Part shown: one piece after another, positions 1-64,000 of the stretch
Layout: each line of letters starts with the position of its first letter
Numbering within the stretch: the stretch's first letter is position 1
Source of the DNA: Lachnospiraceae bacterium
GTDB taxonomy: Bacteria; Bacillota; Clostridia; Lachnospirales; Lachnospiraceae
DNA: 64,000 nt
Direction of reading: 5' to 3'
Assembly (NCBI GenBank): GCA_017482205.1
Contig: JAFUNK010000024.1
Span: 1 to 64,000, forward strand
Notes under the pieces: model-generated
What the model was told of the DNA's origin: nothing
The model's database searches: none
The model's input: the letters and a program-made list of their open reading frames with translations, nothing else
Position numbers and translations under genes: made by a program

Positions 1-1
1 G

Positions 2-580
2 GCATGGGGACTTGGACGGCCAATAGCTGCAATTCGTTTTGTGTATAACCAAGTCCAAGGAATTTCCACTCCGGTCACGCCAGAGAGCACAAGCCCCTTG
101 CAGGAAGAGGGAATAAGTGAGATACTGGATGTGGGGGATGGCGATGGAATTATGCTTGAAGGTGAGTCGGCAGTAATAATGTTCGATCCTTATGAAGGAG
201 TTAAACAAGCGTCGGAATATCTACAATCACAAGGGATTCCAAGGGCATACAGAAAACAGATATTGGAATCATTTAATATAGAAACTATCAAGATTGAAAT
301 TGCTGGAGATAATACATATGGTTTGCGATTTTATGGTGGCAATGCGAGTGCACAAGGAAGATATTTATTTGAAACATTTTCACCATTGACTAATAGACAA
401 AATTTGGCACTACTATATGAATGGAATAGTATGACTGGTATTCAACAATTTCAAGTTAGAGATGGTGTAATTATGATTACGGGAACTGCTGCAGCTCAAA
501 ATGATTTTGGAAGTCACTATGTTGGTGGCGCAAAACAATGGTATATTAATAACTTGGAGGATTTAATAAGATGTTATTAG
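2..580 (+). CDS. Polymorphic toxin, C-terminal end (5' end outside window)
   Basis: The reading frame is open to the left edge, so only the last ~192 residues of a larger protein are seen. The first in-window GTG (41) is probably internal. After a linker rich in P, S, T and E, the last ~110 residues have the look of a secreted polymorphic-toxin tip: a RFYGG motif, then GRYLFETF, an N-x-L-A-L stretch, VIMITGTAAAQ and a closing YVGGAKQWYI. I recognise this pattern from C-terminal cassettes of Rhs, CdiA and LXG-like toxins, but I cannot name the activity. The TAG stop lies inside the next gene, which is typical of toxin-immunity pairs. The family link is from memory and the enzymatic activity is unknown. 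Confidence 0.6.
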   Translation, partial: AWGLGRPIAAIRFVYNQVQGISTPVTPESTSPLQEEGISEILDVGDGDGIMLEGESAVIMFDPYEGVKQASEYLQSQGIPRAYRKQILESFNIETIKIEIAGDNTYGLRFYGGNASAQGRYLFETFSPLTNRQNLALLYEWNSMTGIQQFQVRDGVIMITGTAAAQNDFGSHYVGGAKQWYINNLEDLIRCY

Positions 581-837
581 AAGAAAAATTTGTTAAGAGA
601 AATAAGGAGTTACAGAAAAAAATAATATTAGAAATAGAGAAAGTAAAAATGGGACAGAGTAAGAAAAATATATTGCAGCTACAAGCAATATTAAAAGACC
701 TTAAGGAAAGTAGTGAGGTAAAAAACAAGACCTTAAGTTATTCTCGGATTATAATAGATTCTTGGGATTATACAGATCAGTTAGGTATAGAGTTGATTGA
801 ATTGGCAGAATTATATAAGAAAATTAATATATCCTAA
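571..837 (+). CDS. Candidate immunity protein
   Basis: This 88-residue protein is lysine- and glutamate-rich and mostly helical in character, with no signal peptide or membrane segment. Its ATG overlaps the last 10 bases of the toxin gene. A GGAGG lies at 556-560, about 10 bases upstream, so the start is well supported. The region is much more AT-rich than the fab genes downstream, which is common for exchangeable toxin-immunity cassettes. I do not recognise the family. The immunity role is inferred only from size, overlap and position. Confidence 0.55.
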   Translation: MLLEEKFVKRNKELQKKIILEIEKVKMGQSKKNILQLQAILKDLKESSEVKNKTLSYSRIIIDSWDYTDQLGIELIELAELYKKINIS

Positions 838-979
838 TTTACAAAAATTATAATTGATAAAAGACAATATACAGTTGAATATAATAAAAGAAATTGACTC
901 TAAATATAGAACATGAAACAAGTATAGATTTAAAAGAGATGAGGATTTCTGATTACGTGTATTATAGAGAACAATTGTA

Positions 980-1398
980 TTGACAAAAAATTTAGACGTA
1001 AAAGCAGCAAGAGACCTTGCAGAAGAACATGCATTTATAAGCAGCATATACAGTGTGCCCTTAAAGCTGGGAGGGGGCGGAATGGCAGCCCTGTACCAGA
1101 TGGGTTGTTACCTGTCAGGGACCCCGATAAATACAGAGAGCCACTGGTATACGTCACTAAGACAGGCAGAAGAAATCAGATCCACCATATCGGAAGATAT
1201 GGGAGCAGCAGGGCAAATCGCATATCATGCCACAATGGGCATACTGGACTATGGAGCAGCAAACATAGTCACATGCGGGCATGGCGGAATCCTGATGGCG
1301 GTACAGGGATATGGAGAGAGCATTCAGGGGCTGCAACGGCTTGTTGGGAAGTGTGGCAGAAGGCAGCGAGGAAACAGGATGGCTTAAAGTTAAAATAG
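980..1398 (+). pseudogene. Relic of a toxin or phage-like structural gene
   Basis: From a possible TTG at 980, one frame reads a plausible ~120-residue protein fragment. It contains EEHAFISSIYSVP, a glycine-rich LGGGGMAALYQMG stretch and a GAANIV segment. After about 1310 it degenerates into an arginine- and glycine-rich tail (GRRQRGNRMA) that looks like a frameshift. A second frame (1105-1398) reads a better-looking end, WEVWQKAARKQ. There is no convincing ribosome binding site. The GC content rises sharply relative to 580-980. I read it as the remnant of a larger pre-toxin or phage-like gene left downstream of the immunity gene. This is an inference and the parent family is not identified. 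Confidence 0.4.
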
Positions 1399-1514
1399 GC
1401 ATAAAGTGAATTGGCGGGATAGATGTTCTGTATATAATCAAAAAATCAAAGATGTTTTTGTCGAATACTTTTATAATTTATCATGTTCCCACAGTGGCAT
1501 TGTGGTCTTGTTTA

Positions 1515-1523
1515 TGCTATAAT
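1515..1523 (+). promoter_or_regulatory. Extended -10 promoter for mraY
   Basis: TGCTATAAT is a perfect extended -10 element, about 75 bases upstream of the mraY start. No convincing -35 hexamer is seen, as expected for extended -10 promoters. Confidence 0.5.
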
Positions 1524-1599
1524 GCATAAAAGGCAGGAATAGAGAGGCCTGAGTGAAGAAACATTTTAGATAGAATACATAGATTTCGGAGGATGGTAT

Positions 1600-2556
1600 A
1601 TGTTACCTTATTTTTTTGCGGATAAGCTTGAGTGGATTGCCTTTGTGGGCATATTGGCAGCGTTTGCGGGAACCTGTTTTTTTATTAGCAAATGCAGTCA
1701 GTATCTGCCCAAGGATTTGGGAAGGGATTTTGCGGTAGAAGGTAAAAAATCCGCAGGAAAACCCAGAGGAGCTGGTATTATTTTTATACTGGTGTTTGCG
1801 GTGGCAACCCTGTTGTTTTCCAATTTAAGTCTGGAAATCTGTATCTATCTAATGTTGGTTGTGATAGAGATGCTCACCGGTTTCTTTGATGATACAGCCG
1901 AAAAGCCCTGGGGCGAGTGGAAAAAGGGACTGTTGGATTTGTTTGTAGCAGTTGCGGTAACAGGAACTTATCTTTATTACAATTCCAGTACGCTTATTTT
2001 CGGAGATACGGTTATTACCCTGCATCCTGCATTGTTTGCAGTATGTGCGGTAGTGCTGGTGTGGGCGGCCATCAATGTGACTAACTGTGCAGACGGTGTG
2101 GACGGTTTATCCGGTACATTGGTAATAGTGACACTGACCAGCTTCTATGTAATCGATAAAATATTAGGAACAGGTTCAGATATGGCATTTCCCGTACTGT
2201 TGTTTATGGTATGTATTCTGGGATATCTGTGGTACAATGCGACTCCCAGCCGTCTGTTGATGGGTGATGCAGGTTCCCGTGCCATGGGTGTGTTTATCAG
2301 TATCGTAGCGTTGAAGTCCGGTAATCCCCTGTTGTTTATTCCGGCGGCATTTGTGTTGATTATGGACGGCGGCTTGGGACTTTTAAAGGTTTCCCTGATT
2401 CGTGTGCTCAAAATCCGTATACTGAAAAATACCCTTACACCCCTCCATGACCATGTGCGTAAAAAATTGGAATGGTCCAATACGCAGACTGTCTTCCGCT
2501 TCGTCATTATTCAGGTAGTAGTATCTTTTGCTACAGTATATATGTTAATGTTATAA
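1600..2556 (+). CDS. mraY: MraY-type phospho-N-acetylmuramoyl-pentapeptide transferase
   Basis: This membrane enzyme transfers phospho-MurNAc-pentapeptide to undecaprenyl phosphate, the first membrane step of peptidoglycan synthesis (lipid I). The 318-residue protein has about ten hydrophobic segments and the family motifs in order: GKPRGAG (~53-59), FFDD (95-98) with the paired aspartates, NCADGVDGLSG (162-172), MGDAGS (221-226) and TPLHDH (280-285). The last motif corresponds to the HxH element of MraY rather than to WecA or TagO. A GGAGGAT lies 5 bases before the ATG. It is not in a mur/dcw cluster here but stands alone upstream of acpP, so it may be the main enzyme or a second copy. Confidence 0.82.
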   Translation: MLPYFFADKLEWIAFVGILAAFAGTCFFISKCSQYLPKDLGRDFAVEGKKSAGKPRGAGIIFILVFAVATLLFSNLSLEICIYLMLVVIEMLTGFFDDTAEKPWGEWKKGLLDLFVAVAVTGTYLYYNSSTLIFGDTVITLHPALFAVCAVVLVWAAINVTNCADGVDGLSGTLVIVTLTSFYVIDKILGTGSDMAFPVLLFMVCILGYLWYNATPSRLLMGDAGSRAMGVFISIVALKSGNPLLFIPAAFVLIMDGGLGLLKVSLIRVLKIRILKNTLTPLHDHVRKKLEWSNTQTVFRFVIIQVVVSFATVYMLML

Positions 2557-2572
2557 TATTTCAAATAAACAC

Positions 2573-2601
2573 TTGACAAATCATGGTATGCTACATATAC
2601 T
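2573..2601 (+). promoter_or_regulatory. Sigma-A promoter of acpP-fabK
   Basis: TTGACA (2573-2578) and TATACT (2596-2601) are separated by exactly 17 bases. The FabT-type palindrome begins at the last base of the -10 box, so a bound repressor would cover the transcription start. Confidence 0.8.
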
Positions 2602-2615
2602 TTGATTATCAAACT
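2599..2615 (+). promoter_or_regulatory. FabT-type operator at acpP
   Basis: The sequence ACTTTGATTATCAAACT fully fits the pattern AnTTTGAnTnTCAAAnT that I recall for streptococcal FabT, with perfect TTTGA/TCAAA arms. It overlaps the -10 box and start region of the acpP promoter. A FabT-like MarR protein is encoded at 16610-17071. Confidence 0.72.
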
Positions 2616-2643
2616 ATTTTTAAATTCAAAGGAGATTAGAGAA

Positions 2644-2877
2644 ATGTTAGAAAAAGTAAGCGAAATTATAAAAGAACAGTTAAATCTGGACGGAGTTGAA
2701 ATTACTGAGGCTTCTTCTTTTAAAGAGGATTTAGGAGCAGACTCTTTAGACTTATTCGAATTGGTAATGGCTCTGGAAGAAGAATACGGTACAGAAATTC
2801 CTTCTGAAGATCTGGAAAATCTGACTACTGTAGGTGATGTTATCAACTATTTAAAAGATAAGGGTATTGAGGCATAA
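2644..2877 (+). CDS. acpP: Acyl carrier protein
   Basis: This is the acidic carrier protein of type II fatty acid synthesis, and it holds the growing acyl chain on phosphopantetheine. The 77-residue length is normal. The attachment site is Ser34 in the GADSLD motif, followed by the usual EEYGTEIP helix region. The ATG at 2644 is chosen because GGAG (2631-2634) lies 9 bases upstream. An upstream in-frame TTG at 2602 falls inside the operator and is rejected. The stop is 5 bases before fabK, so the two genes form one unit. Expression is probably repressed by the FabT-like regulator. Confidence 0.95.
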
Positions 2878-2882
2878 AATAC

Positions 2883-3806
2883 ATGAAAACTAGAGTAACG
2901 GAGTTACTGGGAACAAAGTATCCCATTATTCAGGGCGGTATGGCCTGGGTTGCTGAATACCATCTTGCCGCAGCGGTTTCCAATGCCGGCGGTTTAGGTA
3001 TCATCGGTGCAGGCAGTGCACCGGGTGAAGTGGTAAGAGAGCAGATTAAAAAAGCAAAAGAGCTGACTGATAAGCCTTTTGGTGTTAACGTTATGCTGAT
3101 GAATCCCAATGCGGATGAAGTGGCACAGGTTATCGTGGAAGAAGGTATTAAAGTAGTAACTACCGGTGCCGGTAATCCTGCAAAATACATGCAGATGTGG
3201 AAAGATGCCGGTATAAAGGTAATTCCCGTAGTTGCCAGCGTAGCACTTGCAAAGCTGATGGAGCGTGCCGGTGCGGATGCGGTAGTTGCAGAGGGAATGG
3301 AAGCCGGCGGACACATTGGTTCCGCAACCACCATGACTATGGTGCCTCAGATTGTAGATGCAGTTGACATTCCCGTTATTGCTGCCGGTGGTATCGGTGA
3401 CGGACGCGGTTTTGCAGCAGCTATGATGTTAGGTGCGGAAGGCGTACAGATGGGTACCCGTTTCTGCGTAGCAACAGAAGCCATTACCCATGCCAACTAC
3501 AAAGAAAAGATTATTAAAGCAAAGGATATTGACTCCGAAGTTACCGGTATGAGCCACGGACATCCTGTTCGTGTTATCCGTAACAAGATGACCAGAGAGT
3601 ATATAAAGCTGGAAAAAGAGGGTGCATCCTTTGAAGAACTGGAATACTTAACCTTAGGTACTCTGCGTAAGGCTGTAATGGAAGGGGACGTAACCAACGG
3701 AACCGTTATGGCAGGACAGATTGCAGGTTTGATTTCCAAGGAACAGACCTGTCAGGAAATGATTGAAGAAATCATGGCAGAGGCAAAAGCACTTTTAAAC
3801 AAGTAG
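2883..3806 (+). CDS. fabK: Enoyl-ACP reductase II (FabK)
   Basis: FabK is the FMN-dependent, NAD(P)H-using enoyl-ACP reductase that finishes each elongation cycle in many Firmicutes in place of FabI. The 307-residue protein has the start IIQGGMAW (15-22), the NAGGLGIIG flavin region, and EAGGHIG with His144, which matches the catalytic histidine position of pneumococcal FabK. It also has the phosphate-binding IPVIAAGGIGDGRG and VQMGTRF motifs. It follows acpP closely. A 195-base gap with a hairpin and a new operator separates it from fabD. A paralogue-like nitronate monooxygenase lies at 7764-8816, but this copy has the clear FabK features. Confidence 0.92.
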   Translation: MKTRVTELLGTKYPIIQGGMAWVAEYHLAAAVSNAGGLGIIGAGSAPGEVVREQIKKAKELTDKPFGVNVMLMNPNADEVAQVIVEEGIKVVTTGAGNPAKYMQMWKDAGIKVIPVVASVALAKLMERAGADAVVAEGMEAGGHIGSATTMTMVPQIVDAVDIPVIAAGGIGDGRGFAAAMMLGAEGVQMGTRFCVATEAITHANYKEKIIKAKDIDSEVTGMSHGHPVRVIRNKMTREYIKLEKEGASFEELEYLTLGTLRKAVMEGDVTNGTVMAGQIAGLISKEQTCQEMIEEIMAEAKALLNK

Positions 3807-3877
3807 TGTTACATAACAGTTTCCGGGGAGGCTGCCACAGGCAGCAGGATAGAAGTTCATTTTATATGATACACACA

Positions 3878-3897
3878 GGGAGGTCGAAAGACCTCCC
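3878..3897 (+). terminator. Hairpin after fabK
   Basis: GGGAGGTC and GACCTCCC form a perfect 8-bp stem closed by a GAAA tetraloop. The downstream bases (GCTATTTGAG) are only mildly T-rich, so termination may be partial. A smaller GCTGCC/GGCAGC hairpin lies just upstream (3829-3843). Confidence 0.5.
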
Positions 3898-3913
3898 GCT
3901 ATTTGAGATTATT

Positions 3914-3930
3914 ACTTTGAAAATCAAAAT
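3914..3930 (+). promoter_or_regulatory. FabT-type operator at fabD
   Basis: ACTTTGAAAATCAAAAT has perfect TTTGA/TCAAA arms with a 3-base centre. It differs from the acpP site only in the centre and flanks. It lies about 75 bases upstream of the fabD start in an AT-rich stretch that probably holds the promoter of the second fab unit. Confidence 0.68.
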
Positions 3931-4003
3931 ATTTAATATAAAAAATAAATTAAGAGAAAAATTCTGTTAATTTAAGTGCCCAAAGCGGCAGAAGGAGAAG
4001 AGT

Positions 4004-4921
4004 ATGGGAAAGATAGCATTTGTGTTTCCGGGACAGGGTTCCCAGTATGTGGGAATGGGAAAGGATTTTTATGATGCCATCCCGGCATGCAAGGAAGTTT
4101 TTGAGGTAGCAAATAAGGCAGTAGATTTGGATGTAGCAGCACTTTGTTTTGAAGAAAACGACAATATTAATATTACAGAGTACACCCAGATTGCCATGCT
4201 GACAACTGAGCTGGCTATTCTTGCGGCAGTGAAAGAAAAAGGTATCAAGGCAGACGTAACTGCAGGTTTAAGTCTGGGTGAATACGGCGCTTTATATACT
4301 GCAGGTGTGATGAGTATGGAAGACATCTTTAAAGTAGTCCGTAAGAGAGGTCTCTATATGCAGGAGGCAGTACCCACAGGTGGTGCCATGACCGCGGTTT
4401 TAGGTTTAGATAATGAAACCATTGAAAAGGTTTGCGGAGAAATCGAAGGAAATGTATCCGTAGCAAATTACAACTGTCCCGGACAGACCGTTATTACCGG
4501 TGAAGAAAGTGCTGTTGCAGCAGCGGCAGAAGCCCTGTCCGCAGCAGGTGCAAAGAGATGCATTCCCTTAAAGGTAAGCGGACCTTTCCATTCTTCCATG
4601 TTAGAGGGTGCAGGCAAGAAGCTTCGCGAAGAACTGGATAAGGTAGAGTTAAGCACTATGCAGATTCCTTATCTGACCAATGTAACCGCAGATTATGTAA
4701 AAGACGTTGCGGAAGTAAAAGACCTTTTAGAGCGTCAGGTATCTTCCTCCGTTCGTTGGCAGCAGTCCGTAGAGCGTATGATTGCTGACGGTGTGGACAC
4801 CTTTATTGAAATCGGACCCGGCAAGACCTTAAGCGGCTTCTTAAAGAAAATCAACAAAGAAATGACCGCCATCAATATTGAGAAGCTGGAAGACTTAGCG
4901 AAATTAGATGCATTAGTATAG
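4004..4921 (+). CDS. fabD: Malonyl-CoA:ACP transacylase (FabD)
   Basis: FabD loads malonyl groups from CoA onto AcpP. The 305-residue protein starts with VFPGQGSQYVGMG (7-19). It has the nucleophile elbow GLSLGE with Ser90 (GLS rather than the commoner GHS) and the partner His196 in GPFHSSML. The QTVITGE and IEIGPGKTLSGF motifs are also present. The start is preceded by AGGAGAAG. It opens the second fab unit behind its own FabT-type operator. The 235 bases between fabD and fabG hold a long hairpin element rather than a gene. Confidence 0.93.
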   Translation: MGKIAFVFPGQGSQYVGMGKDFYDAIPACKEVFEVANKAVDLDVAALCFEENDNINITEYTQIAMLTTELAILAAVKEKGIKADVTAGLSLGEYGALYTAGVMSMEDIFKVVRKRGLYMQEAVPTGGAMTAVLGLDNETIEKVCGEIEGNVSVANYNCPGQTVITGEESAVAAAAEALSAAGAKRCIPLKVSGPFHSSMLEGAGKKLREELDKVELSTMQIPYLTNVTADYVKDVAEVKDLLERQVSSSVRWQQSVERMIADGVDTFIEIGPGKTLSGFLKKINKEMTAINIEKLEDLAKLDALV

Positions 4922-4936
4922 TAAACCCCGTGGAAT

Positions 4937-5130
4937 GTTGCCATTAGTTAGATTTTTCTGCCGATTGTAAAAAGTTTCTTTGCAGACGTGCTCTCGCTCC
5001 ATGAGAAACGTAGCGGACACTAAGCTCGAAACCTTCTCTGCGAGAAGTCTTCTTGCTAAGTGCCGACGTTTCCCAAGGGTCTGCGTCAGAAAGCTTTTTA
5101 CAACCGACAGACAATCTAACCAAAGGCAAC
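4937..5130 (+). repeat. Long-hairpin element, copy A (fabD-fabG gap)
   Basis: This is a 194-nt near-perfect inverted repeat. The outer arms begin GTTGCC and end GGCAAC, and about 50 bases on each side pair, including a TTGTAAAAAG block. The core (4982-5084) contains CTCTCGCTCCATGAGAAACG, then a CGGACAC/GTGCCG helix, an apical CTTCTC-TGC-GAGAAG hairpin and CCAAGGGTCTGC. Copies B (19097-19274) and C (23737-23913) share the core but have unrelated outer arms. The element ends 27 bases before the fabG start, so it lies in the mRNA between fabD and fabG. Confidence 0.8.
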
Positions 5131-5156
5131 AGTCCTCACACGAAAAGGAGCATGAC

Positions 5157-5897
5157 ATGTTAAACGGTAAAGTAGCATTAATCACCGGTGCAAGCCGTGG
5201 TATCGGTAAAGAAATCGCACTCACCTTTGCTTCCTATGGTGCAAAGGTAGTGGTAAACTACAACGGTTCCAAAGAAAAAGCAGATGAAGTAGTAAAAGAA
5301 ATCGAAGCAATGGGTGGCGAAGCAATTGCAATCCAATGTTCCGTAGCAGACTATGAAGCTTGCGGTAATATGGTAAACGAAGCCATTGCAAAATTCGGCA
5401 AGGTAGATATTCTGGTAAACAACGCAGGTATCACCAAGGACAATCTGGTTATGAAAATCAGCGACGAAGATTTTGATGCTGTTATCGACACCAACTTAAA
5501 GGGAACCTTCAACTGTATCAAGCAGTTGTATCGTCCTTTCTTAAAGCAGAGAAGCGGACGTATTATCAATATGACTTCCGTAACCGGTATCTTAGGTAAC
5601 GCGGGTCAGGCAAATTACGCAGCCAGCAAGGCAGGCGTAATCGGTCTCACCAAGAGTGTGGCAAGAGAACTGGCAACCAGAGGTATCACCGTCAATGCCA
5701 TTGCACCGGGCTTTATTGCAACCGAGATGACCGATGCCATGACGGATGCCGCAAAACAGGCAGTACTGTCCCAGATTCCTTTGGGCAGAGTAGGCAACAC
5801 CAAGGATATTGCAGAAACCGCAGCATTCTTGGCAAGTGATAAGGCAGCTTACATTACCGGTCAGGTGATTTCCGTAGACGGCGGCATGTATATGTAA
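5157..5897 (+). CDS. fabG: 3-oxoacyl-ACP reductase (FabG)
   Basis: FabG is the NADPH-dependent short-chain dehydrogenase that reduces beta-ketoacyl-ACP. The 246-residue protein has the nucleotide loop GASRGIG (11-17), NNAG (88-91), and the catalytic set Ser141, Tyr154 and Lys158 in YAASK. It ends with ISVDGGMYM, as is usual for FabG. The ATG at 5157 follows AAAAGGAG. The frame is open further upstream through the hairpin element, but that extension is arginine-rich and not protein-like. Translation may respond to the hairpin that ends 27 bases upstream. Confidence 0.94.
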
Positions 5898-6016
5898 AAG
5901 GACAGTGCCGTGGCACATGGAGTAAGTAAATGTGGCACGGGACAGTATAGTTCAGCCCGTGGCAAAGAACGATTGAAATAAGCAGGAATTGACATAAGTG
6001 AAAAAGGAGAAGTAGA

Positions 6017-7252
6017 ATGAGTAGAAGAGTTGTTGTAACAGGTATGGGTGCCATTACCCCCATCGGTTTATCAGTAGAAGAATTTTGGGAGAGTGTAAAA
6101 GCAGGCAAGACCGGCTTTGCACCGATTACCAAATTTGATGCCAGCGAATATAAGTGCCATATCGCAGCAGAAGTAAACGGCTTTGACGGCAAGAATTACA
6201 TGGATTTCAAGGCTGCAAAGAGAATGGAGCTGTTCTGCCAGTATGCAGTAGCGGCAACTAAGGAAGCTTTGGAAGATGCCGGTCTGGATATGGAAAAAGA
6301 AGACCCGTTCCGTGTAGGTGTTTCCGTAGGTTCCGGTATCGGTTCCTTACAGGCAATGGAAAGAGAACATCAGAAATTATTGGAAAAAGGACCTTCCCGC
6401 GTGAATCCTCTGTTAGTACCTATGATGATTTGTAACATGGCAGCAGGTAACGTATCCATTCAGTATGGTTTAAAAGGTAAGAGCATTAACGTAGTAACCG
6501 CTTGTGCAACCGGTACAAACTCTATCGGTGAAGCGTTCCGTGCTATCCAGTATGGTGAAGCAGATGTGATGGTGGCAGGCGGTACAGAAAGCAGCGTTAC
6601 CCCTATCGGTATTGCAGGATTTACCGCACTGACCGCACTGAGCAGTTCCGATGACCCGGCACGTTGTTCCATTCCTTTTGATAAAGAACGCAGTGGCTTT
6701 GTTATGGGTGAAGGTTCTGCGGTTGTTATTCTGGAAGAATTAGAGCATGCAAAGGCTCGAGGCGCAAAGATTTATGCAGAAGTAGCAGGTTACGGATGTA
6801 CCTCCGATGCATACCATATCACCTCTCCCGCAGAGGACGGCTCCGGTGCGGCAAAGGCTATGGAATATGCAATTATGGATGCAGGTATTGCAAAAGAAGA
6901 GATTACCTACATCAACGCACACGGTACCAGCACACACCACAACGACCTGTTTGAAACCAGAGCAATCAAGCTGTTGTTTGGTGAGCACGCAAACAATATT
7001 AAAATCAACTCTACCAAGTCCATGGTAGGTCACCTTTTAGGTGCAGCAGGTGCACTGGAATTTGTAACCTGTGTAAAGGAATTGGAAGACGGCTTTATCC
7101 ACAAGACCGTAGGTTATCAGGTGCCTGATGAAGAATGTGATTTGGATTACTGCAAGGAATCCGTAGAAGGTGAATTTACCTATGCACTTTCCAACTCTTT
7201 AGGTTTTGGCGGACACAACGCAAGTATCATCGTAAAGAAATATACAGAGTAA
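6017..7252 (+). CDS. fabF: 3-oxoacyl-ACP synthase II (FabF)
   Basis: FabF is the condensing enzyme for chain elongation. The 411-residue protein has the thiolase-fold triad Cys163 (TACATGTNS), His302 (NAHGTSTHHND) and His339 (KSMVGHLLGAAG), plus a C-terminal SNSLGFGGHN loop. The ATG follows AAAAAGGAGAAG. The 119-base gap after fabG contains an imperfect GTGGCAC-type hairpin but no clear terminator, so fabD to fabF are probably co-transcribed. Confidence 0.95.
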   Translation: MSRRVVVTGMGAITPIGLSVEEFWESVKAGKTGFAPITKFDASEYKCHIAAEVNGFDGKNYMDFKAAKRMELFCQYAVAATKEALEDAGLDMEKEDPFRVGVSVGSGIGSLQAMEREHQKLLEKGPSRVNPLLVPMMICNMAAGNVSIQYGLKGKSINVVTACATGTNSIGEAFRAIQYGEADVMVAGGTESSVTPIGIAGFTALTALSSSDDPARCSIPFDKERSGFVMGEGSAVVILEELEHAKARGAKIYAEVAGYGCTSDAYHITSPAEDGSGAAKAMEYAIMDAGIAKEEITYINAHGTSTHHNDLFETRAIKLLFGEHANNIKINSTKSMVGHLLGAAGALEFVTCVKELEDGFIHKTVGYQVPDEECDLDYCKESVEGEFTYALSNSLGFGGHNASIIVKKYTE

Positions 7253-7288
7253 TTCAGAGCCGCAAAAGCGGCAGGAAGAGAGGAAGTA

Positions 7289-7717
7289 ATGGCAGTTTTA
7301 AATACAAAGCAGATTATGGAAATTATTCCCCACAGACAGCCGTTTTTACTGGTAGATACCATTGAAGAAATGGAAGTGGGTCAAAGAGCGTTAGGCAAGA
7401 AATGTGTTACCTATAATGAGCCTTTCTTTGCAGGACACTTCCCCGGAGAACCCATTATGCCGGGCGTACTGATTATTGAGGCATTGGCACAGACTGGTGC
7501 GGTAGCACTGTTAAGTATGCCGGAAAACAAAGGCAGACTGGCATTGTTCGGTGGTATTAAGAACGCAAAATTTAAGGGGAAAGTAGTTCCCGGTGATGTA
7601 TTGATGTTAGAAACCTCCATTATCAAAATGAAGGGTCCCGTAGGTGTAGGAGATGCCAAAGCCTATGTGGACGGTAAAGTGGTTGCCAGTGCAGAAATCA
7701 CTTTTATGTTGGCATAA
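7289..7717 (+). CDS. fabZ: 3-hydroxyacyl-ACP dehydratase (FabZ)
   Basis: FabZ removes water from 3-hydroxyacyl-ACP and has a hot-dog fold. The 142-residue protein has the typical start IIPHRQPFLLVD (12-23). The catalytic His50 is in GHFPGEPIMPGV and Glu64 is in the following helix. Related Firmicutes clusters often have accB, accC, accD and accA around fabZ, but none of these is present in this window. Confidence 0.95.
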   Translation: MAVLNTKQIMEIIPHRQPFLLVDTIEEMEVGQRALGKKCVTYNEPFFAGHFPGEPIMPGVLIIEALAQTGAVALLSMPENKGRLALFGGIKNAKFKGKVVPGDVLMLETSIIKMKGPVGVGDAKAYVDGKVVASAEITFMLA

Positions 7718-7763
7718 GTGCTCACAAAAAGGCTAAAAGCTGAGCGACATAAAAAGGAGCATC

Positions 7764-8816
7764 ATGGAATTAAAAGAATTAAAAATAGGAGAACTGATAG
7801 CACGTATCCCTGTTATACAAGGTGGCATGGGTGTGGGTGTCAGTTTACACAGACTGGCAGGAGCAGTGGCAGCTGAAGGCGGTGTCGGCGTGATTTCAAC
7901 GGCACAGATAGGTTTTCGTAATCCGGGGTATGACAAGGACCCCATCGGCACCAATCTGCGTGCCATTAAAGAAGAGATAGCAAAGGCCAGGGAAATTGCC
8001 AAGGGCGGTATCATCGGCGTCAATATTATGGTGGCTACCCGTAAATATGAAGAGTATGTAAAGGCAGCAGTGGAAGCCGGTGTGGATCTGATTATTTCCG
8101 GTGCGGGTCTGCCCGTAAGCCTGCCTGAAATCGTAGGAGCGGCAAAGACGAAATTGGCTCCAATAGTTTCTTCTTTAAAGTCGGCACAGGTAATCTGTAA
8201 ATACTGGAAGAAAAAGTATGACAGAGAGCCGGATATGGTAGTGATTGAGGGACCTGAAGCCGGCGGACATTTAGGCTTTTCCATGGAACAACTGACCGGA
8301 GAAGAGGAACTGGATTTTGATGCGGAAATCCGTAATATTACCGAGTATGTTCATGGACTGGGGAAACAGACAGGCAAGCAGATTCCTGTTGTGGTAGCCG
8401 GAGGCATTTATACCAGAGAGGATGCAGAAAAAGCAGTTTCTTTGGGGGCGGACGGCGTACAGATGGCAACCCGTTTTGTGACAACCCATGAATGTGACGC
8501 CCATGACAATTACAAGCAGGCATATATTCAGGCAAAAAAAGAAGATATTGTACTGGTAAAAAGTCCCGTGGGAATGCCGGGACGTGCCATCCGTAATGCT
8601 TTTGCGGACAGGGCAAAAGAGGGTAGGATTCCTCACGGTGCATGTCATTTGTGTGTTTCTACCTGTAAGCCGCAGGAAACCCCTTACTGCATTACTGATG
8701 CACTGGTAAATGCGGCAGAGGGCAATATTGATGATGCATTACTGTTCTGTGGGACGAATGCCTATCGGGCAGAAAAGTTAGAGTATGTGCATGATATCAT
8801 GCAGGAGTTTGCATAA
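7764..8816 (+). CDS. Nitronate monooxygenase / FabK-like flavoprotein
   Basis: This is a 350-residue FMN-dependent TIM-barrel protein of the 2-nitropropane dioxygenase superfamily. It has IPVIQGGMGVGVS, the histidine-containing PEAGGHLGF motif, IPVVVAGGIYTRED and VQMATRF. Compared with FabK it has a longer C-terminus with the cysteine set CHLCVSTC followed by PYC, which is conserved in my recollection of a Firmicutes subgroup and may bind metal. It sits between fabZ and fabH with short gaps, suggesting a link to lipid metabolism such as a second enoyl reductase or detoxification of nitronates. The substrate is unknown. Confidence 0.75.
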   Translation: MELKELKIGELIARIPVIQGGMGVGVSLHRLAGAVAAEGGVGVISTAQIGFRNPGYDKDPIGTNLRAIKEEIAKAREIAKGGIIGVNIMVATRKYEEYVKAAVEAGVDLIISGAGLPVSLPEIVGAAKTKLAPIVSSLKSAQVICKYWKKKYDREPDMVVIEGPEAGGHLGFSMEQLTGEEELDFDAEIRNITEYVHGLGKQTGKQIPVVVAGGIYTREDAEKAVSLGADGVQMATRFVTTHECDAHDNYKQAYIQAKKEDIVLVKSPVGMPGRAIRNAFADRAKEGRIPHGACHLCVSTCKPQETPYCITDALVNAAEGNIDDALLFCGTNAYRAEKLEYVHDIMQEFA

Positions 8817-8884
8817 AAGAAAAATGTGTGTATAAGGGAATATATAGATACTAGGGATAGAGAGATAAGAAAGGCAGTAAGGAT

Positions 8885-9847
8885 ATGACAATCAGAATAG
8901 CAGGAACGGGAAGTGCGTTTCCGAAGACTGTAGTTACCAATGATGACCTGGCAAAGGTTATGGATACTTCAGATGAATGGATCAGCAGCCGTACAGGAAT
9001 TAAAGAAAGAAGGATTGCCAAGGACGAAACAACTGCGGGCATGGCAGCAGAAGCTGCGAGAGCAGCACTTAAAGATGCAGGAATGACTGTACAAGAGGTG
9101 GATTTGATTATTGTAGGAACTCTTAGTGCAGACCATTTTACTCCTTCCTGTGCATGTGAAATACAGGCAGAATTGGGAGCTGTAAATGCGGTTGCATTTG
9201 ACATCAATGCGGCATGCTCCGGATTTATGTTCTCCTTACATACCGCATATGCATATTTACAGAGTGGTCTTTATAAAAATGCACTGGTTCTGGGTGCGGA
9301 AACCCTTTCCAAGATTATGGATTGGGAAGACAGAAGTACCTGTGTACTGTTCGGTGACGGTGCGGGTGCAGCGGTGGTACGCAGAGAAGAAGAAGGTATT
9401 TTTGTATTTGACCAAGGTTCAGACGGTGTAAAGGGCAAGGTGCTTTCATGTAAGGCACGTCTTGTTAACAATCTGTTGGTGCAGCAGGGTCATGAACCGG
9501 ACTATGTACATATGGATGGACAGGAAGTATACAAGTTTGCAGTCAGCACTGTACCGGCTTCCATCAATAAGGTATTGGATAAAGCAGGTGTTTCCGCAGA
9601 TGAAGTGGCTTATTTTGTACTGCATCAGGCGAACATCAGAATCTTACAGTCCGTGGCAAAGAGACTGAAAGTAAGTGAAGATAAATTCCCCATTATTTTA
9701 GACCGCAGTGGAAATGTATCTGCAGCGACAGTGCCTCTTTTGTTGGATGATATGAACAAAAAAGGTATGTTAAAGCGTGGAGACAAGATTGTGATGTCCG
9801 GTTTTGGCGGCGGACTTACATGGGGAACGGCATTGATAGAGTGGTAA
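8885..9847 (+). CDS. fabH: 3-oxoacyl-ACP synthase III (FabH)
   Basis: FabH starts fatty acid synthesis by condensing acetyl- or branched acyl-CoA with malonyl-ACP. The 320-residue protein has the triad Cys111 (NAACSGF), His247 (VLHQAN) and Asn277 (SGNVSAAT). It also has SDEWISSRTGIKERR near the N-terminus and GFGGGLTWG at the end. It is the last gene of the fab block, whereas fabH often comes first in such clusters. A strong terminator follows at 9918-9960. Confidence 0.94.
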   Translation: MTIRIAGTGSAFPKTVVTNDDLAKVMDTSDEWISSRTGIKERRIAKDETTAGMAAEAARAALKDAGMTVQEVDLIIVGTLSADHFTPSCACEIQAELGAVNAVAFDINAACSGFMFSLHTAYAYLQSGLYKNALVLGAETLSKIMDWEDRSTCVLFGDGAGAAVVRREEEGIFVFDQGSDGVKGKVLSCKARLVNNLLVQQGHEPDYVHMDGQEVYKFAVSTVPASINKVLDKAGVSADEVAYFVLHQANIRILQSVAKRLKVSEDKFPIILDRSGNVSAATVPLLLDDMNKKGMLKRGDKIVMSGFGGGLTWGTALIEW

Positions 9848-9917
9848 TGCCCGAATAGAACTAAAGTCACAAAAAAGTGGTGTAAAGTATATTAAATAAT
9901 ACCATTAAATACAAAGA

Positions 9918-9960
9918 AAAAGTCTGCTATACTGAACGTAGTGTAGTGGACTTTTGTTTT
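9918..9960 (+). terminator. Intrinsic terminator after fabH
   Basis: A 16-bp stem including a few G-U pairs runs from AAAAGTCTGCTATACT to its complement ending GGACTTTT. It has a 5-base loop and is followed by a T-rich tail. It closes the fab block. Confidence 0.85.
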
Positions 9961-10041
9961 GCGGAAAATTTCCTAAAGCAAGAAACCAAGGGAAAACATA
10001 TTATGATATAAATGTGTAGAAGAGGAAACAAAGGATTGAGC

Positions 10042-11991
10042 ATGTTTCGGTTAATCCAGAAAGAAGAGATTGGTATGGAAAAGAAGTATTCCGAAGGTGA
10101 AGATTACAAAGTAATAGCATTTATTCTGGCAAGGTTTCCGAATGAGGAGCAGACCCGTATTATGAAACAGGCTGTTTCAGAATGCAGAAAGTATAATTGT
10201 AAGGTAGTCTTTTTTTCTACATTGACTGATTTTTATAATAATGACTTAAATGATGCCGGTGAAAAGAAGATTTTTGATACCATTTATGTAGAGGGTTATG
10301 ATGCAATTGTATTGATGTCGGAATCCTTTAAGCAGGATGAAGAACAGACCCTATTGGTAAAGCGTGCCAATGAAGCAGGCGTGCCGATAATCGCAGTGGA
10401 TAAATGCATGGATGGAGCGATTAATCTGGCATTTGATTATGGAAATACCTTTGAAGAAGTTGTTCGTCATATGATAGAGTTTCACGGTTACCGTACCGTT
10501 AACTTTATGGGAGGACTGAAGAATAACAGCTTTTCAGAAGAGCGTCTGGATGTATTTAAAAAGGTACTGGCTGATAATGCTATTCCTTATGAGCCGGAGC
10601 GGATATACTGGGGTGAGTTCTGGGAGGATCCGACCAGAGCCGAGATGGACAGAATGCTTGCTAATGGAAAATCTTTACCGGAAGCGATTATTTGTGCCAA
10701 TGATATGATGGCAATTACTGTATGCAGTTATTTGCAGGAAAGAGGCTACCGAGTACCGCAAGATGTGGCGGTCAGTGGTTTTGATGGCGTAGAAATGGAA
10801 AAGTTTAATCGTCCCCGTCTGACTACCGGTATTCAGAATATAGATGAGTTTATCCGAATTGTCTTTCAAATTGTTACAGGAAAAAGGGCTGTAGAAGACA
10901 AGAGCAACAAGACATATATTTACAGTAAGATGCAGATAGGCGGTTCCTGTGGTTGTGCTAATTTGGAGTCTTTACAAAGTACGGCAGAGATGATTCGTTT
11001 AAAAACAGAGCTTCATCAGCAGATTAAATATCAGGGAGAAGTAAACCAGATGGTTGCCAATTACGGTAATGCAGAGAATTTGGAAAGTGCATTGCTTGCG
11101 GTCTCTGAATATATGGGTTCCCTTAACTATAATGATTTTTGGTTTTGTGCAAATCAAAATCTGTTTGATGAGCAGGGAATCAGTTGGCATAAAGAAGGCG
11201 GGGATGAACAGGATGACAGGAATTATACGCCTGTACTGGATGTGTTACATTATTGCAGTGAAGAGCATATGTCCGAAGTGGACTTTAAAAGGACTGTAAA
11301 ATTCGAAGATCTAATTCCTGACAGGAAAAAGCAGTTAGAGGAACATGATTTTCTTCTGGTAACCACTGTTCATATGAAGGGAAAAACAGCAGGATATGCG
11401 GTAATCAGCTTTGATAGCGAGATTTTCTGGTATACGGCATATGAAGCCTTTTTAACTAACTTCCGTCATCTGTTGGAGATGCAGAAAGCACAGATACAGT
11501 TGATGCGAGTGTATATGGGCGACCTTTTGACGGGCTTATACAATCGAAACGGATTTTATCAGAAGATACAGACTGTTTTAAAGGTTGCAGAAGATTTAGA
11601 TATGTCCATTATTTCCATGGATATGGATGGCTTAAAACGAATCAACGATACTTATGGTCATGCAGAGGGGGATTTTGCTTTGCAGACACTGGGTAAAATA
11701 GTAAAAGAGAGTATCCGCCAAGAGATTGCTGCCCGTATAGGCGGTGATGAGTTTTTAATTGCCTTTGTGGGAGAGGATATTGATGACAGGGCAGAAGAAA
11801 TTGTTACCTGTATCCAAAAAGGTATTCAGGAGTTTAATCAAAAAAGCGATAAGCCCTATGAATTACAGGCAAGTATCGGTGTTTATACCAATCGTATCAA
11901 AAACCATACTTTGGATCATTTCCTCAAGAAGGCAGACGATTTGATGTATGCGAGAAAATATCTTAACAAGAGGGAAAGAGGAAATATTTAG
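10042..11991 (+). CDS. Diguanylate cyclase with LacI-type sugar-binding sensor domain
   Basis: The ~649-residue protein is cytosolic, with no signal peptide or membrane segment. Residues ~15-300 resemble the periplasmic-binding-like effector domain of LacI/GalR regulators (VPIIAVDKCMDG, AIICANDMMAI, VAVSGFDGVEMEKF) but lack the DNA-binding head. A middle region follows, then a GGDEF domain with DMDGLKRINDTYGHAEGD and an intact RIGGDEF active site. It should make cyclic di-GMP in response to a sugar or related ligand. ATG 10042 is chosen because AAAGGA precedes it. ATG 10012 has a weaker site and ATG 10075 is also possible. It is preceded by the fabH terminator. Confidence 0.8.
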   Translation: MFRLIQKEEIGMEKKYSEGEDYKVIAFILARFPNEEQTRIMKQAVSECRKYNCKVVFFSTLTDFYNNDLNDAGEKKIFDTIYVEGYDAIVLMSESFKQDEEQTLLVKRANEAGVPIIAVDKCMDGAINLAFDYGNTFEEVVRHMIEFHGYRTVNFMGGLKNNSFSEERLDVFKKVLADNAIPYEPERIYWGEFWEDPTRAEMDRMLANGKSLPEAIICANDMMAITVCSYLQERGYRVPQDVAVSGFDGVEMEKFNRPRLTTGIQNIDEFIRIVFQIVTGKRAVEDKSNKTYIYSKMQIGGSCGCANLESLQSTAEMIRLKTELHQQIKYQGEVNQMVANYGNAENLESALLAVSEYMGSLNYNDFWFCANQNLFDEQGISWHKEGGDEQDDRNYTPVLDVLHYCSEEHMSEVDFKRTVKFEDLIPDRKKQLEEHDFLLVTTVHMKGKTAGYAVISFDSEIFWYTAYEAFLTNFRHLLEMQKAQIQLMRVYMGDLLTGLYNRNGFYQKIQTVLKVAEDLDMSIISMDMDGLKRINDTYGHAEGDFALQTLGKIVKESIRQEIAARIGGDEFLIAFVGEDIDDRAEEIVTCIQKGIQEFNQKSDKPYELQASIGVYTNRIKNHTLDHFLKKADDLMYARKYLNKRERGNI

Positions 11992-12137
11992 TTTATAAAT
12001 TTCATATATATGGTAATAAAGAGTTTCGTATCAGTGTGAAAGCATGGCATTCAGAGGTATTGCACCTTGGGAGAAGTTATGACTTTTACATACAGTTTTT
12101 GTTTCAATACAAAAAGGCGGATACGGAAAGGTTGTAT

Positions 12138-12743
12138 ATGCTGAATTATATCTGGGCATTTATGATACTGGTGGGCGTGGTGTATGCAGCGTTTACCGGC
12201 AACATGGCTGCAGTAACGGATGCAGCACTGGGGTCTGCGCAGGAAGCAGTATCCCTTTGTATTACCATGGCAGGTGTCATGGCTCTCTGGATGGGGCTTA
12301 TGAAGATTGCTGAAAAATCGGGGTTGATTACCGGACTGGCTTCCGGCATTCAACCCTTTTTGACGTTTATGTTTCCCAAAATCCCCAAAGAGCATCCTTC
12401 CCGCAAATATATTGCTACCAATTTTATTGCCAATATATTAGGCTTGGGATGGGCCTGTACGCCGGCAGGGTTAAAAGCTATGGAGTCATTGGCGGAGTTG
12501 GAGGAAGAGAGAGGAAACACCGGCAGCATCCGTCGTGCCAGCAATGAGATGTGTACCTTTTTAATTCTTAATACCTCGTCCTTACAACTAATACCTGTCA
12601 ATATGATAGTGTACCGTACCCAGTACGGTAGTGCCAATCCGGCGGGGGTGATTGCACCTGCTATTGTAGCCACGCTGTTTTCCACTATTATTTCAATTAT
12701 TTATTGTAAAATTATGGACAGAAAAAAAGGAGGCAGGAAGTAG
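12138..12743 (+). CDS. spmA: Spore maturation protein A
   Basis: This polytopic membrane protein of the nucleoside-recognition (Gate) family is required with SpmB for proper spore core dehydration in Bacillus. The 201-residue protein has FPKIPKEHPSRKYIATNF, WACTPAGLKAM and a conserved LNTSSLQLIPVN segment. The ATG at 12138 follows GGAAAGG. Upstream in-frame sequence is not SpmA-like. The stop is directly followed by the spmB start, so the pair is translationally coupled. Confidence 0.9.
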   Translation: MLNYIWAFMILVGVVYAAFTGNMAAVTDAALGSAQEAVSLCITMAGVMALWMGLMKIAEKSGLITGLASGIQPFLTFMFPKIPKEHPSRKYIATNFIANILGLGWACTPAGLKAMESLAELEEERGNTGSIRRASNEMCTFLILNTSSLQLIPVNMIVYRTQYGSANPAGVIAPAIVATLFSTIISIIYCKIMDRKKGGRK

Positions 12744-13271
12744 ATGGCAAATGCAATGGCAAATTTTTCCAATATTATTATTCCTGCCATTATTTTTTAT
12801 ATGGTAGCACATGGGATAATACATAAGGTAAAGGTCTATGAGGAATTTATAGATGGTGCAAAAGACGGTTTGAAGACGGTGGTACAAATATTGCCGACCC
12901 TGATAGGGCTGATGGTAGGTGTGGGAGTTTTACGGGCTTCCGGTTTTATGCAATTTCTGGGAGGAATGATTGGAAAACTGACGGAAGGGATAGGTATACC
13001 TGCGGACATTGTGCCGCTGGTACTGGTAAAAATGTTTTCTTCCTCTGCGGCCACCGGACTGGTACTGGATATTTTTAAAACCTATGGAACGGATTCCTAC
13101 ATCGGTATGCTGACCTCCATACTGATGAGCTGTACGGAGACCATTTTTTATACCATGTCCGTATATTTCCTGGCGGCAAAGGTTACCAAAACCCGATACA
13201 CTCTTGCCGGGGCCCTGATTTCCATGGTGGCAGGGCTGGTGGCAAGCGTGGTGTTGGCGGGAATGATGTAG
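12744..13271 (+). CDS. spmB: Spore maturation protein B
   Basis: This is the partner of SpmA. The 175-residue membrane protein carries a Gate domain with GAKDGLKTVVQILPTLIGLM, LVKMFSSSAATG and the TETIFYTMSVYF motif typical of SpmB. It begins right after the spmA stop, with AGGAGGCAGG overlapping the end of spmA. Its presence supports a spore-forming lineage. Confidence 0.92.
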   Translation: MANAMANFSNIIIPAIIFYMVAHGIIHKVKVYEEFIDGAKDGLKTVVQILPTLIGLMVGVGVLRASGFMQFLGGMIGKLTEGIGIPADIVPLVLVKMFSSSAATGLVLDIFKTYGTDSYIGMLTSILMSCTETIFYTMSVYFLAAKVTKTRYTLAGALISMVAGLVASVVLAGMM

Positions 13272-13418
13272 AAAAAACAGGAAACAGTTGTAAATAGAAG
13301 AGTTGACATTTGTATCGAAAAAAACTGCAGTATATAATGAGTAAAACAGTTAGTAGAACACTACACCTTTAGCTGTTTAAAACATTTCCTTCCCATTCTG
13401 TTAAGAACTAGATTAACC

Positions 13419-13447
13419 TTGACGATACTAAATACGAATGTTACAAT
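13419..13447 (+). promoter_or_regulatory. Promoter of the toxin-antitoxin pair
   Basis: TTGACG (13419-13424) and TACAAT (13442-13447) are separated by 17 bases. The operator-like palindrome begins 4 bases after the -10 box. Confidence 0.7.
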
Positions 13448-13450
13448 AAA

Positions 13451-13467
13451 ATTACCCAAAGGGTAAT
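13451..13467 (+). promoter_or_regulatory. Palindromic operator of the toxin-antitoxin pair
   Basis: ATTACCCAAAGGGTAAT is a perfect inverted repeat with 7-base arms and a 3-base centre, placed at the predicted transcription start. It is the likely autoregulatory site of the XRE-domain antitoxin. Confidence 0.65.
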
Positions 13468-13489
13468 GTGCAATATAGGGGGAGAGGAA

Positions 13490-13861
13490 TTGGAACTTGA
13501 ATATGCCTCAGATAAAGTGCATTCGCAATGCACGAACATAAAGGTAGCAAAAAAATTATTTGATGGAAATGAGCTTTTGGCAAGAAGTCTATTAGCACGT
13601 ATTAATGCACTGGAAAATGCAGATAGTATAAAAGATATTATTGTTATGCCACCGTTTCATTTTCATAAATTAAAGAATAAGAATGGTAGGGATTTAGAAG
13701 GGTATTTTGCAATTGATGTAAAGTCACAAACAGATAAGTGGAGAATTATTTTACAGCCTTTAAATGAAGAGAAGAAGCCATATAAACCTTGTAATATAGA
13801 TGAGATAGCCGGAATGGTAAGGATAGTAGAGATTGCGGAGGTGAGTAAACATTATGAGTAA
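13490..13861 (+). CDS. HigB/RelE-type toxin
   Basis: The ~123-residue protein has the layout of HigB-like RelE/ParE-superfamily mRNA interferases. It begins LELEYASDKV, has an NIKVAKKLFDG segment, a PPFHFHKLKNKNGRDLEGYFAIDV core and a WRIILQPL strand. The TTG at 13490 is preferred because GGGGGAGAGG precedes it. The ATG at 13466 lies inside the operator palindrome. The gene overlaps the antitoxin gene by 8 bases. The region is AT-rich compared with its surroundings, suggesting acquisition. Confidence 0.72.
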   Translation: MELEYASDKVHSQCTNIKVAKKLFDGNELLARSLLARINALENADSIKDIIVMPPFHFHKLKNKNGRDLEGYFAIDVKSQTDKWRIILQPLNEEKKPYKPCNIDEIAGMVRIVEIAEVSKHYE

Positions 13862-14933
13862 CTATATTGAATATCATGATACAATTGCATTTCACCCGGG
13901 ATATTATATTAAAGAAATTGTAGATGAAAGTGGGCTTACGCAAGAAGATTTTGCAAAGAGACTTGATACAACTCCCAAAAATTTAAGTTTGTTGATTAGA
14001 GGAGAGCAAAGCCTTTCGATTGATATAGCTATGAAGCTATCACGGATGATAGGTACGAGTGTAATTTATTGGTTGAATTTGCAGAATTCCTATGATGCGT
14101 TAATAGCACAATTTAAGTCGGAAGAAGAATTGGAAGAAGAACGAAAAGTATTTGATTATTTTGATTATAAATATTTTAGAGAGAATTATTCATTACCTGA
14201 TTTGCCAAGAAAAAGAGATGAACAGATTAAGCGTGTTAGAGAATTTCTTAATGTAGCTACACTTTCCGTATTTACCAAAAGGGATATGGCGGTAAGTTTT
14301 AGGAGTACTACAGAAGATATTACAGAAAGTAGTACTGTTAAAGCAAATACGATGGTTCAGATTGCAACGAACAAAGCACTTAAAACCGACGCGCCTAAAT
14401 TCAATAAAAAGAAATTTGAAGAAGCAGTCAAATATGCATTGACATTAACTCGAAACCATGAGGAGTTCTATCCGTTGATTCGAAGTGCATTTCTTGAAGC
14501 GGGAGTCATATTTGTCATTTTACCCAATATTTCCGGCTCCAGAACCAATGGTGCAACAAAGAAAGTTGGTGATCATATCATGTTAATGGTAAACGATAGA
14601 AGATTGAATGCAGATTCATTTTGGTTTACTTTGTTTCATGAAATTGGACACATTATGAATGGTGACTATGGAATTTCTTTTGATAAAGAAACCGGTGAGA
14701 GGGAAGAAGCAGCAAATAAATATGCAGAAGATAGCTTGATACCACCGGAAAAATACAAAGAATTTCTGGCTGGAAGAAGATTTGATTTGCAGTCTATAAG
14801 AGCATTTGCAAACCGGATAGAAAGAGATCCCGGAATTGTGCTTGGTAGATTGCAAAATGACGAAATTATTGGTTTTGATGATTGGACGATGAAACCGTTA
14901 AGGCACAAATATAAAGTGAAAACGTCTATATGA
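13854..14933 (+). CDS. HigA-like antitoxin: XRE domain plus ImmA/IrrE metallopeptidase
   Basis: The 359-residue protein has an N-terminal helix-turn-helix of the HigA type (HPGYYIKEIVDESGLTQEDF, then TTPKNLSLLIRGEQSLS). A C-terminal M78 (ImmA/IrrE-like) domain has a zinc-binding HEIGH motif at 262-266 and downstream EREEAANKYAED. It probably neutralises the toxin and represses the operon. The peptidase may allow cleavage-controlled release. The start overlaps the toxin gene by 8 bases. The domain pairing is a recognised architecture. Activity here is inferred. Confidence 0.78.
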   Translation: MSNYIEYHDTIAFHPGYYIKEIVDESGLTQEDFAKRLDTTPKNLSLLIRGEQSLSIDIAMKLSRMIGTSVIYWLNLQNSYDALIAQFKSEEELEEERKVFDYFDYKYFRENYSLPDLPRKRDEQIKRVREFLNVATLSVFTKRDMAVSFRSTTEDITESSTVKANTMVQIATNKALKTDAPKFNKKKFEEAVKYALTLTRNHEEFYPLIRSAFLEAGVIFVILPNISGSRTNGATKKVGDHIMLMVNDRRLNADSFWFTLFHEIGHIMNGDYGISFDKETGEREEAANKYAEDSLIPPEKYKEFLAGRRFDLQSIRAFANRIERDPGIVLGRLQNDEIIGFDDWTMKPLRHKYKVKTSI

Positions 14934-14948
14934 GTATTTGTATGCTCC

Positions 14949-15896
14949 TTACACCCACCCCAAACTCTTCATCACAAACAACCACACAGTAATGCTCACA
15001 GAACTGAAAAACGTTGTCGCAACCACCACGCTGGACGTAAGTGTGCCTTCATGTCCCATATTTTTCGCCATGATGTAACAGCTGACTGTGGTAGGGGCAC
15101 CCAGCATAATGAGGATGGCCACCAGTTTTTCGCCGGTGAAGCCCAGATATACTGCAAGGGGCAGGAATATTAAGGGTTGTACCACCAGCTTTAACACCGT
15201 GCAAACTACGGTGGGTTTCAGTTGTTTCAGCGCCTTTCTGCCCTCGAAGCCTGCGCCCAGACCGATTAAGGCAAGGGGTGTTGCCAGAGAAGAAACACTA
15301 CCAATGGTTTTGGTGACAATAAAAGGAAATTCTATGCCGGAAACGGATACAAGCATACCCAAAAGAATGCCCAGGATAATCGGGTTTGTAGCAATATCTT
15401 TCAGGGAGGAAAGTAGGGTGCTTTTATTAAGACCGGCCTGTCCGGGTTTGGTAAAGGACAAAACCAGTACGGCAGCAATGTTGTACAAAGGAACCGTACC
15501 GATAATCATAAGAGGTGCCATACCGGAGTTCCCGTAAATATTTTCAATAAAGGCAATGCCCAGTACTGCGGCACTGCTGCGATAAGAGGCCTGCACGAAT
15601 TCCCCGATGCAGGCTTTATTTTTGTAAAAAAGGGCACTGCCGGTCCAGATGATAACGATACAGAACAATGTTACTAAAAAGCAGAACAGTACATAACGGG
15701 TATCCCACACTGCGGAAAAATCCGACGTGGCAATATCCCGAAACAATAACACCGGAAGGGTAATCTTAAAGTTAAAGCTATTCAGTGTCTTCACGAAAGG
15801 AGCATCCACCAGTTTGCAGATTTTCAATATATATCCCAGAACCATCAGTAAAAATACGGGGATGGTTGCGTTTAAGCTGAATATCAGATTTTCCAT
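14949..15896 (-). CDS. AEC-family transporter
   Basis: The 315-residue protein has about ten hydrophobic segments and belongs to the auxin efflux carrier (AEC) family, which in bacteria exports or exchanges small organic acids. It has NATIPVFLLMVLGYILK at the start, FNFKITLPVLLFRDI, and the paired half-repeat TPLALIGLGAGF. It also has MLGAPTTVSCYIMAKNMGHEG near the end. It converges with the toxin-antitoxin pair and is divergent from the nuclease-fabT operon. The substrate is unknown. Confidence 0.8.
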   Translation of the reverse strand: MENLIFSLNATIPVFLLMVLGYILKICKLVDAPFVKTLNSFNFKITLPVLLFRDIATSDFSAVWDTRYVLFCFLVTLFCIVIIWTGSALFYKNKACIGEFVQASYRSSAAVLGIAFIENIYGNSGMAPLMIIGTVPLYNIAAVLVLSFTKPGQAGLNKSTLLSSLKDIATNPIILGILLGMLVSVSGIEFPFIVTKTIGSVSSLATPLALIGLGAGFEGRKALKQLKPTVVCTVLKLVVQPLIFLPLAVYLGFTGEKLVAILIMLGAPTTVSCYIMAKNMGHEGTLTSSVVVATTFFSSVSITVWLFVMKSLGWV

Positions 15897-16023
15897 AAAT
15901 ATCTGCCGCCTTTCTGAAAACCCATTTCTCAGTCGTTCTGATTTGTGCTCTATATCAACACACTTTTTTCAACCATAAAGTATAGAACCGCCCAAAAGAA
16001 ATGTCAATCAGGGGAGGAAATGT

Positions 16024-16100
16024 TTTAAGAGTCAAATGTAGGGGGAAAGTGCTTTAACAGTCAAAAAATTTGAGAACTAAAATATTTTGACTATTAAAAT
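16024..16100 (+). promoter_or_regulatory. Three tandem FabT-like boxes upstream of the nuclease-fabT operon
   Basis: Three near-palindromes each differ by one base from TTTGA-N3-TCAAA: TTTAA-GAG-TCAAA (16024-16036), TTTAA-CAG-TCAAA (16053-16065) and TTTGA-CTA-TTAAA (16086-16098). The third, with flanks, fits the wider pattern except at one position. The spacings are 29 and 33 bases, or about three helical turns. An extended -10 (TGGTAAAAT, 16112-16120) follows. This suggests weak, cooperative autorepression by the FabT-like protein. Confidence 0.6.
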
Positions 16101-16160
16101 AATTTGAAATGTGGTAAAATGAATAGCAGAAAAAGCGTATGTACGCGGAAGGGAGCTTTT

Positions 16161-16613
16161 ATGCAGGAGAAGATTTATGTGACTGCCTTGGTGGTTTTGG
16201 CAATTGCAGGCATTGTCGCAGTGTGTCTGATTTTGCAGAAAAGGCGTCGTTACCGCCCCTTGTTTGTAGATGAAATGGAGGGGCATGAATTTGAATATTA
16301 CTGTGCTGATTTGCTGAGGGAGCGGGGCTTTTCGGAAGTAGAGGTTACCAGTGGCAGCAGGGATTATGGTGTGGATATTCTGGCTCAAAAGGACGGGATT
16401 ACCTATGCCATACAGTGTAAATGTTACGCTTCTCCCGTGGGAGTAGCTGCGGTGCAGGAGATTTATGCCGGCAGGGACTATTATGAGTGCATGGTTGGTG
16501 TAGTGCTGACCAATCAGTATTTTACGGAGCCGGCGGTAGATATGGCAAAGAAGTTAAAGATATTGTTGTGGGACAGAGGATATCTGGAAAGTATGATGGA
16601 GGAAGAAGTATGA
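16161..16613 (+). CDS. Membrane-anchored Mrr-like nuclease-domain protein
   Basis: The 150-residue protein has one N-terminal membrane segment (~7-25). A restriction-endonuclease-like (Mrr_cat, PD-D/ExK) domain follows. The likely catalytic residues are Glu46 (FEYYCADLLRERGF), Asp72 in DYGVDILA, and Gln85/Lys87 in the IQCKCY strand. The ATG at 16161 follows AAGGGAGC. Its stop overlaps the fabT-like start (ATGA), so the two proteins are co-produced. Family members with one membrane segment are common in Firmicutes and their substrate is unclear. The link to a lipid regulator is unusual. Confidence 0.75.
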   Translation: MQEKIYVTALVVLAIAGIVAVCLILQKRRRYRPLFVDEMEGHEFEYYCADLLRERGFSEVEVTSGSRDYGVDILAQKDGITYAIQCKCYASPVGVAAVQEIYAGRDYYECMVGVVLTNQYFTEPAVDMAKKLKILLWDRGYLESMMEEEV

Positions 16614-17071
16614 ATATTCATGCAACGCTGAATGAGGTGCTTGTACGGTTGTTCCGTAATATAAACGCCATAGAAGAAAGCGTTATCAAGCAGAATGAAT
16701 ATCAGAATATTACTACAAATGACATGCATGTCATTGAAGCAATCGGCATGAAGGAACCCAAAAATATGACGGCGGTAGCCCGTTCTCTGATGGTTACCAC
16801 CGGTACACTTACCATTGCCGTAAACGGTCTGGTAAAAAAGGGTTTTGTAGAGCGCAGCCGTAGTGAAGAGGACAGGCGCGTGGTATTGGTTTCTTTGACA
16901 GACAAGGGACGCAAGGCATATGTAAGCCACCAGCGTTTCCATGAGGACATGGTGGAGACGATAACGGACGAGCTTTCCGAGGAAGAACAGATTATTTTGG
17001 AAAAAGCATTGAGCCGTTTGAACCGTTTTTTCAGGGAAAAGCAACAGTCCGCTCGTCAGAAAGATAACTAG
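16610..17071 (+). CDS. fabT: FabT-like MarR-family repressor of fatty acid synthesis
   Basis: The 153-residue winged-helix regulator closely resembles streptococcal FabT as I recall it. Shared features are the N-terminal FRNINAIEE helix, MHVIEAIG, the recognition-helix region LMVTTGTLTIAVNGLVKKG, the wing RSEEDRRVVLVSLT, and RFHEDMVETI in the dimer helix. FabT uses acyl-ACP as corepressor to shut down fab genes. The gene is about 7 kb from the fab block, but FabT-type operators occur at acpP and fabD and near-sites occur upstream of its own operon. The ATG overlaps the preceding stop and GGAGG lies upstream. Confidence 0.78.
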   Translation: MNIHATLNEVLVRLFRNINAIEESVIKQNEYQNITTNDMHVIEAIGMKEPKNMTAVARSLMVTTGTLTIAVNGLVKKGFVERSRSEEDRRVVLVSLTDKGRKAYVSHQRFHEDMVETITDELSEEEQIILEKALSRLNRFFREKQQSARQKDN

Positions 17072-17077
17072 ATTTTT

Positions 17078-18976
17078 TTAATATTTTGTCAATGCCTCAG
17101 TAAGAGAAGTAAAGTCCGAAGGCCCGCAGTCCAGATAAAAGGTGTGGAAACGTAAATCACTGTATTCGTTACCCCACTGTTCTTTGGCAGCTTCTTTTAA
17201 GCGGAGGATTTCCAAATAGCCCAAATAGTATTTCAGGTAATTGGCAGGTTCTTCCGCGATATAATCATAAACCCGTCTTGTGGTGTCCGCATCCAGGATG
17301 CCGAAAGCACCAAGGACTTCATGGACCTGCTCATAGGAAGCACCGTCATAGTGGATGGCAACATCCAGCAAAGCATACAGGCATAGCTGCATATTGCGGT
17401 TATGCTTTTCTATTTGATAAGCATATGCAGCATCAATATCTCCGGTCTCCATTGCCAGTTCGGTAGCATAGTCATAAGAGATAAATTCCACATACAAGGC
17501 CCAGCCTTCCAGATAGCCTCCATACCAGAAAAGCTGACGGACAGGGTCTTCTTCCTTGGACATCATGGTACGTTGGCTGTAAACAGACTGATAGAGGTGT
17601 CCCGGATAACCCTCATGGGCAAGAGTGGTGTAAAGCTCCAAGCCTTCGGGCGTACTCTTTTCATTGATGTAAATTACATTATTTTCCGTATCGTCCAGAG
17701 GTGGTGTCAGGTAAAAGGCAGGGGCACAATAATCCTCCAGACTGGGAGAGACTTCTTTGACCGCCAGTGAGGGCAGGGACGCTGTAAACAGGGAAGAATC
17801 CGGAAGGGCACCTTGGGCTTCCATATCCGCAGAGCCGGCATGTGCAGTAGAGCCGGAAGTGGCAGGAAGAGCCGGAAAATCCGCACTCATTCGGGTTTGC
17901 AGGTCTGCAAGCATTTCTTCCGGTGAGGATAAGGAAAAAGAATTGCCCTGCAATGCCTTTATCCACATACTGACAGAATCCTCGGAAGCAGCCAGCATAT
18001 CATGGAGAGCAGTATATTCTTCATTGAATTGCGGATATAAAAGTGCCTTGATTTCCTCTACGGAAAGGGCGGAACCTGTGTTTTCCTTTACCAGCCATTC
18101 ATAATAAGCCTGCCCCTGTGGCAGATGGCAAAGTCCCGCAGGTGTGGAAGCCCCATCTCCCATCAGTAAAAACAAACCGTCTCCTAAGGTTTCGTAGGCA
18201 GGCTGCATTACAGTGGTAAGCAGACGGTTGTTGCTGGAAATGTAAGTAGCGGCATCCTCTTCGGTAATGAGTCCCTGTGCCAGCAATTTGTCCAGACGTT
18301 CCGAAAAGGTGGTCTGCAAAAAGTGAGTGCCCTGTGCCAGTTCTTCTTTGGATAAAATGGTATAGCACTGCTCTCTTACCTGTTCCAGAGAGGTGTCTGC
18401 CTGTAAAAGCCCGGCATCCTTCTTTTCCTGCTCATATACCAGAAGGGCGGCAAAGTATTCGTCGGTCTGGTCTAAAAGAGCAAGGTAGTCTTCCACATCC
18501 TGTGTATCACGGAAAGTGTATTCTGCCAGTAAAATAGGAAGCTGGGACTGCATACCGCCGGAGGGGGATAAAGGCTCATCATAATAAGGAAAAGTATTGC
18601 CCTCCATAGTTTGTTGCAAAAACCTGGAAAGCAGGGTATAAGTGTACTGCTGATTTTCTTCCAGTTTTTCCCGGTCAATTTCAGTAAGTGCTTCTATGTA
18701 TGAAGCAAGTTCCTGCTGGGATTGCGTTTGTCCTGCGGCAGAGTAGCATGGCAGTACGGGAGCGTAATGTGCAATGCCGAAATCTTCGGGGTGTGCCAAT
18801 GTATAATGAAGGTTTAAAGTATTGCCTGAAAGTTCTTCTTTAAAAATGGTTTCCGTAAGCGTGTTAAAGGTGCGGGTATCACTTTCTAAGGAAAAGAGTA
18901 AAACGGTAATGACAATCAGTACCGGCAGCAACAGATATACCGGTATAAGCTTTTTTGAGAAAAGGGATTTGGGCAT
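17078..18976 (-). CDS. DUF885 family metallopeptidase-like protein
   Basis: The 632-residue protein begins with a basic stretch and a hydrophobic membrane anchor (~10-30), so the bulk should lie outside the cell. The hallmark DUF885 motif HEGYPGH is at 454-460, followed by GYLEGWALYVE, which supplies the further glutamate expected of a zinc peptidase. The end is DLRFHTFYLDCGPSDF. Members of this family are predicted metallocarboxypeptidase-like enzymes of unknown substrate. It is encoded convergently with fabT with a gap of only 6 bases. Confidence 0.82.
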   Translation of the reverse strand: MPKSLFSKKLIPVYLLLPVLIVITVLLFSLESDTRTFNTLTETIFKEELSGNTLNLHYTLAHPEDFGIAHYAPVLPCYSAAGQTQSQQELASYIEALTEIDREKLEENQQYTYTLLSRFLQQTMEGNTFPYYDEPLSPSGGMQSQLPILLAEYTFRDTQDVEDYLALLDQTDEYFAALLVYEQEKKDAGLLQADTSLEQVREQCYTILSKEELAQGTHFLQTTFSERLDKLLAQGLITEEDAATYISSNNRLLTTVMQPAYETLGDGLFLLMGDGASTPAGLCHLPQGQAYYEWLVKENTGSALSVEEIKALLYPQFNEEYTALHDMLAASEDSVSMWIKALQGNSFSLSSPEEMLADLQTRMSADFPALPATSGSTAHAGSADMEAQGALPDSSLFTASLPSLAVKEVSPSLEDYCAPAFYLTPPLDDTENNVIYINEKSTPEGLELYTTLAHEGYPGHLYQSVYSQRTMMSKEEDPVRQLFWYGGYLEGWALYVEFISYDYATELAMETGDIDAAYAYQIEKHNRNMQLCLYALLDVAIHYDGASYEQVHEVLGAFGILDADTTRRVYDYIAEEPANYLKYYLGYLEILRLKEAAKEQWGNEYSDLRFHTFYLDCGPSDFTSLTEALTKY

Positions 18977-19096
18977 AAATAAATTCCGCAGTTTTTTTAT
19001 TGTATGTATATGTTTTGCACCAAAAAGTATGCTAAAAAGAAGTTCACTATGGACGGAACTGTAAAAATATGCTAGAGTATAAGCGGTAAAAGAAGG

Positions 19097-19274
19097 TTGT
19101 TGCTAATGGCGTGCTTCGTTCTCGGTGAAAAAAGTTTTCACACAGACTCGCTCTCGCTCCATGAAAAACGTAGTTGGTGCTAAGCTCGAAAAAACCTCGC
19201 TAACACCAACGTTTTCCAAGGGTCTGTGACTGAAAAGCTTTTTTCACCGAGAACGAACAAGCCCTTCACAACAA
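19097..19274 (+). repeat. Long-hairpin element, copy B (transketolase leader)
   Basis: This is a 178-nt inverted repeat. The outer arms start TTGTTG and end CAACAA. They include a long CGTTCTCGGTGAAAAAAG block that pairs almost perfectly across the element and is unrelated to the arms of copies A and C. The core (19141-19228) shares CTCTCGCTCCATGAAAAACG, CTAAGCTCGAAA and CCAAGGGTCTG with copy A. The inner helix is TTGGTG/CACCAA here instead of CGG-CAC/GTG-CCG, which is a compensated change. It ends 22 bases before the transketolase start. Together with 18977-19096, in which I see nothing else, it fills the gap after the divergent DUF885 gene. Confidence 0.8.
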
Positions 19275-19296
19275 ATCCGAAAAAAATAAGAAAGGC

Positions 19297-20148
19297 ATGG
19301 GTATTAACATGAAAAATTTAGAACTGCAAAAGATGGCGAATGAAGTCCGCAAGGGCATTGTTACCGCAGTTCACGGTGCAAAGGCCGGACATCCCGGCGG
19401 CTCTTTATCTGCAGCAGATATGTTTACATTTCTTTATTTTGAAGAAATGAATATCGATCCTGCAAATCCGGACAAGGAAGACAGAGACAGGTTCGTACTG
19501 TCCAAAGGACACACAGCTCCCGGTCTGTATTCTGCACTGGCACACAGAGGATTCTTTCCGGTAGAGGATTTACCTACACTTCGTCATTTGGGTTCTTATT
19601 TGCAGGGACATCCTTGTATTCATATTCCCGGTGTGGACATGTCCTCCGGTTCTTTGGGACAGGGTATTTCCGTAGCAGTCGGTATGGCACTTGCAGCAAA
19701 GATGGACGGCAAGGATTATCGTACCTATACACTGCTTGGTGACGGTGAAATCCAGGAAGGACAGGTATGGGAAGCTGCTATGTTTGCAGGTCACAGAAAA
19801 CTGGACAATCTCTGTGTTATCGTAGATAACAACAACCTGCAGATTGACGGTACTGTAGAAGAAGTATGTTCTCCGTATCCTATTGATGAAAAATTTGAAG
19901 CATTTAATTTCCATGTTATCAATATTAACGCACATGATTTTGACCAGATAAGAAGTGCACTTGCAGAGGCAAGAGAGCTGAAAGGCAAGCCAACCTGTAT
20001 CGTTATGCACAGCTTAAAGGGTAAAGGCGTTTCCTTTATGGAAAACAATGCAGACTGGCACGGAAAGGCTCCCAATGACGAGGAGTACGCAGTTGCCATG
20101 GCAGACCTTGAAAAAATCGGTGCAGAACTGGAAAAGGCAGGTGAATAA
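19297..20148 (+). CDS. Transketolase, N-terminal subunit
   Basis: This is the thiamine-diphosphate-binding half of a split transketolase of the non-oxidative pentose phosphate pathway. The 283-residue protein has AAKMDGK followed by LLGDGEIQEGQVWEA and VDNNNLQ (the GDG...N cofactor motif). It also has the conserved SKGHTAPGLYSAL and SLKGKGVSFMEN. ATG 19297 follows AGAAAGG closely, and ATG 19309 is an alternative with better spacing. Its stop is 2 bases before the C-terminal subunit. The leader is occupied by hairpin copy B. Confidence 0.92.
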   Translation: MGINMKNLELQKMANEVRKGIVTAVHGAKAGHPGGSLSAADMFTFLYFEEMNIDPANPDKEDRDRFVLSKGHTAPGLYSALAHRGFFPVEDLPTLRHLGSYLQGHPCIHIPGVDMSSGSLGQGISVAVGMALAAKMDGKDYRTYTLLGDGEIQEGQVWEAAMFAGHRKLDNLCVIVDNNNLQIDGTVEEVCSPYPIDEKFEAFNFHVININAHDFDQIRSALAEARELKGKPTCIVMHSLKGKGVSFMENNADWHGKAPNDEEYAVAMADLEKIGAELEKAGE

Positions 20149-20150
20149 AA

Positions 20151-21101
20151 ATGGCAGAAGAAAAGATTGTAAAAAAGATAGCAACCAGAGAAAGCTACGG
20201 TAATTCCTTAAAAGAACTGGCTGAAGAATTCCCCAATCTGGTAGTTTTGGATGCTGACTTAGCAGCCGCTACCAAAACCGGTATTTTCAAAAAAGCATAT
20301 CCCGACAGACATATTGACTGTGGTATTGCAGAAGCTAACATGGTAGGTATCGCAGCAGGACTTGCTGCTTCCGGCAAAATCCCCTTTGTCAGCTCTTTTG
20401 CCATGTTTGCGGCAGGACGTGCTTTTGAGCAGGTTCGTAACTCCGTAGGCTACCCTCACCTGAATGTAAAAATCGGAGCAACCCACGCAGGTATCTCCGT
20501 AGGGGAAGACGGAGCAACCCACCAGTGTAATGAAGATATTGCGCTGATGCGCACCATTCCTGGTATGGTAGTAATGTGTCCTTCCGATGATGTGGAAGCA
20601 CGTGCGGCAGTTCGTGCGGCCATCGAGCATGAAGGTCCCGTATATATCCGTTTCGGACGTGCAGCAGTACCCGTAATCAACGATACTCCCGATTATCACT
20701 TTGAAATCGGTAAAGGTACTGTGGTAAAAGAAGGTACTGACGTAACCATCGTAGCAACCGGTATCTGTGTAGACGCCGCACTGGGTGCAGCAGAACTGCT
20801 TGCCGCAGACGGTATTAATGCAGAAGTTGTAAATATCTGTACCATCAAGCCCTTAGACGAAGAATTAATCGTAGCAAGTGCAAAGAAGACCGGCAAAGTA
20901 GTTACTGTTGAAGAACACTCCATTATCGGCGGCTTAGGCAGTGCCGTATGTGATGCACTCTGCAAGAACTACCCCACACCCGTATGCAAAATCGGTATGC
21001 AGGACGTATTCGGCGAGTCCGGCTCCGCAGCAGCACTGATTGAAAAATACGGTCTGGACGCGAAGGGCGTATACAAGACAGTGAAAGAATTCTGCAAGTA
21101 A
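20151..21101 (+). CDS. Transketolase, C-terminal subunit
   Basis: This is the pyrimidine-binding and C-terminal half of the split transketolase. The 316-residue protein has ATRESYGNSLKELA, DADLAAATKTG, GIAEANMVGIAAGLA and a GPVYIRFGRAAVP segment. It also has a transketolase C-terminal domain with VVTVEEHSIIGGLGSAV. It follows the N-terminal subunit with a 2-base gap, and a terminator lies downstream at 21199-21237. Together the two proteins form one enzyme that interconverts pentose, triose and hexose phosphates. Confidence 0.92.
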   Translation: MAEEKIVKKIATRESYGNSLKELAEEFPNLVVLDADLAAATKTGIFKKAYPDRHIDCGIAEANMVGIAAGLAASGKIPFVSSFAMFAAGRAFEQVRNSVGYPHLNVKIGATHAGISVGEDGATHQCNEDIALMRTIPGMVVMCPSDDVEARAAVRAAIEHEGPVYIRFGRAAVPVINDTPDYHFEIGKGTVVKEGTDVTIVATGICVDAALGAAELLAADGINAEVVNICTIKPLDEELIVASAKKTGKVVTVEEHSIIGGLGSAVCDALCKNYPTPVCKIGMQDVFGESGSAAALIEKYGLDAKGVYKTVKEFCK

Positions 21102-21198
21102 GCAGAGTGATACAGGATATCCTTTGATTAAGAGTATTTTTGGCTTTGGACAGGGATGTAGTACCAAATATTTTTAGGAAAACTTGAATGGGTCATTT

Positions 21199-21237
21199 AA
21201 AACTCCGTTGTTCTGTTACAGGATGGCGGAGTTTTTA
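21199..21237 (+). terminator. Intrinsic terminator after transketolase
   Basis: AAAACTCCG and CGGAGTTTT form a 9-bp stem followed by a T-run, about 100 bases after the transketolase stop. Confidence 0.75.
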
Positions 21238-21369
21238 GTTTTTATTTAACCACTACATAAAAATGTACAAATACACAAAAAATAGGAATGGATATTGAAG
21301 GGTAAAAAATTTAGTGGTAAAATATCATTACTAAAAATCGTGCAATACACGAAAACAAGGAGCGGTACT

Positions 21370-22623
21370 GTGGAAATTAAAAGAGATAACTACCTTGAAC
21401 AGTTAAAGGTAAGAAAAGATAATGGAATGATTAAGATTATCACGGGAATCAGGAGATGTGGAAAATCATTCCTGTTATTTGTGCTGTTTAAGAAGTATTT
21501 ATTGGAGAATGGTGTAGATAGTGAACACATCATTGAGATTGCATTGGATGGCATTGAAAATGAGGAGTTGAGAGATCCAAAGAAGTGTTATCAGTATATC
21601 AAAAGTACAATGATAGATGACCAGAAGTATTATCTGCTTTTGGATGAAGTGCAGTTTATGCCCCGATTTGAAGAAGTGCTGAACAGTCTGCTTCGTATCA
21701 GCAATATTGATGTATATGTGACTGGAAGTAATTCTAAATTTTTATCAAGTGATATTGTAACTGAATTTAGAGGCAGAGGAGATGAAATCAGAATTTATCC
21801 TTTATCATTTGCCGAGTTCTATAATGCGTACGGTGGAGATTATGATGATGCTTGGAATGAGTATATGATATATGGTGGACTTCCGCAGGTAGTACAGTTT
21901 TCTATGGAAAGACAGAAAGCAGAGTATTTAAAGAACATTTTTACTAATGTTTATATCAAGGATGTGGTAGAGCGAAATAAGATTCAAAATGTTGATGAGA
22001 TTGGAACTTTGGTGGATATTCTTGCCTCTGCCATAGGTGCACCAACGAATCCAACCAAGATATCGAATACTTTCAAAACTGAACGCGGTATCAATTATAG
22101 CAATAAAACCATATCCAATCATATTGATTATTTGGCAGAAGCATTTTTAATTTCTAAAGCTGACAGATACGATATTAAGGGTAGAAAATATGTAGGAGCA
22201 AATTTGAAATACTATTTTTCTGATGTAGGACTCAGAAATGCCAGATTGAACTTTAGGCAACAGGAACCTACGCATATTATGGAAAACATTGTTTATAATG
22301 AGCTGCTTGTCCGAGGTTACAATGTGGATGTTGGTATTGTGGATGTATTTGCAAAGAACAGTGAAGGAAAGAGAGTTCATAAGCAGTTAGAAATTGACTT
22401 TGTAGTAAATCAGGGCAGTCAGAGATATTATATTCAAGTAGCTTATGACATGACCTCTGAGGAAAAACAGACACAGGAGCTTTATTCCTTAAGAAATATC
22501 CCGGATTCATTCAAGAAGATTGTTATAGTGAATGGAACAAAAAGACCATGGAGAAATGAAGAAGGATTTGTAATCATGGGTATAAAATATTTTTTGCTTA
22601 ATGCGGATAGTTTGGATTTTTAA
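21370..22623 (+). CDS. AAA ATPase with DUF4143 domain
   Basis: The ~417-residue protein has an N-terminal P-loop domain with Walker A GIRRCGKS (26-33), Walker B YYLLLDEVQ and a sensor-like VYVTGSNSKFLSS. The C-terminal DUF4143 part includes GGLPQVVQF, SNHIDYLAEAFLI and a nuclease-fold-like QLEIDFVVNQ. The GTG at 21370 is preferred because AAGGAG lies 7 bases upstream, and the family normally begins close to this point. The family is widespread and patchy, with unknown function. The gene is AT-rich and stands alone, consistent with horizontal transfer. Confidence 0.82.
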   Translation: MEIKRDNYLEQLKVRKDNGMIKIITGIRRCGKSFLLFVLFKKYLLENGVDSEHIIEIALDGIENEELRDPKKCYQYIKSTMIDDQKYYLLLDEVQFMPRFEEVLNSLLRISNIDVYVTGSNSKFLSSDIVTEFRGRGDEIRIYPLSFAEFYNAYGGDYDDAWNEYMIYGGLPQVVQFSMERQKAEYLKNIFTNVYIKDVVERNKIQNVDEIGTLVDILASAIGAPTNPTKISNTFKTERGINYSNKTISNHIDYLAEAFLISKADRYDIKGRKYVGANLKYYFSDVGLRNARLNFRQQEPTHIMENIVYNELLVRGYNVDVGIVDVFAKNSEGKRVHKQLEIDFVVNQGSQRYYIQVAYDMTSEEKQTQELYSLRNIPDSFKKIVIVNGTKRPWRNEEGFVIMGIKYFLLNADSLDF

Positions 22624-22718
22624 TCATAGCTCTCTTTTTAATGTCTAAGTACTAAGTGTTTTAATGTTCATGGAAGAAGCGTATTAGTTACAAGGCACAA
22701 ATTAATGATTTTCCCACA

Positions 22719-22736
22719 TGTCAAACACTTTTGACA
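22719..22736 (+). promoter_or_regulatory. Palindrome upstream of XRE regulator
   Basis: TGTCAAACACTTTTGACA is a perfect inverted repeat with 7-base arms and a 4-base centre. A further half-site TGTCAAA lies at 22753-22759. It is a candidate operator for the downstream XRE gene. Confidence 0.5.
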
Positions 22737-22837
22737 CCCCAAAAGTAGACGATGTCAAAGCAATTTGGTAGTATATTTTCGTCGAGTGTCTTATCCTGAA
22801 TGCAGGTCTGAGATATACGGTGAAAGGAGCAACGGAT

Positions 22838-23413
22838 TTGGAAATCAGCAATCAGATTAAAAAGTATCGGACAGCTATGAATTTGTCGCAGGAAGAACTG
22901 GCGGAGAAGGTTTATGTATCCAGGCAGACAATTTCCAACTGGGAGACCGGTAAAAATTACCCTGACATCCATAGTCTGTTGTTACTTAGTACATTATTTG
23001 ATATATCTCTGGATCAATTAATAAAAGGAGATATAGACATGATGAAAGAAGAAATCAAAGTAGCAGAAGTACAGAAATTTAATAAAGAGGGAACAATTTT
23101 TTCGGTACTCTTTTTTGCGAGTATCCTATTATTTGTGCCTCTTATAAAGTTTCTGGGAATTTACGGTATCATTATCGAAGTGGTGTTGTATGCAATTACA
23201 CTCATATGGGCATTTAGGGTGGAGAAATTGAAAAAAGCCAACAATATTCACACTTATAAGGAAATTGTTGCTTTCTCGGAGGGTAAACGCTTGGATGAAA
23301 TCCAGACCCAGCGGGAAATTGGCAAACGTCCCTATCAGACAGTGTTAAAACCCTTATGCGGTGCCACAATAGGTGCGGTAGTTGCTATTGTGATGTTGTG
23401 GATATTGAAATAG
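22838..23413 (+). CDS. XRE regulator with C-terminal membrane segments
   Basis: The ~191-residue protein begins with an XRE helix-turn-helix (KYRTAMNLSQEELAEKVYVSRQTISNWE). After a linker it has two to three hydrophobic segments (~95-130 and the extreme C-terminus), so it is probably a membrane-tethered transcription factor of a type common in Lachnospiraceae. The TTG at 22838 is chosen because AAAGGAGC lies 8 bases upstream. A palindrome with TGTCAAA arms upstream suggests autoregulation. The target genes are unknown. Confidence 0.75.
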   Translation: MEISNQIKKYRTAMNLSQEELAEKVYVSRQTISNWETGKNYPDIHSLLLLSTLFDISLDQLIKGDIDMMKEEIKVAEVQKFNKEGTIFSVLFFASILLFVPLIKFLGIYGIIIEVVLYAITLIWAFRVEKLKKANNIHTYKEIVAFSEGKRLDEIQTQREIGKRPYQTVLKPLCGATIGAVVAIVMLWILK

Positions 23414-23507
23414 ATAGTTGGAATGTGAAATTTGATTTGGAGTACCGGCCTATAAATGCATTTTAACTGAAATGATTTTATACACAAAAAGGCTTGATTT
23501 GGCTGCG

Positions 23508-23663
23508 TGGGTATATATGAAAAAAATATGCTTGTATACCCACCAAATTACATTTTTCTGGGTATTGGCAGGAACTTTTTTGCTATATACCCAAAAACTA
23601 CGATTTTCTTGAATTTTTTCAAGAGAAATGGGTATATGGAACAAAAAAAATTCTATATACCCA
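23508..23663 (+). repeat. Array of three 35-nt palindromic units, alternating orientation
   Basis: Three units lie at 23508-23542, 23559-23593 and 23629-23663. Each is exactly 35 nt, begins TGGGTAT and ends ATACCCA. Each has an A- or T-run of 6-8 near its middle. If the A-run is taken as the forward sign, the orders here are forward, reverse, forward. A second triplet lies at 36783-36959. No protein-like frame runs through the array, because 35 is not a multiple of 3. It lies between the XRE regulator and the serpin leader. I see no other gene in 23414-23928 apart from hairpin copy C. Confidence 0.8.
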
Positions 23664-23736
23664 AAGGCGGCGTAATATGTGGTTGGAAAATAATTTATAA
23701 TAATACCATAAAAATCCTTTTTTCACTCGTACCTAT

Positions 23737-23913
23737 ATAAAGAAGAGGTTAAGAGTTTGCATATAGTATCCAGCGAAGATCCTTGTGAAACGTCGGCACT
23801 TAGCAAGAAGACTTCTCGAAGAGAAGTTTTCGAGCTTAGTACCGTTACGTTTCGCATGGAGCGAAAGCGGGTCTGAGAGGGATACTATATGCAAACGACA
23901 AAGAACTCTTTAT
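23737..23913 (-). repeat. Long-hairpin element, copy C (serpin leader)
   Basis: This is a 177-nt inverted repeat. The outer arms include a perfect GTTTGCATATAGTATCC block and start ATAAAGA / end TCTTTAT. The core is the same family as copies A and B but on the opposite strand: read in reverse complement it shows CATGCGAAACGTAACGG, CTAAGCTCG and GACGTTTCAC, with an apical ACTTCTC-GAA-GAGAAGT hairpin like that of copy A. The inner helix differs from copy A by a change that keeps pairing as G-U. The element ends 15 bases before the serpin start, next to its AAGGAGG. Confidence 0.8.
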
Positions 23914-23928
23914 CAAGGAGGAACGATT

Positions 23929-25209
23929 ATGAAAAAAGGATTTTTATCGTTATTATTAGGAATTTGTATGATAACCGGACTGGCAGGCTGCGGAGAAAAA
24001 AAGAACATTCCCGAACCTGCATATGATATTGATAACGAGGAAGAAGAATACACCTGGCAGGAACCTGTGATACAGGGGGATGCAAGTGTATTACGAACCG
24101 GCGTCAATGCTTTTGCCTATGAAATGTATGACCACTTAGAAGCAGGGGAGGATTTGTTTTTCTCGCCTTACAGTCTTTGTACGGCATTGTCTTTGTTGAA
24201 CGTAGGTGCAGGAAGTGATACCAAGGCAGAGCTGGAAGAAATGCTGGGAATAGAGGATATGGGCACCTGGAATGCGGCTATGAGAGTTTACCTTAATGCA
24301 GAGTGGCCTAAGGAAACCTTTGTGCTGACAGCTAATTCTGTCTGGTTACAGACGGGCTATGAATGGGCGCCAAACATCGAAACAGAGTTTTTACAGCCTG
24401 CGGGCTATTATTATATGAGTGAAATGTACGAAGTGGATTTTGATAATGAGCCACAGGATGCGGTAGATAAAATGAATGCATGGGCAGATGACAATACCCG
24501 GGGCATGATACCTGAAATTATGAAAAAAATACCGGACGATACGGTGCTGGCACTGATGAATGCTGTGTATTTTGAGGGCAAGTGGGCGGAGCCTTTTTTA
24601 GAGGATAAAACCCGCGAAAGAACCTTCTACGGTACTGATGGGGAAAAGCAGGTGGAAATGATGCACCAGTACGGCGAGTCCTACGCTTACGTGGAAATGG
24701 ATGGTATGAAGGGCATTTCCCTGCCTTATAAGGATGCTGACGTAGTGATGAAAATATTTATTCCCTTAGAAGACGGTACGGATATTGAAACATTGTTTAA
24801 TGCCCTCAGCATAGAAGAAAAAGAGGCACTGTTGGACAGTCTGGATACAGCCGGTCGGGAAACAATGGATTCCCTTGTTATACCTAAGTTCAGCATGGAA
24901 AAAGAGATTACCGGTTTAAATGGTATTTTGCAGGATATGGGTATGGAAGCAGCATTTTTGCCGGATGCGGATTTGGATGTAATCGGAGAAGACCTTTATG
25001 TAACGGATGTATTGCACAAGGCTAAGATTGAGGTGGACGAAGAGGGAACCACGGCTGCGGCAGTTACCGTAATCATAACCGCTGATACCTGTGCAATGCC
25101 GGTAGAAGAGCCCAAGAATTTTATAGCAGACAGACCCTTTGTATATGTATTGCAGGATACTGAAACAGGTATGATACTGTTTATGGGACGTGTGAATAAT
25201 CTGGAGTAA
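23929..25209 (+). CDS. Lipoprotein serpin (serine protease inhibitor)
   Basis: The 426-residue protein has a lipoprotein signal with lipobox LAGC (Cys21). A complete serpin fold follows: FSPYSLCTALSLLNVGAGSDT, NAVYFEGKWAEPF, and a late FIADRPFVYVLQD strand. The reactive-loop hinge reads VDEEGTTAAAVT, small-residue rich as in inhibitory serpins. Counting from the hinge puts the scissile bond near ADTCAM. It is expected to trap serine proteases at the cell surface, perhaps host elastase-like enzymes. The ATG at 23929 follows AAGGAGG. Upstream in-frame sequence lies inside hairpin copy C and is not protein. Confidence 0.9.
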   Translation: MKKGFLSLLLGICMITGLAGCGEKKNIPEPAYDIDNEEEEYTWQEPVIQGDASVLRTGVNAFAYEMYDHLEAGEDLFFSPYSLCTALSLLNVGAGSDTKAELEEMLGIEDMGTWNAAMRVYLNAEWPKETFVLTANSVWLQTGYEWAPNIETEFLQPAGYYYMSEMYEVDFDNEPQDAVDKMNAWADDNTRGMIPEIMKKIPDDTVLALMNAVYFEGKWAEPFLEDKTRERTFYGTDGEKQVEMMHQYGESYAYVEMDGMKGISLPYKDADVVMKIFIPLEDGTDIETLFNALSIEEKEALLDSLDTAGRETMDSLVIPKFSMEKEITGLNGILQDMGMEAAFLPDADLDVIGEDLYVTDVLHKAKIEVDEEGTTAAAVTVIITADTCAMPVEEPKNFIADRPFVYVLQDTETGMILFMGRVNNLE

Positions 25210-25337
25210 AAACAAAATTTTTTATGAAAATTGCGTGAAAAGACTACCTTTTCTTTGAAAGATAGATTATAATAGGAAAGCATGCGGCAATCGGAACAGG
25301 GATTTGTCGTTTTGAGGAAAAGGAAGGAGATACTCCC

Positions 25338-26846
25338 ATGGCAAAAAAAGAAACATCACAAAATGAAGCACCACAGAAAATTGTGACCAAGTACGATAGA
25401 AAAGTACAGCAAAGAAAAGAAGCAGAAGCAAAGGAAAAGAAGCAGAAGCAGTTAGACAAGCTGGTTGGTATTCTGGTAATAGCAGTGATTGCGATTGCAA
25501 TAGCAGCTATTCCGGTAAGCAAATATATGGCAAGTCACAGTACCTATGTTACGGTTGGCGGACACGATATTACCAGAGTGGAATATGACTACTATTTCAA
25601 TCTGTCAACTACAGAGTACATGAATAGTTATGGCAGCTACTTATCTTATATGGGACTGGATTTATCCGGTGACCTGTCTAAGCAGCAGTACAGTGATACC
25701 ATGACTTGGCAGGATTATTTTGATCGTATGACTATCGATATGATTCAGCAGAACAAGTCCCTTGCTGATGCGGCAGAGGCAGCAGGTTTCACTTATGATG
25801 CTTCCGCAGAATATGAAGCATTTAAAGCTACCGTAAAAGAAAGTGCATTGTCCGTAGGTGTCAGCACCAGCAGATATTACAGAGAGTCTTTCGGCAGATA
25901 TGCAACTGCATCCAATTTAAGACCTTATATTGAAGAGGGATACTTGGTAGCGGCTTATTATGAAGAAGTATCTGACTCCAAGGCACCTTCCGAAGCAGAG
26001 ATTTTAGCATATTATGAAGAAAACAAAGATACCTATGACAGCGTAGATTATCTGATAACCGAAATTGTTGCAGATGTTCCCGAAGCAGAAACCGTTACCA
26101 ATGCAGACGGTACTACTTCTACCGTAGAGCCTGAGGAAGCAGCAGTAACTGCAGCTATGGAAGCAGCAAAGGCAGAAGCGGATGCGGCACTGGAAGTCAT
26201 TGATACCGAGGGTGAGGCAAAAACCAGCTTAAATTCTGAAATATCTTACCAGTTGTATGAGGACTGGCTCTTTGATACAGCAAGAGTTGCAGGAGACACT
26301 ACTATTCTGGAAGATACCAACAATAACAAATATTTTGTGCTGAAATTTATTGACAGATATCTGGATGATGATATTACCGCTAATATCCGTGTAATCATGA
26401 GCAGCACTGTCAGCTGTGAAGATATGCTGGCTGAACTGGAAGCAGCAGGCAATACCGAAGAGGCATTTATCGAACTGGTTGAAAAGTACAGCGAAGATGC
26501 TTACAGCAACACCAACGGTGGTCTGTATGAAGAACTGTCTGCATCTTATCTGGATGATGAGATGAGCCAGTGGTTAAACGAAGCAGGACGTAAGGCAGGA
26601 GATATTTTCTCTTATACAGATGCAGAAGCAGGTGCAAACTATGTACTGTACTATGTATCCGAGGGTCGTCCTTCCTGGGAAGTAAGCATTGAAAGCACAT
26701 TGGTAAGTGAACTGATGAACGAATATATCGAAGAATTAAAGGCACCTTATGAAGTAGAAGACCCTAAGGGAAACTTAAACTACTTAAAGGTTTTGGAAGA
26801 GCAGGGGCTGACAGAAGGTACTACTGAGGCAACCACTGCACAGTAA
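25338..26846 (+). CDS. PrsA/PpiC-like extracytoplasmic foldase
   Basis: The 502-residue protein has a lysine-rich N-terminus, one membrane anchor (~44-62) and a long acidic extracellular part. N-terminal SurA/PrsA-like helices (DITRVEYDYYFN, WQDYFDRMTIDMIQQNKSLADAAEAAG) precede a parvulin-like region with FIELVEKYSEDAYSNTNGGLYEEL and GDIF. It probably helps secreted proteins fold outside the membrane. A GGAAGGAGAT precedes the ATG. It ends in a TTEATTA tail. A terminator follows at 26909-26956. Catalytic residues of the parvulin domain were not verified. Confidence 0.78.
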   Translation: MAKKETSQNEAPQKIVTKYDRKVQQRKEAEAKEKKQKQLDKLVGILVIAVIAIAIAAIPVSKYMASHSTYVTVGGHDITRVEYDYYFNLSTTEYMNSYGSYLSYMGLDLSGDLSKQQYSDTMTWQDYFDRMTIDMIQQNKSLADAAEAAGFTYDASAEYEAFKATVKESALSVGVSTSRYYRESFGRYATASNLRPYIEEGYLVAAYYEEVSDSKAPSEAEILAYYEENKDTYDSVDYLITEIVADVPEAETVTNADGTTSTVEPEEAAVTAAMEAAKAEADAALEVIDTEGEAKTSLNSEISYQLYEDWLFDTARVAGDTTILEDTNNNKYFVLKFIDRYLDDDITANIRVIMSSTVSCEDMLAELEAAGNTEEAFIELVEKYSEDAYSNTNGGLYEELSASYLDDEMSQWLNEAGRKAGDIFSYTDAEAGANYVLYYVSEGRPSWEVSIESTLVSELMNEYIEELKAPYEVEDPKGNLNYLKVLEEQGLTEGTTEATTAQ

Positions 26847-26908
26847 AGTATCTGTCGGACTTATGTAGAAGATATATTGTGAGAGCATTATAAAATAGTA
26901 TGAAAAAT

Positions 26909-26956
26909 AAAGCAGCAGTATGGAAAGGTTTAGGACTTTAACATGCTGTTGCTTTT
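26909..26956 (+). terminator. Intrinsic terminator after foldase gene
   Basis: AAAGCAGCAGTATG pairs with CATGCTGTTGCTTT, a 14-bp stem with two G-U type mismatches and a 19-base loop. A short T-run follows. Confidence 0.6.
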
Positions 26957-27084
26957 AGATTTGCAAAAATCTGTAAGCGGACATGCTGTTTCGGGTAGGA
27001 AAAGGAAGGATGAATTGAATTGAAAGTGATTATGTGATATGATTTGCACATAATTGGTAATGATTTGGGTAAAGGGATTAAGGA

Positions 27085-27756
27085 ATGTATCGGGTATTGA
27101 TTGTAGAAGATGATAAAGGAATTGCAGAAGCAATAAAAGAACAGGCCGAAATGTGGAATTTGCAGGCAAAATGTGTGCAGGACTTTAGAAATGTACCGGC
27201 AGAGTTTGCAGAATTTGATCCGCAGTTGGTATTGTTAGATATTTCGTTGCCCTTTTTTAACGGATATCATTGGTGCAGTGAAATCCGTAAGGTTTCTAAA
27301 GTGCCGATTATTTTTATTTCATCGGCTTCGGATAACATGAATATTGTTATGGCAATGAATATGGGTGGGGACGATTTTATAGCAAAGCCCTTTGATCAGA
27401 GCGTATTGATTGCAAAAGTACAGGCAATGCTTCGCAGAAGCTATGATTTTGGAACGGCAGTTCCCGTTTTGGAACATAGGGGTGCCATCTTAAATACCGG
27501 AGACAGTACATTAACCTACCGGGAGACAAAATTGGAGCTTTCTAAAAATGAATACCGTATACTGTTTGCACTGATGGAATCCAAGGGAAAAGTAATCAGC
27601 AGGGAAAAACTGATGGAAAAACTTTGGGAAAGTGAAAGCTTTGTGGATGAAAATACACTGACGGTTAATATAAACCGGTTGCGTAAAAAATTGGATGCAG
27701 CAGGTCTTCAGGATTTTATTACCACCAAATTCGGTGTGGGGTATCTGATTGCTTAA
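27085..27756 (+). CDS. Response regulator, BceR-type (OmpR family)
   Basis: The 223-residue protein has a receiver domain with the phosphoacceptor Asp52 (VLLDISLPFF) and a KPFD lysine region. A winged-helix output domain contains LSKNEYRILFALMESKGKVISREKLMEKLW and a terminal TKFGVGYLIA. The neighbours (an intramembrane-type kinase, a LolD/BceA-like ATPase and a BceB-like permease) mark it as the regulator of a Bce peptide-antibiotic module. Its likely target is the TTCTTACA-N4-TGTAAGAA box at 28766-28785. Confidence 0.87.
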   Translation: MYRVLIVEDDKGIAEAIKEQAEMWNLQAKCVQDFRNVPAEFAEFDPQLVLLDISLPFFNGYHWCSEIRKVSKVPIIFISSASDNMNIVMAMNMGGDDFIAKPFDQSVLIAKVQAMLRRSYDFGTAVPVLEHRGAILNTGDSTLTYRETKLELSKNEYRILFALMESKGKVISREKLMEKLWESESFVDENTLTVNINRLRKKLDAAGLQDFITTKFGVGYLIA

Positions 27757-27774
27757 TGCAGGAAAGGAATCTTT

Positions 27775-28764
27775 ATGCATTTTCTTTTTAGATATATAAA
27801 ACAGAGATGGAAAGTAATACTGGTATTTTTTCTGTGTAGTACAGTGTTTTTTGTAACCTTTGGTCTGTATCATCTGCCGTTAGAGGCGGTGATGTATCCG
27901 ACCCTTTTGTGCGGACTTATCGGTATAGTGTTTGCGGTGGGGGACATGAACAGAGTAAGACGTAAGCACAAATATCTGCAAAAGATAAAGGAGCTTACTG
28001 CTGGGCTTATGGAAGATTTACCGGCACCGGATACCATAGAGGAAGCGGATTACCGGACAATTGTGGGATTGTTGTGTGAGGAACAGACCCGGTTACAGAC
28101 GTGTCAAAACGCCCGTTATACGGATATGGTGGATTATTATACCGTCTGGGCACACCAGATTAAGACACCCATAGCCTCCATGCGGTTACAATTGCAGAAT
28201 GAAGACTCGGAATTTGCAAGGAGGCTGACAGGCGATTTGCAACGGATAGAGCAGTATGTAGAAATGGTACTGGCATTTTTACGTCTGGATTCGGTTTCCT
28301 CCGATTATGTGATTAAAGAGCAGGATTTGGATGCTGTTGTGAAGCCGGTAATTAAAAAATTCAGTACACAGTTTATTTATAATAAGATCAAACTTTGTTA
28401 TGAGCCATTGGATACAAAAGTCATTACGGACGAAAAGTGGCTTTCTTTTGTAGTGGAGCAGGTATTGTCCAATGCATTGAAGTATACGTCTGACGGCTCT
28501 ATAACCATTCGAATGGAAGACCCTAAAATACTGTGTATCAGGGATACCGGTATCGGTATTGCAGCAGAAGACCTTCCCCGTATTTTTGAAAAAGGCTATA
28601 CCGGCGGCAATGGGCGCAGGGACAAAAAGGCAAGCGGTATCGGCTTATATTTGTGTAAAAGAATTTGTCATAACTTAGGCCATACTATTTCGGCAGAGTC
28701 TTCGACCGGTGTCGGTACAACCATCCGTATCGGTCTTTCACAAAGAAAACTGGAAATAGAGTAA
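27775..28764 (+). CDS. Histidine kinase, BceS-type (intramembrane-sensing)
   Basis: The 329-residue kinase has two membrane segments (~13-31 and ~38-56) with only a few residues between them. This is the hallmark of BceS-like kinases that sense through their ABC transporter. The phosphorylated His127 is in WAHQIKTPIASM. The ATP domain has SNALKYTSDGS, DTGIGI and KASGIGLYL. The gene follows the regulator with an 18-base gap and GGAAAGGAAT before the ATG. Confidence 0.87.
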   Translation: MHFLFRYIKQRWKVILVFFLCSTVFFVTFGLYHLPLEAVMYPTLLCGLIGIVFAVGDMNRVRRKHKYLQKIKELTAGLMEDLPAPDTIEEADYRTIVGLLCEEQTRLQTCQNARYTDMVDYYTVWAHQIKTPIASMRLQLQNEDSEFARRLTGDLQRIEQYVEMVLAFLRLDSVSSDYVIKEQDLDAVVKPVIKKFSTQFIYNKIKLCYEPLDTKVITDEKWLSFVVEQVLSNALKYTSDGSITIRMEDPKILCIRDTGIGIAAEDLPRIFEKGYTGGNGRRDKKASGIGLYLCKRICHNLGHTISAESSTGVGTTIRIGLSQRKLEIE

Positions 28765-28765
28765 C

Positions 28766-28785
28766 TTCTTACAAAAATGTAAGAA
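28766..28785 (+). promoter_or_regulatory. Candidate BceR box
   Basis: TTCTTACAAAAATGTAAGAA is a perfect inverted repeat with 8-base arms and an AAAA centre, of the TnACA-N4-TGTnA type bound by BceR-like regulators. It lies just downstream of the kinase stop and upstream of the transporter promoter, whose likely -10 is TACAAT (28836-28841). Confidence 0.65.
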
Positions 28786-28793
28786 ACAGATGG

Positions 28794-28828
28794 GGAAATG
28801 TAAGCCGAATCGATGGAAGTACATTTCC
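28794..28828 (+). terminator. Hairpin between kinase gene and transporter genes
   Basis: GGAAATGTA and TACATTTCC form a perfect 9-bp stem with a 17-base loop. TCTTTTTG follows, giving a terminator-like profile. It would separate constitutive regulator-kinase transcription from the inducible transporter unit, or act as part of its leader. Confidence 0.55.
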
Positions 28829-28892
28829 TCTTTTTGTTACAATACGGGTATGAAGAGGGGAGTTGCCAACTTCCCTGGAAAGAGAGGAAGCT

Positions 28893-29657
28893 ATGAGTAT
28901 ATTACAGGTAAGCAGTTTAAAAAAAGTATATACTACCCGGTTTGGCGGCAATAAAGTGGAGGCATTAAAGAATGTGAACTTTACTGTGGAGCAGGGCGAG
29001 TATGTGGCAATTATGGGAGAATCCGGTTCCGGTAAAACAACACTTTTAAATATTTTGGCAGCATTGGATAAGCCTACCGCAGGTAATGTTGTGCTGGATG
29101 GACAGGATTTATCCAAAATAAAGGAAACCCAGATGGCGACTTTCCGCCGTGACAACTTAGGATTTGTTTTTCAGGATTTTAATTTGCTTGATACCTTTTC
29201 TCTGGAAGATAATATTTATTTACCTCTGGTTCTGGCAGGCAAAGGTCACAAAGAGATGAGTGAGCGTCTGCAACAGATTGCAACACAACTGGGTATTGCG
29301 GAATTACTGAAAAAATATCCTTATGAGGTATCCGGCGGACAAAAACAGAGAGCAGCCGTAGCGAGAGCTCTGATTACCGCACCGAAGCTGATATTGGCGG
29401 ATGAACCCACCGGAGCACTGGATTCCAAAGCCACGGACGAACTGTTGCAGCTTTTTAATACGATTAATCGGGCAGGACAGACTGTGTTGATGGTAACCCA
29501 TTCTGTAAAAGCAGCCAGTCACGCAGAAAGAGTTCTTTTTATCAAAGACGGAGAAGTGTTCCACCAGATTTATCGTGGAGACTCTACAAATGAGCAGTTG
29601 TATCAGAAAATTTCCGATACGCTGACTATGTTGGCGACGGGTGGTGACAGGATATGA
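28893..29657 (+). CDS. ABC transporter ATPase, BceA-type
   Basis: The 254-residue ATPase has Walker A GESGSGKTT, a Q-loop VFQDFNLLDTF, the signature VSGGQKQR, Walker B LILADEPTGALD and the H-loop VTHSVK. It belongs to the MacB/LolD/BceA group that drives detoxification of cell-wall peptides such as bacitracin. The ATG at 28893 follows GAGAGGAAG. Its stop overlaps the permease start by 4 bases. Confidence 0.9.
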   Translation: MSILQVSSLKKVYTTRFGGNKVEALKNVNFTVEQGEYVAIMGESGSGKTTLLNILAALDKPTAGNVVLDGQDLSKIKETQMATFRRDNLGFVFQDFNLLDTFSLEDNIYLPLVLAGKGHKEMSERLQQIATQLGIAELLKKYPYEVSGGQKQRAAVARALITAPKLILADEPTGALDSKATDELLQLFNTINRAGQTVLMVTHSVKAASHAERVLFIKDGEVFHQIYRGDSTNEQLYQKISDTLTMLATGGDRI

Positions 29658-31690
29658 AAATGAATTTTTATCCCAAGCTGGCAATAGAGGGAATCCGTAA
29701 AAATAAACGGTTATATATACCATATATTGCTACCGGAGCCGTTATGGTGATGATGTATTATATCCTTTCCTTTTTGGCCGGAAGCCGGATGCTTGAGCAT
29801 ATAAAAGGTGGAGGGATATTAAGAACCCTGTTACCCTTTGGGGCAGTAGTGATAGGTGTGTTTTCTCTGATTTTTTTGTTTTACAGTAATTCAGTTATTA
29901 TCCGGCAGAGAAATAAAGAATTTGGCTTATATAATGTTCTGGGAATGAATAAAGGAAATCTGGGACGTATTATGCTTTGGGAAAACATAGTTGTCGGTGC
30001 GTTAGCTGTGCTGGCAGGACTGGTGTTGGGTGTTCTGTTTTCCAAACTGGCAGAACTGGGCATGTTGAATCTGTTGAGTGCAGAGGTTACCTATACCATG
30101 CAGATAGATACAACTTCTATTATAAAAGCCGTAGTACTGTTTGGGTTCATTTACCTTATATTGCTCTTAAATTCCTTTATTAAGGTGCGTACCAGCAATC
30201 CGTTAGAGTTGCTAAACAGCAATAAAGTAGGGGAAAAACCGCCGAAGGCGAACTGGTTGTTTGCAATAGTAGGGACGGGCATGCTGGTATATGCTTATTA
30301 TATTGCAGTATCCATTAAGCAGCCGTTATCTGCCATCGTATGGTTTTTTGTGGCGGTTTTGCTTGTGATTGTCGCAACATATTTGTTGTTTATTGCAGGT
30401 TCCGTGGCTTTTTGCCGCATTTTGCAGAAGAGTAAAAAATATTATTATAAGGCAAACCATTTTGTGGCCGTATCTTCCATGGTGTATCGTATGAAACGAA
30501 ATGGAGCAGGTCTTGCCTCTATCTGTATTCTGGTTACGATGGTGCTGATTATGTTATCTTCTACCATCAGCCTTTATGCGGGGGCGGAGGATTCTCTGGC
30601 AACGCGGTTTCCGGAAGATATGGCTTTACGGGTAATAGTGCCGGATATAGAGCTTTTGAATGAAGAAAATACACAACAAATGCGTAATACGGTACAGGAG
30701 AAAGTTGCGGATCAGGAAAATGTAATTGAGTATATCTGTGCAGAAACATCCGGTATTTTTGTGGAAAACGGTATTTTGGTTGACCAGGCTGCACATATGG
30801 ATTTGGTAGCAGAAAACTATGATAATTTGGGATGTCTGCAAATTATTACACTGGATGACTATAACCGGTTAATGGGAACCCAAGAGACCTTAGAAAAAGA
30901 AGAGTGCTTTCTGTATGGTTTCCGTACAGAATATGTGGCAGAGACCTTTTCCATAGAAGGCGGAACGCCTCTGAAAGTAAAGGCGATTTTAGACGATATG
31001 TATATTTCGGGATATTCTGCCATGCAGATAGTTCCTACGGTTACGTTAATTGTAACGGATTTGGCGCAGGTAACAGAGCCTCTTTTACCTATTAAAAACT
31101 CTATTGGTGACAGTGTCGTATCTCTGTGTTGGAACTATAATTTTGATATGGATGCAACCAAAGAGGAACAAATTGCAGCCTATGAATTGCTTTGGGAAAA
31201 CATGTGTGATATTGCAATCCGTAATCAGGACGGCAGGTACAGTTATAGCCTGGACGGAAAAGAAGCAGGCAGGGCAGAATTTTACGGAATGTACGGAGGA
31301 TTGTTTTTTATCGGTATTCTTCTGAGTCTGGTGTTCTTGTTTGCAACTGTCATTATTATTTATTACAAACAAATATCAGAAGGATATGAGGATAGGAAGA
31401 GATTTGAAATTATGCAGAAGGTAGGTATGACCAAGAAAGAAATCCGCCGTAGTATCAATTCCCAGATACTGACTGTGTTTTTCCTTCCCTTAGTGTTTGC
31501 GGGAATGCATCTTGCATTTGCTTTTCCCTTGGTATGGAAACTGTTACAAATGTTCAATTTGTACAATCTGCCGTTATTGATTGTAGTTACCGTAATCTGT
31601 TTTTTGGTTTTTGGCGTATGTTATGCGTTTGTGTACAAACTGACAGCAGGGGCTTATTATAAGATTGTTAGTGGGGGAAAAGAGAGATAA
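29654..31690 (+). CDS. ABC permease, BceB-type (FtsX domains)
   Basis: The 678-residue permease has about ten membrane segments. An FtsX-like domain near the N-terminus contains KEFGLYNVLGMNKG. A large extracellular domain lies at ~310-540 between TM7 and TM8, the ligand-binding feature of BceB proteins. A second FtsX half (RKRFEIMQKVGMTKKEIRRSI) is near the end. It forms the transporter with the ATPase encoded before it and probably also acts as sensor for the kinase. Confidence 0.88.
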   Translation: MKMNFYPKLAIEGIRKNKRLYIPYIATGAVMVMMYYILSFLAGSRMLEHIKGGGILRTLLPFGAVVIGVFSLIFLFYSNSVIIRQRNKEFGLYNVLGMNKGNLGRIMLWENIVVGALAVLAGLVLGVLFSKLAELGMLNLLSAEVTYTMQIDTTSIIKAVVLFGFIYLILLLNSFIKVRTSNPLELLNSNKVGEKPPKANWLFAIVGTGMLVYAYYIAVSIKQPLSAIVWFFVAVLLVIVATYLLFIAGSVAFCRILQKSKKYYYKANHFVAVSSMVYRMKRNGAGLASICILVTMVLIMLSSTISLYAGAEDSLATRFPEDMALRVIVPDIELLNEENTQQMRNTVQEKVADQENVIEYICAETSGIFVENGILVDQAAHMDLVAENYDNLGCLQIITLDDYNRLMGTQETLEKEECFLYGFRTEYVAETFSIEGGTPLKVKAILDDMYISGYSAMQIVPTVTLIVTDLAQVTEPLLPIKNSIGDSVVSLCWNYNFDMDATKEEQIAAYELLWENMCDIAIRNQDGRYSYSLDGKEAGRAEFYGMYGGLFFIGILLSLVFLFATVIIIYYKQISEGYEDRKRFEIMQKVGMTKKEIRRSINSQILTVFFLPLVFAGMHLAFAFPLVWKLLQMFNLYNLPLLIVVTVICFLVFGVCYAFVYKLTAGAYYKIVSGGKER

Positions 31691-31696
31691 GAGAAG

Positions 31697-31762
31697 TTAT
31701 ATGAAAAAGTGCAACTGACGGAATCATTTTCCATCGGTTGTGCTTTTATCATTTTCATATAA
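31697..31762 (+). terminator. Nested hairpin terminator after the Bce module
   Basis: An outer stem TTATATGAAAA/TTTTCATATAA (11 bp, perfect) encloses a second stem, AAAAGTGCAACTGA with TCGGTTGTGCTTTT (G-U pairs included). It closes the permease transcript. Confidence 0.7.
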
Positions 31763-31790
31763 TATGTCAGTAGTATAAGTGGAAAAGTAA

Positions 31791-31819
31791 TTACTGATTC
31801 TCAGTTGTTGTGCTATAAT
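31791..31819 (+). promoter_or_regulatory. Promoter of the GH51 gene
   Basis: TTACTG (31791-31796) and TATAAT (31814-31819) are 17 bases apart, and the -10 is extended (TGCTATAAT). It lies about 50 bases upstream of the arabinofuranosidase start. Confidence 0.6.
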
Positions 31820-31867
31820 CTGCATAATGTATGTGCACAATTTTAACACAAGTGGAGGCTATGAAAG

Positions 31868-34207
31868 ATGTACAAAATTCGGGTAAATACCAATAAAAAA
31901 GTGACAGAGATTTCTCCCAGTCTGTACGGTTTATTTTTTGAAGACATTAACAGAGCCGGTGATGGAGGGATTTATGCAGAACTGGTAAGAAACAGAGCCT
32001 TTGATGACGGTATTATTCCACAAGGTTGTACTTACAATGCAGAAGAGAAAACAATTACTTCCCCTACCGGCTGGAAATGTTCTTTTGACAGTGCAGAAGC
32101 GGAAGGGATTGCCGGCTGGAGTGCCAAAGCCGGTGCAGTCATGAAATTGACGGATAAAGCTACCCTCCATGAAAACAGGAAGCGTGCAATGGAAGTTAAT
32201 TTTTGCGGTGGTGTTATTGAAAATGACGGTTTTCAGGGGATCTTTGTGGAAGAAGGAAAAGGTTACCGTTTTTATATGTTTGCAAAGAGTGAACAGGAAG
32301 CGGAAGTGACTGTACGTCTGGCATCGGTTACCGGTCAAATTTATGCAGAAAAAACATTCCGGGTATTTGGTGACTATACCCGTTATGAATGTGAACTGGT
32401 TAGTGAAGCTACGGATTTTGATGCACGGCTTGTTATTTCCTCTCAGGCAGAGCATATGGTGACATTCGGATTCGTTTCCCTGTTTCCTAAGGATACCTAT
32501 ATGGGAAGAGAAAACGGATTACGGAAATCTTTGGTGGAAAGATTGCTTCGATTGAATCCTGCTTTTTTAAGATTTCCGGGAGGGTGTATTGTAGAGGGAT
32601 TTACCAAGGAAACAGCGTTTCGATTTGCGGACACCATTGGTTCTGTTTGGGAACGAAAGCCCCATTGGCTTTTGTGGTCTTATATGACAACCAATGGTCT
32701 TGGGTTCCATGAATATCTGCAATTTTGCGAAGATGCCGGAATGGATGCCATGTATGTATTTAACTGCGGTATGACTTGTCAGGGAAGAAATCCGGACTAT
32801 TTTGATGAAGCATTGGTAGAGGAATACTATGAGGATACAGTACATGCCATTTTATATGCAACGGCACCCGCAGATACTGAATGGGGTGCAAAGAGAGCCG
32901 AGAACGGTCATCCGAAGCCTTTTGAAGTATTAAAGTATATTGAAATTGGCAATGAGAACTGGGGGCCGGAGTACTTTAAGAGATATCAGCTTTTTTATGA
33001 CCGCTTAAAGAAAGAATTTCCGCAATTTATCTATATTTCTACAGACCATACGGAGAGAGTGGGGTTACCTACAGAGATGGTGGATGAACACTTTTATTCG
33101 GACCCTGTATTCTTTGCGACCAATGCAACCCTATACGATGGTCTGGATAGAAACGGTATCGATATTTATTGTGGTGAGTATGCGGCAACCATCGGTTGTA
33201 AAGAGGGTATTCTCCATGGAGCATTGGGAGAGGCGGCCTTTTTAACAGGAATTGAACGCAATCAGGATAAGGTACGCATGACCAGTTATGCTCCCTTGTT
33301 CCAAAATGTAGCTTATAAAGAATGGGAACCGGACATGATATTATTTAACAATCATGAGGATTATGTGATTCCCAGTTACTATATGTTAGAGATGTTTGCA
33401 AATAATCGTGGAAGCTATGTTTGTGATTATACAGTAGAAACAGAATATGACAAGAGAAGAGAATTTGGTGGGTTTGGCATCGTGGTAAACGATGGTATTC
33501 GGTTTCAGGATGTTAAGGTGGACGGCAACATAGGTGAACAGATGATATTGGTAGAGGGAAATGCAAGTCTGGTGGACGGCGAAGTATTCACCAATACCGG
33601 GTCTGCATGGGGTGTTGTAGGCGATATCAAAAAAAATACCCAGCATTTTTCTGCTATACTACAATCTGCAGGTGACAGAATTTGTATCCGTTTCTGGGAT
33701 GTGGCATGCAGAGGCGAAGACCAGAATCATTATGATTGGATTTTGGAAAACGGTACAAGCCGCGTTGAGCATTATAACGGATGGTCATGTGAAAATATTT
33801 GCAAGCCGGTGGATTGCACGATGTCTGCCGGTAAAAACACAGTAGAAATTATTGCCAAAGAAGATTCTTTTCAGGTAATGTTAAATGGGGCAGTCATCCA
33901 TGAAAAGACATTGCAGGCAGTGCCACATTTGACTGCGGTATGTACTGTGGAGGAAGAAACGGGCGAGAGTATTCTGAAACTGGTGAATATGACGGAAAAA
34001 GCACTGGAAGTGGAGATTGTAGCGGATGTTGAGATGGAAGAGGAAGCGGTGATTACTACGCTGACCAGCGACAGTTACGGTGCAAAGAATACCTTTGCGG
34101 ATAAGGAACGGGTGAAGCCGTATACCGAGACTGTTATTATGACCTCAGATAAGTTTATCACAATAAAACCCAGATCAGTAAACATCATCCGCCAGAAGAG
34201 AAAATAG
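31868..34207 (+). CDS. Alpha-L-arabinofuranosidase, GH51 family
   Basis: The 779-residue enzyme should release arabinose from arabinoxylan or arabinan fragments. It starts with SPSLYGLFFEDINRAGDGGIYAELV, as is typical of the long bacterial and fungal-type GH51 enzymes, followed by a CBM-like beta domain. The barrel carries the acid/base Glu363 (IEIGNENWGPEY) and the nucleophile Glu437 (CGEYAA). The C-terminal beta-sandwich is present. No signal peptide is seen, so it acts inside the cell on imported oligosaccharides. It is monocistronic behind its own promoter. Confidence 0.9.
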   Translation: MYKIRVNTNKKVTEISPSLYGLFFEDINRAGDGGIYAELVRNRAFDDGIIPQGCTYNAEEKTITSPTGWKCSFDSAEAEGIAGWSAKAGAVMKLTDKATLHENRKRAMEVNFCGGVIENDGFQGIFVEEGKGYRFYMFAKSEQEAEVTVRLASVTGQIYAEKTFRVFGDYTRYECELVSEATDFDARLVISSQAEHMVTFGFVSLFPKDTYMGRENGLRKSLVERLLRLNPAFLRFPGGCIVEGFTKETAFRFADTIGSVWERKPHWLLWSYMTTNGLGFHEYLQFCEDAGMDAMYVFNCGMTCQGRNPDYFDEALVEEYYEDTVHAILYATAPADTEWGAKRAENGHPKPFEVLKYIEIGNENWGPEYFKRYQLFYDRLKKEFPQFIYISTDHTERVGLPTEMVDEHFYSDPVFFATNATLYDGLDRNGIDIYCGEYAATIGCKEGILHGALGEAAFLTGIERNQDKVRMTSYAPLFQNVAYKEWEPDMILFNNHEDYVIPSYYMLEMFANNRGSYVCDYTVETEYDKRREFGGFGIVVNDGIRFQDVKVDGNIGEQMILVEGNASLVDGEVFTNTGSAWGVVGDIKKNTQHFSAILQSAGDRICIRFWDVACRGEDQNHYDWILENGTSRVEHYNGWSCENICKPVDCTMSAGKNTVEIIAKEDSFQVMLNGAVIHEKTLQAVPHLTAVCTVEEETGESILKLVNMTEKALEVEIVADVEMEEEAVITTLTSDSYGAKNTFADKERVKPYTETVIMTSDKFITIKPRSVNIIRQKRK

Positions 34208-34230
34208 GAAAGAGTGAACCAAAAGAAAAA

Positions 34231-34270
34231 AGAGCTTTTGCATGACAAAATTCTGTTTTGCAAAAGCTCT
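34231..34270 (-). terminator. Terminator between convergent genes
   Basis: AGAGCTTTTGCA and TGCAAAAGCTCT form a perfect 12-bp stem. On the minus strand it is followed by a long T-rich run, so it mainly ends the F420-ligase-like gene. On the plus strand it may also help stop the GH51 transcript. Confidence 0.75.
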
Positions 34271-34319
34271 GATTTATTGTGTTATAAATTACAACTCAAC
34301 TCTGGGAAATGAACCTGAT

Positions 34320-35513
34320 TTAGTCAGTTGTAAAGTTATCGAAGTAACCCTGAATCAGGATAATAGGTGTACCCTTATCACCGGAACCGGAGGTTAAGTC
34401 GCATAAGGAACCGATTAAGTCGGTCAGCTGTCTGGGGGTTGTACCCTGAGAAGCCATGTTACCTACCAGGTTGTCCTGCTTGGTTTTGATACTGTTGGAG
34501 ATAGCTTCCTTCAGTTCAGCACCACTCAAGTTTGCAAAGTCATTATCTGCAAGATATTTTAACTTCAGTTCGTTGGGAGTACCAACCAAACCGTCAGTAA
34601 ATGCGGGAGAAACAACCGGGTCAGCCAGTTCCCAGATTTTGCCCTGAGGATCCTTGAAAGCACCGTCACCGTAAACCATAACTTCTACGTGCTTGCCGGT
34701 CTTTTCTAAGATAGTGGACTGGATATCCAGCACCAGCTGTTTGCATTCCTGAGGGAATAATTTAATCTTGTCTTCGGTAGATTTATTGGAGCCTAACAGA
34801 CCATATTTTTCATTGAAACCGCTGCCGTTAATGGGAGCAGTCATGATATCGTCCAGACCGCAAACCACTTTTGCACCTGCGTTCTTTAAGATACGCTTGG
34901 TACGTGCTCTGGTGTGGATATCGCAGTTGATAATGCAATCGGTGTAATTTAAAATGGTCTTTGCATCGTTTGCGAAAACAACTTCTACTTCTGCACCTGC
35001 TTCGGTAATAATATCGGAGTAGTACTGTACATAGTCAACGCCGGTGAATTCATGCTTGTTCTCACCGAACAAATCTCTGTATTTATCTAAAGTTAATACG
35101 TCGGTGTAAGGGTTGATACCTGCTTCATCTAACTGGTCCCATGTAAGTAATGCATTACCTACTTCGTCGCTGGGATAGCTTAACATCAGGACAACCTTTT
35201 TGCAGCCCATTGCAATACCCTTTAAGTTGATTGCAAAACGGTTACGGGAGAGGATGGGGAAAATAACACCTACGGTCTCTCCGCCTAATTTGGCTTTTAC
35301 ATCAGCAGCGATATCATTTACAGATACATAATTACCCTGTGCACGGGCAACGATGGATTCTGTCAATGCGATAACGTCTCTGTCCCTTAAAGAGAAGCCT
35401 TCGCTTTCAGCAGCAGCTAAAACGCTATCTACGGTGATGTCAACCAGGTTGTCTCCTTCGCGGATGATGGGGCCGCGAATACCTCTTGAAACTGTTCCGA
35501 CTCTTCTTTCCAT
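34320..35513 (-). CDS. Coenzyme F420-0:L-glutamate ligase-like protein
   Basis: The ~397-residue protein matches the CofE-like family: RGIRGPIIREGDNL, ALTESIVARAQGNYV, then ILSRNRFA with conserved arginines, and VMVYGDGAFKDP. True CofE adds glutamates to coenzyme F420. Lachnospiraceae are not known F420 users, and such homologues in Firmicutes have no settled role, so a ligase acting on another substrate is likely. The ATG at 35513 follows GGAG. A 12-codon upstream extension is possible but lacks a site. The gene stands alone. Confidence 0.75.
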   Translation of the reverse strand: MERRVGTVSRGIRGPIIREGDNLVDITVDSVLAAAESEGFSLRDRDVIALTESIVARAQGNYVSVNDIAADVKAKLGGETVGVIFPILSRNRFAINLKGIAMGCKKVVLMLSYPSDEVGNALLTWDQLDEAGINPYTDVLTLDKYRDLFGENKHEFTGVDYVQYYSDIITEAGAEVEVVFANDAKTILNYTDCIINCDIHTRARTKRILKNAGAKVVCGLDDIMTAPINGSGFNEKYGLLGSNKSTEDKIKLFPQECKQLVLDIQSTILEKTGKHVEVMVYGDGAFKDPQGKIWELADPVVSPAFTDGLVGTPNELKLKYLADNDFANLSGAELKEAISNSIKTKQDNLVGNMASQGTTPRQLTDLIGSLCDLTSGSGDKGTPIILIQGYFDNFTTD

Positions 35514-35813
35514 TTTTTCTCCAATCTGTAAGCCTTGGGAATCCCCCAAATGGCTTGCTTGTGTGCTTGGTCTCGTTTACACATGACATATTATACATGG
35601 AGAGAATTTAGAACGCAAGAAAATATTTGTGTTTTTTTAATACGTAAAATAAGGTTTATGAAATTTTCATAAAAAATGCTATTCTTTTTTACACTAATGT
35701 GGTAAACTTTTAAAGTGATTTGTGAAAAAGATAGAGAAAAAAGAAGTCTCTTAATAAAATTTGCAAGTAAGAAAATGGGACGGAAGATAAAAGAAGAAAG
35801 GAAGAATTATAAT

Positions 35814-36662
35814 ATGAGTCCGGAATTTGAAGCAGCAAGAAAAGCGGCAATTATGAACAGAGTGATAAAATGGGTGGTATGCTTGGGAATACCTCTTTTG
35901 GTAGTGATTTTAGGTATTTCCATGAAAGATGGAGCTATAGCCGGCGGTGGAGGTATATTTACTTTTATTATTGTGCATTCATTGTGGGCCTTTTTGTCAA
36001 AGAACAGGGCGCTTGCAATATTTCGCTCTATGTATAAAAAAGAAATGATTACCATGGCATTAAACGGCGGTGTGCTGTATGAAAATATGACGATTGATTA
36101 CAATGCCGGTATGAATCCGAGCTTTGTAGCGAAAAGTGGTCTGCTGGGTACTGATAAATTTTTCTCAGACTGCTACATAAGCGGTGTTTTTAACGGTGTG
36201 CAGTTTTATCAGGCAGACATTAGAAATGTACGTGCTGACAGTAACGGACAGCATCTGGAATACGATGGTACTTTTATTGCATTCCCCACCTCCCTGCCCT
36301 CTGCGACCCAGACCAATATTTATCATAAGGATGTAGACTGCAGCATTATATTGCCGGGAGTAAATTCCCATATTAAAATCGGACGCAAAGATTTTGATGA
36401 TATCTTTAAAATAGCAACCAGTAACAAGCCTGGGGCACAGATGTTGGTAAACGATACTTTTATGAACAATTTGCTTTATGTGCAAAGTCTGACAGAACGT
36501 AAAATTGCCATGACTGTGAAAAATGGCTGGGTATATATTCTTATGCCCAATAAAAAGAGCGTATTAAAGCCAAAGCTGTTCAAAAAGTATGATGAGTCCA
36601 TGAAGAATGCAATTATTCAGGAGTTGTGTCTGCCGCAGTATTTTATCAATGCGTTCCGCTAG
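35814..36662 (+). CDS. DUF3137-like membrane protein
   Basis: The 282-residue protein has two N-terminal membrane segments (~17-35 and ~42-60) and a soluble C-terminal domain. The pattern FDDIFKIATSNKPGAQMLVNDTFMNNLL and a late GWVYILMPN strand match DUF3137 proteins as I recall them. Their function is unknown. The ATG at 35814 follows GAAAGGAAG. It is encoded alone, downstream of a divergent F420-ligase-like gene. Confidence 0.65.
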   Translation: MSPEFEAARKAAIMNRVIKWVVCLGIPLLVVILGISMKDGAIAGGGGIFTFIIVHSLWAFLSKNRALAIFRSMYKKEMITMALNGGVLYENMTIDYNAGMNPSFVAKSGLLGTDKFFSDCYISGVFNGVQFYQADIRNVRADSNGQHLEYDGTFIAFPTSLPSATQTNIYHKDVDCSIILPGVNSHIKIGRKDFDDIFKIATSNKPGAQMLVNDTFMNNLLYVQSLTERKIAMTVKNGWVYILMPNKKSVLKPKLFKKYDESMKNAIIQELCLPQYFINAFR

Positions 36663-36782
36663 GGGAGGTACGCTATCTGTGCCTTTTGTTAGGAGAGATG
36701 CGTTATCTGTGCTTTCGGGGAACGACAGGACCTTTTGTTTCCTATTCTGCGAGAGGGAATGACACAAATGTCACATATGTTT

Positions 36783-36959
36783 TGGGTATATAGAGATTTT
36801 TTGTCTCTGTATACCCATTTTCATTATGTTTTTTGGAGAAAATCCGGAAAAATCACAGGAAATCAAACAGAAATGGGTATATACAGAAAAAATCCTTGTC
36901 AGTACCCACAAATTGGTGAACTTGTGGGTATACAGACAGATTTTTTTCATATATACCCA
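36783..36959 (+). repeat. Second array of three 35-nt palindromic units
   Basis: Units at 36783-36817, 36874-36908 and 36925-36959 are each exactly 35 nt with TGGGTA...TACCCA ends and a central A- or T-run. Orientation by A-run is reverse, forward, reverse, the mirror of the 23.5-kb triplet. The reverse complement of the last unit agrees with the first unit at 23508 at about 30 of 35 positions. One neighbour spacing is 51 nt in both triplets. It fills the gap between the DUF3137 gene and rubrerythrin, and I see nothing else in 36663-37063. Confidence 0.8.
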
Positions 36960-37063
36960 AAATACCTTTACAAGGTATCCCATGCTCTTCATTGGACAAG
37001 ACACATACCTGCATATCAGATAACGTGAAAGGTCGCTTGGAGGATAAAAAGTTCGTAGAAAAC

Positions 37064-37672
37064 TTATTTTGTAATAGTTCCGGTATAAGGTGCCAGTTCC
37101 AGTCTGACAAAATAGCCTCTGTCGTGGTGACAGACGGGGCAGATGGGAGGAACCTCCGTGCCGGTGTAGATGTTACCACACTCCAGACACATCCATGCGG
37201 TTTCGACATCAGCTACAAAGAGCTTATTTTGCTCCAATAAATCCGCAAACAGGGCAAAGCGGTCGCCGTGGGTCTTTTCGATACCGGCAATCATTTCGAA
37301 AGAAGCGGCAACCTGTAAAAAGCCCTCTTCCCTGGCTTTAGCAGCAAAGGTCTTGTACACATCATCATGTTCTTCATATTCGTTGTGTTGTGCAAAACGG
37401 AGCAGTTTTGCCACGTCCTGATTAATATCCACAGGGTATGTGCCGTCAATGTGGATACTTTCTCCTCCCAGGGTGTTTAAATGGTTATAAAAGATAGCCG
37501 CATGCTCTTTTTCCTGTTCGGCGGTAAAGTTAAATACTGCCGCAATCACATATAAGTCTTGCTTTTTTGCCTGAGATGCAGAGATATTATAACGGTTGCG
37601 GGCCTGACTTTCTCCTGCAAATGCACGCATTAAATTATCTTTGGTTTCGCTTGTGCTGAAATCAACTGCCAT
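37064..37672 (-). CDS. rbr: Rubrerythrin
   Basis: This is a cytosolic di-iron peroxidase that removes hydrogen peroxide in anaerobes. The 202-residue protein has an N-terminal four-helix ferritin-like domain with LMRAFAGESQARNRY, AEQEKEHA, FEMIAGIEKTHGDRF and the usual ExxH iron ligands. A C-terminal rubredoxin-like domain has two Cys pairs, CLECG and CPVC. GGAGG precedes the start. It is monocistronic. Confidence 0.94.
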   Translation of the reverse strand: MAVDFSTSETKDNLMRAFAGESQARNRYNISASQAKKQDLYVIAAVFNFTAEQEKEHAAIFYNHLNTLGGESIHIDGTYPVDINQDVAKLLRFAQHNEYEEHDDVYKTFAAKAREEGFLQVAASFEMIAGIEKTHGDRFALFADLLEQNKLFVADVETAWMCLECGNIYTGTEVPPICPVCHHDRGYFVRLELAPYTGTITK

Positions 37673-37907
37673 ATTAAAGCCTCCTTATTGGTTGTTTTAA
37701 GAATATAATGATATCCTTGAGTTAAAGTATTTTATAACTGGAAATATTTTGTACAAATTTACTTGTGTTTATACACGACAGGTAAATTATTAGGCATAAT
37801 AGAAGTACGAACGGCTCATATGCCATGGTTTTAACAGGGTGCAATATTTCTAACCGTTGCAAAGTAGGAAGGGGTCGGGTATGATAAGAATAAAGGTAGG
37901 AGAGATT

Positions 37908-38558
37908 ATGATAAAGTACGTTATCTTTGATTTAGACGGTACATTGATTGATACCGAGAAATATTTTAGGATTTTCTGGAAAAAGGCCGCAGAAGTAAAC
38001 GGTTATACCATGAGTGACGGGCAGGCACTTGCCCTACGTAGTCTAGGCAGACCTTTTGCACCGGCGTTGATGAAGGAATGGTTTGGTGAGGACTTTGATT
38101 ATTATGCAGTGCGGGAGTCCCGCAGAAGTCTGATGAAAGCCCATCTGGATAAAGTAGGGATAGAAGTAAAACCGGGAGCAGTAGAGGCCCTAAAGTGGCT
38201 TAAGGAAAATGGTTACGTAGTGGCGCTGGCGACCGCAACCCCTGTGGCCCGGGCCACAGAGCAGCTAAAGGAAGTAGGCCTGTATCCCTATTTTACCAAA
38301 ATTGTCAGTGCGGCTCAGGTAGAACAAGGAAAGCCTGCGCCGGATGTGTATCTGTATGCCGCAAAAGAACTGGGTGCAGACCCTGCGGAATGTCTGGCGG
38401 TAGAAGATTCACCTAACGGGGTGCTTTCGGCTGCGACAGCAGGAATGAAAGTGGTGATGGTGCCGGACCAGACTGAGCCGGAGGAAGAACTACGGGAAAA
38501 ATTGTATGCCTGTGTAGAGAGTCTTACAGAGCTGCCGGAGGTGGTAAAAGCATGTTAG
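37908..38558 (+). CDS. HAD-family phosphatase (beta-phosphoglucomutase-like)
   Basis: The 216-residue hydrolase has the catalytic DLDGTLIDT motif (nucleophile Asp8, Asp10), ALATATPVARA (motif II), KPAPDVYLYA (motif III lysine) and VEDSPNGVLSA (motif IV). The cap domain suggests small sugar-phosphate or similar substrates. ATG 37908 is chosen because TAGGAG lies 5-6 bases upstream. ATG 37881 is possible. It overlaps the next gene by 7 bases, so it is co-expressed with the two-component system. Confidence 0.85.
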   Translation: MIKYVIFDLDGTLIDTEKYFRIFWKKAAEVNGYTMSDGQALALRSLGRPFAPALMKEWFGEDFDYYAVRESRRSLMKAHLDKVGIEVKPGAVEALKWLKENGYVVALATATPVARATEQLKEVGLYPYFTKIVSAAQVEQGKPAPDVYLYAAKELGADPAECLAVEDSPNGVLSAATAGMKVVMVPDQTEPEEELREKLYACVESLTELPEVVKAC

Positions 38559-39214
38559 ATATCCTAATAGTAGAAGACAATAAAGAGATTGCGACTTTGC
38601 TCTGCGATTTTCTGAGAAAAGAAAACTATATGGTCAGTGTGGCGGATACCGGAGAAAAGGCACTGGACTTGTATGAAAAATACGGTGCTAAATTAATTGT
38701 GCTGGATATTATGCTGCCCGGCATGGATGGCTTTGCGGTTTGTTCTAAAATCAGGGAGAGTTCCAATACCCATATTCTGATAGCCAGTGCCAAAACCGAA
38801 AAGAACGATAAGTTAAAAGGCTTAAATCTGGGAGCGGATGATTATATTGAGAAACCCTATGACATTGATATTCTGTTGGCGAAGATTAAAGGGATTTTTA
38901 AACGTAAGTATGCGCAGGAAGAAATTGTGGAAGAAAATTTAAGGCTCAATACAGTGACTCATACCCTTTATGTAGATGGAAAAGTGGTTGATGTTACCGA
39001 GAAAGAATTTGAAATCTTGAAGCTCCTGATTGAAAATAAAAATGTTACCCTAAAGAAGGAGTATATTTTTAATACAATCTGGGGGAGCGATAGTGATTCT
39101 GAATTGCAGACATTGACGGTTCACATTAAGTGGCTTCGGGAAAAGATAGAAGAGAACCCCAAGAAACCAAAGCATATTATTACGGAGTGGGGAGTAGGAT
39201 ACAGATTTGAGTAG
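38552..39214 (+). CDS. OmpR-family response regulator
   Basis: The 220-residue protein has a receiver with phosphoacceptor Asp52 (IVLDIMLPGMDG), the KPYD lysine motif, and a winged-helix DNA-binding domain (VTEKEFEILKLLIENKNVTLKKEYIF, WGVGYRFE). The start overlaps the HAD gene and the end overlaps the kinase gene, so the three are one operon. The nearby FtsX-type ABC genes at 42516-45744 are plausible targets. Confidence 0.9.
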   Translation: MLDILIVEDNKEIATLLCDFLRKENYMVSVADTGEKALDLYEKYGAKLIVLDIMLPGMDGFAVCSKIRESSNTHILIASAKTEKNDKLKGLNLGADDYIEKPYDIDILLAKIKGIFKRKYAQEEIVEENLRLNTVTHTLYVDGKVVDVTEKEFEILKLLIENKNVTLKKEYIFNTIWGSDSDSELQTLTVHIKWLREKIEENPKKPKHIITEWGVGYRFE

Positions 39215-40442
39215 GTTTAAAAGTTTTGTTTGTTTTATTTTAATAGCGGAAATCTTGTTGGGAGTGCTTTGTAACGGGTTGTATCTGTACGGACATCAAA
39301 CAAATGCAGGCAGACTGTACCGTGTGGAAACGAACCGCGTAGCCATGGAATTGCAAGAAACAGTTATGGCGGGCGTTAATCCGGTGGATATGGATTTGTC
39401 AGAATACAAGTTTATTGTCCGTGTCAGTGAATTTCAGGCAGGGGAAGTCTGCAATAATGACTATGTGGTAGAAGAAATTGGTGGTAAACTCTATCGGATT
39501 GAATATCGTGTAGAGAACAATTTTTCTGCACTTATTTATATTAACGCAGCGTTGCTTGGAATGATTCTCGTGACAGGAATCGTGCTTTTTTATGTGTATA
39601 AAAAGGTGTTAAAGCCGTTTCAGTCCATGAGTAATTTGTCGCTGGAGCTGGCAAAGGGTAATTTGAGTACACCCATTAAAGAAGAGAAAAGTAAGCTGTT
39701 CGGACGTTTCCTGTGGGGCATGGATATGCTGCGTGAAAAGTTGGAAGACAATAAAGAGAAGGAACTGGAATTCCAGAAGGATAAAAAGACGCTGATCCTT
39801 TCACTGTCCCATGACATTAAAACGCCGCTTGCCTCTATTGACCTCTATGCGAAAGCCCTGTCAGAAGATTTATATGATACGCAGGAGAAAAAAGATGAGG
39901 CATTACAGGGCATCACAAGAAATGTCAAAGAAATTAAAAAATATGTAGACGAAATTGTTACCGCATCCAGGGAGGATTTTCTGAATTTAGAAGTAGTGGA
40001 AAATGAATTCTATTTGTCGGAAGCCATCAAAGCCACAGAGGTATTTTATCGGGATAAGTTGTCTGTCGTCCACACGGATTTGGTGATGGAGGCTTTTTCG
40101 GACTGTTTGATAAAAGGTGATAAAAACAGACTGATTGAAGTGTTGCAAAATATTATGGAGAATGCAATTAAGTATGGTGATGGCGAGAATATCAGAATTT
40201 CCTATGAGGACGAGGAAGACTGCAAACTGATTACGGTGGAAAACTCCGGTTGCAGTTTAAAGGAGGAAGAACTGCCTAATCTTTTCGACTCTTTCTATCG
40301 GGGCAGCAACAGTCACGGTATCAAAGGAAACGGTCTGGGCTTATACATATGTAAAAATCTGATGCGAAAAATGGATGGAGAGGTTTTTGCGGGGATACAT
40401 GGGGATAAGTTTTGTGTTACAGTGGTGGTGCGAAAGGCATAA
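39207..40442 (+). CDS. Sensor histidine kinase
   Basis: The ~411-residue kinase has a first membrane segment (~7-27), an extracellular domain of ~80 residues and a second membrane segment (~112-130). A HAMP-like linker follows, then His202 in LSHDIKTPLAS and an ATP domain with NIMENAIKYGDG and GNGLGLYICKN. The TTG at 39207 is supported by GGAGTAGGA upstream and the overlap with the regulator gene. It pairs with the preceding regulator. Confidence 0.88.
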   Translation: MSRFKSFVCFILIAEILLGVLCNGLYLYGHQTNAGRLYRVETNRVAMELQETVMAGVNPVDMDLSEYKFIVRVSEFQAGEVCNNDYVVEEIGGKLYRIEYRVENNFSALIYINAALLGMILVTGIVLFYVYKKVLKPFQSMSNLSLELAKGNLSTPIKEEKSKLFGRFLWGMDMLREKLEDNKEKELEFQKDKKTLILSLSHDIKTPLASIDLYAKALSEDLYDTQEKKDEALQGITRNVKEIKKYVDEIVTASREDFLNLEVVENEFYLSEAIKATEVFYRDKLSVVHTDLVMEAFSDCLIKGDKNRLIEVLQNIMENAIKYGDGENIRISYEDEEDCKLITVENSGCSLKEEELPNLFDSFYRGSNSHGIKGNGLGLYICKNLMRKMDGEVFAGIHGDKFCVTVVVRKA

Positions 40443-40507
40443 AGAAAGTGTAAGACAAGCATAGAGAATGTGTAAGATAAACACCATTTTTTCGGAGGGA
40501 AACTAAA

Positions 40508-41140
40508 ATGAATCATATCGAGCGCAGGGATAAAGAAATGGCATATATTTCCGATGAAGCGGTATTGCAGGAGCAGATTGCATGCAGAAAGATTTTGCAG
40601 AAACTGAATTTTATGGACAGGTCGGACTTTGCAGGGATTGTAGAAGTGGTAAAAGAACTGTTGGGAAAATCTGAAGGAGCATTTATCAACCCGCCCTTTT
40701 ACTGTGATTACGGAACCCATATTGAAGTGGGCAAGAATTTCTTTGCTAATTATAACTGTACCATTATAGATGTAGCAAAGGTAAAAATCGGTGACAACTG
40801 TCAGATGGCACCCAACGTAGCGATTTATACTGCCGGACATCCGGTGTACCCGTCTACGCGGAACTCTGCTTATGAGTATGGCAAAGAGATTACCATAGGG
40901 GATAACGTGTGGATTGGGGGCAACACGGTAATCTGTCCCGGCGTACACATCGGCAACAACGTGGTCATCGGCGCAGGAAGCGTAGTGACTAAAGACATTC
41001 CCGACTGGTGCATCGCAGTGGGCAATCCCTGCAGGGTGCAGAGAATGATTACCGAAGCAGACCGCCGTAAACTCTACAAAGACGAAGAAATTGACGATGA
41101 AGCCTGGGCAGATATTGTGGCAAGAGGATTTGGGGAGTAA
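40508..41140 (+). CDS. Maltose/galactoside O-acetyltransferase family protein
   Basis: The 210-residue protein is a left-handed beta-helix (hexapeptide) acetyltransferase. It has an N-terminal Mac-type region (RRDKEMAYISDEAVLQEQ), PPFYCDYGTHIEVGKNFFANYNC, AIYTAGHPV with the catalytic His, and several hexapeptide repeats such as IGDNVWIGGNTVICPGVHIG. It acetylates a sugar hydroxyl using acetyl-CoA. GGAGGGAAAC precedes the ATG. A terminator follows at 41187-41236. Confidence 0.9.
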   Translation: MNHIERRDKEMAYISDEAVLQEQIACRKILQKLNFMDRSDFAGIVEVVKELLGKSEGAFINPPFYCDYGTHIEVGKNFFANYNCTIIDVAKVKIGDNCQMAPNVAIYTAGHPVYPSTRNSAYEYGKEITIGDNVWIGGNTVICPGVHIGNNVVIGAGSVVTKDIPDWCIAVGNPCRVQRMITEADRRKLYKDEEIDDEAWADIVARGFGE

Positions 41141-41186
41141 AGGTATTTAGGTTTTTAATATAAAAATATTGATAGAAATACATCAT

Positions 41187-41236
41187 GAGGGTATTCCGAA
41201 TTATTAAATATTATTGGAATACGCTCTTTTTCTTTT
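41187..41236 (+). terminator. Intrinsic terminator after acetyltransferase
   Basis: GAGGGTATTCC pairs with GGAATACGCTC (one mismatch). TTTTTCTTTTT follows. Confidence 0.8.
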
Positions 41237-41391
41237 TACATAGTTTTTAATTTTATAGTTGAAATCAATGGAAGGTACAACTATAATATTAGTTATCTAA
41301 GAATAATAGATTTTCAGTTTAATCGTGGCGTTCGCCAAAGATTTCAAACAAAGACAACTAAATATGAAAAACAAAAGAACGGAGAAGCACT

Positions 41392-42405
41392 ATGGAAGAT
41401 GAGACCAAGTTTTTGACAATAGATAATATACGTAATCGGGTTTATATTATAAGAGGACAACAAGTTATGCTGGATTTTGATTTGGCGGAGATTTATGGGT
41501 ATGAAGTAAAAAACTTAAATCAACAAGTGAAACGAAATATTGCAAGATTTCCAGAAGACTTTATGTTTCAATTAACTAGAAGTGAGTTTGAAACCGTGAA
41601 ATCACAAATTGTGATTTCACGAGAAAACAATTTTTTTGAGGGGCAAGGCGGTGGAAGGAGAACATTGCCATATGCTTTTACCGAGCAAGGTATTTACATG
41701 CTTGCAACTGTTCTGAGAGGAGGAATTGCAGAACAACAAAGTATATTTATTATGCGGGCATTTAGAGAAATGCGTCATTATATAAAACAAAATCAGCAGT
41801 TTGTTACACAAACAGAAATGTGTCTTGTTACGACGAAGGTATCAGACATATCCATGCAGGTTGCAGGAATTACGGATTGGAAAAAGAAAACAGAGAAAGA
41901 CATTGAAAAAATCCAAAAGAGTATAGACATTCTTAACGAAAACTTTGTGTCAGAGAAAGATTTCAAAAATTTTGTTATATATAAGGGGCAGAAGTTTGAA
42001 GCAGATGCAGCATATATAGATATTTATCAGCAAGCAACTGTCAGCATTTATGTGGTGGATGATTATGTGAACACAAAGACTTTACAGCTTTTATCGCAGA
42101 AGAAGACAAACATAGAAGTCATTATATTTACCGAGAATGGACATGGACGAAATGGATTTTTGACAACGGCAGTGGTAAGTGATTTCATCAATCAATATCC
42201 ATCGCTTCGTATCAAATCAAATCCGGATTGCCACGATAGATTGATAGTGATTGATTATGGCTTACCTACAGAACAGGTATATCATTGTGGTGCATCCAGT
42301 AAGGATGCAGGAAAGAAATTATGTGCCATTAATAAAATTGAAAATGCTGCAATGGTTCATCCGGTAATTGATGGCTTGCTATTAGGAGAAGACAAGACAA
42401 TTTAA
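41392..42405 (+). CDS. ORF6N-domain protein with PLD-like C-terminus
   Basis: The 337-residue protein begins with an ORF6N (KilA-N-type) DNA-binding domain: VYIIRGQQVMLDFDLAEIYGYEVKNLNQQVKRN, FPEDFMFQLT and LPYAFTEQG. A coiled-coil linker follows. The C-terminal half resembles a phospholipase-D-like domain, with HDRLIVIDYG and YHCGASSKDAGKK in place of the classical HxK motif. ORF6N proteins are common in phages and mobile elements. The gene is AT-rich and sits between a two-component operon and an ABC operon, so it looks inserted. GGAGAAG precedes the ATG. Confidence 0.82.
   Translation: MEDETKFLTIDNIRNRVYIIRGQQVMLDFDLAEIYGYEVKNLNQQVKRNIARFPEDFMFQLTRSEFETVKSQIVISRENNFFEGQGGGRRTLPYAFTEQGIYMLATVLRGGIAEQQSIFIMRAFREMRHYIKQNQQFVTQTEMCLVTTKVSDISMQVAGITDWKKKTEKDIEKIQKSIDILNENFVSEKDFKNFVIYKGQKFEADAAYIDIYQQATVSIYVVDDYVNTKTLQLLSQKKTNIEVIIFTENGHGRNGFLTTAVVSDFINQYPSLRIKSNPDCHDRLIVIDYGLPTEQVYHCGASSKDAGKKLCAINKIENAAMVHPVIDGLLLGEDKTI
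41595..41621 (+). repeat. 27-bp perfect palindrome inside the ORF6N gene
   Basis: CGTGAAATCACAA and its exact complement TTGTGATTTCACG flank a single central A. It encodes the loop VKSQIVIS just before the conserved LPYAFTEQG. It could be a binding site for the protein itself or a small inserted palindrome. Confidence 0.85.
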
Positions 42406-42515
42406 TTTTTCAAAATATACAAATTTTCCATTTAAGGATTATTTAATAATTTCTCCGCTATGATTGCTTCATAAGCAAAACACGAAGCAAAATAGTACGG
42501 GAAAGGAGTACATAC

Positions 42516-44882
42516 ATGTTATTTAGAATCTTAAAAAATGACTTAAAAAGAAAAAAGACCATGAACCTGATATTGTTTCTGTTCATTGTGCTGGCGACCA
42601 TGTTTGTAGCAAGCGGTGTCAACAATGTGATTACGGTTATGAACGGAACGGATTATTATCTGGACAAGGCCGGCGTGGGGAATTATGTCATCATTACCAT
42701 GGGAGATAATGCAGTAGGTTGTCTGGATGAAATGCTCAACACAGAAGAAGCGGTAAAGAGTTACCGGCTGGAGCAGATAGTATTCGGGTCAAATAATGAT
42801 ATCACCAAAGAAAACGGTGATGCCACAGAGAGTTCGGGAACGACAATGTATCAGTCCTTAGAGACTTCAGCGATTACGTTCTTTGATATGGATAATAAAC
42901 CCATTACTAGTATAGAGCCGGGACAAATATATGCCTGTGGCGGCTTTTTGGAAAAGAATGGTTTGGAAGTTGGAGACCGTGTCATCTTTGAACACAGTGG
43001 TGTGGAGATGACATTTACCCTTGCGGGAACCGCTAAGGATGCATTGCTGGGTTCTGATTTTATGGGAAATACCAGATTTATATTGCATGAAGAGGATATG
43101 CAGACCTTACTGGCAAATGAAGAAGTTTACAATCACTACAGAGGAGAAATCTGTTATGTGGATACGGATGATGTACGGGCTATACAAACAGCAATGGCAG
43201 ATGTGTCTAATGTAAGCTTTGAAGGCGTCCGCTCCACAATCAAGTTAACATATGTGATGGATATGATTGTTGCATTCGTTATGTTAATTTTAAGTGTCTG
43301 CCTGATTTTGGTATCCTTTGTGGTATTAAAGTTTTCCATTACCTTTACCATTGGAGAGGAATTCCGCGAAATCGGTGTTATGAAGGCAATCGGGCTTTCC
43401 AATGGTAAAATCAGAAGCTTATATATAGTAAAATATCTGATGATGGCAATAGTGGGTGCAGTAATCGGTTTCTTTGCAAGTATTCCTTTTGGGGCACTGT
43501 TACTGGACTCCGTCAGCAAAAAAATGGTGCTGGGAACGGATAATGCAATACTTGTAAATTTGCTGGGTTCTGTTTTGGTAGTATGTGTCATTGTACTGTT
43601 TGCCTACCTTTGTACCGGGAAAATAAAGAAATCCACTCCGGTAGATGCTATCCGTAGTGGGCAGACAGGGGAGAGATATAAAAATAAAACTGTGTTACGC
43701 ATTAATAAGACTCCCGCAGGTAATGCACTTTTTATGGCAATGAATGATGTATTAAGCAGTCCTAAGAGATTTTTCAGTATTATTGTTTCTTTTGGTATTT
43801 GTACCTTGTTTGTGTTGATATTGGTAAATACCACGGCAACTTTAAAAAGCCCCAATCTGGTTCATGCGTTCGGAACAGAAAGTCATCTGTATTTGGGTAT
43901 GGCGGATGAAGTGATGGATTATATGGGTAGTGGTATCAAAGAAGATATGCAGGAAGGTATGGAGAAAATGGCAGAAGACCTGGGGGCGGAAGGCATGCCT
44001 GCCGAGCTTTGCATCGAAATAATCTATAAATATCCTGTTACCTTTGAAGGAAATGAGTATTCCCTGACCTGCCAACAGGGAATTAACACGGAAATGGATG
44101 AATATGTGTATACGGAAGGGGTAATCCCGCAGAATATCAATGAAATTGCCATTACACCTCAGATAGCGGAAATGATAGGTGCAAAAATCGGAGATACGGT
44201 AACTATTTCTTATGGTGAGGAAGATATTGATTGTATGATAACGGCATATTTCCAGACCATGAATCAGTTGGGAAAAGTAATCAGGTTACATGAAGATGCC
44301 CCTACGGATTTTGCCTATATGGCAGGTGCTATGCAATACCAGATTAATTTTACGGATGCTCCTTCAGAGGAGGAAATAGAACTTCGCAAAGAGAGAATTA
44401 AAAAACTGTATGATACGGATGTGGTAATGAATGCCACAGAGTATTGTATTGATTGTACTAAGGTTGCCGGTACCATGGAGGGTGTGCAGTTTTTACTGCT
44501 TGGTATTACGCTGGTGGTTGTAGTGTTGGTGACCATCCTGATGGAGCGAAGCTTTATTGCAGATGAAAAGAGCCAGATTGCCATTTTAAAAGCAATCGGA
44601 TTTAAGGACAGTGCCATCATCAAATGGCATGTATACCGTTTGGGCCTGGCGGCGTTACTGGCGGTTGTACTGGCAGCGGTTTTATCCATTCCCATGACAG
44701 AACTTTGCATTACACCGATTTTCGGCATGATGGGTGCTACAGACATCAATTATAATATTGACCCGTTGCAGATATTCTTACTGTATCCGGGCATTGTACT
44801 GGTAATGACGGTAATCGTAACCTGGGTGACCGCATTGTATACCAAGACTATTAAGAGCAGTGATACGGCAAATATAGAGTAA
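42516..44882 (+). CDS. ABC transporter permease, FtsX/MacB type
   Basis: The 788-residue permease has one membrane segment near the N-terminus and an extracellular domain (~40-240). It has two FtsX-like halves (IGEEFREIGVMKAIGLSNGKIRSLY and EKSQIAILKAIGFKDSAIIKWH) with a second extracellular domain between them. This layout fits exporters or mechanotransmission complexes for lipids, peptides or antibiotics. GAAAGGAG precedes the ATG. The partner ATPase gene follows. The HAD-regulator-kinase operon lies upstream, separated by the acetyltransferase and ORF6N genes. Confidence 0.85.
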   Translation: MLFRILKNDLKRKKTMNLILFLFIVLATMFVASGVNNVITVMNGTDYYLDKAGVGNYVIITMGDNAVGCLDEMLNTEEAVKSYRLEQIVFGSNNDITKENGDATESSGTTMYQSLETSAITFFDMDNKPITSIEPGQIYACGGFLEKNGLEVGDRVIFEHSGVEMTFTLAGTAKDALLGSDFMGNTRFILHEEDMQTLLANEEVYNHYRGEICYVDTDDVRAIQTAMADVSNVSFEGVRSTIKLTYVMDMIVAFVMLILSVCLILVSFVVLKFSITFTIGEEFREIGVMKAIGLSNGKIRSLYIVKYLMMAIVGAVIGFFASIPFGALLLDSVSKKMVLGTDNAILVNLLGSVLVVCVIVLFAYLCTGKIKKSTPVDAIRSGQTGERYKNKTVLRINKTPAGNALFMAMNDVLSSPKRFFSIIVSFGICTLFVLILVNTTATLKSPNLVHAFGTESHLYLGMADEVMDYMGSGIKEDMQEGMEKMAEDLGAEGMPAELCIEIIYKYPVTFEGNEYSLTCQQGINTEMDEYVYTEGVIPQNINEIAITPQIAEMIGAKIGDTVTISYGEEDIDCMITAYFQTMNQLGKVIRLHEDAPTDFAYMAGAMQYQINFTDAPSEEEIELRKERIKKLYDTDVVMNATEYCIDCTKVAGTMEGVQFLLLGITLVVVVLVTILMERSFIADEKSQIAILKAIGFKDSAIIKWHVYRLGLAALLAVVLAAVLSIPMTELCITPIFGMMGATDINYNIDPLQIFLLYPGIVLVMTVIVTWVTALYTKTIKSSDTANIE

Positions 44883-44982
44883 AGAAGGAATGTGCGAGCA
44901 GTGACAAGTCGGAATAGTCAGTCGCATATGGAGCCCGGTTGGGCAGGAATGTTATATGGATAATTAAATGGAGGAAAATAAA

Positions 44983-45744
44983 ATGGCAGTTTTGGAAGTA
45001 AAGGATTTGTGCAAAACCTATGTTGTAAATAAAAGACAGAACAATGTATTAAAGAATGTAAATTTTAAGGTGGAAGACGGGGAAATGGTAGCGATTATGG
45101 GTCCCTCCGGTTCCGGTAAATCTACTCTTTTGTATGCAGTATCCGGTATGGATGCAGCTACCAGCGGAAGCGTTTTATTTGATGGAAAGGATATCACCAA
45201 GTTAAAGAGTAACGAGCTGGCATCCCTTCGTCTGGATGAGATGGGCTTTATTTTTCAGCAGATGTATATGATGAAAAATTTAACCGTATTGGATAATATT
45301 GTACTGCCTGCCATGGAAAGTAAAAAGACTGCGGAAAGCAAAAAAGAGAAGACCAAACGCGGTGAAGAACTGATGCGCAAGTTAGATATTATCGAAGTAG
45401 CGGATAACGATATTAATGAAGTGTCCGGCGGTCAGCTCCAGCGTGCCTGCATTTGCAGAAGCATGATTAACAAACCCAAGGTTCTATTTGCGGATGAACC
45501 TACCGGTGCATTAAACAGAACCGCATCCAACGAAGTTATGGAGGAACTGGTAAAGTTAAACAGCGAAGGAACAACCATTATGATGGTAACCCATGATGCC
45601 AAGGTGGCTGCAAAATGTTCCAGAGTTCTTTATATAGTAGACGGTAATATTAAGGGTGAATATCATAGCCCTGCCGATGCCAAAGTGCAGGAAAAGGATA
45701 GGGAGAGGTTGTTAAATAACTGGCTGATGGAATTGGGATGGTAA
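44983..45744 (+). CDS. ABC transporter ATPase, LolD/MacB type
   Basis: The 253-residue ATPase has Walker A GPSGSGKST, Q-loop FIFQQMYMMKN, signature VSGGQLQR, Walker B VLFADEPTGALN (N replaces the usual final D) and H-loop VTHDAK. ATG 44983 is preferred because GGAGG (44970-44974) lies upstream. ATG 44968 would place that site inside the gene. It forms a pair with the preceding permease and ends at a strong terminator. Confidence 0.9.
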   Translation: MAVLEVKDLCKTYVVNKRQNNVLKNVNFKVEDGEMVAIMGPSGSGKSTLLYAVSGMDAATSGSVLFDGKDITKLKSNELASLRLDEMGFIFQQMYMMKNLTVLDNIVLPAMESKKTAESKKEKTKRGEELMRKLDIIEVADNDINEVSGGQLQRACICRSMINKPKVLFADEPTGALNRTASNEVMEELVKLNSEGTTIMMVTHDAKVAAKCSRVLYIVDGNIKGEYHSPADAKVQEKDRERLLNNWLMELGW

Positions 45745-45809
45745 TAGAATGTTTGGGAGAACGGTTTAGAAAAGTATATATTTTATATCTATTAAATTGA
45801 TATCCATTA

Positions 45810-45842
45810 AAGAAGCAGAGGTATTACGCCTCTGCTTCTTTT
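45810..45842 (+). terminator. Intrinsic terminator after ABC ATPase
   Basis: AAGAAGCAGAGG and CCTCTGCTTCTT form a perfect 12-bp stem with a 7-base loop. A short T-run follows. Confidence 0.88.
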
Positions 45843-46072
45843 GTGTATCAGGTTTATTGAAAGGCGTATTGAAAAAAAGTCTAAAAAGGCTAAAAAGCAA
45901 AATTAACTCAACCAATAGTTGCGTTTGTAAACTACAATTCCCTTATATTCAACTGTAACTTGTGATAGAATGTAGACAGTGAGGAAAAGGAAAACAGATG
46001 AACTGAACCCAAATGTTGGACAGTTTCATTAAACAACTGTTTGGAGCTACCGAGCACAAGGGAGGGTTACAA

Positions 46073-47017
46073 GTGGATAATACATTTAATACGAATCTGC
46101 GAAAGATAAGAAAAGCAAAAGGAATTACGCAGGAGCAGTTAGCTGATGCAGTAGGAGTATCTCCGCAGGCAGTTTCCAAGTGGGAGATGTCAAGCTATCC
46201 TGATACGCAGCTTTTGCCGGCTATTGCTGACCATCTGGGAGTTACCATAGATGAGCTTTGGGGCAGGGGGAAGGAAGAAATTGATATTTATAACAGGGTA
46301 TTGGAGTATTTGAAAAGTCTGCCTCCGGAGGCAAAGATACATGAGGGATTTGAAATTTGCAGGGCAATTCCGCAGGCGTGTTGTGGGGCGGATGAGTATG
46401 CAGACCTGCCGGAAGGGATTTTAAAGGGAGCAGGCTGGGACAATCACAGTGAAGTGGTTCGAAAAGAGGGCTTTGCACAATCCAGAAATACCGGTGATTT
46501 ACAATATTTTTTGATTATGCCACAACCTTGTCTGGGGTATGACTGTGTGTTGGCTTATGATGAGGAAATGGTAAAGCTGTTTGAGGTGCTTTCTATTCCA
46601 AACGCACTGGGAACCTTATATTTTCTGGCAGGTCGAAGTGCAACCATGTTTTTTAAAAGTGAGACATTGATGCATGAGCTGGGAATTACGGAGGAGAATG
46701 CAGAGCAGATAATAGAAGGCTTGCTTTCCTGTCAGCTGATATGGGAAACAACATTAAATAATGGGGCAGGTAAAGAAAAGATATATCAGTACAATGGACA
46801 TTGTAATCTGGTTTCTTTCTTGAATTTTACAAGAACCCTGTTACATCGTCCTCAAAATTTCAGTTTTCAGTCCAATAGCAGGAATGAGCCCTATTTTGCA
46901 AACGACACTTATAAAAAGAAGCGTCTGACGGATATTGCGGATAAGCAAGAGGAAGACCAAGGGGAAGCAGACAAACAGCAAAGTGATAAAAAGAGGAACA
47001 AAAAGGGGAGAGTGTGA
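46073..47017 (+). CDS. XRE-family regulator of the ABC exporter
   Basis: The ~314-residue protein starts with an XRE domain (LRKIRKAKGITQEQLADAVGVSPQAVSKWE). A middle region follows with several cysteines and a second, winged-helix-like part (TLMHELGITEENAEQIIEGLLSCQLI). The tail is strongly charged and lysine-rich (KKRNKKGRV). The GTG at 46073 follows GGGAGGG at 46060-46066. The stop overlaps the next start (GTGATGG), so it is translationally coupled to the ABC exporter and probably controls it. Confidence 0.78.
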   Translation: MDNTFNTNLRKIRKAKGITQEQLADAVGVSPQAVSKWEMSSYPDTQLLPAIADHLGVTIDELWGRGKEEIDIYNRVLEYLKSLPPEAKIHEGFEICRAIPQACCGADEYADLPEGILKGAGWDNHSEVVRKEGFAQSRNTGDLQYFLIMPQPCLGYDCVLAYDEEMVKLFEVLSIPNALGTLYFLAGRSATMFFKSETLMHELGITEENAEQIIEGLLSCQLIWETTLNNGAGKEKIYQYNGHCNLVSFLNFTRTLLHRPQNFSFQSNSRNEPYFANDTYKKKRLTDIADKQEEDQGEADKQQSDKKRNKKGRV

Positions 47018-48891
47018 TGGCAAAGAAGAAAAAGACCGAAGAGCAGGAGAAAAAGAACCCTTACCAGAAAGAGTATGGCATCTTGAGTAACTGTGTCTAC
47101 ATACTGAAAAAAATCAAAGAATACAGTCCGTCACTATTAGTATTGATGGCAGTGGGGGTAGTTACCGGGTCGCTTATGCAGTATCTCTGGAGCTTTATCG
47201 GTAAGTTTGTTATCGATATGGTAGAGGTGCAGGCAAATACGCAGGACAAGGATATTGTACCCTTAATTAAGTTGATGGTGATTGTAACTGCGGTGGAGCT
47301 GGTAAGCATGTTGGCAGATACCTATGTGAACAATAAGATGTGGTATCAGTTTATCCATACGAGGTTCTGCGTGATTACAGAACGGATTGCCAAGGTTTTG
47401 TCCATGAACTATCAGAGCCTGGAAAAGCCGGATATGTTAGATATGCATGAGAAAGCACAACGGGCGACAAATGGTAATATGGAAGGCGTGGAAGGAATAA
47501 TGCGTTTGATGCACTCCATAGGAATTAAGCTGATTGTTATGGTAGTAACCCTTTCCACAGTGGTGGTGTTAGACTGGCGGTTGATAGTTGTTTTAGTACT
47601 GGTATCCTTTGCACAGTTTTTATTCTTCCGTCATACGGTAAAAAAGGACAAAAAAGAGGTGTGGGACAAACTGACACCTACATGGCGCAAACTTAATTAT
47701 ATGGAGCAGACTACACAGAATTTTGACTATGCCAAGGATATCAGACTTTTTGGTATGAAAAACTGGCTCTCCGGCAAGCACCATGACATGCTTATGGAAA
47801 AGCAGGAGCGCATGCTTTATAGCAGAAATTTGTGGATTTATAATTCAATGTTTGCACATACCATGACAATTCTTTCAAATGCAGCCATTTATGGGGTGCT
47901 GATTTACAGTGTGCTGAATACGGGTATGAGTATCGGTAATTTTACCCTGTTTTTGGGACTGGCAGGTACTTTTTCGGATGCCCTGACCCAATTTTTAAAC
48001 TCCTTTGGTGATGTCAAAAAGAGTTCTTTGCTGGTGGATGACTTCCGTTCTTTTATGGATTTGGATACGGAGGAAGAAGGAGACTTTTTACCTATACCTA
48101 AGACAGATTCTTACATATTTGAGTTTAAGAATGTTTCTTACAAATATGATGGTGCAGAGGATTTTGCCCTAAAGAACCTGACGCTGACACTAAAAGCCGG
48201 TAAAAAACTGGCAGTGGTAGGCTTAAATGGAGCGGGCAAGACTACCTTTATTAAGCTGCTTTTGCGACTTTATGATGTAACGGAGGGAGAAATTCTTTTA
48301 AACGGTACGGATATACGCCGATTTAAGCGGGAGGAATATTACAGGCTCTTTGCACCGGTGTTCCAGAATGTGGAGCTTTTTGCATTCCCTATGGCAGAGA
48401 ATGTGTCCATGAAACGTCCTGAGGAAACAGATAAAGCACTTGCAGAAGATTGTCTGATAAAAGCAGGTATGCAGGAAAAACTGGAGAGTTTGGCTAAAGG
48501 TGTGGATACTGAAGTGTTAAAGGTACTCCATGATGACGGAATAGACCTTTCCGGTGGAGAAAAGCAGAAGCTGGCACTGGCAAAGGCACTTTATAAAAAT
48601 GCACCTGTGATGGTGTTGGATGAGCCTACGGCGGCACTGGATGCATTGGCTGAATACGAGCTTTACAAAAACTTTGATGAAATTATCGGTAACAAATCGG
48701 CGGTATATATTTCCCACAGGCTTTCTTCTACACGCTTCTGCGACAGTATTGCCATGTTTAAGGCAGGAGAACTGGTGGAATACGGCACCCATGAGGAATT
48801 GTTAAAGCAGAATGGTGCTTATGCTGAAATGTATGAAATTCAGGCACAATACTACAAGGAGGGCAAGGACTATGCAGAAACAGCAGAATAA
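47017..48891 (+). CDS. ABC exporter half-transporter, subunit 1
   Basis: The 624-residue protein has an N-terminal transmembrane domain of six segments and a nucleotide-binding domain. The latter has Walker A GLNGAGKTT, signature LSGGEKQK, Walker B VMVLDEPTAALD and H-loop YISHRLSS. The canonical signature suggests one intact ATP site. It overlaps subunit 2 by 20 bases. The likely role is export of a drug, peptide or lipid. The substrate is unknown. Confidence 0.88.
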   Translation: MAKKKKTEEQEKKNPYQKEYGILSNCVYILKKIKEYSPSLLVLMAVGVVTGSLMQYLWSFIGKFVIDMVEVQANTQDKDIVPLIKLMVIVTAVELVSMLADTYVNNKMWYQFIHTRFCVITERIAKVLSMNYQSLEKPDMLDMHEKAQRATNGNMEGVEGIMRLMHSIGIKLIVMVVTLSTVVVLDWRLIVVLVLVSFAQFLFFRHTVKKDKKEVWDKLTPTWRKLNYMEQTTQNFDYAKDIRLFGMKNWLSGKHHDMLMEKQERMLYSRNLWIYNSMFAHTMTILSNAAIYGVLIYSVLNTGMSIGNFTLFLGLAGTFSDALTQFLNSFGDVKKSSLLVDDFRSFMDLDTEEEGDFLPIPKTDSYIFEFKNVSYKYDGAEDFALKNLTLTLKAGKKLAVVGLNGAGKTTFIKLLLRLYDVTEGEILLNGTDIRRFKREEYYRLFAPVFQNVELFAFPMAENVSMKRPEETDKALAEDCLIKAGMQEKLESLAKGVDTEVLKVLHDDGIDLSGGEKQKLALAKALYKNAPVMVLDEPTAALDALAEYELYKNFDEIIGNKSAVYISHRLSSTRFCDSIAMFKAGELVEYGTHEELLKQNGAYAEMYEIQAQYYKEGKDYAETAE

Positions 48892-50671
48892 AAAAGACAG
48901 CTCTCTGAAAATAGTGAAAGAAGTGGTTCGGTATTTTTTGCCCATTGTATGGAAAACCCGAAAGTCGTATTTCTTTAGTGGCGTGATTCAGGTTGTTGTG
49001 GGTGCGATATCTCCGTTTGTGAAAATACTGGTATTGCCTTTGATTATTGATGAACTTTTGGGCGGACGGGATGTGCAGAAACTCATTAGTTATGCGGCAA
49101 TTATGGTGCTGGGAGATGTATTTTTATCCCTGATAGACTCTATTATGGGAGTTGTTATGGAAAAGTATGCTGAAAAGTTTAACAACTATATCACCGAGGA
49201 AATGAGTCGTCGGGTAATGGAATTGGATTTTCAGCTTACGGAAGATAAAAAAGCACTGGACCAGATGGAAGCCGCAAGAACAGGTATGGACTGGTATTCC
49301 GGTGGCGTACACGGTATTTTTCAGCAACTTTTTAACATTGCGTCAGCGGTGATTGCCATTATCGGTGTAGTGGTATTGATTTTGATGAATGCACCGATAT
49401 TGTTTATACTGACGGCAATTGTACTGGTTATTACTGCCATACTTAATAACAAAAATAATAAGATTGAAATTGAAGCATACGGCAGACTTTCCAAGTTAAA
49501 CCGCGTGTTTGGCTATCTTGGATGGGAACTGACCGATTTCCGCTATGGTAAGGATATCCGTCTTTACGGTGCAAAAGATATGATGGTGGAAAAGTGGCAG
49601 AGCTACAATAAAGAGACTTTGAAAAACTGGAAGTGGCAGGCGGATGAGCATCTGCCTCTGAACATGATAAAGACGGCTGTAGATGTGTTCAGAAATCTTG
49701 GAACCTACTTATATCTGGGTATTTTAGTGATTGTTGGCAAGATTTCCATTGGTATCTTTTCACAGATGCTTTCCGCAGGCAATACGTTCACAATGTCCAT
49801 GCATACTCTGGTTGGAACCATACAGGAAGTGGTAAAGCGTTGCAATTATGCCTATGAATATGTGAAATTCATGGATTATCCTGCCGCAATTGAAAAGGGT
49901 GACAGACCTGTGAAAGAGGGAGCACATACCATTGAGTTTAAGAATGTATCCTTTACCTATCCGGGAGCGGATGTAAAAGTTTTGGATGGTGTGAATGTAA
50001 CACTGCATCCGGGAGAGCATCTTTCTGTTGTAGGCTTAAACGGTGCGGGTAAGACTACTTTTGTAAAACTTTTGTGCAGGCTTTACGACCCAACTGAGGG
50101 AGAAATTCTTTTGGATGGAGTGAATATCAAAGAGTACGACTACAACGAATACATGGCATTGTTTGCTCCGGTGTTCCAAGATTTTAAACTCTTTGCTTTT
50201 TCTATCAAGGACAATGTTTCTCTGGACGGAAACTGTGAGGAAGAGGACATGTCCGCACTGCTTGAACAGGTTGGACTTAAGGAGAAGATTTCTACGCTGG
50301 AAAAAGGTGCAGAAACCATGCTTTTCAAGGCTTTTGATGAAGATGGCATTGAGCCCTCCGGCGGTGAGCAGCAGAAGATTGCCATAGCCAGAGCTCTTTA
50401 CAAAAAAGCCCCTGTGGTCATTTTGGATGAGCCTACCGCAGCATTAGACCCAGTTGCGGAATACGATATTTACCGCCAGTTTGACACTCTGGTAGGCGGC
50501 AAAACCGCTATTTACATATCCCACCGACTTTCCAGTTGCAAATTCTGCGACCGCATCGCGGTTTTCTCAGAAGGACGTATCAAGGAATACGGCACTCACG
50601 ACGAACTGGTAGGCTTAGAAGGCGGCGTGTACGCAGAAATGTTCGCCGCACAGGCACAGTATTACAATTAA
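48872..50671 (+). CDS. ABC exporter half-transporter, subunit 2
   Basis: The 599-residue protein has the same layout as subunit 1: six membrane segments and a nucleotide-binding domain with GLNGAGKTT, Walker B VVILDEPTAALD and YISHRLSS. The signature is PSGGEQQK rather than LSGGE, and such asymmetry is usual in heterodimeric exporters. The ATG at 48872 follows AAGGAGG within the end of subunit 1. It is the last gene of the regulator-exporter operon. Confidence 0.88.
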   Translation: MQKQQNKKDSSLKIVKEVVRYFLPIVWKTRKSYFFSGVIQVVVGAISPFVKILVLPLIIDELLGGRDVQKLISYAAIMVLGDVFLSLIDSIMGVVMEKYAEKFNNYITEEMSRRVMELDFQLTEDKKALDQMEAARTGMDWYSGGVHGIFQQLFNIASAVIAIIGVVVLILMNAPILFILTAIVLVITAILNNKNNKIEIEAYGRLSKLNRVFGYLGWELTDFRYGKDIRLYGAKDMMVEKWQSYNKETLKNWKWQADEHLPLNMIKTAVDVFRNLGTYLYLGILVIVGKISIGIFSQMLSAGNTFTMSMHTLVGTIQEVVKRCNYAYEYVKFMDYPAAIEKGDRPVKEGAHTIEFKNVSFTYPGADVKVLDGVNVTLHPGEHLSVVGLNGAGKTTFVKLLCRLYDPTEGEILLDGVNIKEYDYNEYMALFAPVFQDFKLFAFSIKDNVSLDGNCEEEDMSALLEQVGLKEKISTLEKGAETMLFKAFDEDGIEPSGGEQQKIAIARALYKKAPVVILDEPTAALDPVAEYDIYRQFDTLVGGKTAIYISHRLSSCKFCDRIAVFSEGRIKEYGTHDELVGLEGGVYAEMFAAQAQYYN

Positions 50672-50726
50672 GGGAAATGTTTTGGGCAATAGTATGCATA
50701 AATTAGGTGTGACAATTTTTCACATA

Positions 50727-50979
50727 GGATAGATTTTAGTTTTTTAAGATTTCTATATAACAATTATGGCAGATAAAAATGCATTACGATGGATAGATTA
50801 TTGATTTTAGTCCAATATATACACTCAATCACCCAATATAGAAGTATTTTTAAGGAGTTTTTGGTGGCAACATGACATTTTTATAGGATAGATGAGTACA
50901 AATTTTGAAATCTATACGATATGAACGTTATTCTGCATGGATTTTGGGTGGATAGATTTTGACTTTTGACCATTTCTAT
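50727..50979 (+). repeat. 28-nt ATAGA/TCTAT hairpin units
   Basis: Three units of exactly 28 nt, ATAGAT...TCTAT, lie at 50729-50756, 50888-50915 and 50952-50979. A degraded fourth lies at 50793-50820, and a possible inverted remnant near 50840 contains ATATAGAAGTATTTT. GGATAGAT marks four unit starts with spacings of 64, 95 and 64 bases. The array fills the gap between the ABC operon and a convergent lipoprotein gene (50672-51033). I see no gene or clear terminator there. Confidence 0.65.
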
Positions 50980-51033
50980 ATGAATTACTTAGAGCCTGTT
51001 GTTATTTTGTAACTCCAAATTTGTTGTGATAGA

Positions 51034-51996
51034 TTAATCCATATCAAAGATGTAGTCGCAGCTATACGCGTGGACGTATAGCTGTCCGTCCTTTTCTACC
51101 AGCAGGTCCGGTTTTGTGGCAATTTCGGTTTTTTCGATGATTTCCCCGGTCTGCATGTCGATTTGGTAAATATAATCCTTTTCGTCTGTGAATCCGTATC
51201 CGCAAATGATAACATCGTCTTTTACAATGAAATTAGCAGTGTTGTAGGTTTGGTCTTCACTTCGCCAGAGTACGGTTTCATTTTCTATATCGTAGGCTAA
51301 AATATAACAGGTATCGGGGCGGGCATATCCGTTAAAGATATGTCCTATATAAAGAATACCGTCCCGCAAATAAGCACAGGGTCCCATAGGACTCCAGTGT
51401 GCAGTATCATAGCAGACGCTATATAATAACTGTTCTGTATTTCTGTCATAAATATCTAAGGAGATTTCCGACCAACTGTAAATATAGCTTTCATCATAAA
51501 AAACAGTGGTTTCAAGATTGTATTTTTCCTTTGCTGCCGGGGCATTTTCAACAGGAGTGATGTATGCAGCCCATTCGTTGTCTAACATGGGCAGATATAG
51601 GTCATTTTCTGAAAACCAGTCAAATATAAAGGATATATTATTGTTTTTTTCTGAAACGAGGGAAAGGGAAACGGGTGTTGCCGGTTCGTCTGTTTCGACA
51701 AAGCTGACTTCACAGTTTGCAAAATCTATGTAGGACACGAGAGGGTGGAACGGAAATTCCGTTTCTGGTGTGCTTGGATCGATGGACGGGTTTTCATCAG
51801 TTTCAGATGTTCCGGTATCAATAGCCGGGCTTTCGACGGTTTCAGGGATTGTCTCTGATTCGGCTACAGCCTGTGCGGGGATAGATTGCTCTGTCTGCAC
51901 TGTTGTAGCAGCATCGGTATCTTTGGTTGTATGACCACATCCCGTGGCAGTAACCAACAGGGATATGAGAAATACTGTTAGTATCTTCTTTTTCAT
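51034..51996 (-). CDS. Secreted lipoprotein, beta-propeller-like
   Basis: The 320-residue protein has a lipoprotein signal with lipobox ending ATGC (Cys20). A Thr/Ser/Glu/Pro-rich linker (~22-85) is followed by a folded domain with repeated strand-turn units such as LLYSVCYD, GILYIGHIF, YILAYDIENETVLWRSED and YIYQIDMQTGEIIEKTE. The last resemble PQQ- or WD-like propeller repeats. GGAGA precedes the start. The function is unknown. Confidence 0.65.
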   Translation of the reverse strand: MKKKILTVFLISLLVTATGCGHTTKDTDAATTVQTEQSIPAQAVAESETIPETVESPAIDTGTSETDENPSIDPSTPETEFPFHPLVSYIDFANCEVSFVETDEPATPVSLSLVSEKNNNISFIFDWFSENDLYLPMLDNEWAAYITPVENAPAAKEKYNLETTVFYDESYIYSWSEISLDIYDRNTEQLLYSVCYDTAHWSPMGPCAYLRDGILYIGHIFNGYARPDTCYILAYDIENETVLWRSEDQTYNTANFIVKDDVIICGYGFTDEKDYIYQIDMQTGEIIEKTEIATKPDLLVEKDGQLYVHAYSCDYIFDMD

Positions 51997-52085
51997 ATTA
52001 AGTCTCCATGGGTGATATTTATACCTATATATGATTTTATATTCATGGGGTTGGTGGTGTCAACAAAAGAAAACCCCCTTCCTAC

Positions 52086-52114
52086 TTGACAAAAAAATGC
52101 CCATGCCATACAAT
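52086..52114 (+). promoter_or_regulatory. Promoter of the T-box proS transcript
   Basis: TTGACA (52086-52091) and TACAAT (52109-52114) are exactly 17 bases apart, just upstream of the T-box leader. Confidence 0.8.
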
Positions 52115-52139
52115 CACTACATACCGTATTTTACGGATT

Positions 52140-52411
52140 TATAGAGAAAAATGGCTATGATGAGGGTTAGTAAGACTGTGGAAAGTTACAGAGAGAGGGC
52201 CGTATGGTGGAAGGCTCTTACCGGAAGCACCTGAACCTGCCTTTGAGCCCTGTATGAAAGTACAGCGTAGTGTCGGCGTTAACGGCAATCGAGTTGTATG
52301 CAGAAGCATACCTTTTACGCGACATTGCGTACATAGGTATTTAGACTTGCATGAATTAGGGTGGTACCGCCGGAATTCCGGTCCCTTTTTGGGACGGAAC
52401 CGGCGGTTTTT
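52140..52411 (+). ncRNA. T-box riboswitch (proline) upstream of proS
   Basis: The leader contains a long stem I with GAACCTGCCTTTGAG, where the triplet after GAA, CCT (52236-52238), is the likely proline specifier. The conserved T-box AGGGTGGTACCGCC is at 52358-52371. A terminator stem CCGCCGG/CCGGCGG (52367-52406) is followed by a T-run. Uncharged tRNA-Pro would pair with both regions and let transcription read through into proS. No gene is seen in 51997-52458 apart from this leader and its promoter. Confidence 0.93.
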
Positions 52412-52458
52412 GTATGTTGGCTCCGCCCATCCAATATAAAAGAAAAGAGGAGAACAAA

Positions 52459-53895
52459 ATGGCAGACAAAAAATTAGTAGAAGCAATTACCTCTATGGAA
52501 GAGGACTTCGCCCAGTGGTATACTGACGTAGTAAAAAAAGCAGAGCTGATTGATTACACCAGCGTGAAAGGTTGTATGGTAATCAAGCCCGCAGGCTACG
52601 CAATCTGGGAACTTTTACAGAAACAGTTAGACGAAAGATTCAAGGAAACAGGCGTACAGAATGTATACCTGCCTATGTTTATTCCCGAAAGTCTGTTGCA
52701 GAAAGAAAAAGACCATGTAGAAGGGTTTGCACCGGAAGTTGCATGGGTTACCCATGGCGGTTTGCAGCCCTTACAGGAAAGAATGTGCGTAAGACCTACT
52801 TCTGAGACGTTGTTCTGTGATTTTTATAAAAATGATATACAGTCTTACAGAGACTTACCCAAGGTATACAACCAGTGGTGTTCAGTTGTCCGTTGGGAAA
52901 AGGAAACCAGACCTTTCCTGCGTTCCAGAGAGTTTTTGTGGCAGGAAGGACATACTGCACATGCAACTGCTGAAGAAGCAGAAGAGAGAACTATCCAGAT
53001 GTTAAACGTCTATGCACAGTTCTGTGAAGAAGTGCTGGCAATTCCTGTTGTGAAGGGACGCAAGACTGAGAAAGAAAAGTTTGCAGGTGCTGTGGCAACT
53101 TACACTATCGAATCTTTGATGCATGACGGTAAGGCATTGCAGTCCGGTACCAGCCACAACTTTGGTGACGGTTTTGCAAAGGCTTTTGGTATCCAGTTTG
53201 CGGATAAGGACAACACCTTAAAGCATGTACATCAGACCTCATGGGGGATGACTACCCGTATGATTGGCGCCATTATCATGGTACATGGTGATAACTCCGG
53301 TCTGGTACTGCCTCCCAAGGTAGCACCCATCCAGTTGGCAATCATTCCCATTCAGCAGAAGAAGGAAGGTGTTCTGGATAAGGCTTATGAATTGAGTGCA
53401 CGTCTGAAAAACAGCGGCATTAGAGTCAAGGTAGACGATACCGACAAGACACCCGGCTTTAAGTTTGCAGAAGCTGAAATGAGAGGTTTCCCCCTGCGTT
53501 TGGAAATCGGACCTAAGGATATTGAAGCAGGCAAGTGCGTACTTTGCAGAAGAGATACCAGAGAAAAGATTGAGGTAGCTTTGGATGAAGTGGAAGCAAA
53601 GGTAGCAGAACTTTTGGAAACCATTCATGGCGATATGTTAGAAAGAGCAAGAGCGCACAGAGATGAACACACTTATGTGGCTCGTGATTTTGCAGAGTTT
53701 GAAAAACTTTTTACCGAAAAGACCGGCTTTGTAAAGGCAATGTGGTGTGAAGACCGCGCATGTGAAGATATGATTAAAGAAAAACTCAGTGTTACCAGCA
53801 GATGCATGCCTTTTGAACAGGAACAGCTGGCAGATACCTGCGTATGCTGCGGTAAGCCTGCCAAGAAGATGGTATACTGGGGCAAGGCGTACTAA
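52459..53895 (+). CDS. proS: Prolyl-tRNA synthetase (short, archaeal/eukaryote-like type)
   Basis: The 478-residue class II synthetase charges tRNA-Pro. It has [12 protein letters not shown], the motif 2 area [24 protein letters not shown], the motif 3 area [16 protein letters not shown], and a C-terminal zinc-type domain with CVCCGK and a final YWGKAY. It lacks the bacterial editing insert and so is the shorter ProS type 3. GAGGAGAAC precedes the ATG. It is controlled by the upstream T-box. Confidence 0.95.
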
Positions 53896-53942
53896 AACGA
53901 CAAAGGTGTCATTTGAGAAAGCAAAATAAAAATTATTATCGG

Positions 53943-53968
53943 GCATCCGGCAGGAAACTGCCGGGTGC
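53943..53968 (+). terminator. Hairpin after proS
   Basis: GCATCCGGCAG and CTGCCGGGTGC form an 11-bp stem with one G-U pair and a GAAA loop. No T-run follows, so it may stabilise the 3' end or be a weak terminator. Confidence 0.5.
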
Positions 53969-54001
53969 AATGATATAAAGGGGACAGAAGGAGATAATCA
54001 A

Positions 54002-54907
54002 ATGATTTACAAAGAGATTCCCGTACAGGTGAAAGGCTCCCTGCCCGGAGCAAAACTTACTTTATATATTCAGGACTATTCTGCAGATATGCTTGTGCAG
54101 GAGCGGCCCCTGATTATTATTTGTCCAGGTGGCGGATATGAACATCTTTCCGTGCGGGAAGGGGAGAGCATGGCCTTGCAGTTTATGGCAATGGGATTAC
54201 ATGCGGCGGTTCTTCGGTATTCTGTGACACCGGCAGCTTATCCGGTGCAGCTTACGGAATTGGCATATGCCATGAAATATATCCGCGAGCATGTGAAAGA
54301 ATGGCACGTTCAGGAAAACAAAATTATCGTCCACGGAAGCTCCGCAGGAGGACATCTGGCGGCAAGCCTTGGTGTATTCTGGAAAGAAGAATGTCTGTAT
54401 AAGAGCGTGGGAGCAGAAAATGCAGAGGAAATCCGGCCTGACGGCATGCTTTTAAGTTATCCGGTTATTACTTCAGGAGAATTTGCCCACAGAGGCTCTT
54501 TTGATAAATTGTTGGGTAAGGGAAACGAGTCCGAACCGACAGAAAGTGCAAATGCAATCGATACAAACGCAGGAGAGCTTTCGGCGAAAAACAGAGCAGA
54601 TGCTGAGCCTTTGAAGGAAGAAGTTTTATTGGAGAAACTTTCCTTGGAAAAACAAGTGAATGCAGATACTCCGCCTGCCTTTATCTGGCATACCTTTGAG
54701 GACGGTACGGTGCCTGTGGAAAATTCCCTGTTTTTTGTCAGTGCATTGCGTAAATTCAATATTCCTACAGAATTTCATCTTTACCCTAAGGGGCAGCACG
54801 GACTGGCATTGGGAACAGAGCTGACTGCAAGTGCCGGCGGTAAGCATATGCAGGTGGAATGTGCTTCGTGGATTAATCTGGCAAAGACTTGGATAGAAAA
54901 CCTGTAA
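54002..54907 (+). CDS. Alpha/beta-hydrolase esterase (acetylesterase-like)
   Basis: The 301-residue cytosolic hydrolase has PLIIICPGGGYEHLS (oxyanion region) and the nucleophile Ser114 in HGSSAGGHLA. A likely Asp234 is in FEDGTVPVENS and His266 is in KGQHGLAL. Such enzymes remove acetyl groups from xylo-oligosaccharides. A ~45-residue charged insert (~178-222, Glu/Asn/Ala/Lys-rich) between the core strands is unusual. The neighbouring GH31 and transporter genes support a role in plant-glycan use. Confidence 0.82.
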   Translation: MIYKEIPVQVKGSLPGAKLTLYIQDYSADMLVQERPLIIICPGGGYEHLSVREGESMALQFMAMGLHAAVLRYSVTPAAYPVQLTELAYAMKYIREHVKEWHVQENKIIVHGSSAGGHLAASLGVFWKEECLYKSVGAENAEEIRPDGMLLSYPVITSGEFAHRGSFDKLLGKGNESEPTESANAIDTNAGELSAKNRADAEPLKEEVLLEKLSLEKQVNADTPPAFIWHTFEDGTVPVENSLFFVSALRKFNIPTEFHLYPKGQHGLALGTELTASAGGKHMQVECASWINLAKTWIENL

Positions 54908-55008
54908 GAGTCACGGGACATTCCAAAGAAGAAAGTACTTTTCAAAGAGCTGTGTAGGGTTTTCTGCAAAACTTAAGGTAATTGAAGTAGAAAAAAGACA
55001 CTTTTTTT

Positions 55009-55030
55009 AAAAACGTTTTTTTAATATAAT
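55009..55030 (+). promoter_or_regulatory. Promoter and possible LacI-type operator of the GH31 gene
   Basis: AAAAACGTTTTT (55009-55020) is a perfect palindrome centred on CG, the form favoured by LacI-family regulators. It lies 4 bases upstream of a TATAAT (55025-55030), in the spacer of the promoter. Confidence 0.5.
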
Positions 55031-55110
55031 GGGGGTAGTGGTGAAGGAATGTACTATAATATTCCGACACAAATTATTTTTAACCAATCAATATCACGGA
55101 GGGAAACAAT

Positions 55111-57456
55111 ATGATATTCGGAAACGGCTGCTGGTTGCAGAGAGAAGGTTGCGGATGTTTCAGCCCGCAGGAAGTGTATTTTGAAACAATTGAGGATACC
55201 AAGGTAAGCTTGTGTCTGCCTACCCAGAGAATTATGCACAGAGGTGCAACACTGGGCGGTATCAATCTGACTATGATTATTACCTCTCCCGCTCCCGAGG
55301 TACTGCGTGTGCAGACTTATCACCATATGGGTGCATTGAAGAAGGGACCGGAGTTTGAACTGGAACAGAAAGAGGAATTACCTTTAACTGTTACCACTAA
55401 TGAAGAAAAACTGACAATTCAGAGCGGCACACTGACTCTGGAAATCGACAAGAAGAACTGGGCTATGTCTTACAAGAGAAACGGTGAGCTGATTACCAAA
55501 GCGACCGGAAGAGACTTAGCATGCATGAAGATGAACTGGAAGGGTGACTACTACGATAAGGGTGATGTGGTAGATACCTATATGCGTCAGCAGCTTTCCA
55601 TGGGTGTTGGCGAACTGATTTACGGTCTGGGTGAGCGTTTCACCGCATTTGTTAAAAACGGACAGAGCGTACAGATTTGGAATGAAGACGGTGGTACAAG
55701 TACATACCAGTCTTATAAAAACATTCCTTTCTATATCAGCAATAAGGGATATGGTGTATTTGTAAATCATCCCGAAAAAGTAGAATTTGAAGTGGCTACC
55801 GAGCAGGTAACCAAGACTGAATTTTCCGTAGAAGGCGGCTATCTGGATTATTATCTGTTCAACGGACCTACCATGAAAGAGGTTCTGACCAGATATACCG
55901 ATTTAACAGGTAAGCCTTCTCTGCCTGCACCTTGGACCTTTGGTCTGTGGCTGTCTACTTCTTTCACTACAAACTATGATGAAGAAACCGTTATGAGCTT
56001 TGTAAACGGTATGTTAGACAGAGGTATTCCTTTAAGAACCTTCCACTTTGACTGCTTCTGGATGAAGGAGTTCCACTGGACCGATTTCGTATGGGATTCC
56101 AGAGTATTCCCCGATCCCGAAGGTATGTTAAAGCGTATTAAGGAAAAAGGCTTAAACATCTGTGTATGGATTAACCCTTATATTGCACAGGAGAGCGTTC
56201 TGTTCAAGGAGGGTATGGAAAAGGGCTATTTTGTAAAGAGAACAAATGGCGATGTATGGCAGTGGGATATGTGGCAGCCCGGCATGGCGTTGGTAGACTT
56301 TACCAATCCTGCGGCTTGTGCGTGGTTTAAGGATAAACTGGCAGGTCTCTTAGATATGGGTGTTGACTGCTTTAAGACAGACTTTGGTGAGAGAATTCCT
56401 ACCGAAGATGTTTGCTACTACGATGGCTCTGACCCTAAGAAGATGCATAACTACTATACTTACCTGTACAACAAGGTAGTATATGAAATTTTACAGGAAA
56501 AACGTGGCAAAGATGATGCAGTATTGTTTGCACGTTCCGCAACCGCAGGCGGACAGAAATTCCCTGTACACTGGGGTGGTGACTGCTGGTCTGATTATGA
56601 ATCCATGGAAGAGAGCCTTCGTGGCGGTCTCTCCCTATTGATGTCCGGTTTCGGTTACTGGGCACATGATATCGGTGGTTTCGAGAGCACTTCTACACCG
56701 GACGTATACAAGAGATGGGTAGCATTTGGTTTGTTATCCTCCCACAGCCGTCTCCACGGCAGTACCTCTTACAGAGTACCGTGGGCATATGATGAAGAAT
56801 CCGTAGATGTAGTGCGTTTCTTCACTAAGTTAAAAGCAAAGATTATGCCTTACTTATACAAGACTGCAATTCAGGCAAACAGAGAAGGTATTCCTACCAT
56901 GCGTAGTATGGTTCTGGAATTTACCGAGGACAGAACCTGTCACTATGCAGACCGTCAGTACATGTTAGGTGACAATCTCTTAGTAGCACCTATCTTCAAC
57001 GAAGAAGGTATTGCAGATTACTATCTGCCTGCAGGTAAATGGACAGACTTCTTTACCGGTGAGGTAAAAGAAGGTGGCCGCTGGATTCAGGAAAAACACG
57101 GCTATTTAAGTGTTCCTTTGCTTGTAAAAGAAGGCTCCATCGTAGCACTGGGTGCACATGATGACAAGCCTGATTATGATTACGGCGATGGTGCAGAACT
57201 GCGTATTTACGAATTGCAGGATGGCACACCGGTTTCTACCGTAGTATATGGCATGGATCAGTCCGAAGAAGTAAAGGTGACCGCAGTAAGAAACGGCAAC
57301 ACCATTACTGTAGATGTGACTTCCGATAAGGCATACAGCGTACGTCTTGTAAATGTGGCTGCAACCGGTATCGAAGGTACAGAGGCTGTTGCTGATGGTA
57401 AGGATACTATTTTAAAAGCAACAACAGGTCATATGGTATGTACAATCAATGCATAA
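55111..57456 (+). CDS. GH31 alpha-xylosidase-like enzyme (YicI/XylS type)
   Basis: The 781-residue cytosolic enzyme has an N-terminal beta-sandwich (YGLGERFTAFVKNG) and a barrel with the nucleophile Asp424 in CFKTDFGER. The acid/base Asp491 is in HWGGDCWSDYESM, followed by C-terminal beta domains. The ~67-residue distance between the two aspartates and the KTDFGE motif match YicI-type alpha-xylosidases, which release xylose from xyloglucan fragments. GGAGGG precedes the ATG. The neighbouring esterase and sugar permeases fit the same pathway. Confidence 0.88.
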   Translation: MIFGNGCWLQREGCGCFSPQEVYFETIEDTKVSLCLPTQRIMHRGATLGGINLTMIITSPAPEVLRVQTYHHMGALKKGPEFELEQKEELPLTVTTNEEKLTIQSGTLTLEIDKKNWAMSYKRNGELITKATGRDLACMKMNWKGDYYDKGDVVDTYMRQQLSMGVGELIYGLGERFTAFVKNGQSVQIWNEDGGTSTYQSYKNIPFYISNKGYGVFVNHPEKVEFEVATEQVTKTEFSVEGGYLDYYLFNGPTMKEVLTRYTDLTGKPSLPAPWTFGLWLSTSFTTNYDEETVMSFVNGMLDRGIPLRTFHFDCFWMKEFHWTDFVWDSRVFPDPEGMLKRIKEKGLNICVWINPYIAQESVLFKEGMEKGYFVKRTNGDVWQWDMWQPGMALVDFTNPAACAWFKDKLAGLLDMGVDCFKTDFGERIPTEDVCYYDGSDPKKMHNYYTYLYNKVVYEILQEKRGKDDAVLFARSATAGGQKFPVHWGGDCWSDYESMEESLRGGLSLLMSGFGYWAHDIGGFESTSTPDVYKRWVAFGLLSSHSRLHGSTSYRVPWAYDEESVDVVRFFTKLKAKIMPYLYKTAIQANREGIPTMRSMVLEFTEDRTCHYADRQYMLGDNLLVAPIFNEEGIADYYLPAGKWTDFFTGEVKEGGRWIQEKHGYLSVPLLVKEGSIVALGAHDDKPDYDYGDGAELRIYELQDGTPVSTVVYGMDQSEEVKVTAVRNGNTITVDVTSDKAYSVRLVNVAATGIEGTEAVADGKDTILKATTGHMVCTINA

Positions 57457-57515
57457 GGGCTATGCAGTGAACAGGAAAAATGATATAGTTAGCATTAGGA
57501 AGATAAGTATAAGCA

Positions 57516-57540
57516 GTGCGGGTGCAAAATGCATCCGCAC
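57516..57540 (+). terminator. Hairpin after the GH31 gene
   Basis: GTGCGGGTGCA and TGCATCCGCAC form an 11-bp stem with one G-U pair and an AAA loop. CGTTTGTC follows. It is terminator-like, just before the kinase gene. Confidence 0.55.
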
Positions 57541-57588
57541 CGTTTGTCATTTAGCCGTTGTGATAAAAACGGCAGAATAAGAGGAAAT

Positions 57589-59376
57589 ATGAAACAGAAA
57601 AAGAACCGATTGTGGGAACTGATTAGTAAAAGAAAAATCCGGCAGCAGTTATACCTTATCTATTTTATTGCCATTTTCTTTCCGTTGGCTGCACTGGGTT
57701 CTTTTTTGCTGGGAAATACAGGACAGCTTTTAACAAACTACCATGAAGATTTGCTGGAGTCGGATAACCTGCGTGTGAAAACTATCCTGTTTGAAATTAC
57801 CACGCAGATTTATAATATTTCCGAAGAAATTTCCTTTGAAGATAGTTTACAGGAAATACTGGTGTCCGAAAAAAGGAGGGAACCCGGCAGTCCGGCGTAT
57901 TCCTATACCACTATTGATGACTACATTTCAACCCATGCTGAAATTGAGGACATTATTGTATATACCGACAACCCCTTTGCTGCTGAATATATGCATTTTG
58001 AAAAAGCCGGTGAGGAAGTGGAAATGCAGGAATGGTATCAGAAGGCAGTGGGGCAGGCAGGTGCATTCTGGATTCCTATGGAAAAGACCGACAAGTATGG
58101 TAATTCCTATTGGAATCTGGCACTGGTGCGAAAAATTCCGGTTATAGACAGTGAATATCAGGCGGTGTTGGTTATTCAGATAAGCGACAACTATCTGCAG
58201 ACCCGTATTCACAGTAACGAGTACCGGATTATGGTGTCTGCTGATAATCAAAAGGTTTTTTATAATTCCCAGAGAACAGGTTACGGAAAGGCACCCAATG
58301 TATATATTGATTATGAGGACGATTATTATCAGTATCTGGGTGCGGTATGGGAAGAAGCGGACAAGCTGTTTACGGCCATATCCACACTTCATTTGTATCA
58401 GACGGACAGTAAGATTTATATTACCACCATGAGTGAAACGGCATATCAGGATATCAACAAGATTATCATTACCTGTTTGGGGATCTTACTGGTGGCAATT
58501 GCGGTACCTGCACTGGTAATCCATTTCTTTACTACTTACTTTACAAGGCGTGTGGATGTCCTTAGGGAAGAAATGAAGAAGGCCAGCAAAGAAAATTATG
58601 ATACAAGCGTCACTTATGGCGGCGAAGACGAACTGGCGGAAGCCTTTGCGGACTTGCAGGTTATGGTGCAGAAAATTAAAGAAAAAGACGCAAAAATGTA
58701 CCAAGCAAAGCTGAGCGAGCAGCAACTTTTGAATGAACAACAGGTAATGGAAATGAAAATGCTGGCAAGTCAGATTAATCCGCATTTTCTTTACAATACG
58801 CTGGAAAGTATCCGAATGAAAGCATTGACCTCCGGTAATAAAGAGGTGGCGAATTCCATTAAGCTTTTGGGTAAATCCATGCGTTATGTGTTGGAAAACA
58901 CGGGCACATCGCTGGTCACTTTAAAAAAAGAAATCAATTATATGGAAACCTACCTGCAAATTCAGAAGATACGGTTTGGGGACAGAATAAATTATCGTAT
59001 TACTTTACCGGAAGATCTGAATGCAGATGATTATATGCTTCTGCCCCTGCTTTTGCAGCCCATTGTGGAAAATGCCATTATTCACGGATTGGAGCAGATA
59101 GAAGAGGGCTTGGTAGAGATTGCAGTGGAAGAACCCACGGAGGATACTTTGAAAATCGTCATATCCGACAATGGCTGCGGTATGAGCGAAGCGGAGTTGG
59201 AAACCCTGCAAATCCGCATGGCCCAGAAGACTCTGGACCGTACAGGAAGTATCGGACTCTGCAATATTAACCAGAGAATCCGGTTATGTTACGGGGAATC
59301 CTATGGTATGAAAATAGACAGTACGCCGGGTAAAGGCACCCGCATTACGGTAAAACTGCCTGTGAAATATTCCTGA
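57589..59376 (+). CDS. YesM-type sensor histidine kinase
   Basis: The 595-residue kinase has membrane segments at ~24-45 and ~295-315 that flank a large extracellular sensor domain. A HAMP region and a coiled coil follow. His399 is in INPHFLYNTLESIRM (His_kinase family), and the ATP domain has PIVENAIIHGLEQ, DNGCGM and GSIGLCNINQRI. YesM kinases control glycan-use operons with an AraC-type YesN regulator, but no such regulator gene adjoins it here. The ATG at 57589 follows AGAGGAAAT. Confidence 0.88.
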   Translation: MKQKKNRLWELISKRKIRQQLYLIYFIAIFFPLAALGSFLLGNTGQLLTNYHEDLLESDNLRVKTILFEITTQIYNISEEISFEDSLQEILVSEKRREPGSPAYSYTTIDDYISTHAEIEDIIVYTDNPFAAEYMHFEKAGEEVEMQEWYQKAVGQAGAFWIPMEKTDKYGNSYWNLALVRKIPVIDSEYQAVLVIQISDNYLQTRIHSNEYRIMVSADNQKVFYNSQRTGYGKAPNVYIDYEDDYYQYLGAVWEEADKLFTAISTLHLYQTDSKIYITTMSETAYQDINKIIITCLGILLVAIAVPALVIHFFTTYFTRRVDVLREEMKKASKENYDTSVTYGGEDELAEAFADLQVMVQKIKEKDAKMYQAKLSEQQLLNEQQVMEMKMLASQINPHFLYNTLESIRMKALTSGNKEVANSIKLLGKSMRYVLENTGTSLVTLKKEINYMETYLQIQKIRFGDRINYRITLPEDLNADDYMLLPLLLQPIVENAIIHGLEQIEEGLVEIAVEEPTEDTLKIVISDNGCGMSEAELETLQIRMAQKTLDRTGSIGLCNINQRIRLCYGESYGMKIDSTPGKGTRITVKLPVKYS

Positions 59377-59475
59377 CTGTAATTATTAGTGTAATAATGT
59401 GCAATTTTAACCGTATAAAATGTAAAAAAGGAATGGTTTTCTATTTAAATAAATTTAGATACACTTACTATGTAA

Positions 59476-59555
59476 AATTAACGAGGCCTATCGTGCCCGT
59501 GCACAGTTTTGCGTGAGTGAAACTGATTGTGCATGTACACGATGCGAGTTAAATT
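59476..59555 (+). other. Structured leader hairpin of the surface-protein gene
   Basis: AATTAAC/GTTAAATT outer arms enclose ATCGTG/CACGAT, GTGCAC/GTGCAT and CAGTTT/AAACTG pairs, forming an ~80-nt stem-loop. It ends 22 bases before the ATG, directly upstream of the AGGAGGG. It lacks the core of the long-hairpin family. It may protect the 5' end of an abundant mRNA. Confidence 0.6.
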
Positions 59556-59576
59556 CTCTAGGAGGGTAAAAAAAGT

Positions 59577-61406
59577 ATGAAAAAGACAATGAAGAAACTT
59601 CTTGCTTCTCTTTTTGCAGCAGCTTTAGTTGTTACCGGCTTTAGTGCACCGGCAAACACCATGACTGCAAATGCAGAAGGAGAAACAATGGCGTACCTGA
59701 CCTTTGCAGACAGCTCTTGGTCAGTACAGTGGTGGAATGACGGCAACAGCTATGATCCCGTTGTTTCCAATCAGGCAGAAGTTACCGGTTACGGCACCTA
59801 TACCGTAAGCCTTGACTTCTCCGCAGTTGAAGGTGGCGCACCTGATATCACATTCATGGATGTTGAAATCAGCAATGGTGAAGCTGCTTTCCCTAACAGC
59901 TACATGACAATTGATTCTATTAAGATTAACGGCGAAGACGTTGCTCTGGCAGGAACCCCTTACACATCTTCTGATGATGGCATTGCTACCAGAACCAATC
60001 TGTACAACTCTTGGGTTGCAGATGCTACTACCGTAGAAAATGCACGTACTGCAGACGGTAGCGCAGATGGTATTACTCCCTGCCCCGTAGACAATACTTT
60101 ATACACCGGTATCAACACTGTAGAAGTTACCTTTACTTTAGGTGATGGTGTTCTTTGCAACGCAAGCGCAGGTGCTGGTGAAGCAGTTCTCAGTGAAGAA
60201 TCTTATCCTGCATTCATCGCATTTGGTGGTGACTTAGCAGCAGAAAATGACTGGGGATTCCAGTACTACGGCGATGGCGCTGGTTCTAACGCTGGTGATG
60301 TTGTGGCAACCAATGGCGAAATCAAGAGTGGTGAAACCACAACTCTTAGCTTAGAGTTCCCTTCCGAAGTATTCTATACTTGGTTTACAGCTCCTTGCTT
60401 TGTAGTAGAAGATTCCAGCCTGATTTCCAAAGACAGTACCTTCGATGTTAAGGTATTCTTAGATGGCGAAGAAGTAGCAGTTGATATGGCTGCAGGCGAT
60501 GCTTTCTGGGCAGAAGGTACCGGTGACTATCCTGTTGAGCAGTGCGTACGTATTGCTGGTGGTTACAATGAATGGGGTGGCAAGTACCTTGCAGAATCTC
60601 CTAAGGGATTCACAACCATTACTTTTGAAATCACACCTACCATCTATCTTGCAGCACCTGCTGAAGAAGAAGCTCCTCAGAACGAATTCGATCCTAACGG
60701 TACTTACCACGCATACATTGGTGTTCAGACTCCTACATGGATTTTCCGTAACGCATGGGATGATGCTACATACGGTAAGGATTCCGGATGCTTTGACCAG
60801 CTTGGTTTTGTAGACGGTGACTGGATTGCACAGGGTGGTTCTTTCACTGATGTAGAGATTAACGGAAATGGTACATACACTGTAGCAGTAACCGGTTATG
60901 ATTTCTCCGGTACTTTCCAGGATCAGCCTATCCTGGGTGCAGATGGTTTATTCAACCTGTTATTTGTATCCACTGACCTGCCTGTAAATGATGCAGTAGT
61001 AATCTCCAATGTAGTTCTGAAGATGGACGGCAAGGAAATTGTTACTCAGGCAGAAGCTTTCCCTGATCCTGATTCCAAGGAAGTTCAGAAGTTCCTCTTA
61101 GCTAATATCTGGAACAACGAAATTTCCGCACTGCCTTACTATGCAGCACCTACAAACAGCATCGAAATCAGCTTCGACGTAAGCGGTTTTGCAAATGATG
61201 CAGTTCAGGCAGCTCCCGAAGCAACCGAAGCACCTGCAGCTACAGAAGCACCTGCAGCAACAGATGCTCCCGCAGCAACTGAAGCACCTGCAGAAGAAGG
61301 CGGCAGCAACACCGGTCTTATCATCGGTATCGTTGTAGCAGTTGTAGCAGTAGTTGCAATCGCAGCAGGCGTAGTAGTTGGTAAGAAGAAAAAAGCTTCC
61401 AAGTAA
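59577..61406 (+). CDS. Surface-anchored protein, possible carbohydrate-binding modules
   Basis: The 609-residue protein has a signal peptide (cleavage near NANA) and two to three beta-rich modules. They share motifs such as NGNGTYTVAVTGYDFSG and GYGTYTVSLDFS, followed by a partner VLKMDGKEI / IKINGEDVA strand. A repetitive stalk of EAPAAT units and a C-terminal membrane segment ending in KKKKASK complete it. Tryptophan-rich stretches (SSWSVQWWNDG) suggest sugar binding. The very regular codon use, strong site (GGAGGG) and structured leader suggest high expression. Its place between a glycan-sensing kinase and sugar permeases points to glycan capture. No family is recognised with certainty. 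Confidence 0.65.
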   Translation: MKKTMKKLLASLFAAALVVTGFSAPANTMTANAEGETMAYLTFADSSWSVQWWNDGNSYDPVVSNQAEVTGYGTYTVSLDFSAVEGGAPDITFMDVEISNGEAAFPNSYMTIDSIKINGEDVALAGTPYTSSDDGIATRTNLYNSWVADATTVENARTADGSADGITPCPVDNTLYTGINTVEVTFTLGDGVLCNASAGAGEAVLSEESYPAFIAFGGDLAAENDWGFQYYGDGAGSNAGDVVATNGEIKSGETTTLSLEFPSEVFYTWFTAPCFVVEDSSLISKDSTFDVKVFLDGEEVAVDMAAGDAFWAEGTGDYPVEQCVRIAGGYNEWGGKYLAESPKGFTTITFEITPTIYLAAPAEEEAPQNEFDPNGTYHAYIGVQTPTWIFRNAWDDATYGKDSGCFDQLGFVDGDWIAQGGSFTDVEINGNGTYTVAVTGYDFSGTFQDQPILGADGLFNLLFVSTDLPVNDAVVISNVVLKMDGKEIVTQAEAFPDPDSKEVQKFLLANIWNNEISALPYYAAPTNSIEISFDVSGFANDAVQAAPEATEAPAATEAPAATDAPAATEAPAEEGGSNTGLIIGIVVAVVAVVAIAAGVVVGKKKKASK

Positions 61407-61439
61407 TTATAATTTGATATAGTTATAATAATAGCTGAT

Positions 61440-61475
61440 AAATCCCTCGGAACATGTTCCGGGGGATTTTTATGT
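61440..61475 (+). terminator. Intrinsic terminator after the surface-protein gene
   Basis: AAATCCC-T-CGGAAC pairs with GTTCCG-G-GGGATTT around a 2-base centre. TTTTT follows. It is a strong terminator that separates the gene from the permease genes. Confidence 0.88.
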
Positions 61476-61631
61476 GTGCGCCTAGCGCTCCCGACAAAAA
61501 GTTACTGTATTTTTTATCAAGTATTTACGGTATCTTTAGAAACGTCTTTTTTGTATAATGTTAATAAGTTCACATAGTATGTGTTTTGGTATGCATAGAT
61601 ACCGGATAACACAGAAACAGGGAGGTAAAGA

Positions 61632-63086
61632 ATGGAAAAAAACAAGACAGGAAAGGAAAGAATAGCCGGCTATATCTATTATGTGGCACGTATCGGTGTG
61701 TTACTTTCGATAGTAATGATGTTCTTTCCGGGACTTAATCCGGCAAAAATTTGTGATTTTGTAAATAAGACAATGTCTCTTTTTACATCAGGTATTTCTT
61801 ACGGTTCTTTGACAGAACAGTGTGTACGTGCGTTTAATCAGGGATGGATTCAGGAATCGTCCTTTATTATTCTCTTTATATCTTCTTTGATTACATGGAT
61901 TGGTATTGCCATTACTGCGGTTATGGGTTGCATGTCCATCGGTAATCTGAAAATGAAGCGTCTCGGTAACTGGTTCGGTATCGGTGGTGCCCTTGTGCAG
62001 ATGTTAGGTTTGGGTGGTATTTACTTAGCATATACACAGGTGGCTGCTACTACCAGACCTGAAAAGGTTATGCCGAATTTTCCGTTACAGAACTGGTTGT
62101 TCTTCTTTGTGATTGCAGTAGTGGTACTGGTAACCACTCTGGTGATTCAGCTTATGCTGCCGAAGCCTGCTGAGGATGCAAAATATGAAATGGAATCCAA
62201 ATTCAAACTGTTTTTGATGTTCCTTCCCTTTGCAGCGCTTTGTTTTGTATTCAGCTATCTGCCTTTGTACGGTTGGAGATATGCATTCTACGACTATCAG
62301 GCAGGCGGTACACTTTCCTCAGAAAACTTTGTAGGCTTCCAGTGGTTCACTATGTTGTTCCAGAATGAAGCGACCAGAAGTGATATTGTCAGAGTTCTTC
62401 GTAATACTTTGGTAATGAGTGGTCTGGGTATTGCAACCAGCTGGTTGCCTATGGCATTTGCTATTTTCCTCTCTGAAATTAAGAGTCAGAGAATGAAGCG
62501 TTTTGTACAGACTTTTGCAACCATTCCTAACTTTATCAGCTGGGTTTTGGTGTATGCGATTGCATTGGCAATCTTTTCTTCCGAAGGTTTTATCAGCAGT
62601 CTGATGGTAAACTCCGGTGCTTGGGAAGCTGGAAAGAACATGCTGATGGGTGATTCCGGACACTGGTTTAAGATGCTGGCGTGGGGTACTTGGAAAGGTG
62701 TAGGCTGGAGTGCCATTATTTACATAGCAGGTATTGCAGGTATTGACCAGCAGCTTTATGAAGCAGCTACCGTAGATGGTGCAGGACGTTTCCAGAAGAT
62801 GTGGCATATTACGTTACCCGGCTTGATTCCTACTTATATGGTTATGCTTCTGATGGCAGTAGCAGGTTGTTTGAGCAACGGTATGGATCAGTACATGGTA
62901 TTCGACAATGCGACCAACACCAATGTAAATATGGTGCTTGACTTGTATGTATACAAACTGGGTATTGTAAACGGAGCAATTCCTTTATCAACTATGATTG
63001 GTATGGTAAAATCAGTAGTCAGTGTGGTATTGTTGTTCCTGGCAAATACCATTTCCAAATTAGTTCGTGGCGAAAGTATTGTATAA
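61632..63086 (+). CDS. Sugar ABC permease, LplB type, with extra N-terminal membrane domain
   Basis: The C-terminal ~290 residues form a normal LplB/YteP-type permease of the oligosaccharide or aldouronate import family. It has FLPFAALCFVFSYLPLYGW and the EAA-loop LYEAATVDGAGRFQKMWHITLPG that contacts the ATPase. In front is an unusual ~190-residue domain with about four to five membrane segments, so the 484-residue protein is much longer than the usual ~300. A TATAAT (61554-61559) lies upstream, and GGGAGG precedes the ATG. It is followed at once by the partner permease. Confidence 0.85.
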   Translation: MEKNKTGKERIAGYIYYVARIGVLLSIVMMFFPGLNPAKICDFVNKTMSLFTSGISYGSLTEQCVRAFNQGWIQESSFIILFISSLITWIGIAITAVMGCMSIGNLKMKRLGNWFGIGGALVQMLGLGGIYLAYTQVAATTRPEKVMPNFPLQNWLFFFVIAVVVLVTTLVIQLMLPKPAEDAKYEMESKFKLFLMFLPFAALCFVFSYLPLYGWRYAFYDYQAGGTLSSENFVGFQWFTMLFQNEATRSDIVRVLRNTLVMSGLGIATSWLPMAFAIFLSEIKSQRMKRFVQTFATIPNFISWVLVYAIALAIFSSEGFISSLMVNSGAWEAGKNMLMGDSGHWFKMLAWGTWKGVGWSAIIYIAGIAGIDQQLYEAATVDGAGRFQKMWHITLPGLIPTYMVMLLMAVAGCLSNGMDQYMVFDNATNTNVNMVLDLYVYKLGIVNGAIPLSTMIGMVKSVVSVVLLFLANTISKLVRGESIV

Positions 63087-63098
63087 GGAGGTGTTAAG

Positions 63099-64000
63099 AT
63101 GGCTAAGACATTACAGGAAAAATTAGATGCAAAAGCAGAAAAAGAATATTACAAAAAGCATAAAAAGTCTTACAAATTAACACCGGGCGATATTGTATTT
63201 AATATTCTTAACTATGCGTTTTTTACCATTTTTACTTTGAGTTGTATTTTCCCGTTTTACTATTTGTTTATCAATACCATTTCATCCAATGATTTGGTAA
63301 GCAAGGGACTGATTAACTTCATCCCCCGTGGTATCAACTTTGACAACTATATCAGCCTTTTAAACGCTGACGAAGTAGGTCAGGCATTCCTGATATCCAT
63401 CGGCAGAACCATTTTGGGTACTGCACTGATGGTTCTGGCTTCTGCGTTTGTAGGATATCTGGTTACCAAGCAGCAGATGTGGCACAGAAAATTCTGGTAT
63501 CGCTTTTTGGTTATTACCATGTACTTCAATGCAGGTACTATTCCCTGGTATTTGAATATGTCCATGCTGGGTCTGACCAACAACTTTATGGCATATATCA
63601 TTCCCGGTATTGTAGCACCTTATAATATTATTCTGGTAAAGACCTATATCGAATCCATTCCGGCGGAGCTGGAAGAAAGTGCTTTTATGGATGGTGCAAG
63701 TTACTTTACTATCTTTAAAAAGATTATATGGCCCTTGTGTATGCCTATTCTGGCAACCATCGCCATCTTCGGTGCGGTAGGTCACTGGAATTCCTATACG
63801 GATTCCCTGATACTCATGCAGAATGCACCGGAACTTTATACCCTGCAGCATAGACTGTATTTGTACCTGACAACGACCACCAACTTAGGTGCGTTGATGA
63901 ATGGTGGTGTCAGCTCATCACAGGCAGAAGCGGTTATGCAGACAGCATTGAATGCGAAGGTTATCAAGTATACCATTTCCATGGTATCAGTTATTCCTAT
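63099..64000 (+). CDS. Sugar ABC permease, LplC/YtcP type (3' end outside window)
   Basis: The ATG at 63099 follows AAGGAGGT, which overlaps the previous stop. The frame stays open to the right edge (~300 residues seen). It has a basic N-terminus, membrane segments including IFTLSCIFPFYYLFINTIS, and the EAA-loop ELEESAFMDGASYFTIFKKIIWPL. VGHWNSYTDSLILM is typical of LplC-like permeases. With the preceding gene it forms the membrane part of an oligosaccharide importer. A solute-binding protein is expected further downstream. Confidence 0.9.
   Translation, partial: MAKTLQEKLDAKAEKEYYKKHKKSYKLTPGDIVFNILNYAFFTIFTLSCIFPFYYLFINTISSNDLVSKGLINFIPRGINFDNYISLLNADEVGQAFLISIGRTILGTALMVLASAFVGYLVTKQQMWHRKFWYRFLVITMYFNAGTIPWYLNMSMLGLTNNFMAYIIPGIVAPYNIILVKTYIESIPAELEESAFMDGASYFTIFKKIIWPLCMPILATIAIFGAVGHWNSYTDSLILMQNAPELYTLQHRLYLYLTTTTNLGALMNGGVSSSQAEAVMQTALNAKVIKYTISMVSVIP

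Follow-up and report, generated by a model that had tools for sequence, protein, structure and literature searches.

A probably MITE-like hairpin family of Lachnospiraceae with a constant core and arms that differ from copy to copy but remain complementary within each copy

The window (the whole stretch of Lachnospiraceae DNA analyzed here, 64,000 nucleotides in length) contains three copies, A, B, and C, of a long hairpin element. A reading of the three stretches and an inverted-repeat search revealed that all three are long quasi-palindromes built around a common core. The parts of the three copies, with the scores of their cores against a covariance model of the family (R1), are as follows.

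4937..4982, plus strand: left arm of copy A, with a degenerate TIR-like TGTTGCC, a variable helix, and the conserved GTAAAAAGTTTCTTTG
4983..5083, plus strand: conserved core of copy A with its apical hairpin (R1, 105 bits; the sequence is itself in the model)
5084..5130, plus strand: right arm of copy A, the complement of its left arm
19097..19142, plus strand: left arm of copy B
19143..19226, plus strand: core of copy B, with a shortened apex (R1, 76.6 bits; the sequence is itself in the model)
19227..19274, plus strand: right arm of copy B
23692..23775, minus strand: arm of copy C lying 3' of the minus-strand core, its outer part (23692-23723) repeating the beginning of a serpin gene in inverted and decayed form
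23776..23875, minus strand: core of copy C (R1, 102.6 bits; the sequence is itself in the model)
23876..23964, minus strand: other arm of copy C, which extends beyond the ribosome-binding site and into the first serpin codons (ATG at 23929)

A preliminary description had placed three copies with a shared core here and had claimed that their outer arms pair within each copy. Both points were borne out, the arms by the inverted-repeat search and the cores by the R1 scores listed above, which are partly high by construction because all three sequences belong to the 38 copies from which R1 was built (A, B, and C plus 35 more). For copy C, the pairing was confirmed but reaches farther than had been claimed, with the outer pairing extending to 23692-23723 / 23933-23964; the outer 65 nt gave a pairing score of 26, which was matched by none of 5000 mononucleotide shuffles. 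Relatives of the serpin gene were at best ~60% identical, and the DNA upstream of them was judged not comparable for the state that preceded copy C. All three copies lie upstream of plus-strand genes, and copy B is flanked by divergent ORFs.

The element is about 170 to 210 bp in length and non-coding. From the outside in, it is composed of a terminal helix, then in several lineages an asymmetric loop (TTGTCA or AAGTCA on the left, TTCGAAAC or TGAAAGC on the right), a variable helix, the core loops, and a variable tip. Inward of the variable helix, the loop CGCTYTCGCTCC stands opposite AAGG and is followed by a further variable helix, H2; inward of H2 come CGYARCGG / CCGRCG with a two-base bulge, TAAG / CTAAG with an A-A mismatch, and the variable tip. 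Conservation is highest in the loops of the element, and the helices vary. It amounts to at least 95% at most positions of CGCTYTCGCTCC and CGYARCGG among 111 aligned matches, a figure that is inflated because copies were found via the core, many of them by a motif-bearing pattern. Change between orthologues amounted to 3.5%, 5.2%, and 2.7% in the loops versus 7.0% in the flanks, a difference of little weight since the loops served to pick the copies.

The ends of the element differ by lineage. The terminal sequence is GGGGCTGTTGCAAAATAG in the genome of the window (G000) and TAGGTAATTGCGAAAC in the sister species G014 and G072, and single copies gave CAATGTCATTTAG in G028 and TCAGTCAGC at locus L112. 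A TIR-like pattern was counted 32 times in G000, 57 times in G072, and 66 times in G014, versus 0, 3, and 2 times in the reversed control. By eye, the commonest arm of G000 carries GTTTCCGAAT..GTTTG on both sides, and the arms of G014, G072, and G059 instead carry the asymmetric TTGTCA / TTCGAAAC. Short palindromes that have the terminal sequence of the window family and no core, some of them terminator-like, were also found (L040-L045, L046, L049, and L050). As a separate observation, a hairpin insertion of ~20 bp (CAAAGTCATGC..GCATGACTT) is present on one side of the core tip in L121 and L173 and missing from the orthologue.

The preliminary description had left the existence of further copies to a covariance-model search, and such copies proved to be numerous. 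BLAST with copy A in its own 2.16-Mb draft genome (73.7% complete) gave 53 matches, which collapsed to 40 places, and R1 matched 99 of the 138 genomes of the genus (E 0.01), with up to 29 matches counted per genome. The G000 alignment took 37 loci plus window copy B; the right half of L019 is missing and L033 is truncated by a contig end, and later counts for this genome refer to 35 places, with L019, L028, L029, L033, and window copy B left out. When 391 genomes were drawn class-wide and stricter filters were applied, R1 matched 11 of the 16 genomes of the same family and 0 of the 375 outside it, family being taken from the order of listing. The exact core pattern occurred in at least 113 stretches of named records, and the 80 titles listed are mostly Lachnospiraceae bacteria; they include Acetatifactor, Butyrivibrio, Blautia, Roseburia, Fimimorpha, and [Clostridium] symbiosum, all of which we take to be Lachnospiraceae. 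One metagenome bin among the listed matches is titled Muribaculaceae and is taken as mislabelled or mixed.

No named relative of the family emerged, in keeping with the preliminary description. A known RNA family was rejected, as Rfam gave no match in the window at the gathering score and, on eight loci, just three matches below that score, all to miRNA families and regarded as chance. An origin from a phage, plasmid, or virus was likewise rejected, copy A and the exact core pattern matching nothing in the phage, plasmid, and viral contig collections. No description of the hairpin family was found in a search of open-access literature, which is not proof that none exists.

The arms had been described as unrelated between copies, which is true of a few copies and not of most. 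Only the arms of L036, L038, and L039 bear no resemblance to the commonest arm of G000, while 35 of the 38 G000 copies, copies A and B among them, resemble it on one or both sides, scoring beyond the 99% level obtained with shuffled arms. In five of these 35 the margin is narrow, with best scores of 12 or 13 for a limit of 11 (L011, L012, which is copy C, L022, L023, and L037). The resemblance in 35 copies argues that the arms descend from one common arm and drift in step. In G000, the best partner of the left arm was the right arm of its own copy in 31 of the 35 copies (median score 33 versus 11), as it was in 10 of the 10 copies of G028. This preference was rarer where the arms are still alike: 16 of 56 copies in G014, 10 of 51 in G072, 1 of 8 in G059, and 40 of 78 mixed loci, the copies of G014 and G072 having arms in common. 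At 70 to 120 nt from the core, the two sides of a copy paired with each other no better than with the sides of other copies in G000, G014, G072, and the mixed loci. Since pairing stops near the element ends in most copies, the arms normally belong to the element.

The manner in which the arms change was examined between G014 and G072, on the basis of 40 stretches, none longer than 20 kb, and of 8-kb loci. Of the 29 shared sites, 23 were parsed and six skipped, several of the six resembling false hits in coding DNA; flank divergence at the shared sites was 1.3 to 22.7%, with a median of 5.3%. Over 48 nt of arm and 766 scorable paired positions, one side alone had changed at 121 and both sides had changed with pairing preserved at 17 (in 9 of the 23 site pairs), where 1.6 double changes were expected under independence; 300 more positions were paired in neither species. 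The 5-bp inner helix H2 showed 11 double changes in four site pairs versus 0.07 expected. The double changes are clustered in blocks of up to four positions and therefore represent few events, not 28.

Intermediate and inverted states were observed as well. Half-converted helices have CTTAC opposite CCAGT (L254) and CTAGC opposite CCAGC (L245), and in one of the 23 shared copies (L234:9595 versus L286:9139) the interior is inverted while the flanks and the outermost repeats are collinear. Arm homogenization and spacer inversion have been given as the two outcomes of template switching between inverted repeats (PMC8604942), and template switching is also stated to be able to create and maintain RNA stems (PMC8794818). 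The inner-helix alleles CTTAC, CCAGC, and CTAGC recur in many copies, so exchange between copies must also act; these alleles speak for between-copy exchange no less than for template switching inside one copy.

Evidence for mobility came from orthologous sites that hold a copy in one species and are empty in the other. Thirteen candidate empty sites in the sister species were aligned, and three of them were clear (L234:16763 versus L286, L277:15107 versus L230, and L288:2832 versus L242), and these three contain no arm sequence. By eye, the copy at L234:16763 is flanked by TTCTTTTCC / TTCCTTCCC, where L286 has a single TTCTTTCCC. The other 10 sites were remnant-leaving deletions (for example, L241/L256 and L258/L239), ambiguous cases, or unreadable alignments.

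Flanking direct repeats were scored in copies with both terminal repeats (47 of 56 in G014, 43 of 51 in G072). The best flanking 9-mer match was at least 7 in 26% of the 47 G014 copies and 35% of the 43 G072 copies, compared with 5% after shuffling, and the direct-repeat peak in both species is consistent with a length of 9 bp and one additional base at either end. Exact flanking 9-mers were seen at L064, L065, L091, L234, L251, L261, and L112 and, at an odd position, at L140; in L091 and L065, from other lineages, different terminal sequences have an exact 9-bp repeat outside them. Exact 9-mers were rare in every group (2/8 in G059, 1/10 in G028, 2/56 in G014, and 1/50 in G072) and at the chance level in the mixed loci (2/76, 3% versus 2%). 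G000 showed no excess of flanking repeats, with 14 of 35 copies usable; exact 9-mers were found in 0/35 copies and, with one mismatch allowed, in 17% versus 20%.

No pair of terminal repeats surrounds a gene-sized interior in G014 or G072 (up to two mismatches), and neither a transposase nor an autonomous copy was found among the terminal-repeat pairs of these two genomes or in a search for PF13751 and PF01609 in five genomes. Transposases of the IS1182 type (PF13751) and of PF01609, present in one and three of the five genomes, were judged unlikely mobilizers. Draft genomes often lose full-length transposase-encoding elements. We use the label MITE-like because the full-length transposase partner was not seen. 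Independently of the family, L162 carries 1.5 kb (5145-6641) that L213 lacks; the matches on either side seem to overlap by 9 bp, and the inserted stretch is perhaps an insertion sequence.

Neighboring cores are arranged in a constant manner when they are close. Among R1 hits on 167 loci, from which 21 redundant pairs were dropped, cores whose starts lie within 520 bp of each other were convergent in 20 of 20 non-redundant pairs, while pairs farther apart occurred in every orientation. Loci with close pairs include L183:2420-2858, L228, L233, L238, L250, L256, L258, and L283. By eye, many close pairs form a second hairpin class, with GCRAGTCACGCC outside and GGCTGAAA inside. The two cores of one pair often resemble different subtypes, and most cores are single, the 15 close pairs accounting for 30 of the 138 cores in G014 and G072. 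Wider convergent pairs were noted around a single small gene at L117:643-1671 (carbonic anhydrase), L222:9181-9992 (DUF3781), and L160:2245-2974 (no Pfam match). A second hairpin family, centered on GGGCTCCGAAGCAGTGGCAAGTCGCCCTTATTTTGTC and with similar terminal repeats, adjoins or separates cores at L107, L138, L147, L183, and L254, and both arms of such a hairpin differ in step between the sister species at L107/L123.

Taken together, these results establish a family whose many copies are interspersed in the genome and, at some orthologous sites, present in one species and absent from the other. The unpaired core loops of the family are strongly conserved, and its arms change together. We consider it probable that the element is a non-autonomous, MITE-like mobile palindrome of one bacterial family, whose arms are homogenized at the DNA level after insertion by a transposase acting in trans. 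We hypothesize that such insertion makes a target duplication of ~9 bp and that the inserted copy, a long quasi-palindrome, would fold during replication. A polymerase could then switch template from arm to arm and thereby carry a mutation over to the partner arm, and exchange with other copies would supply alternative arm blocks. The outcome would be arms that diverge between copies and yet remain complementary inside each copy. By the same process, the interior may flip and the centre may be lost, and occasional copying beyond the element end could produce an inverted copy of the neighboring DNA, as in copy C. The copy-specific complementary arms are thus most likely a trace left by homogenization at the DNA level. 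The asymmetric core loops would persist despite it; their strong conservation suggests that the core is probably read in its folded state, by a putative factor that may recognize it as single-stranded DNA, a cruciform, or RNA. A more specific and rather speculative version has mobile DNA defined by its core, where an enzyme would read the loops, the ends would need only self-complementarity, template switching would maintain it, and the convergent pairs would be a larger, gene-carrying form.

The covariation of the core is what most readily suggests an RNA. Both sides changed in 19 of the 22 core pairs (108 distinct sequences), with none of 500 shuffles as high; 95.4% of core cells are paired, and the covariation score is 0.375 versus 0.124 for shuffled data, all in an alignment fitted to the model. 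The covariation test proposed at the outset was therefore positive, and the inner helices do keep pairing while their bases change. This covariation does not decide between RNA and DNA because DNA-level palindrome correction gives the same signal. A structured RNA, that is, a leader or small RNA on a repeat in which compensatory changes are selected for transcript folding, would also agree with the conserved internal loops and with the location of the three window copies upstream of plus-strand genes. At one core pair (A2 columns 38/156), 32 of 104 sequences have T-G and none has A-C, as expected of a functional RNA, and the arms of G014 lean to G-T over A-C, 31 to 8. However, the arm mismatches over six groups comprise 89 G-T, 80 A-C, and 121 transversions, with no overall strand preference and with single groups leaning either way (1 to 11 in G028). 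The core mismatches, 46 G-T and 37 A-C, include 32 G-T on that one pair, and without it 14 G-T and 37 A-C remain in 2194 cells. Close relatives differ by blocks in both arms, and one interior is inverted in place. Codirectional genes run with and against the core in 24 and 14 cases in G014, 20 and 20 in G072, and 8 and 5 in G000, so that no steady orientation is seen. Since G-T and A-C are about equal in the arms and gene orientation is unsteady, a DNA-level explanation suits the arm pairing better, and selection on one RNA, which fits the arm data worse than arm homogenization, is the less likely cause. The "selected RNA fold" of the preliminary description thus survives in the covarying helices and not as the cause of arm pairing. 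We regard a selected structured RNA as a rather unlikely explanation of the family, while it is possible that the core is read as RNA.

Three other explanations were weighed. Transposition through a single strand, in which the folded core is the recognition hairpin, the arms need only pair, and convergent cores form the ends of a REPIN-like unit, agrees with a constant core between terminal sequences that differ by lineage and with the convergent close pairs, including the class with GCRAGTCACGCC and GGCTGAAA; inverted REP doublets are the unit that has been proposed for REPINs (PMC3116915). The Y1 transposase domain PF01797, however, was found in 45 of the 138 genomes of the genus and in only three (G017, G036, and G100) of the 15 with at least 29 copies, on which grounds membership in the RAYT/REPIN system was rejected, and it is absent from G000, G014, G072, and G028. 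The ~9-bp target repeats of G014 and G072 are, to our knowledge, not expected of the Y1 transposase class. Paired cores also differ often in subtype and most cores are single, and this explanation seems improbable to us. Still less probable is that each insertion writes new arms by inverting target DNA, even though copy C holds an inverted copy of the adjoining gene start, the arms of L036, L038, and L039 are unlike the commonest arm, and two of the 10 G028 copies (L085 and L087) pair past the usual end. Traces of one arm are kept in 35 of the 38 G000 copies, the copies of G014 and G072 share arms, pairing ends close to the element end in most copies, and the three clear empty sites are without arm sequence. 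As a general rule, the writing of new arms is therefore unlikely, and the earlier suggestion of inverted target flanks applies to copy C and a few others. An equally remote explanation is that the core inserts into the tips of pre-existing palindromes such as terminators. The terminal repeat does occur on short palindromes that have no core (L040-L045), and among the 25 of 35 G000 copies with both neighbors called, 12 lie between convergent, 13 between codirectional, and 0 between divergent genes, a count without window copy B, whose neighboring ORFs are divergent; given their terminal A and T runs, the G000 copies may double as terminators. Against tip insertion, the hairpin centered on GGGCTCCGAAGCAGTGGCAAGTCGCCCTTATTTTGTC has lost its centre in L109 and retains it in the intact orthologue L138, so that core-less forms can be deletion products, and the terminal repeat and a common spacer in the arms are shared with core-bearing copies.

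The reading as a mobile palindrome with homogenized arms places the family near several known systems. It resembles the MITEs of bacteria in being short, non-coding, TIR-bearing, and present in many copies (~40 places in its own genome) with empty orthologous sites. A table entry gives 167 bp for bcr1, a Bacillus cereus group element described as a mobile stem-loop repeat (PMC2267715), and the hairpin family, likened to it by description and not by sequence, is likewise interspersed, at most a few hundred bases long, and a stem-loop. It differs from MITEs in that an internal core is constant across species while the terminal sequences turn over and the arms diverge in step. Palindromic units and inverted pairs at short distance are common to this family and to REPINs or BIMEs (REP doublets with a RAYT transposase), whereas here each unit of ~200 bp is a complete hairpin and, in two lineages, has flanking repeats of ~9 bp. 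Integron attC sites are imperfect palindromes with conserved extra-helical bases and a variable tip, features found here too, and the hairpin family differs from them by its long outer arms. Multi-base compensatory changes, arm homogenization, and spacer inversion are shared with template-switch evolution, which has been described for RNA genes and yeast coding DNA (PMC8794818, PMC8604942); here the process would operate on a whole family of bacterial mobile palindromes.

The family thus provides a natural many-copy series in which the correction of palindrome arms can be followed between close relatives, with flipped and half-converted states included, and it indicates that covariation alone is not proof of a functional RNA where the DNA is a long palindrome. 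The strictly convergent arrangement of close core pairs is new and, together with a constant core and changing ends, calls for a putative recognizing factor in these common gut bacteria.
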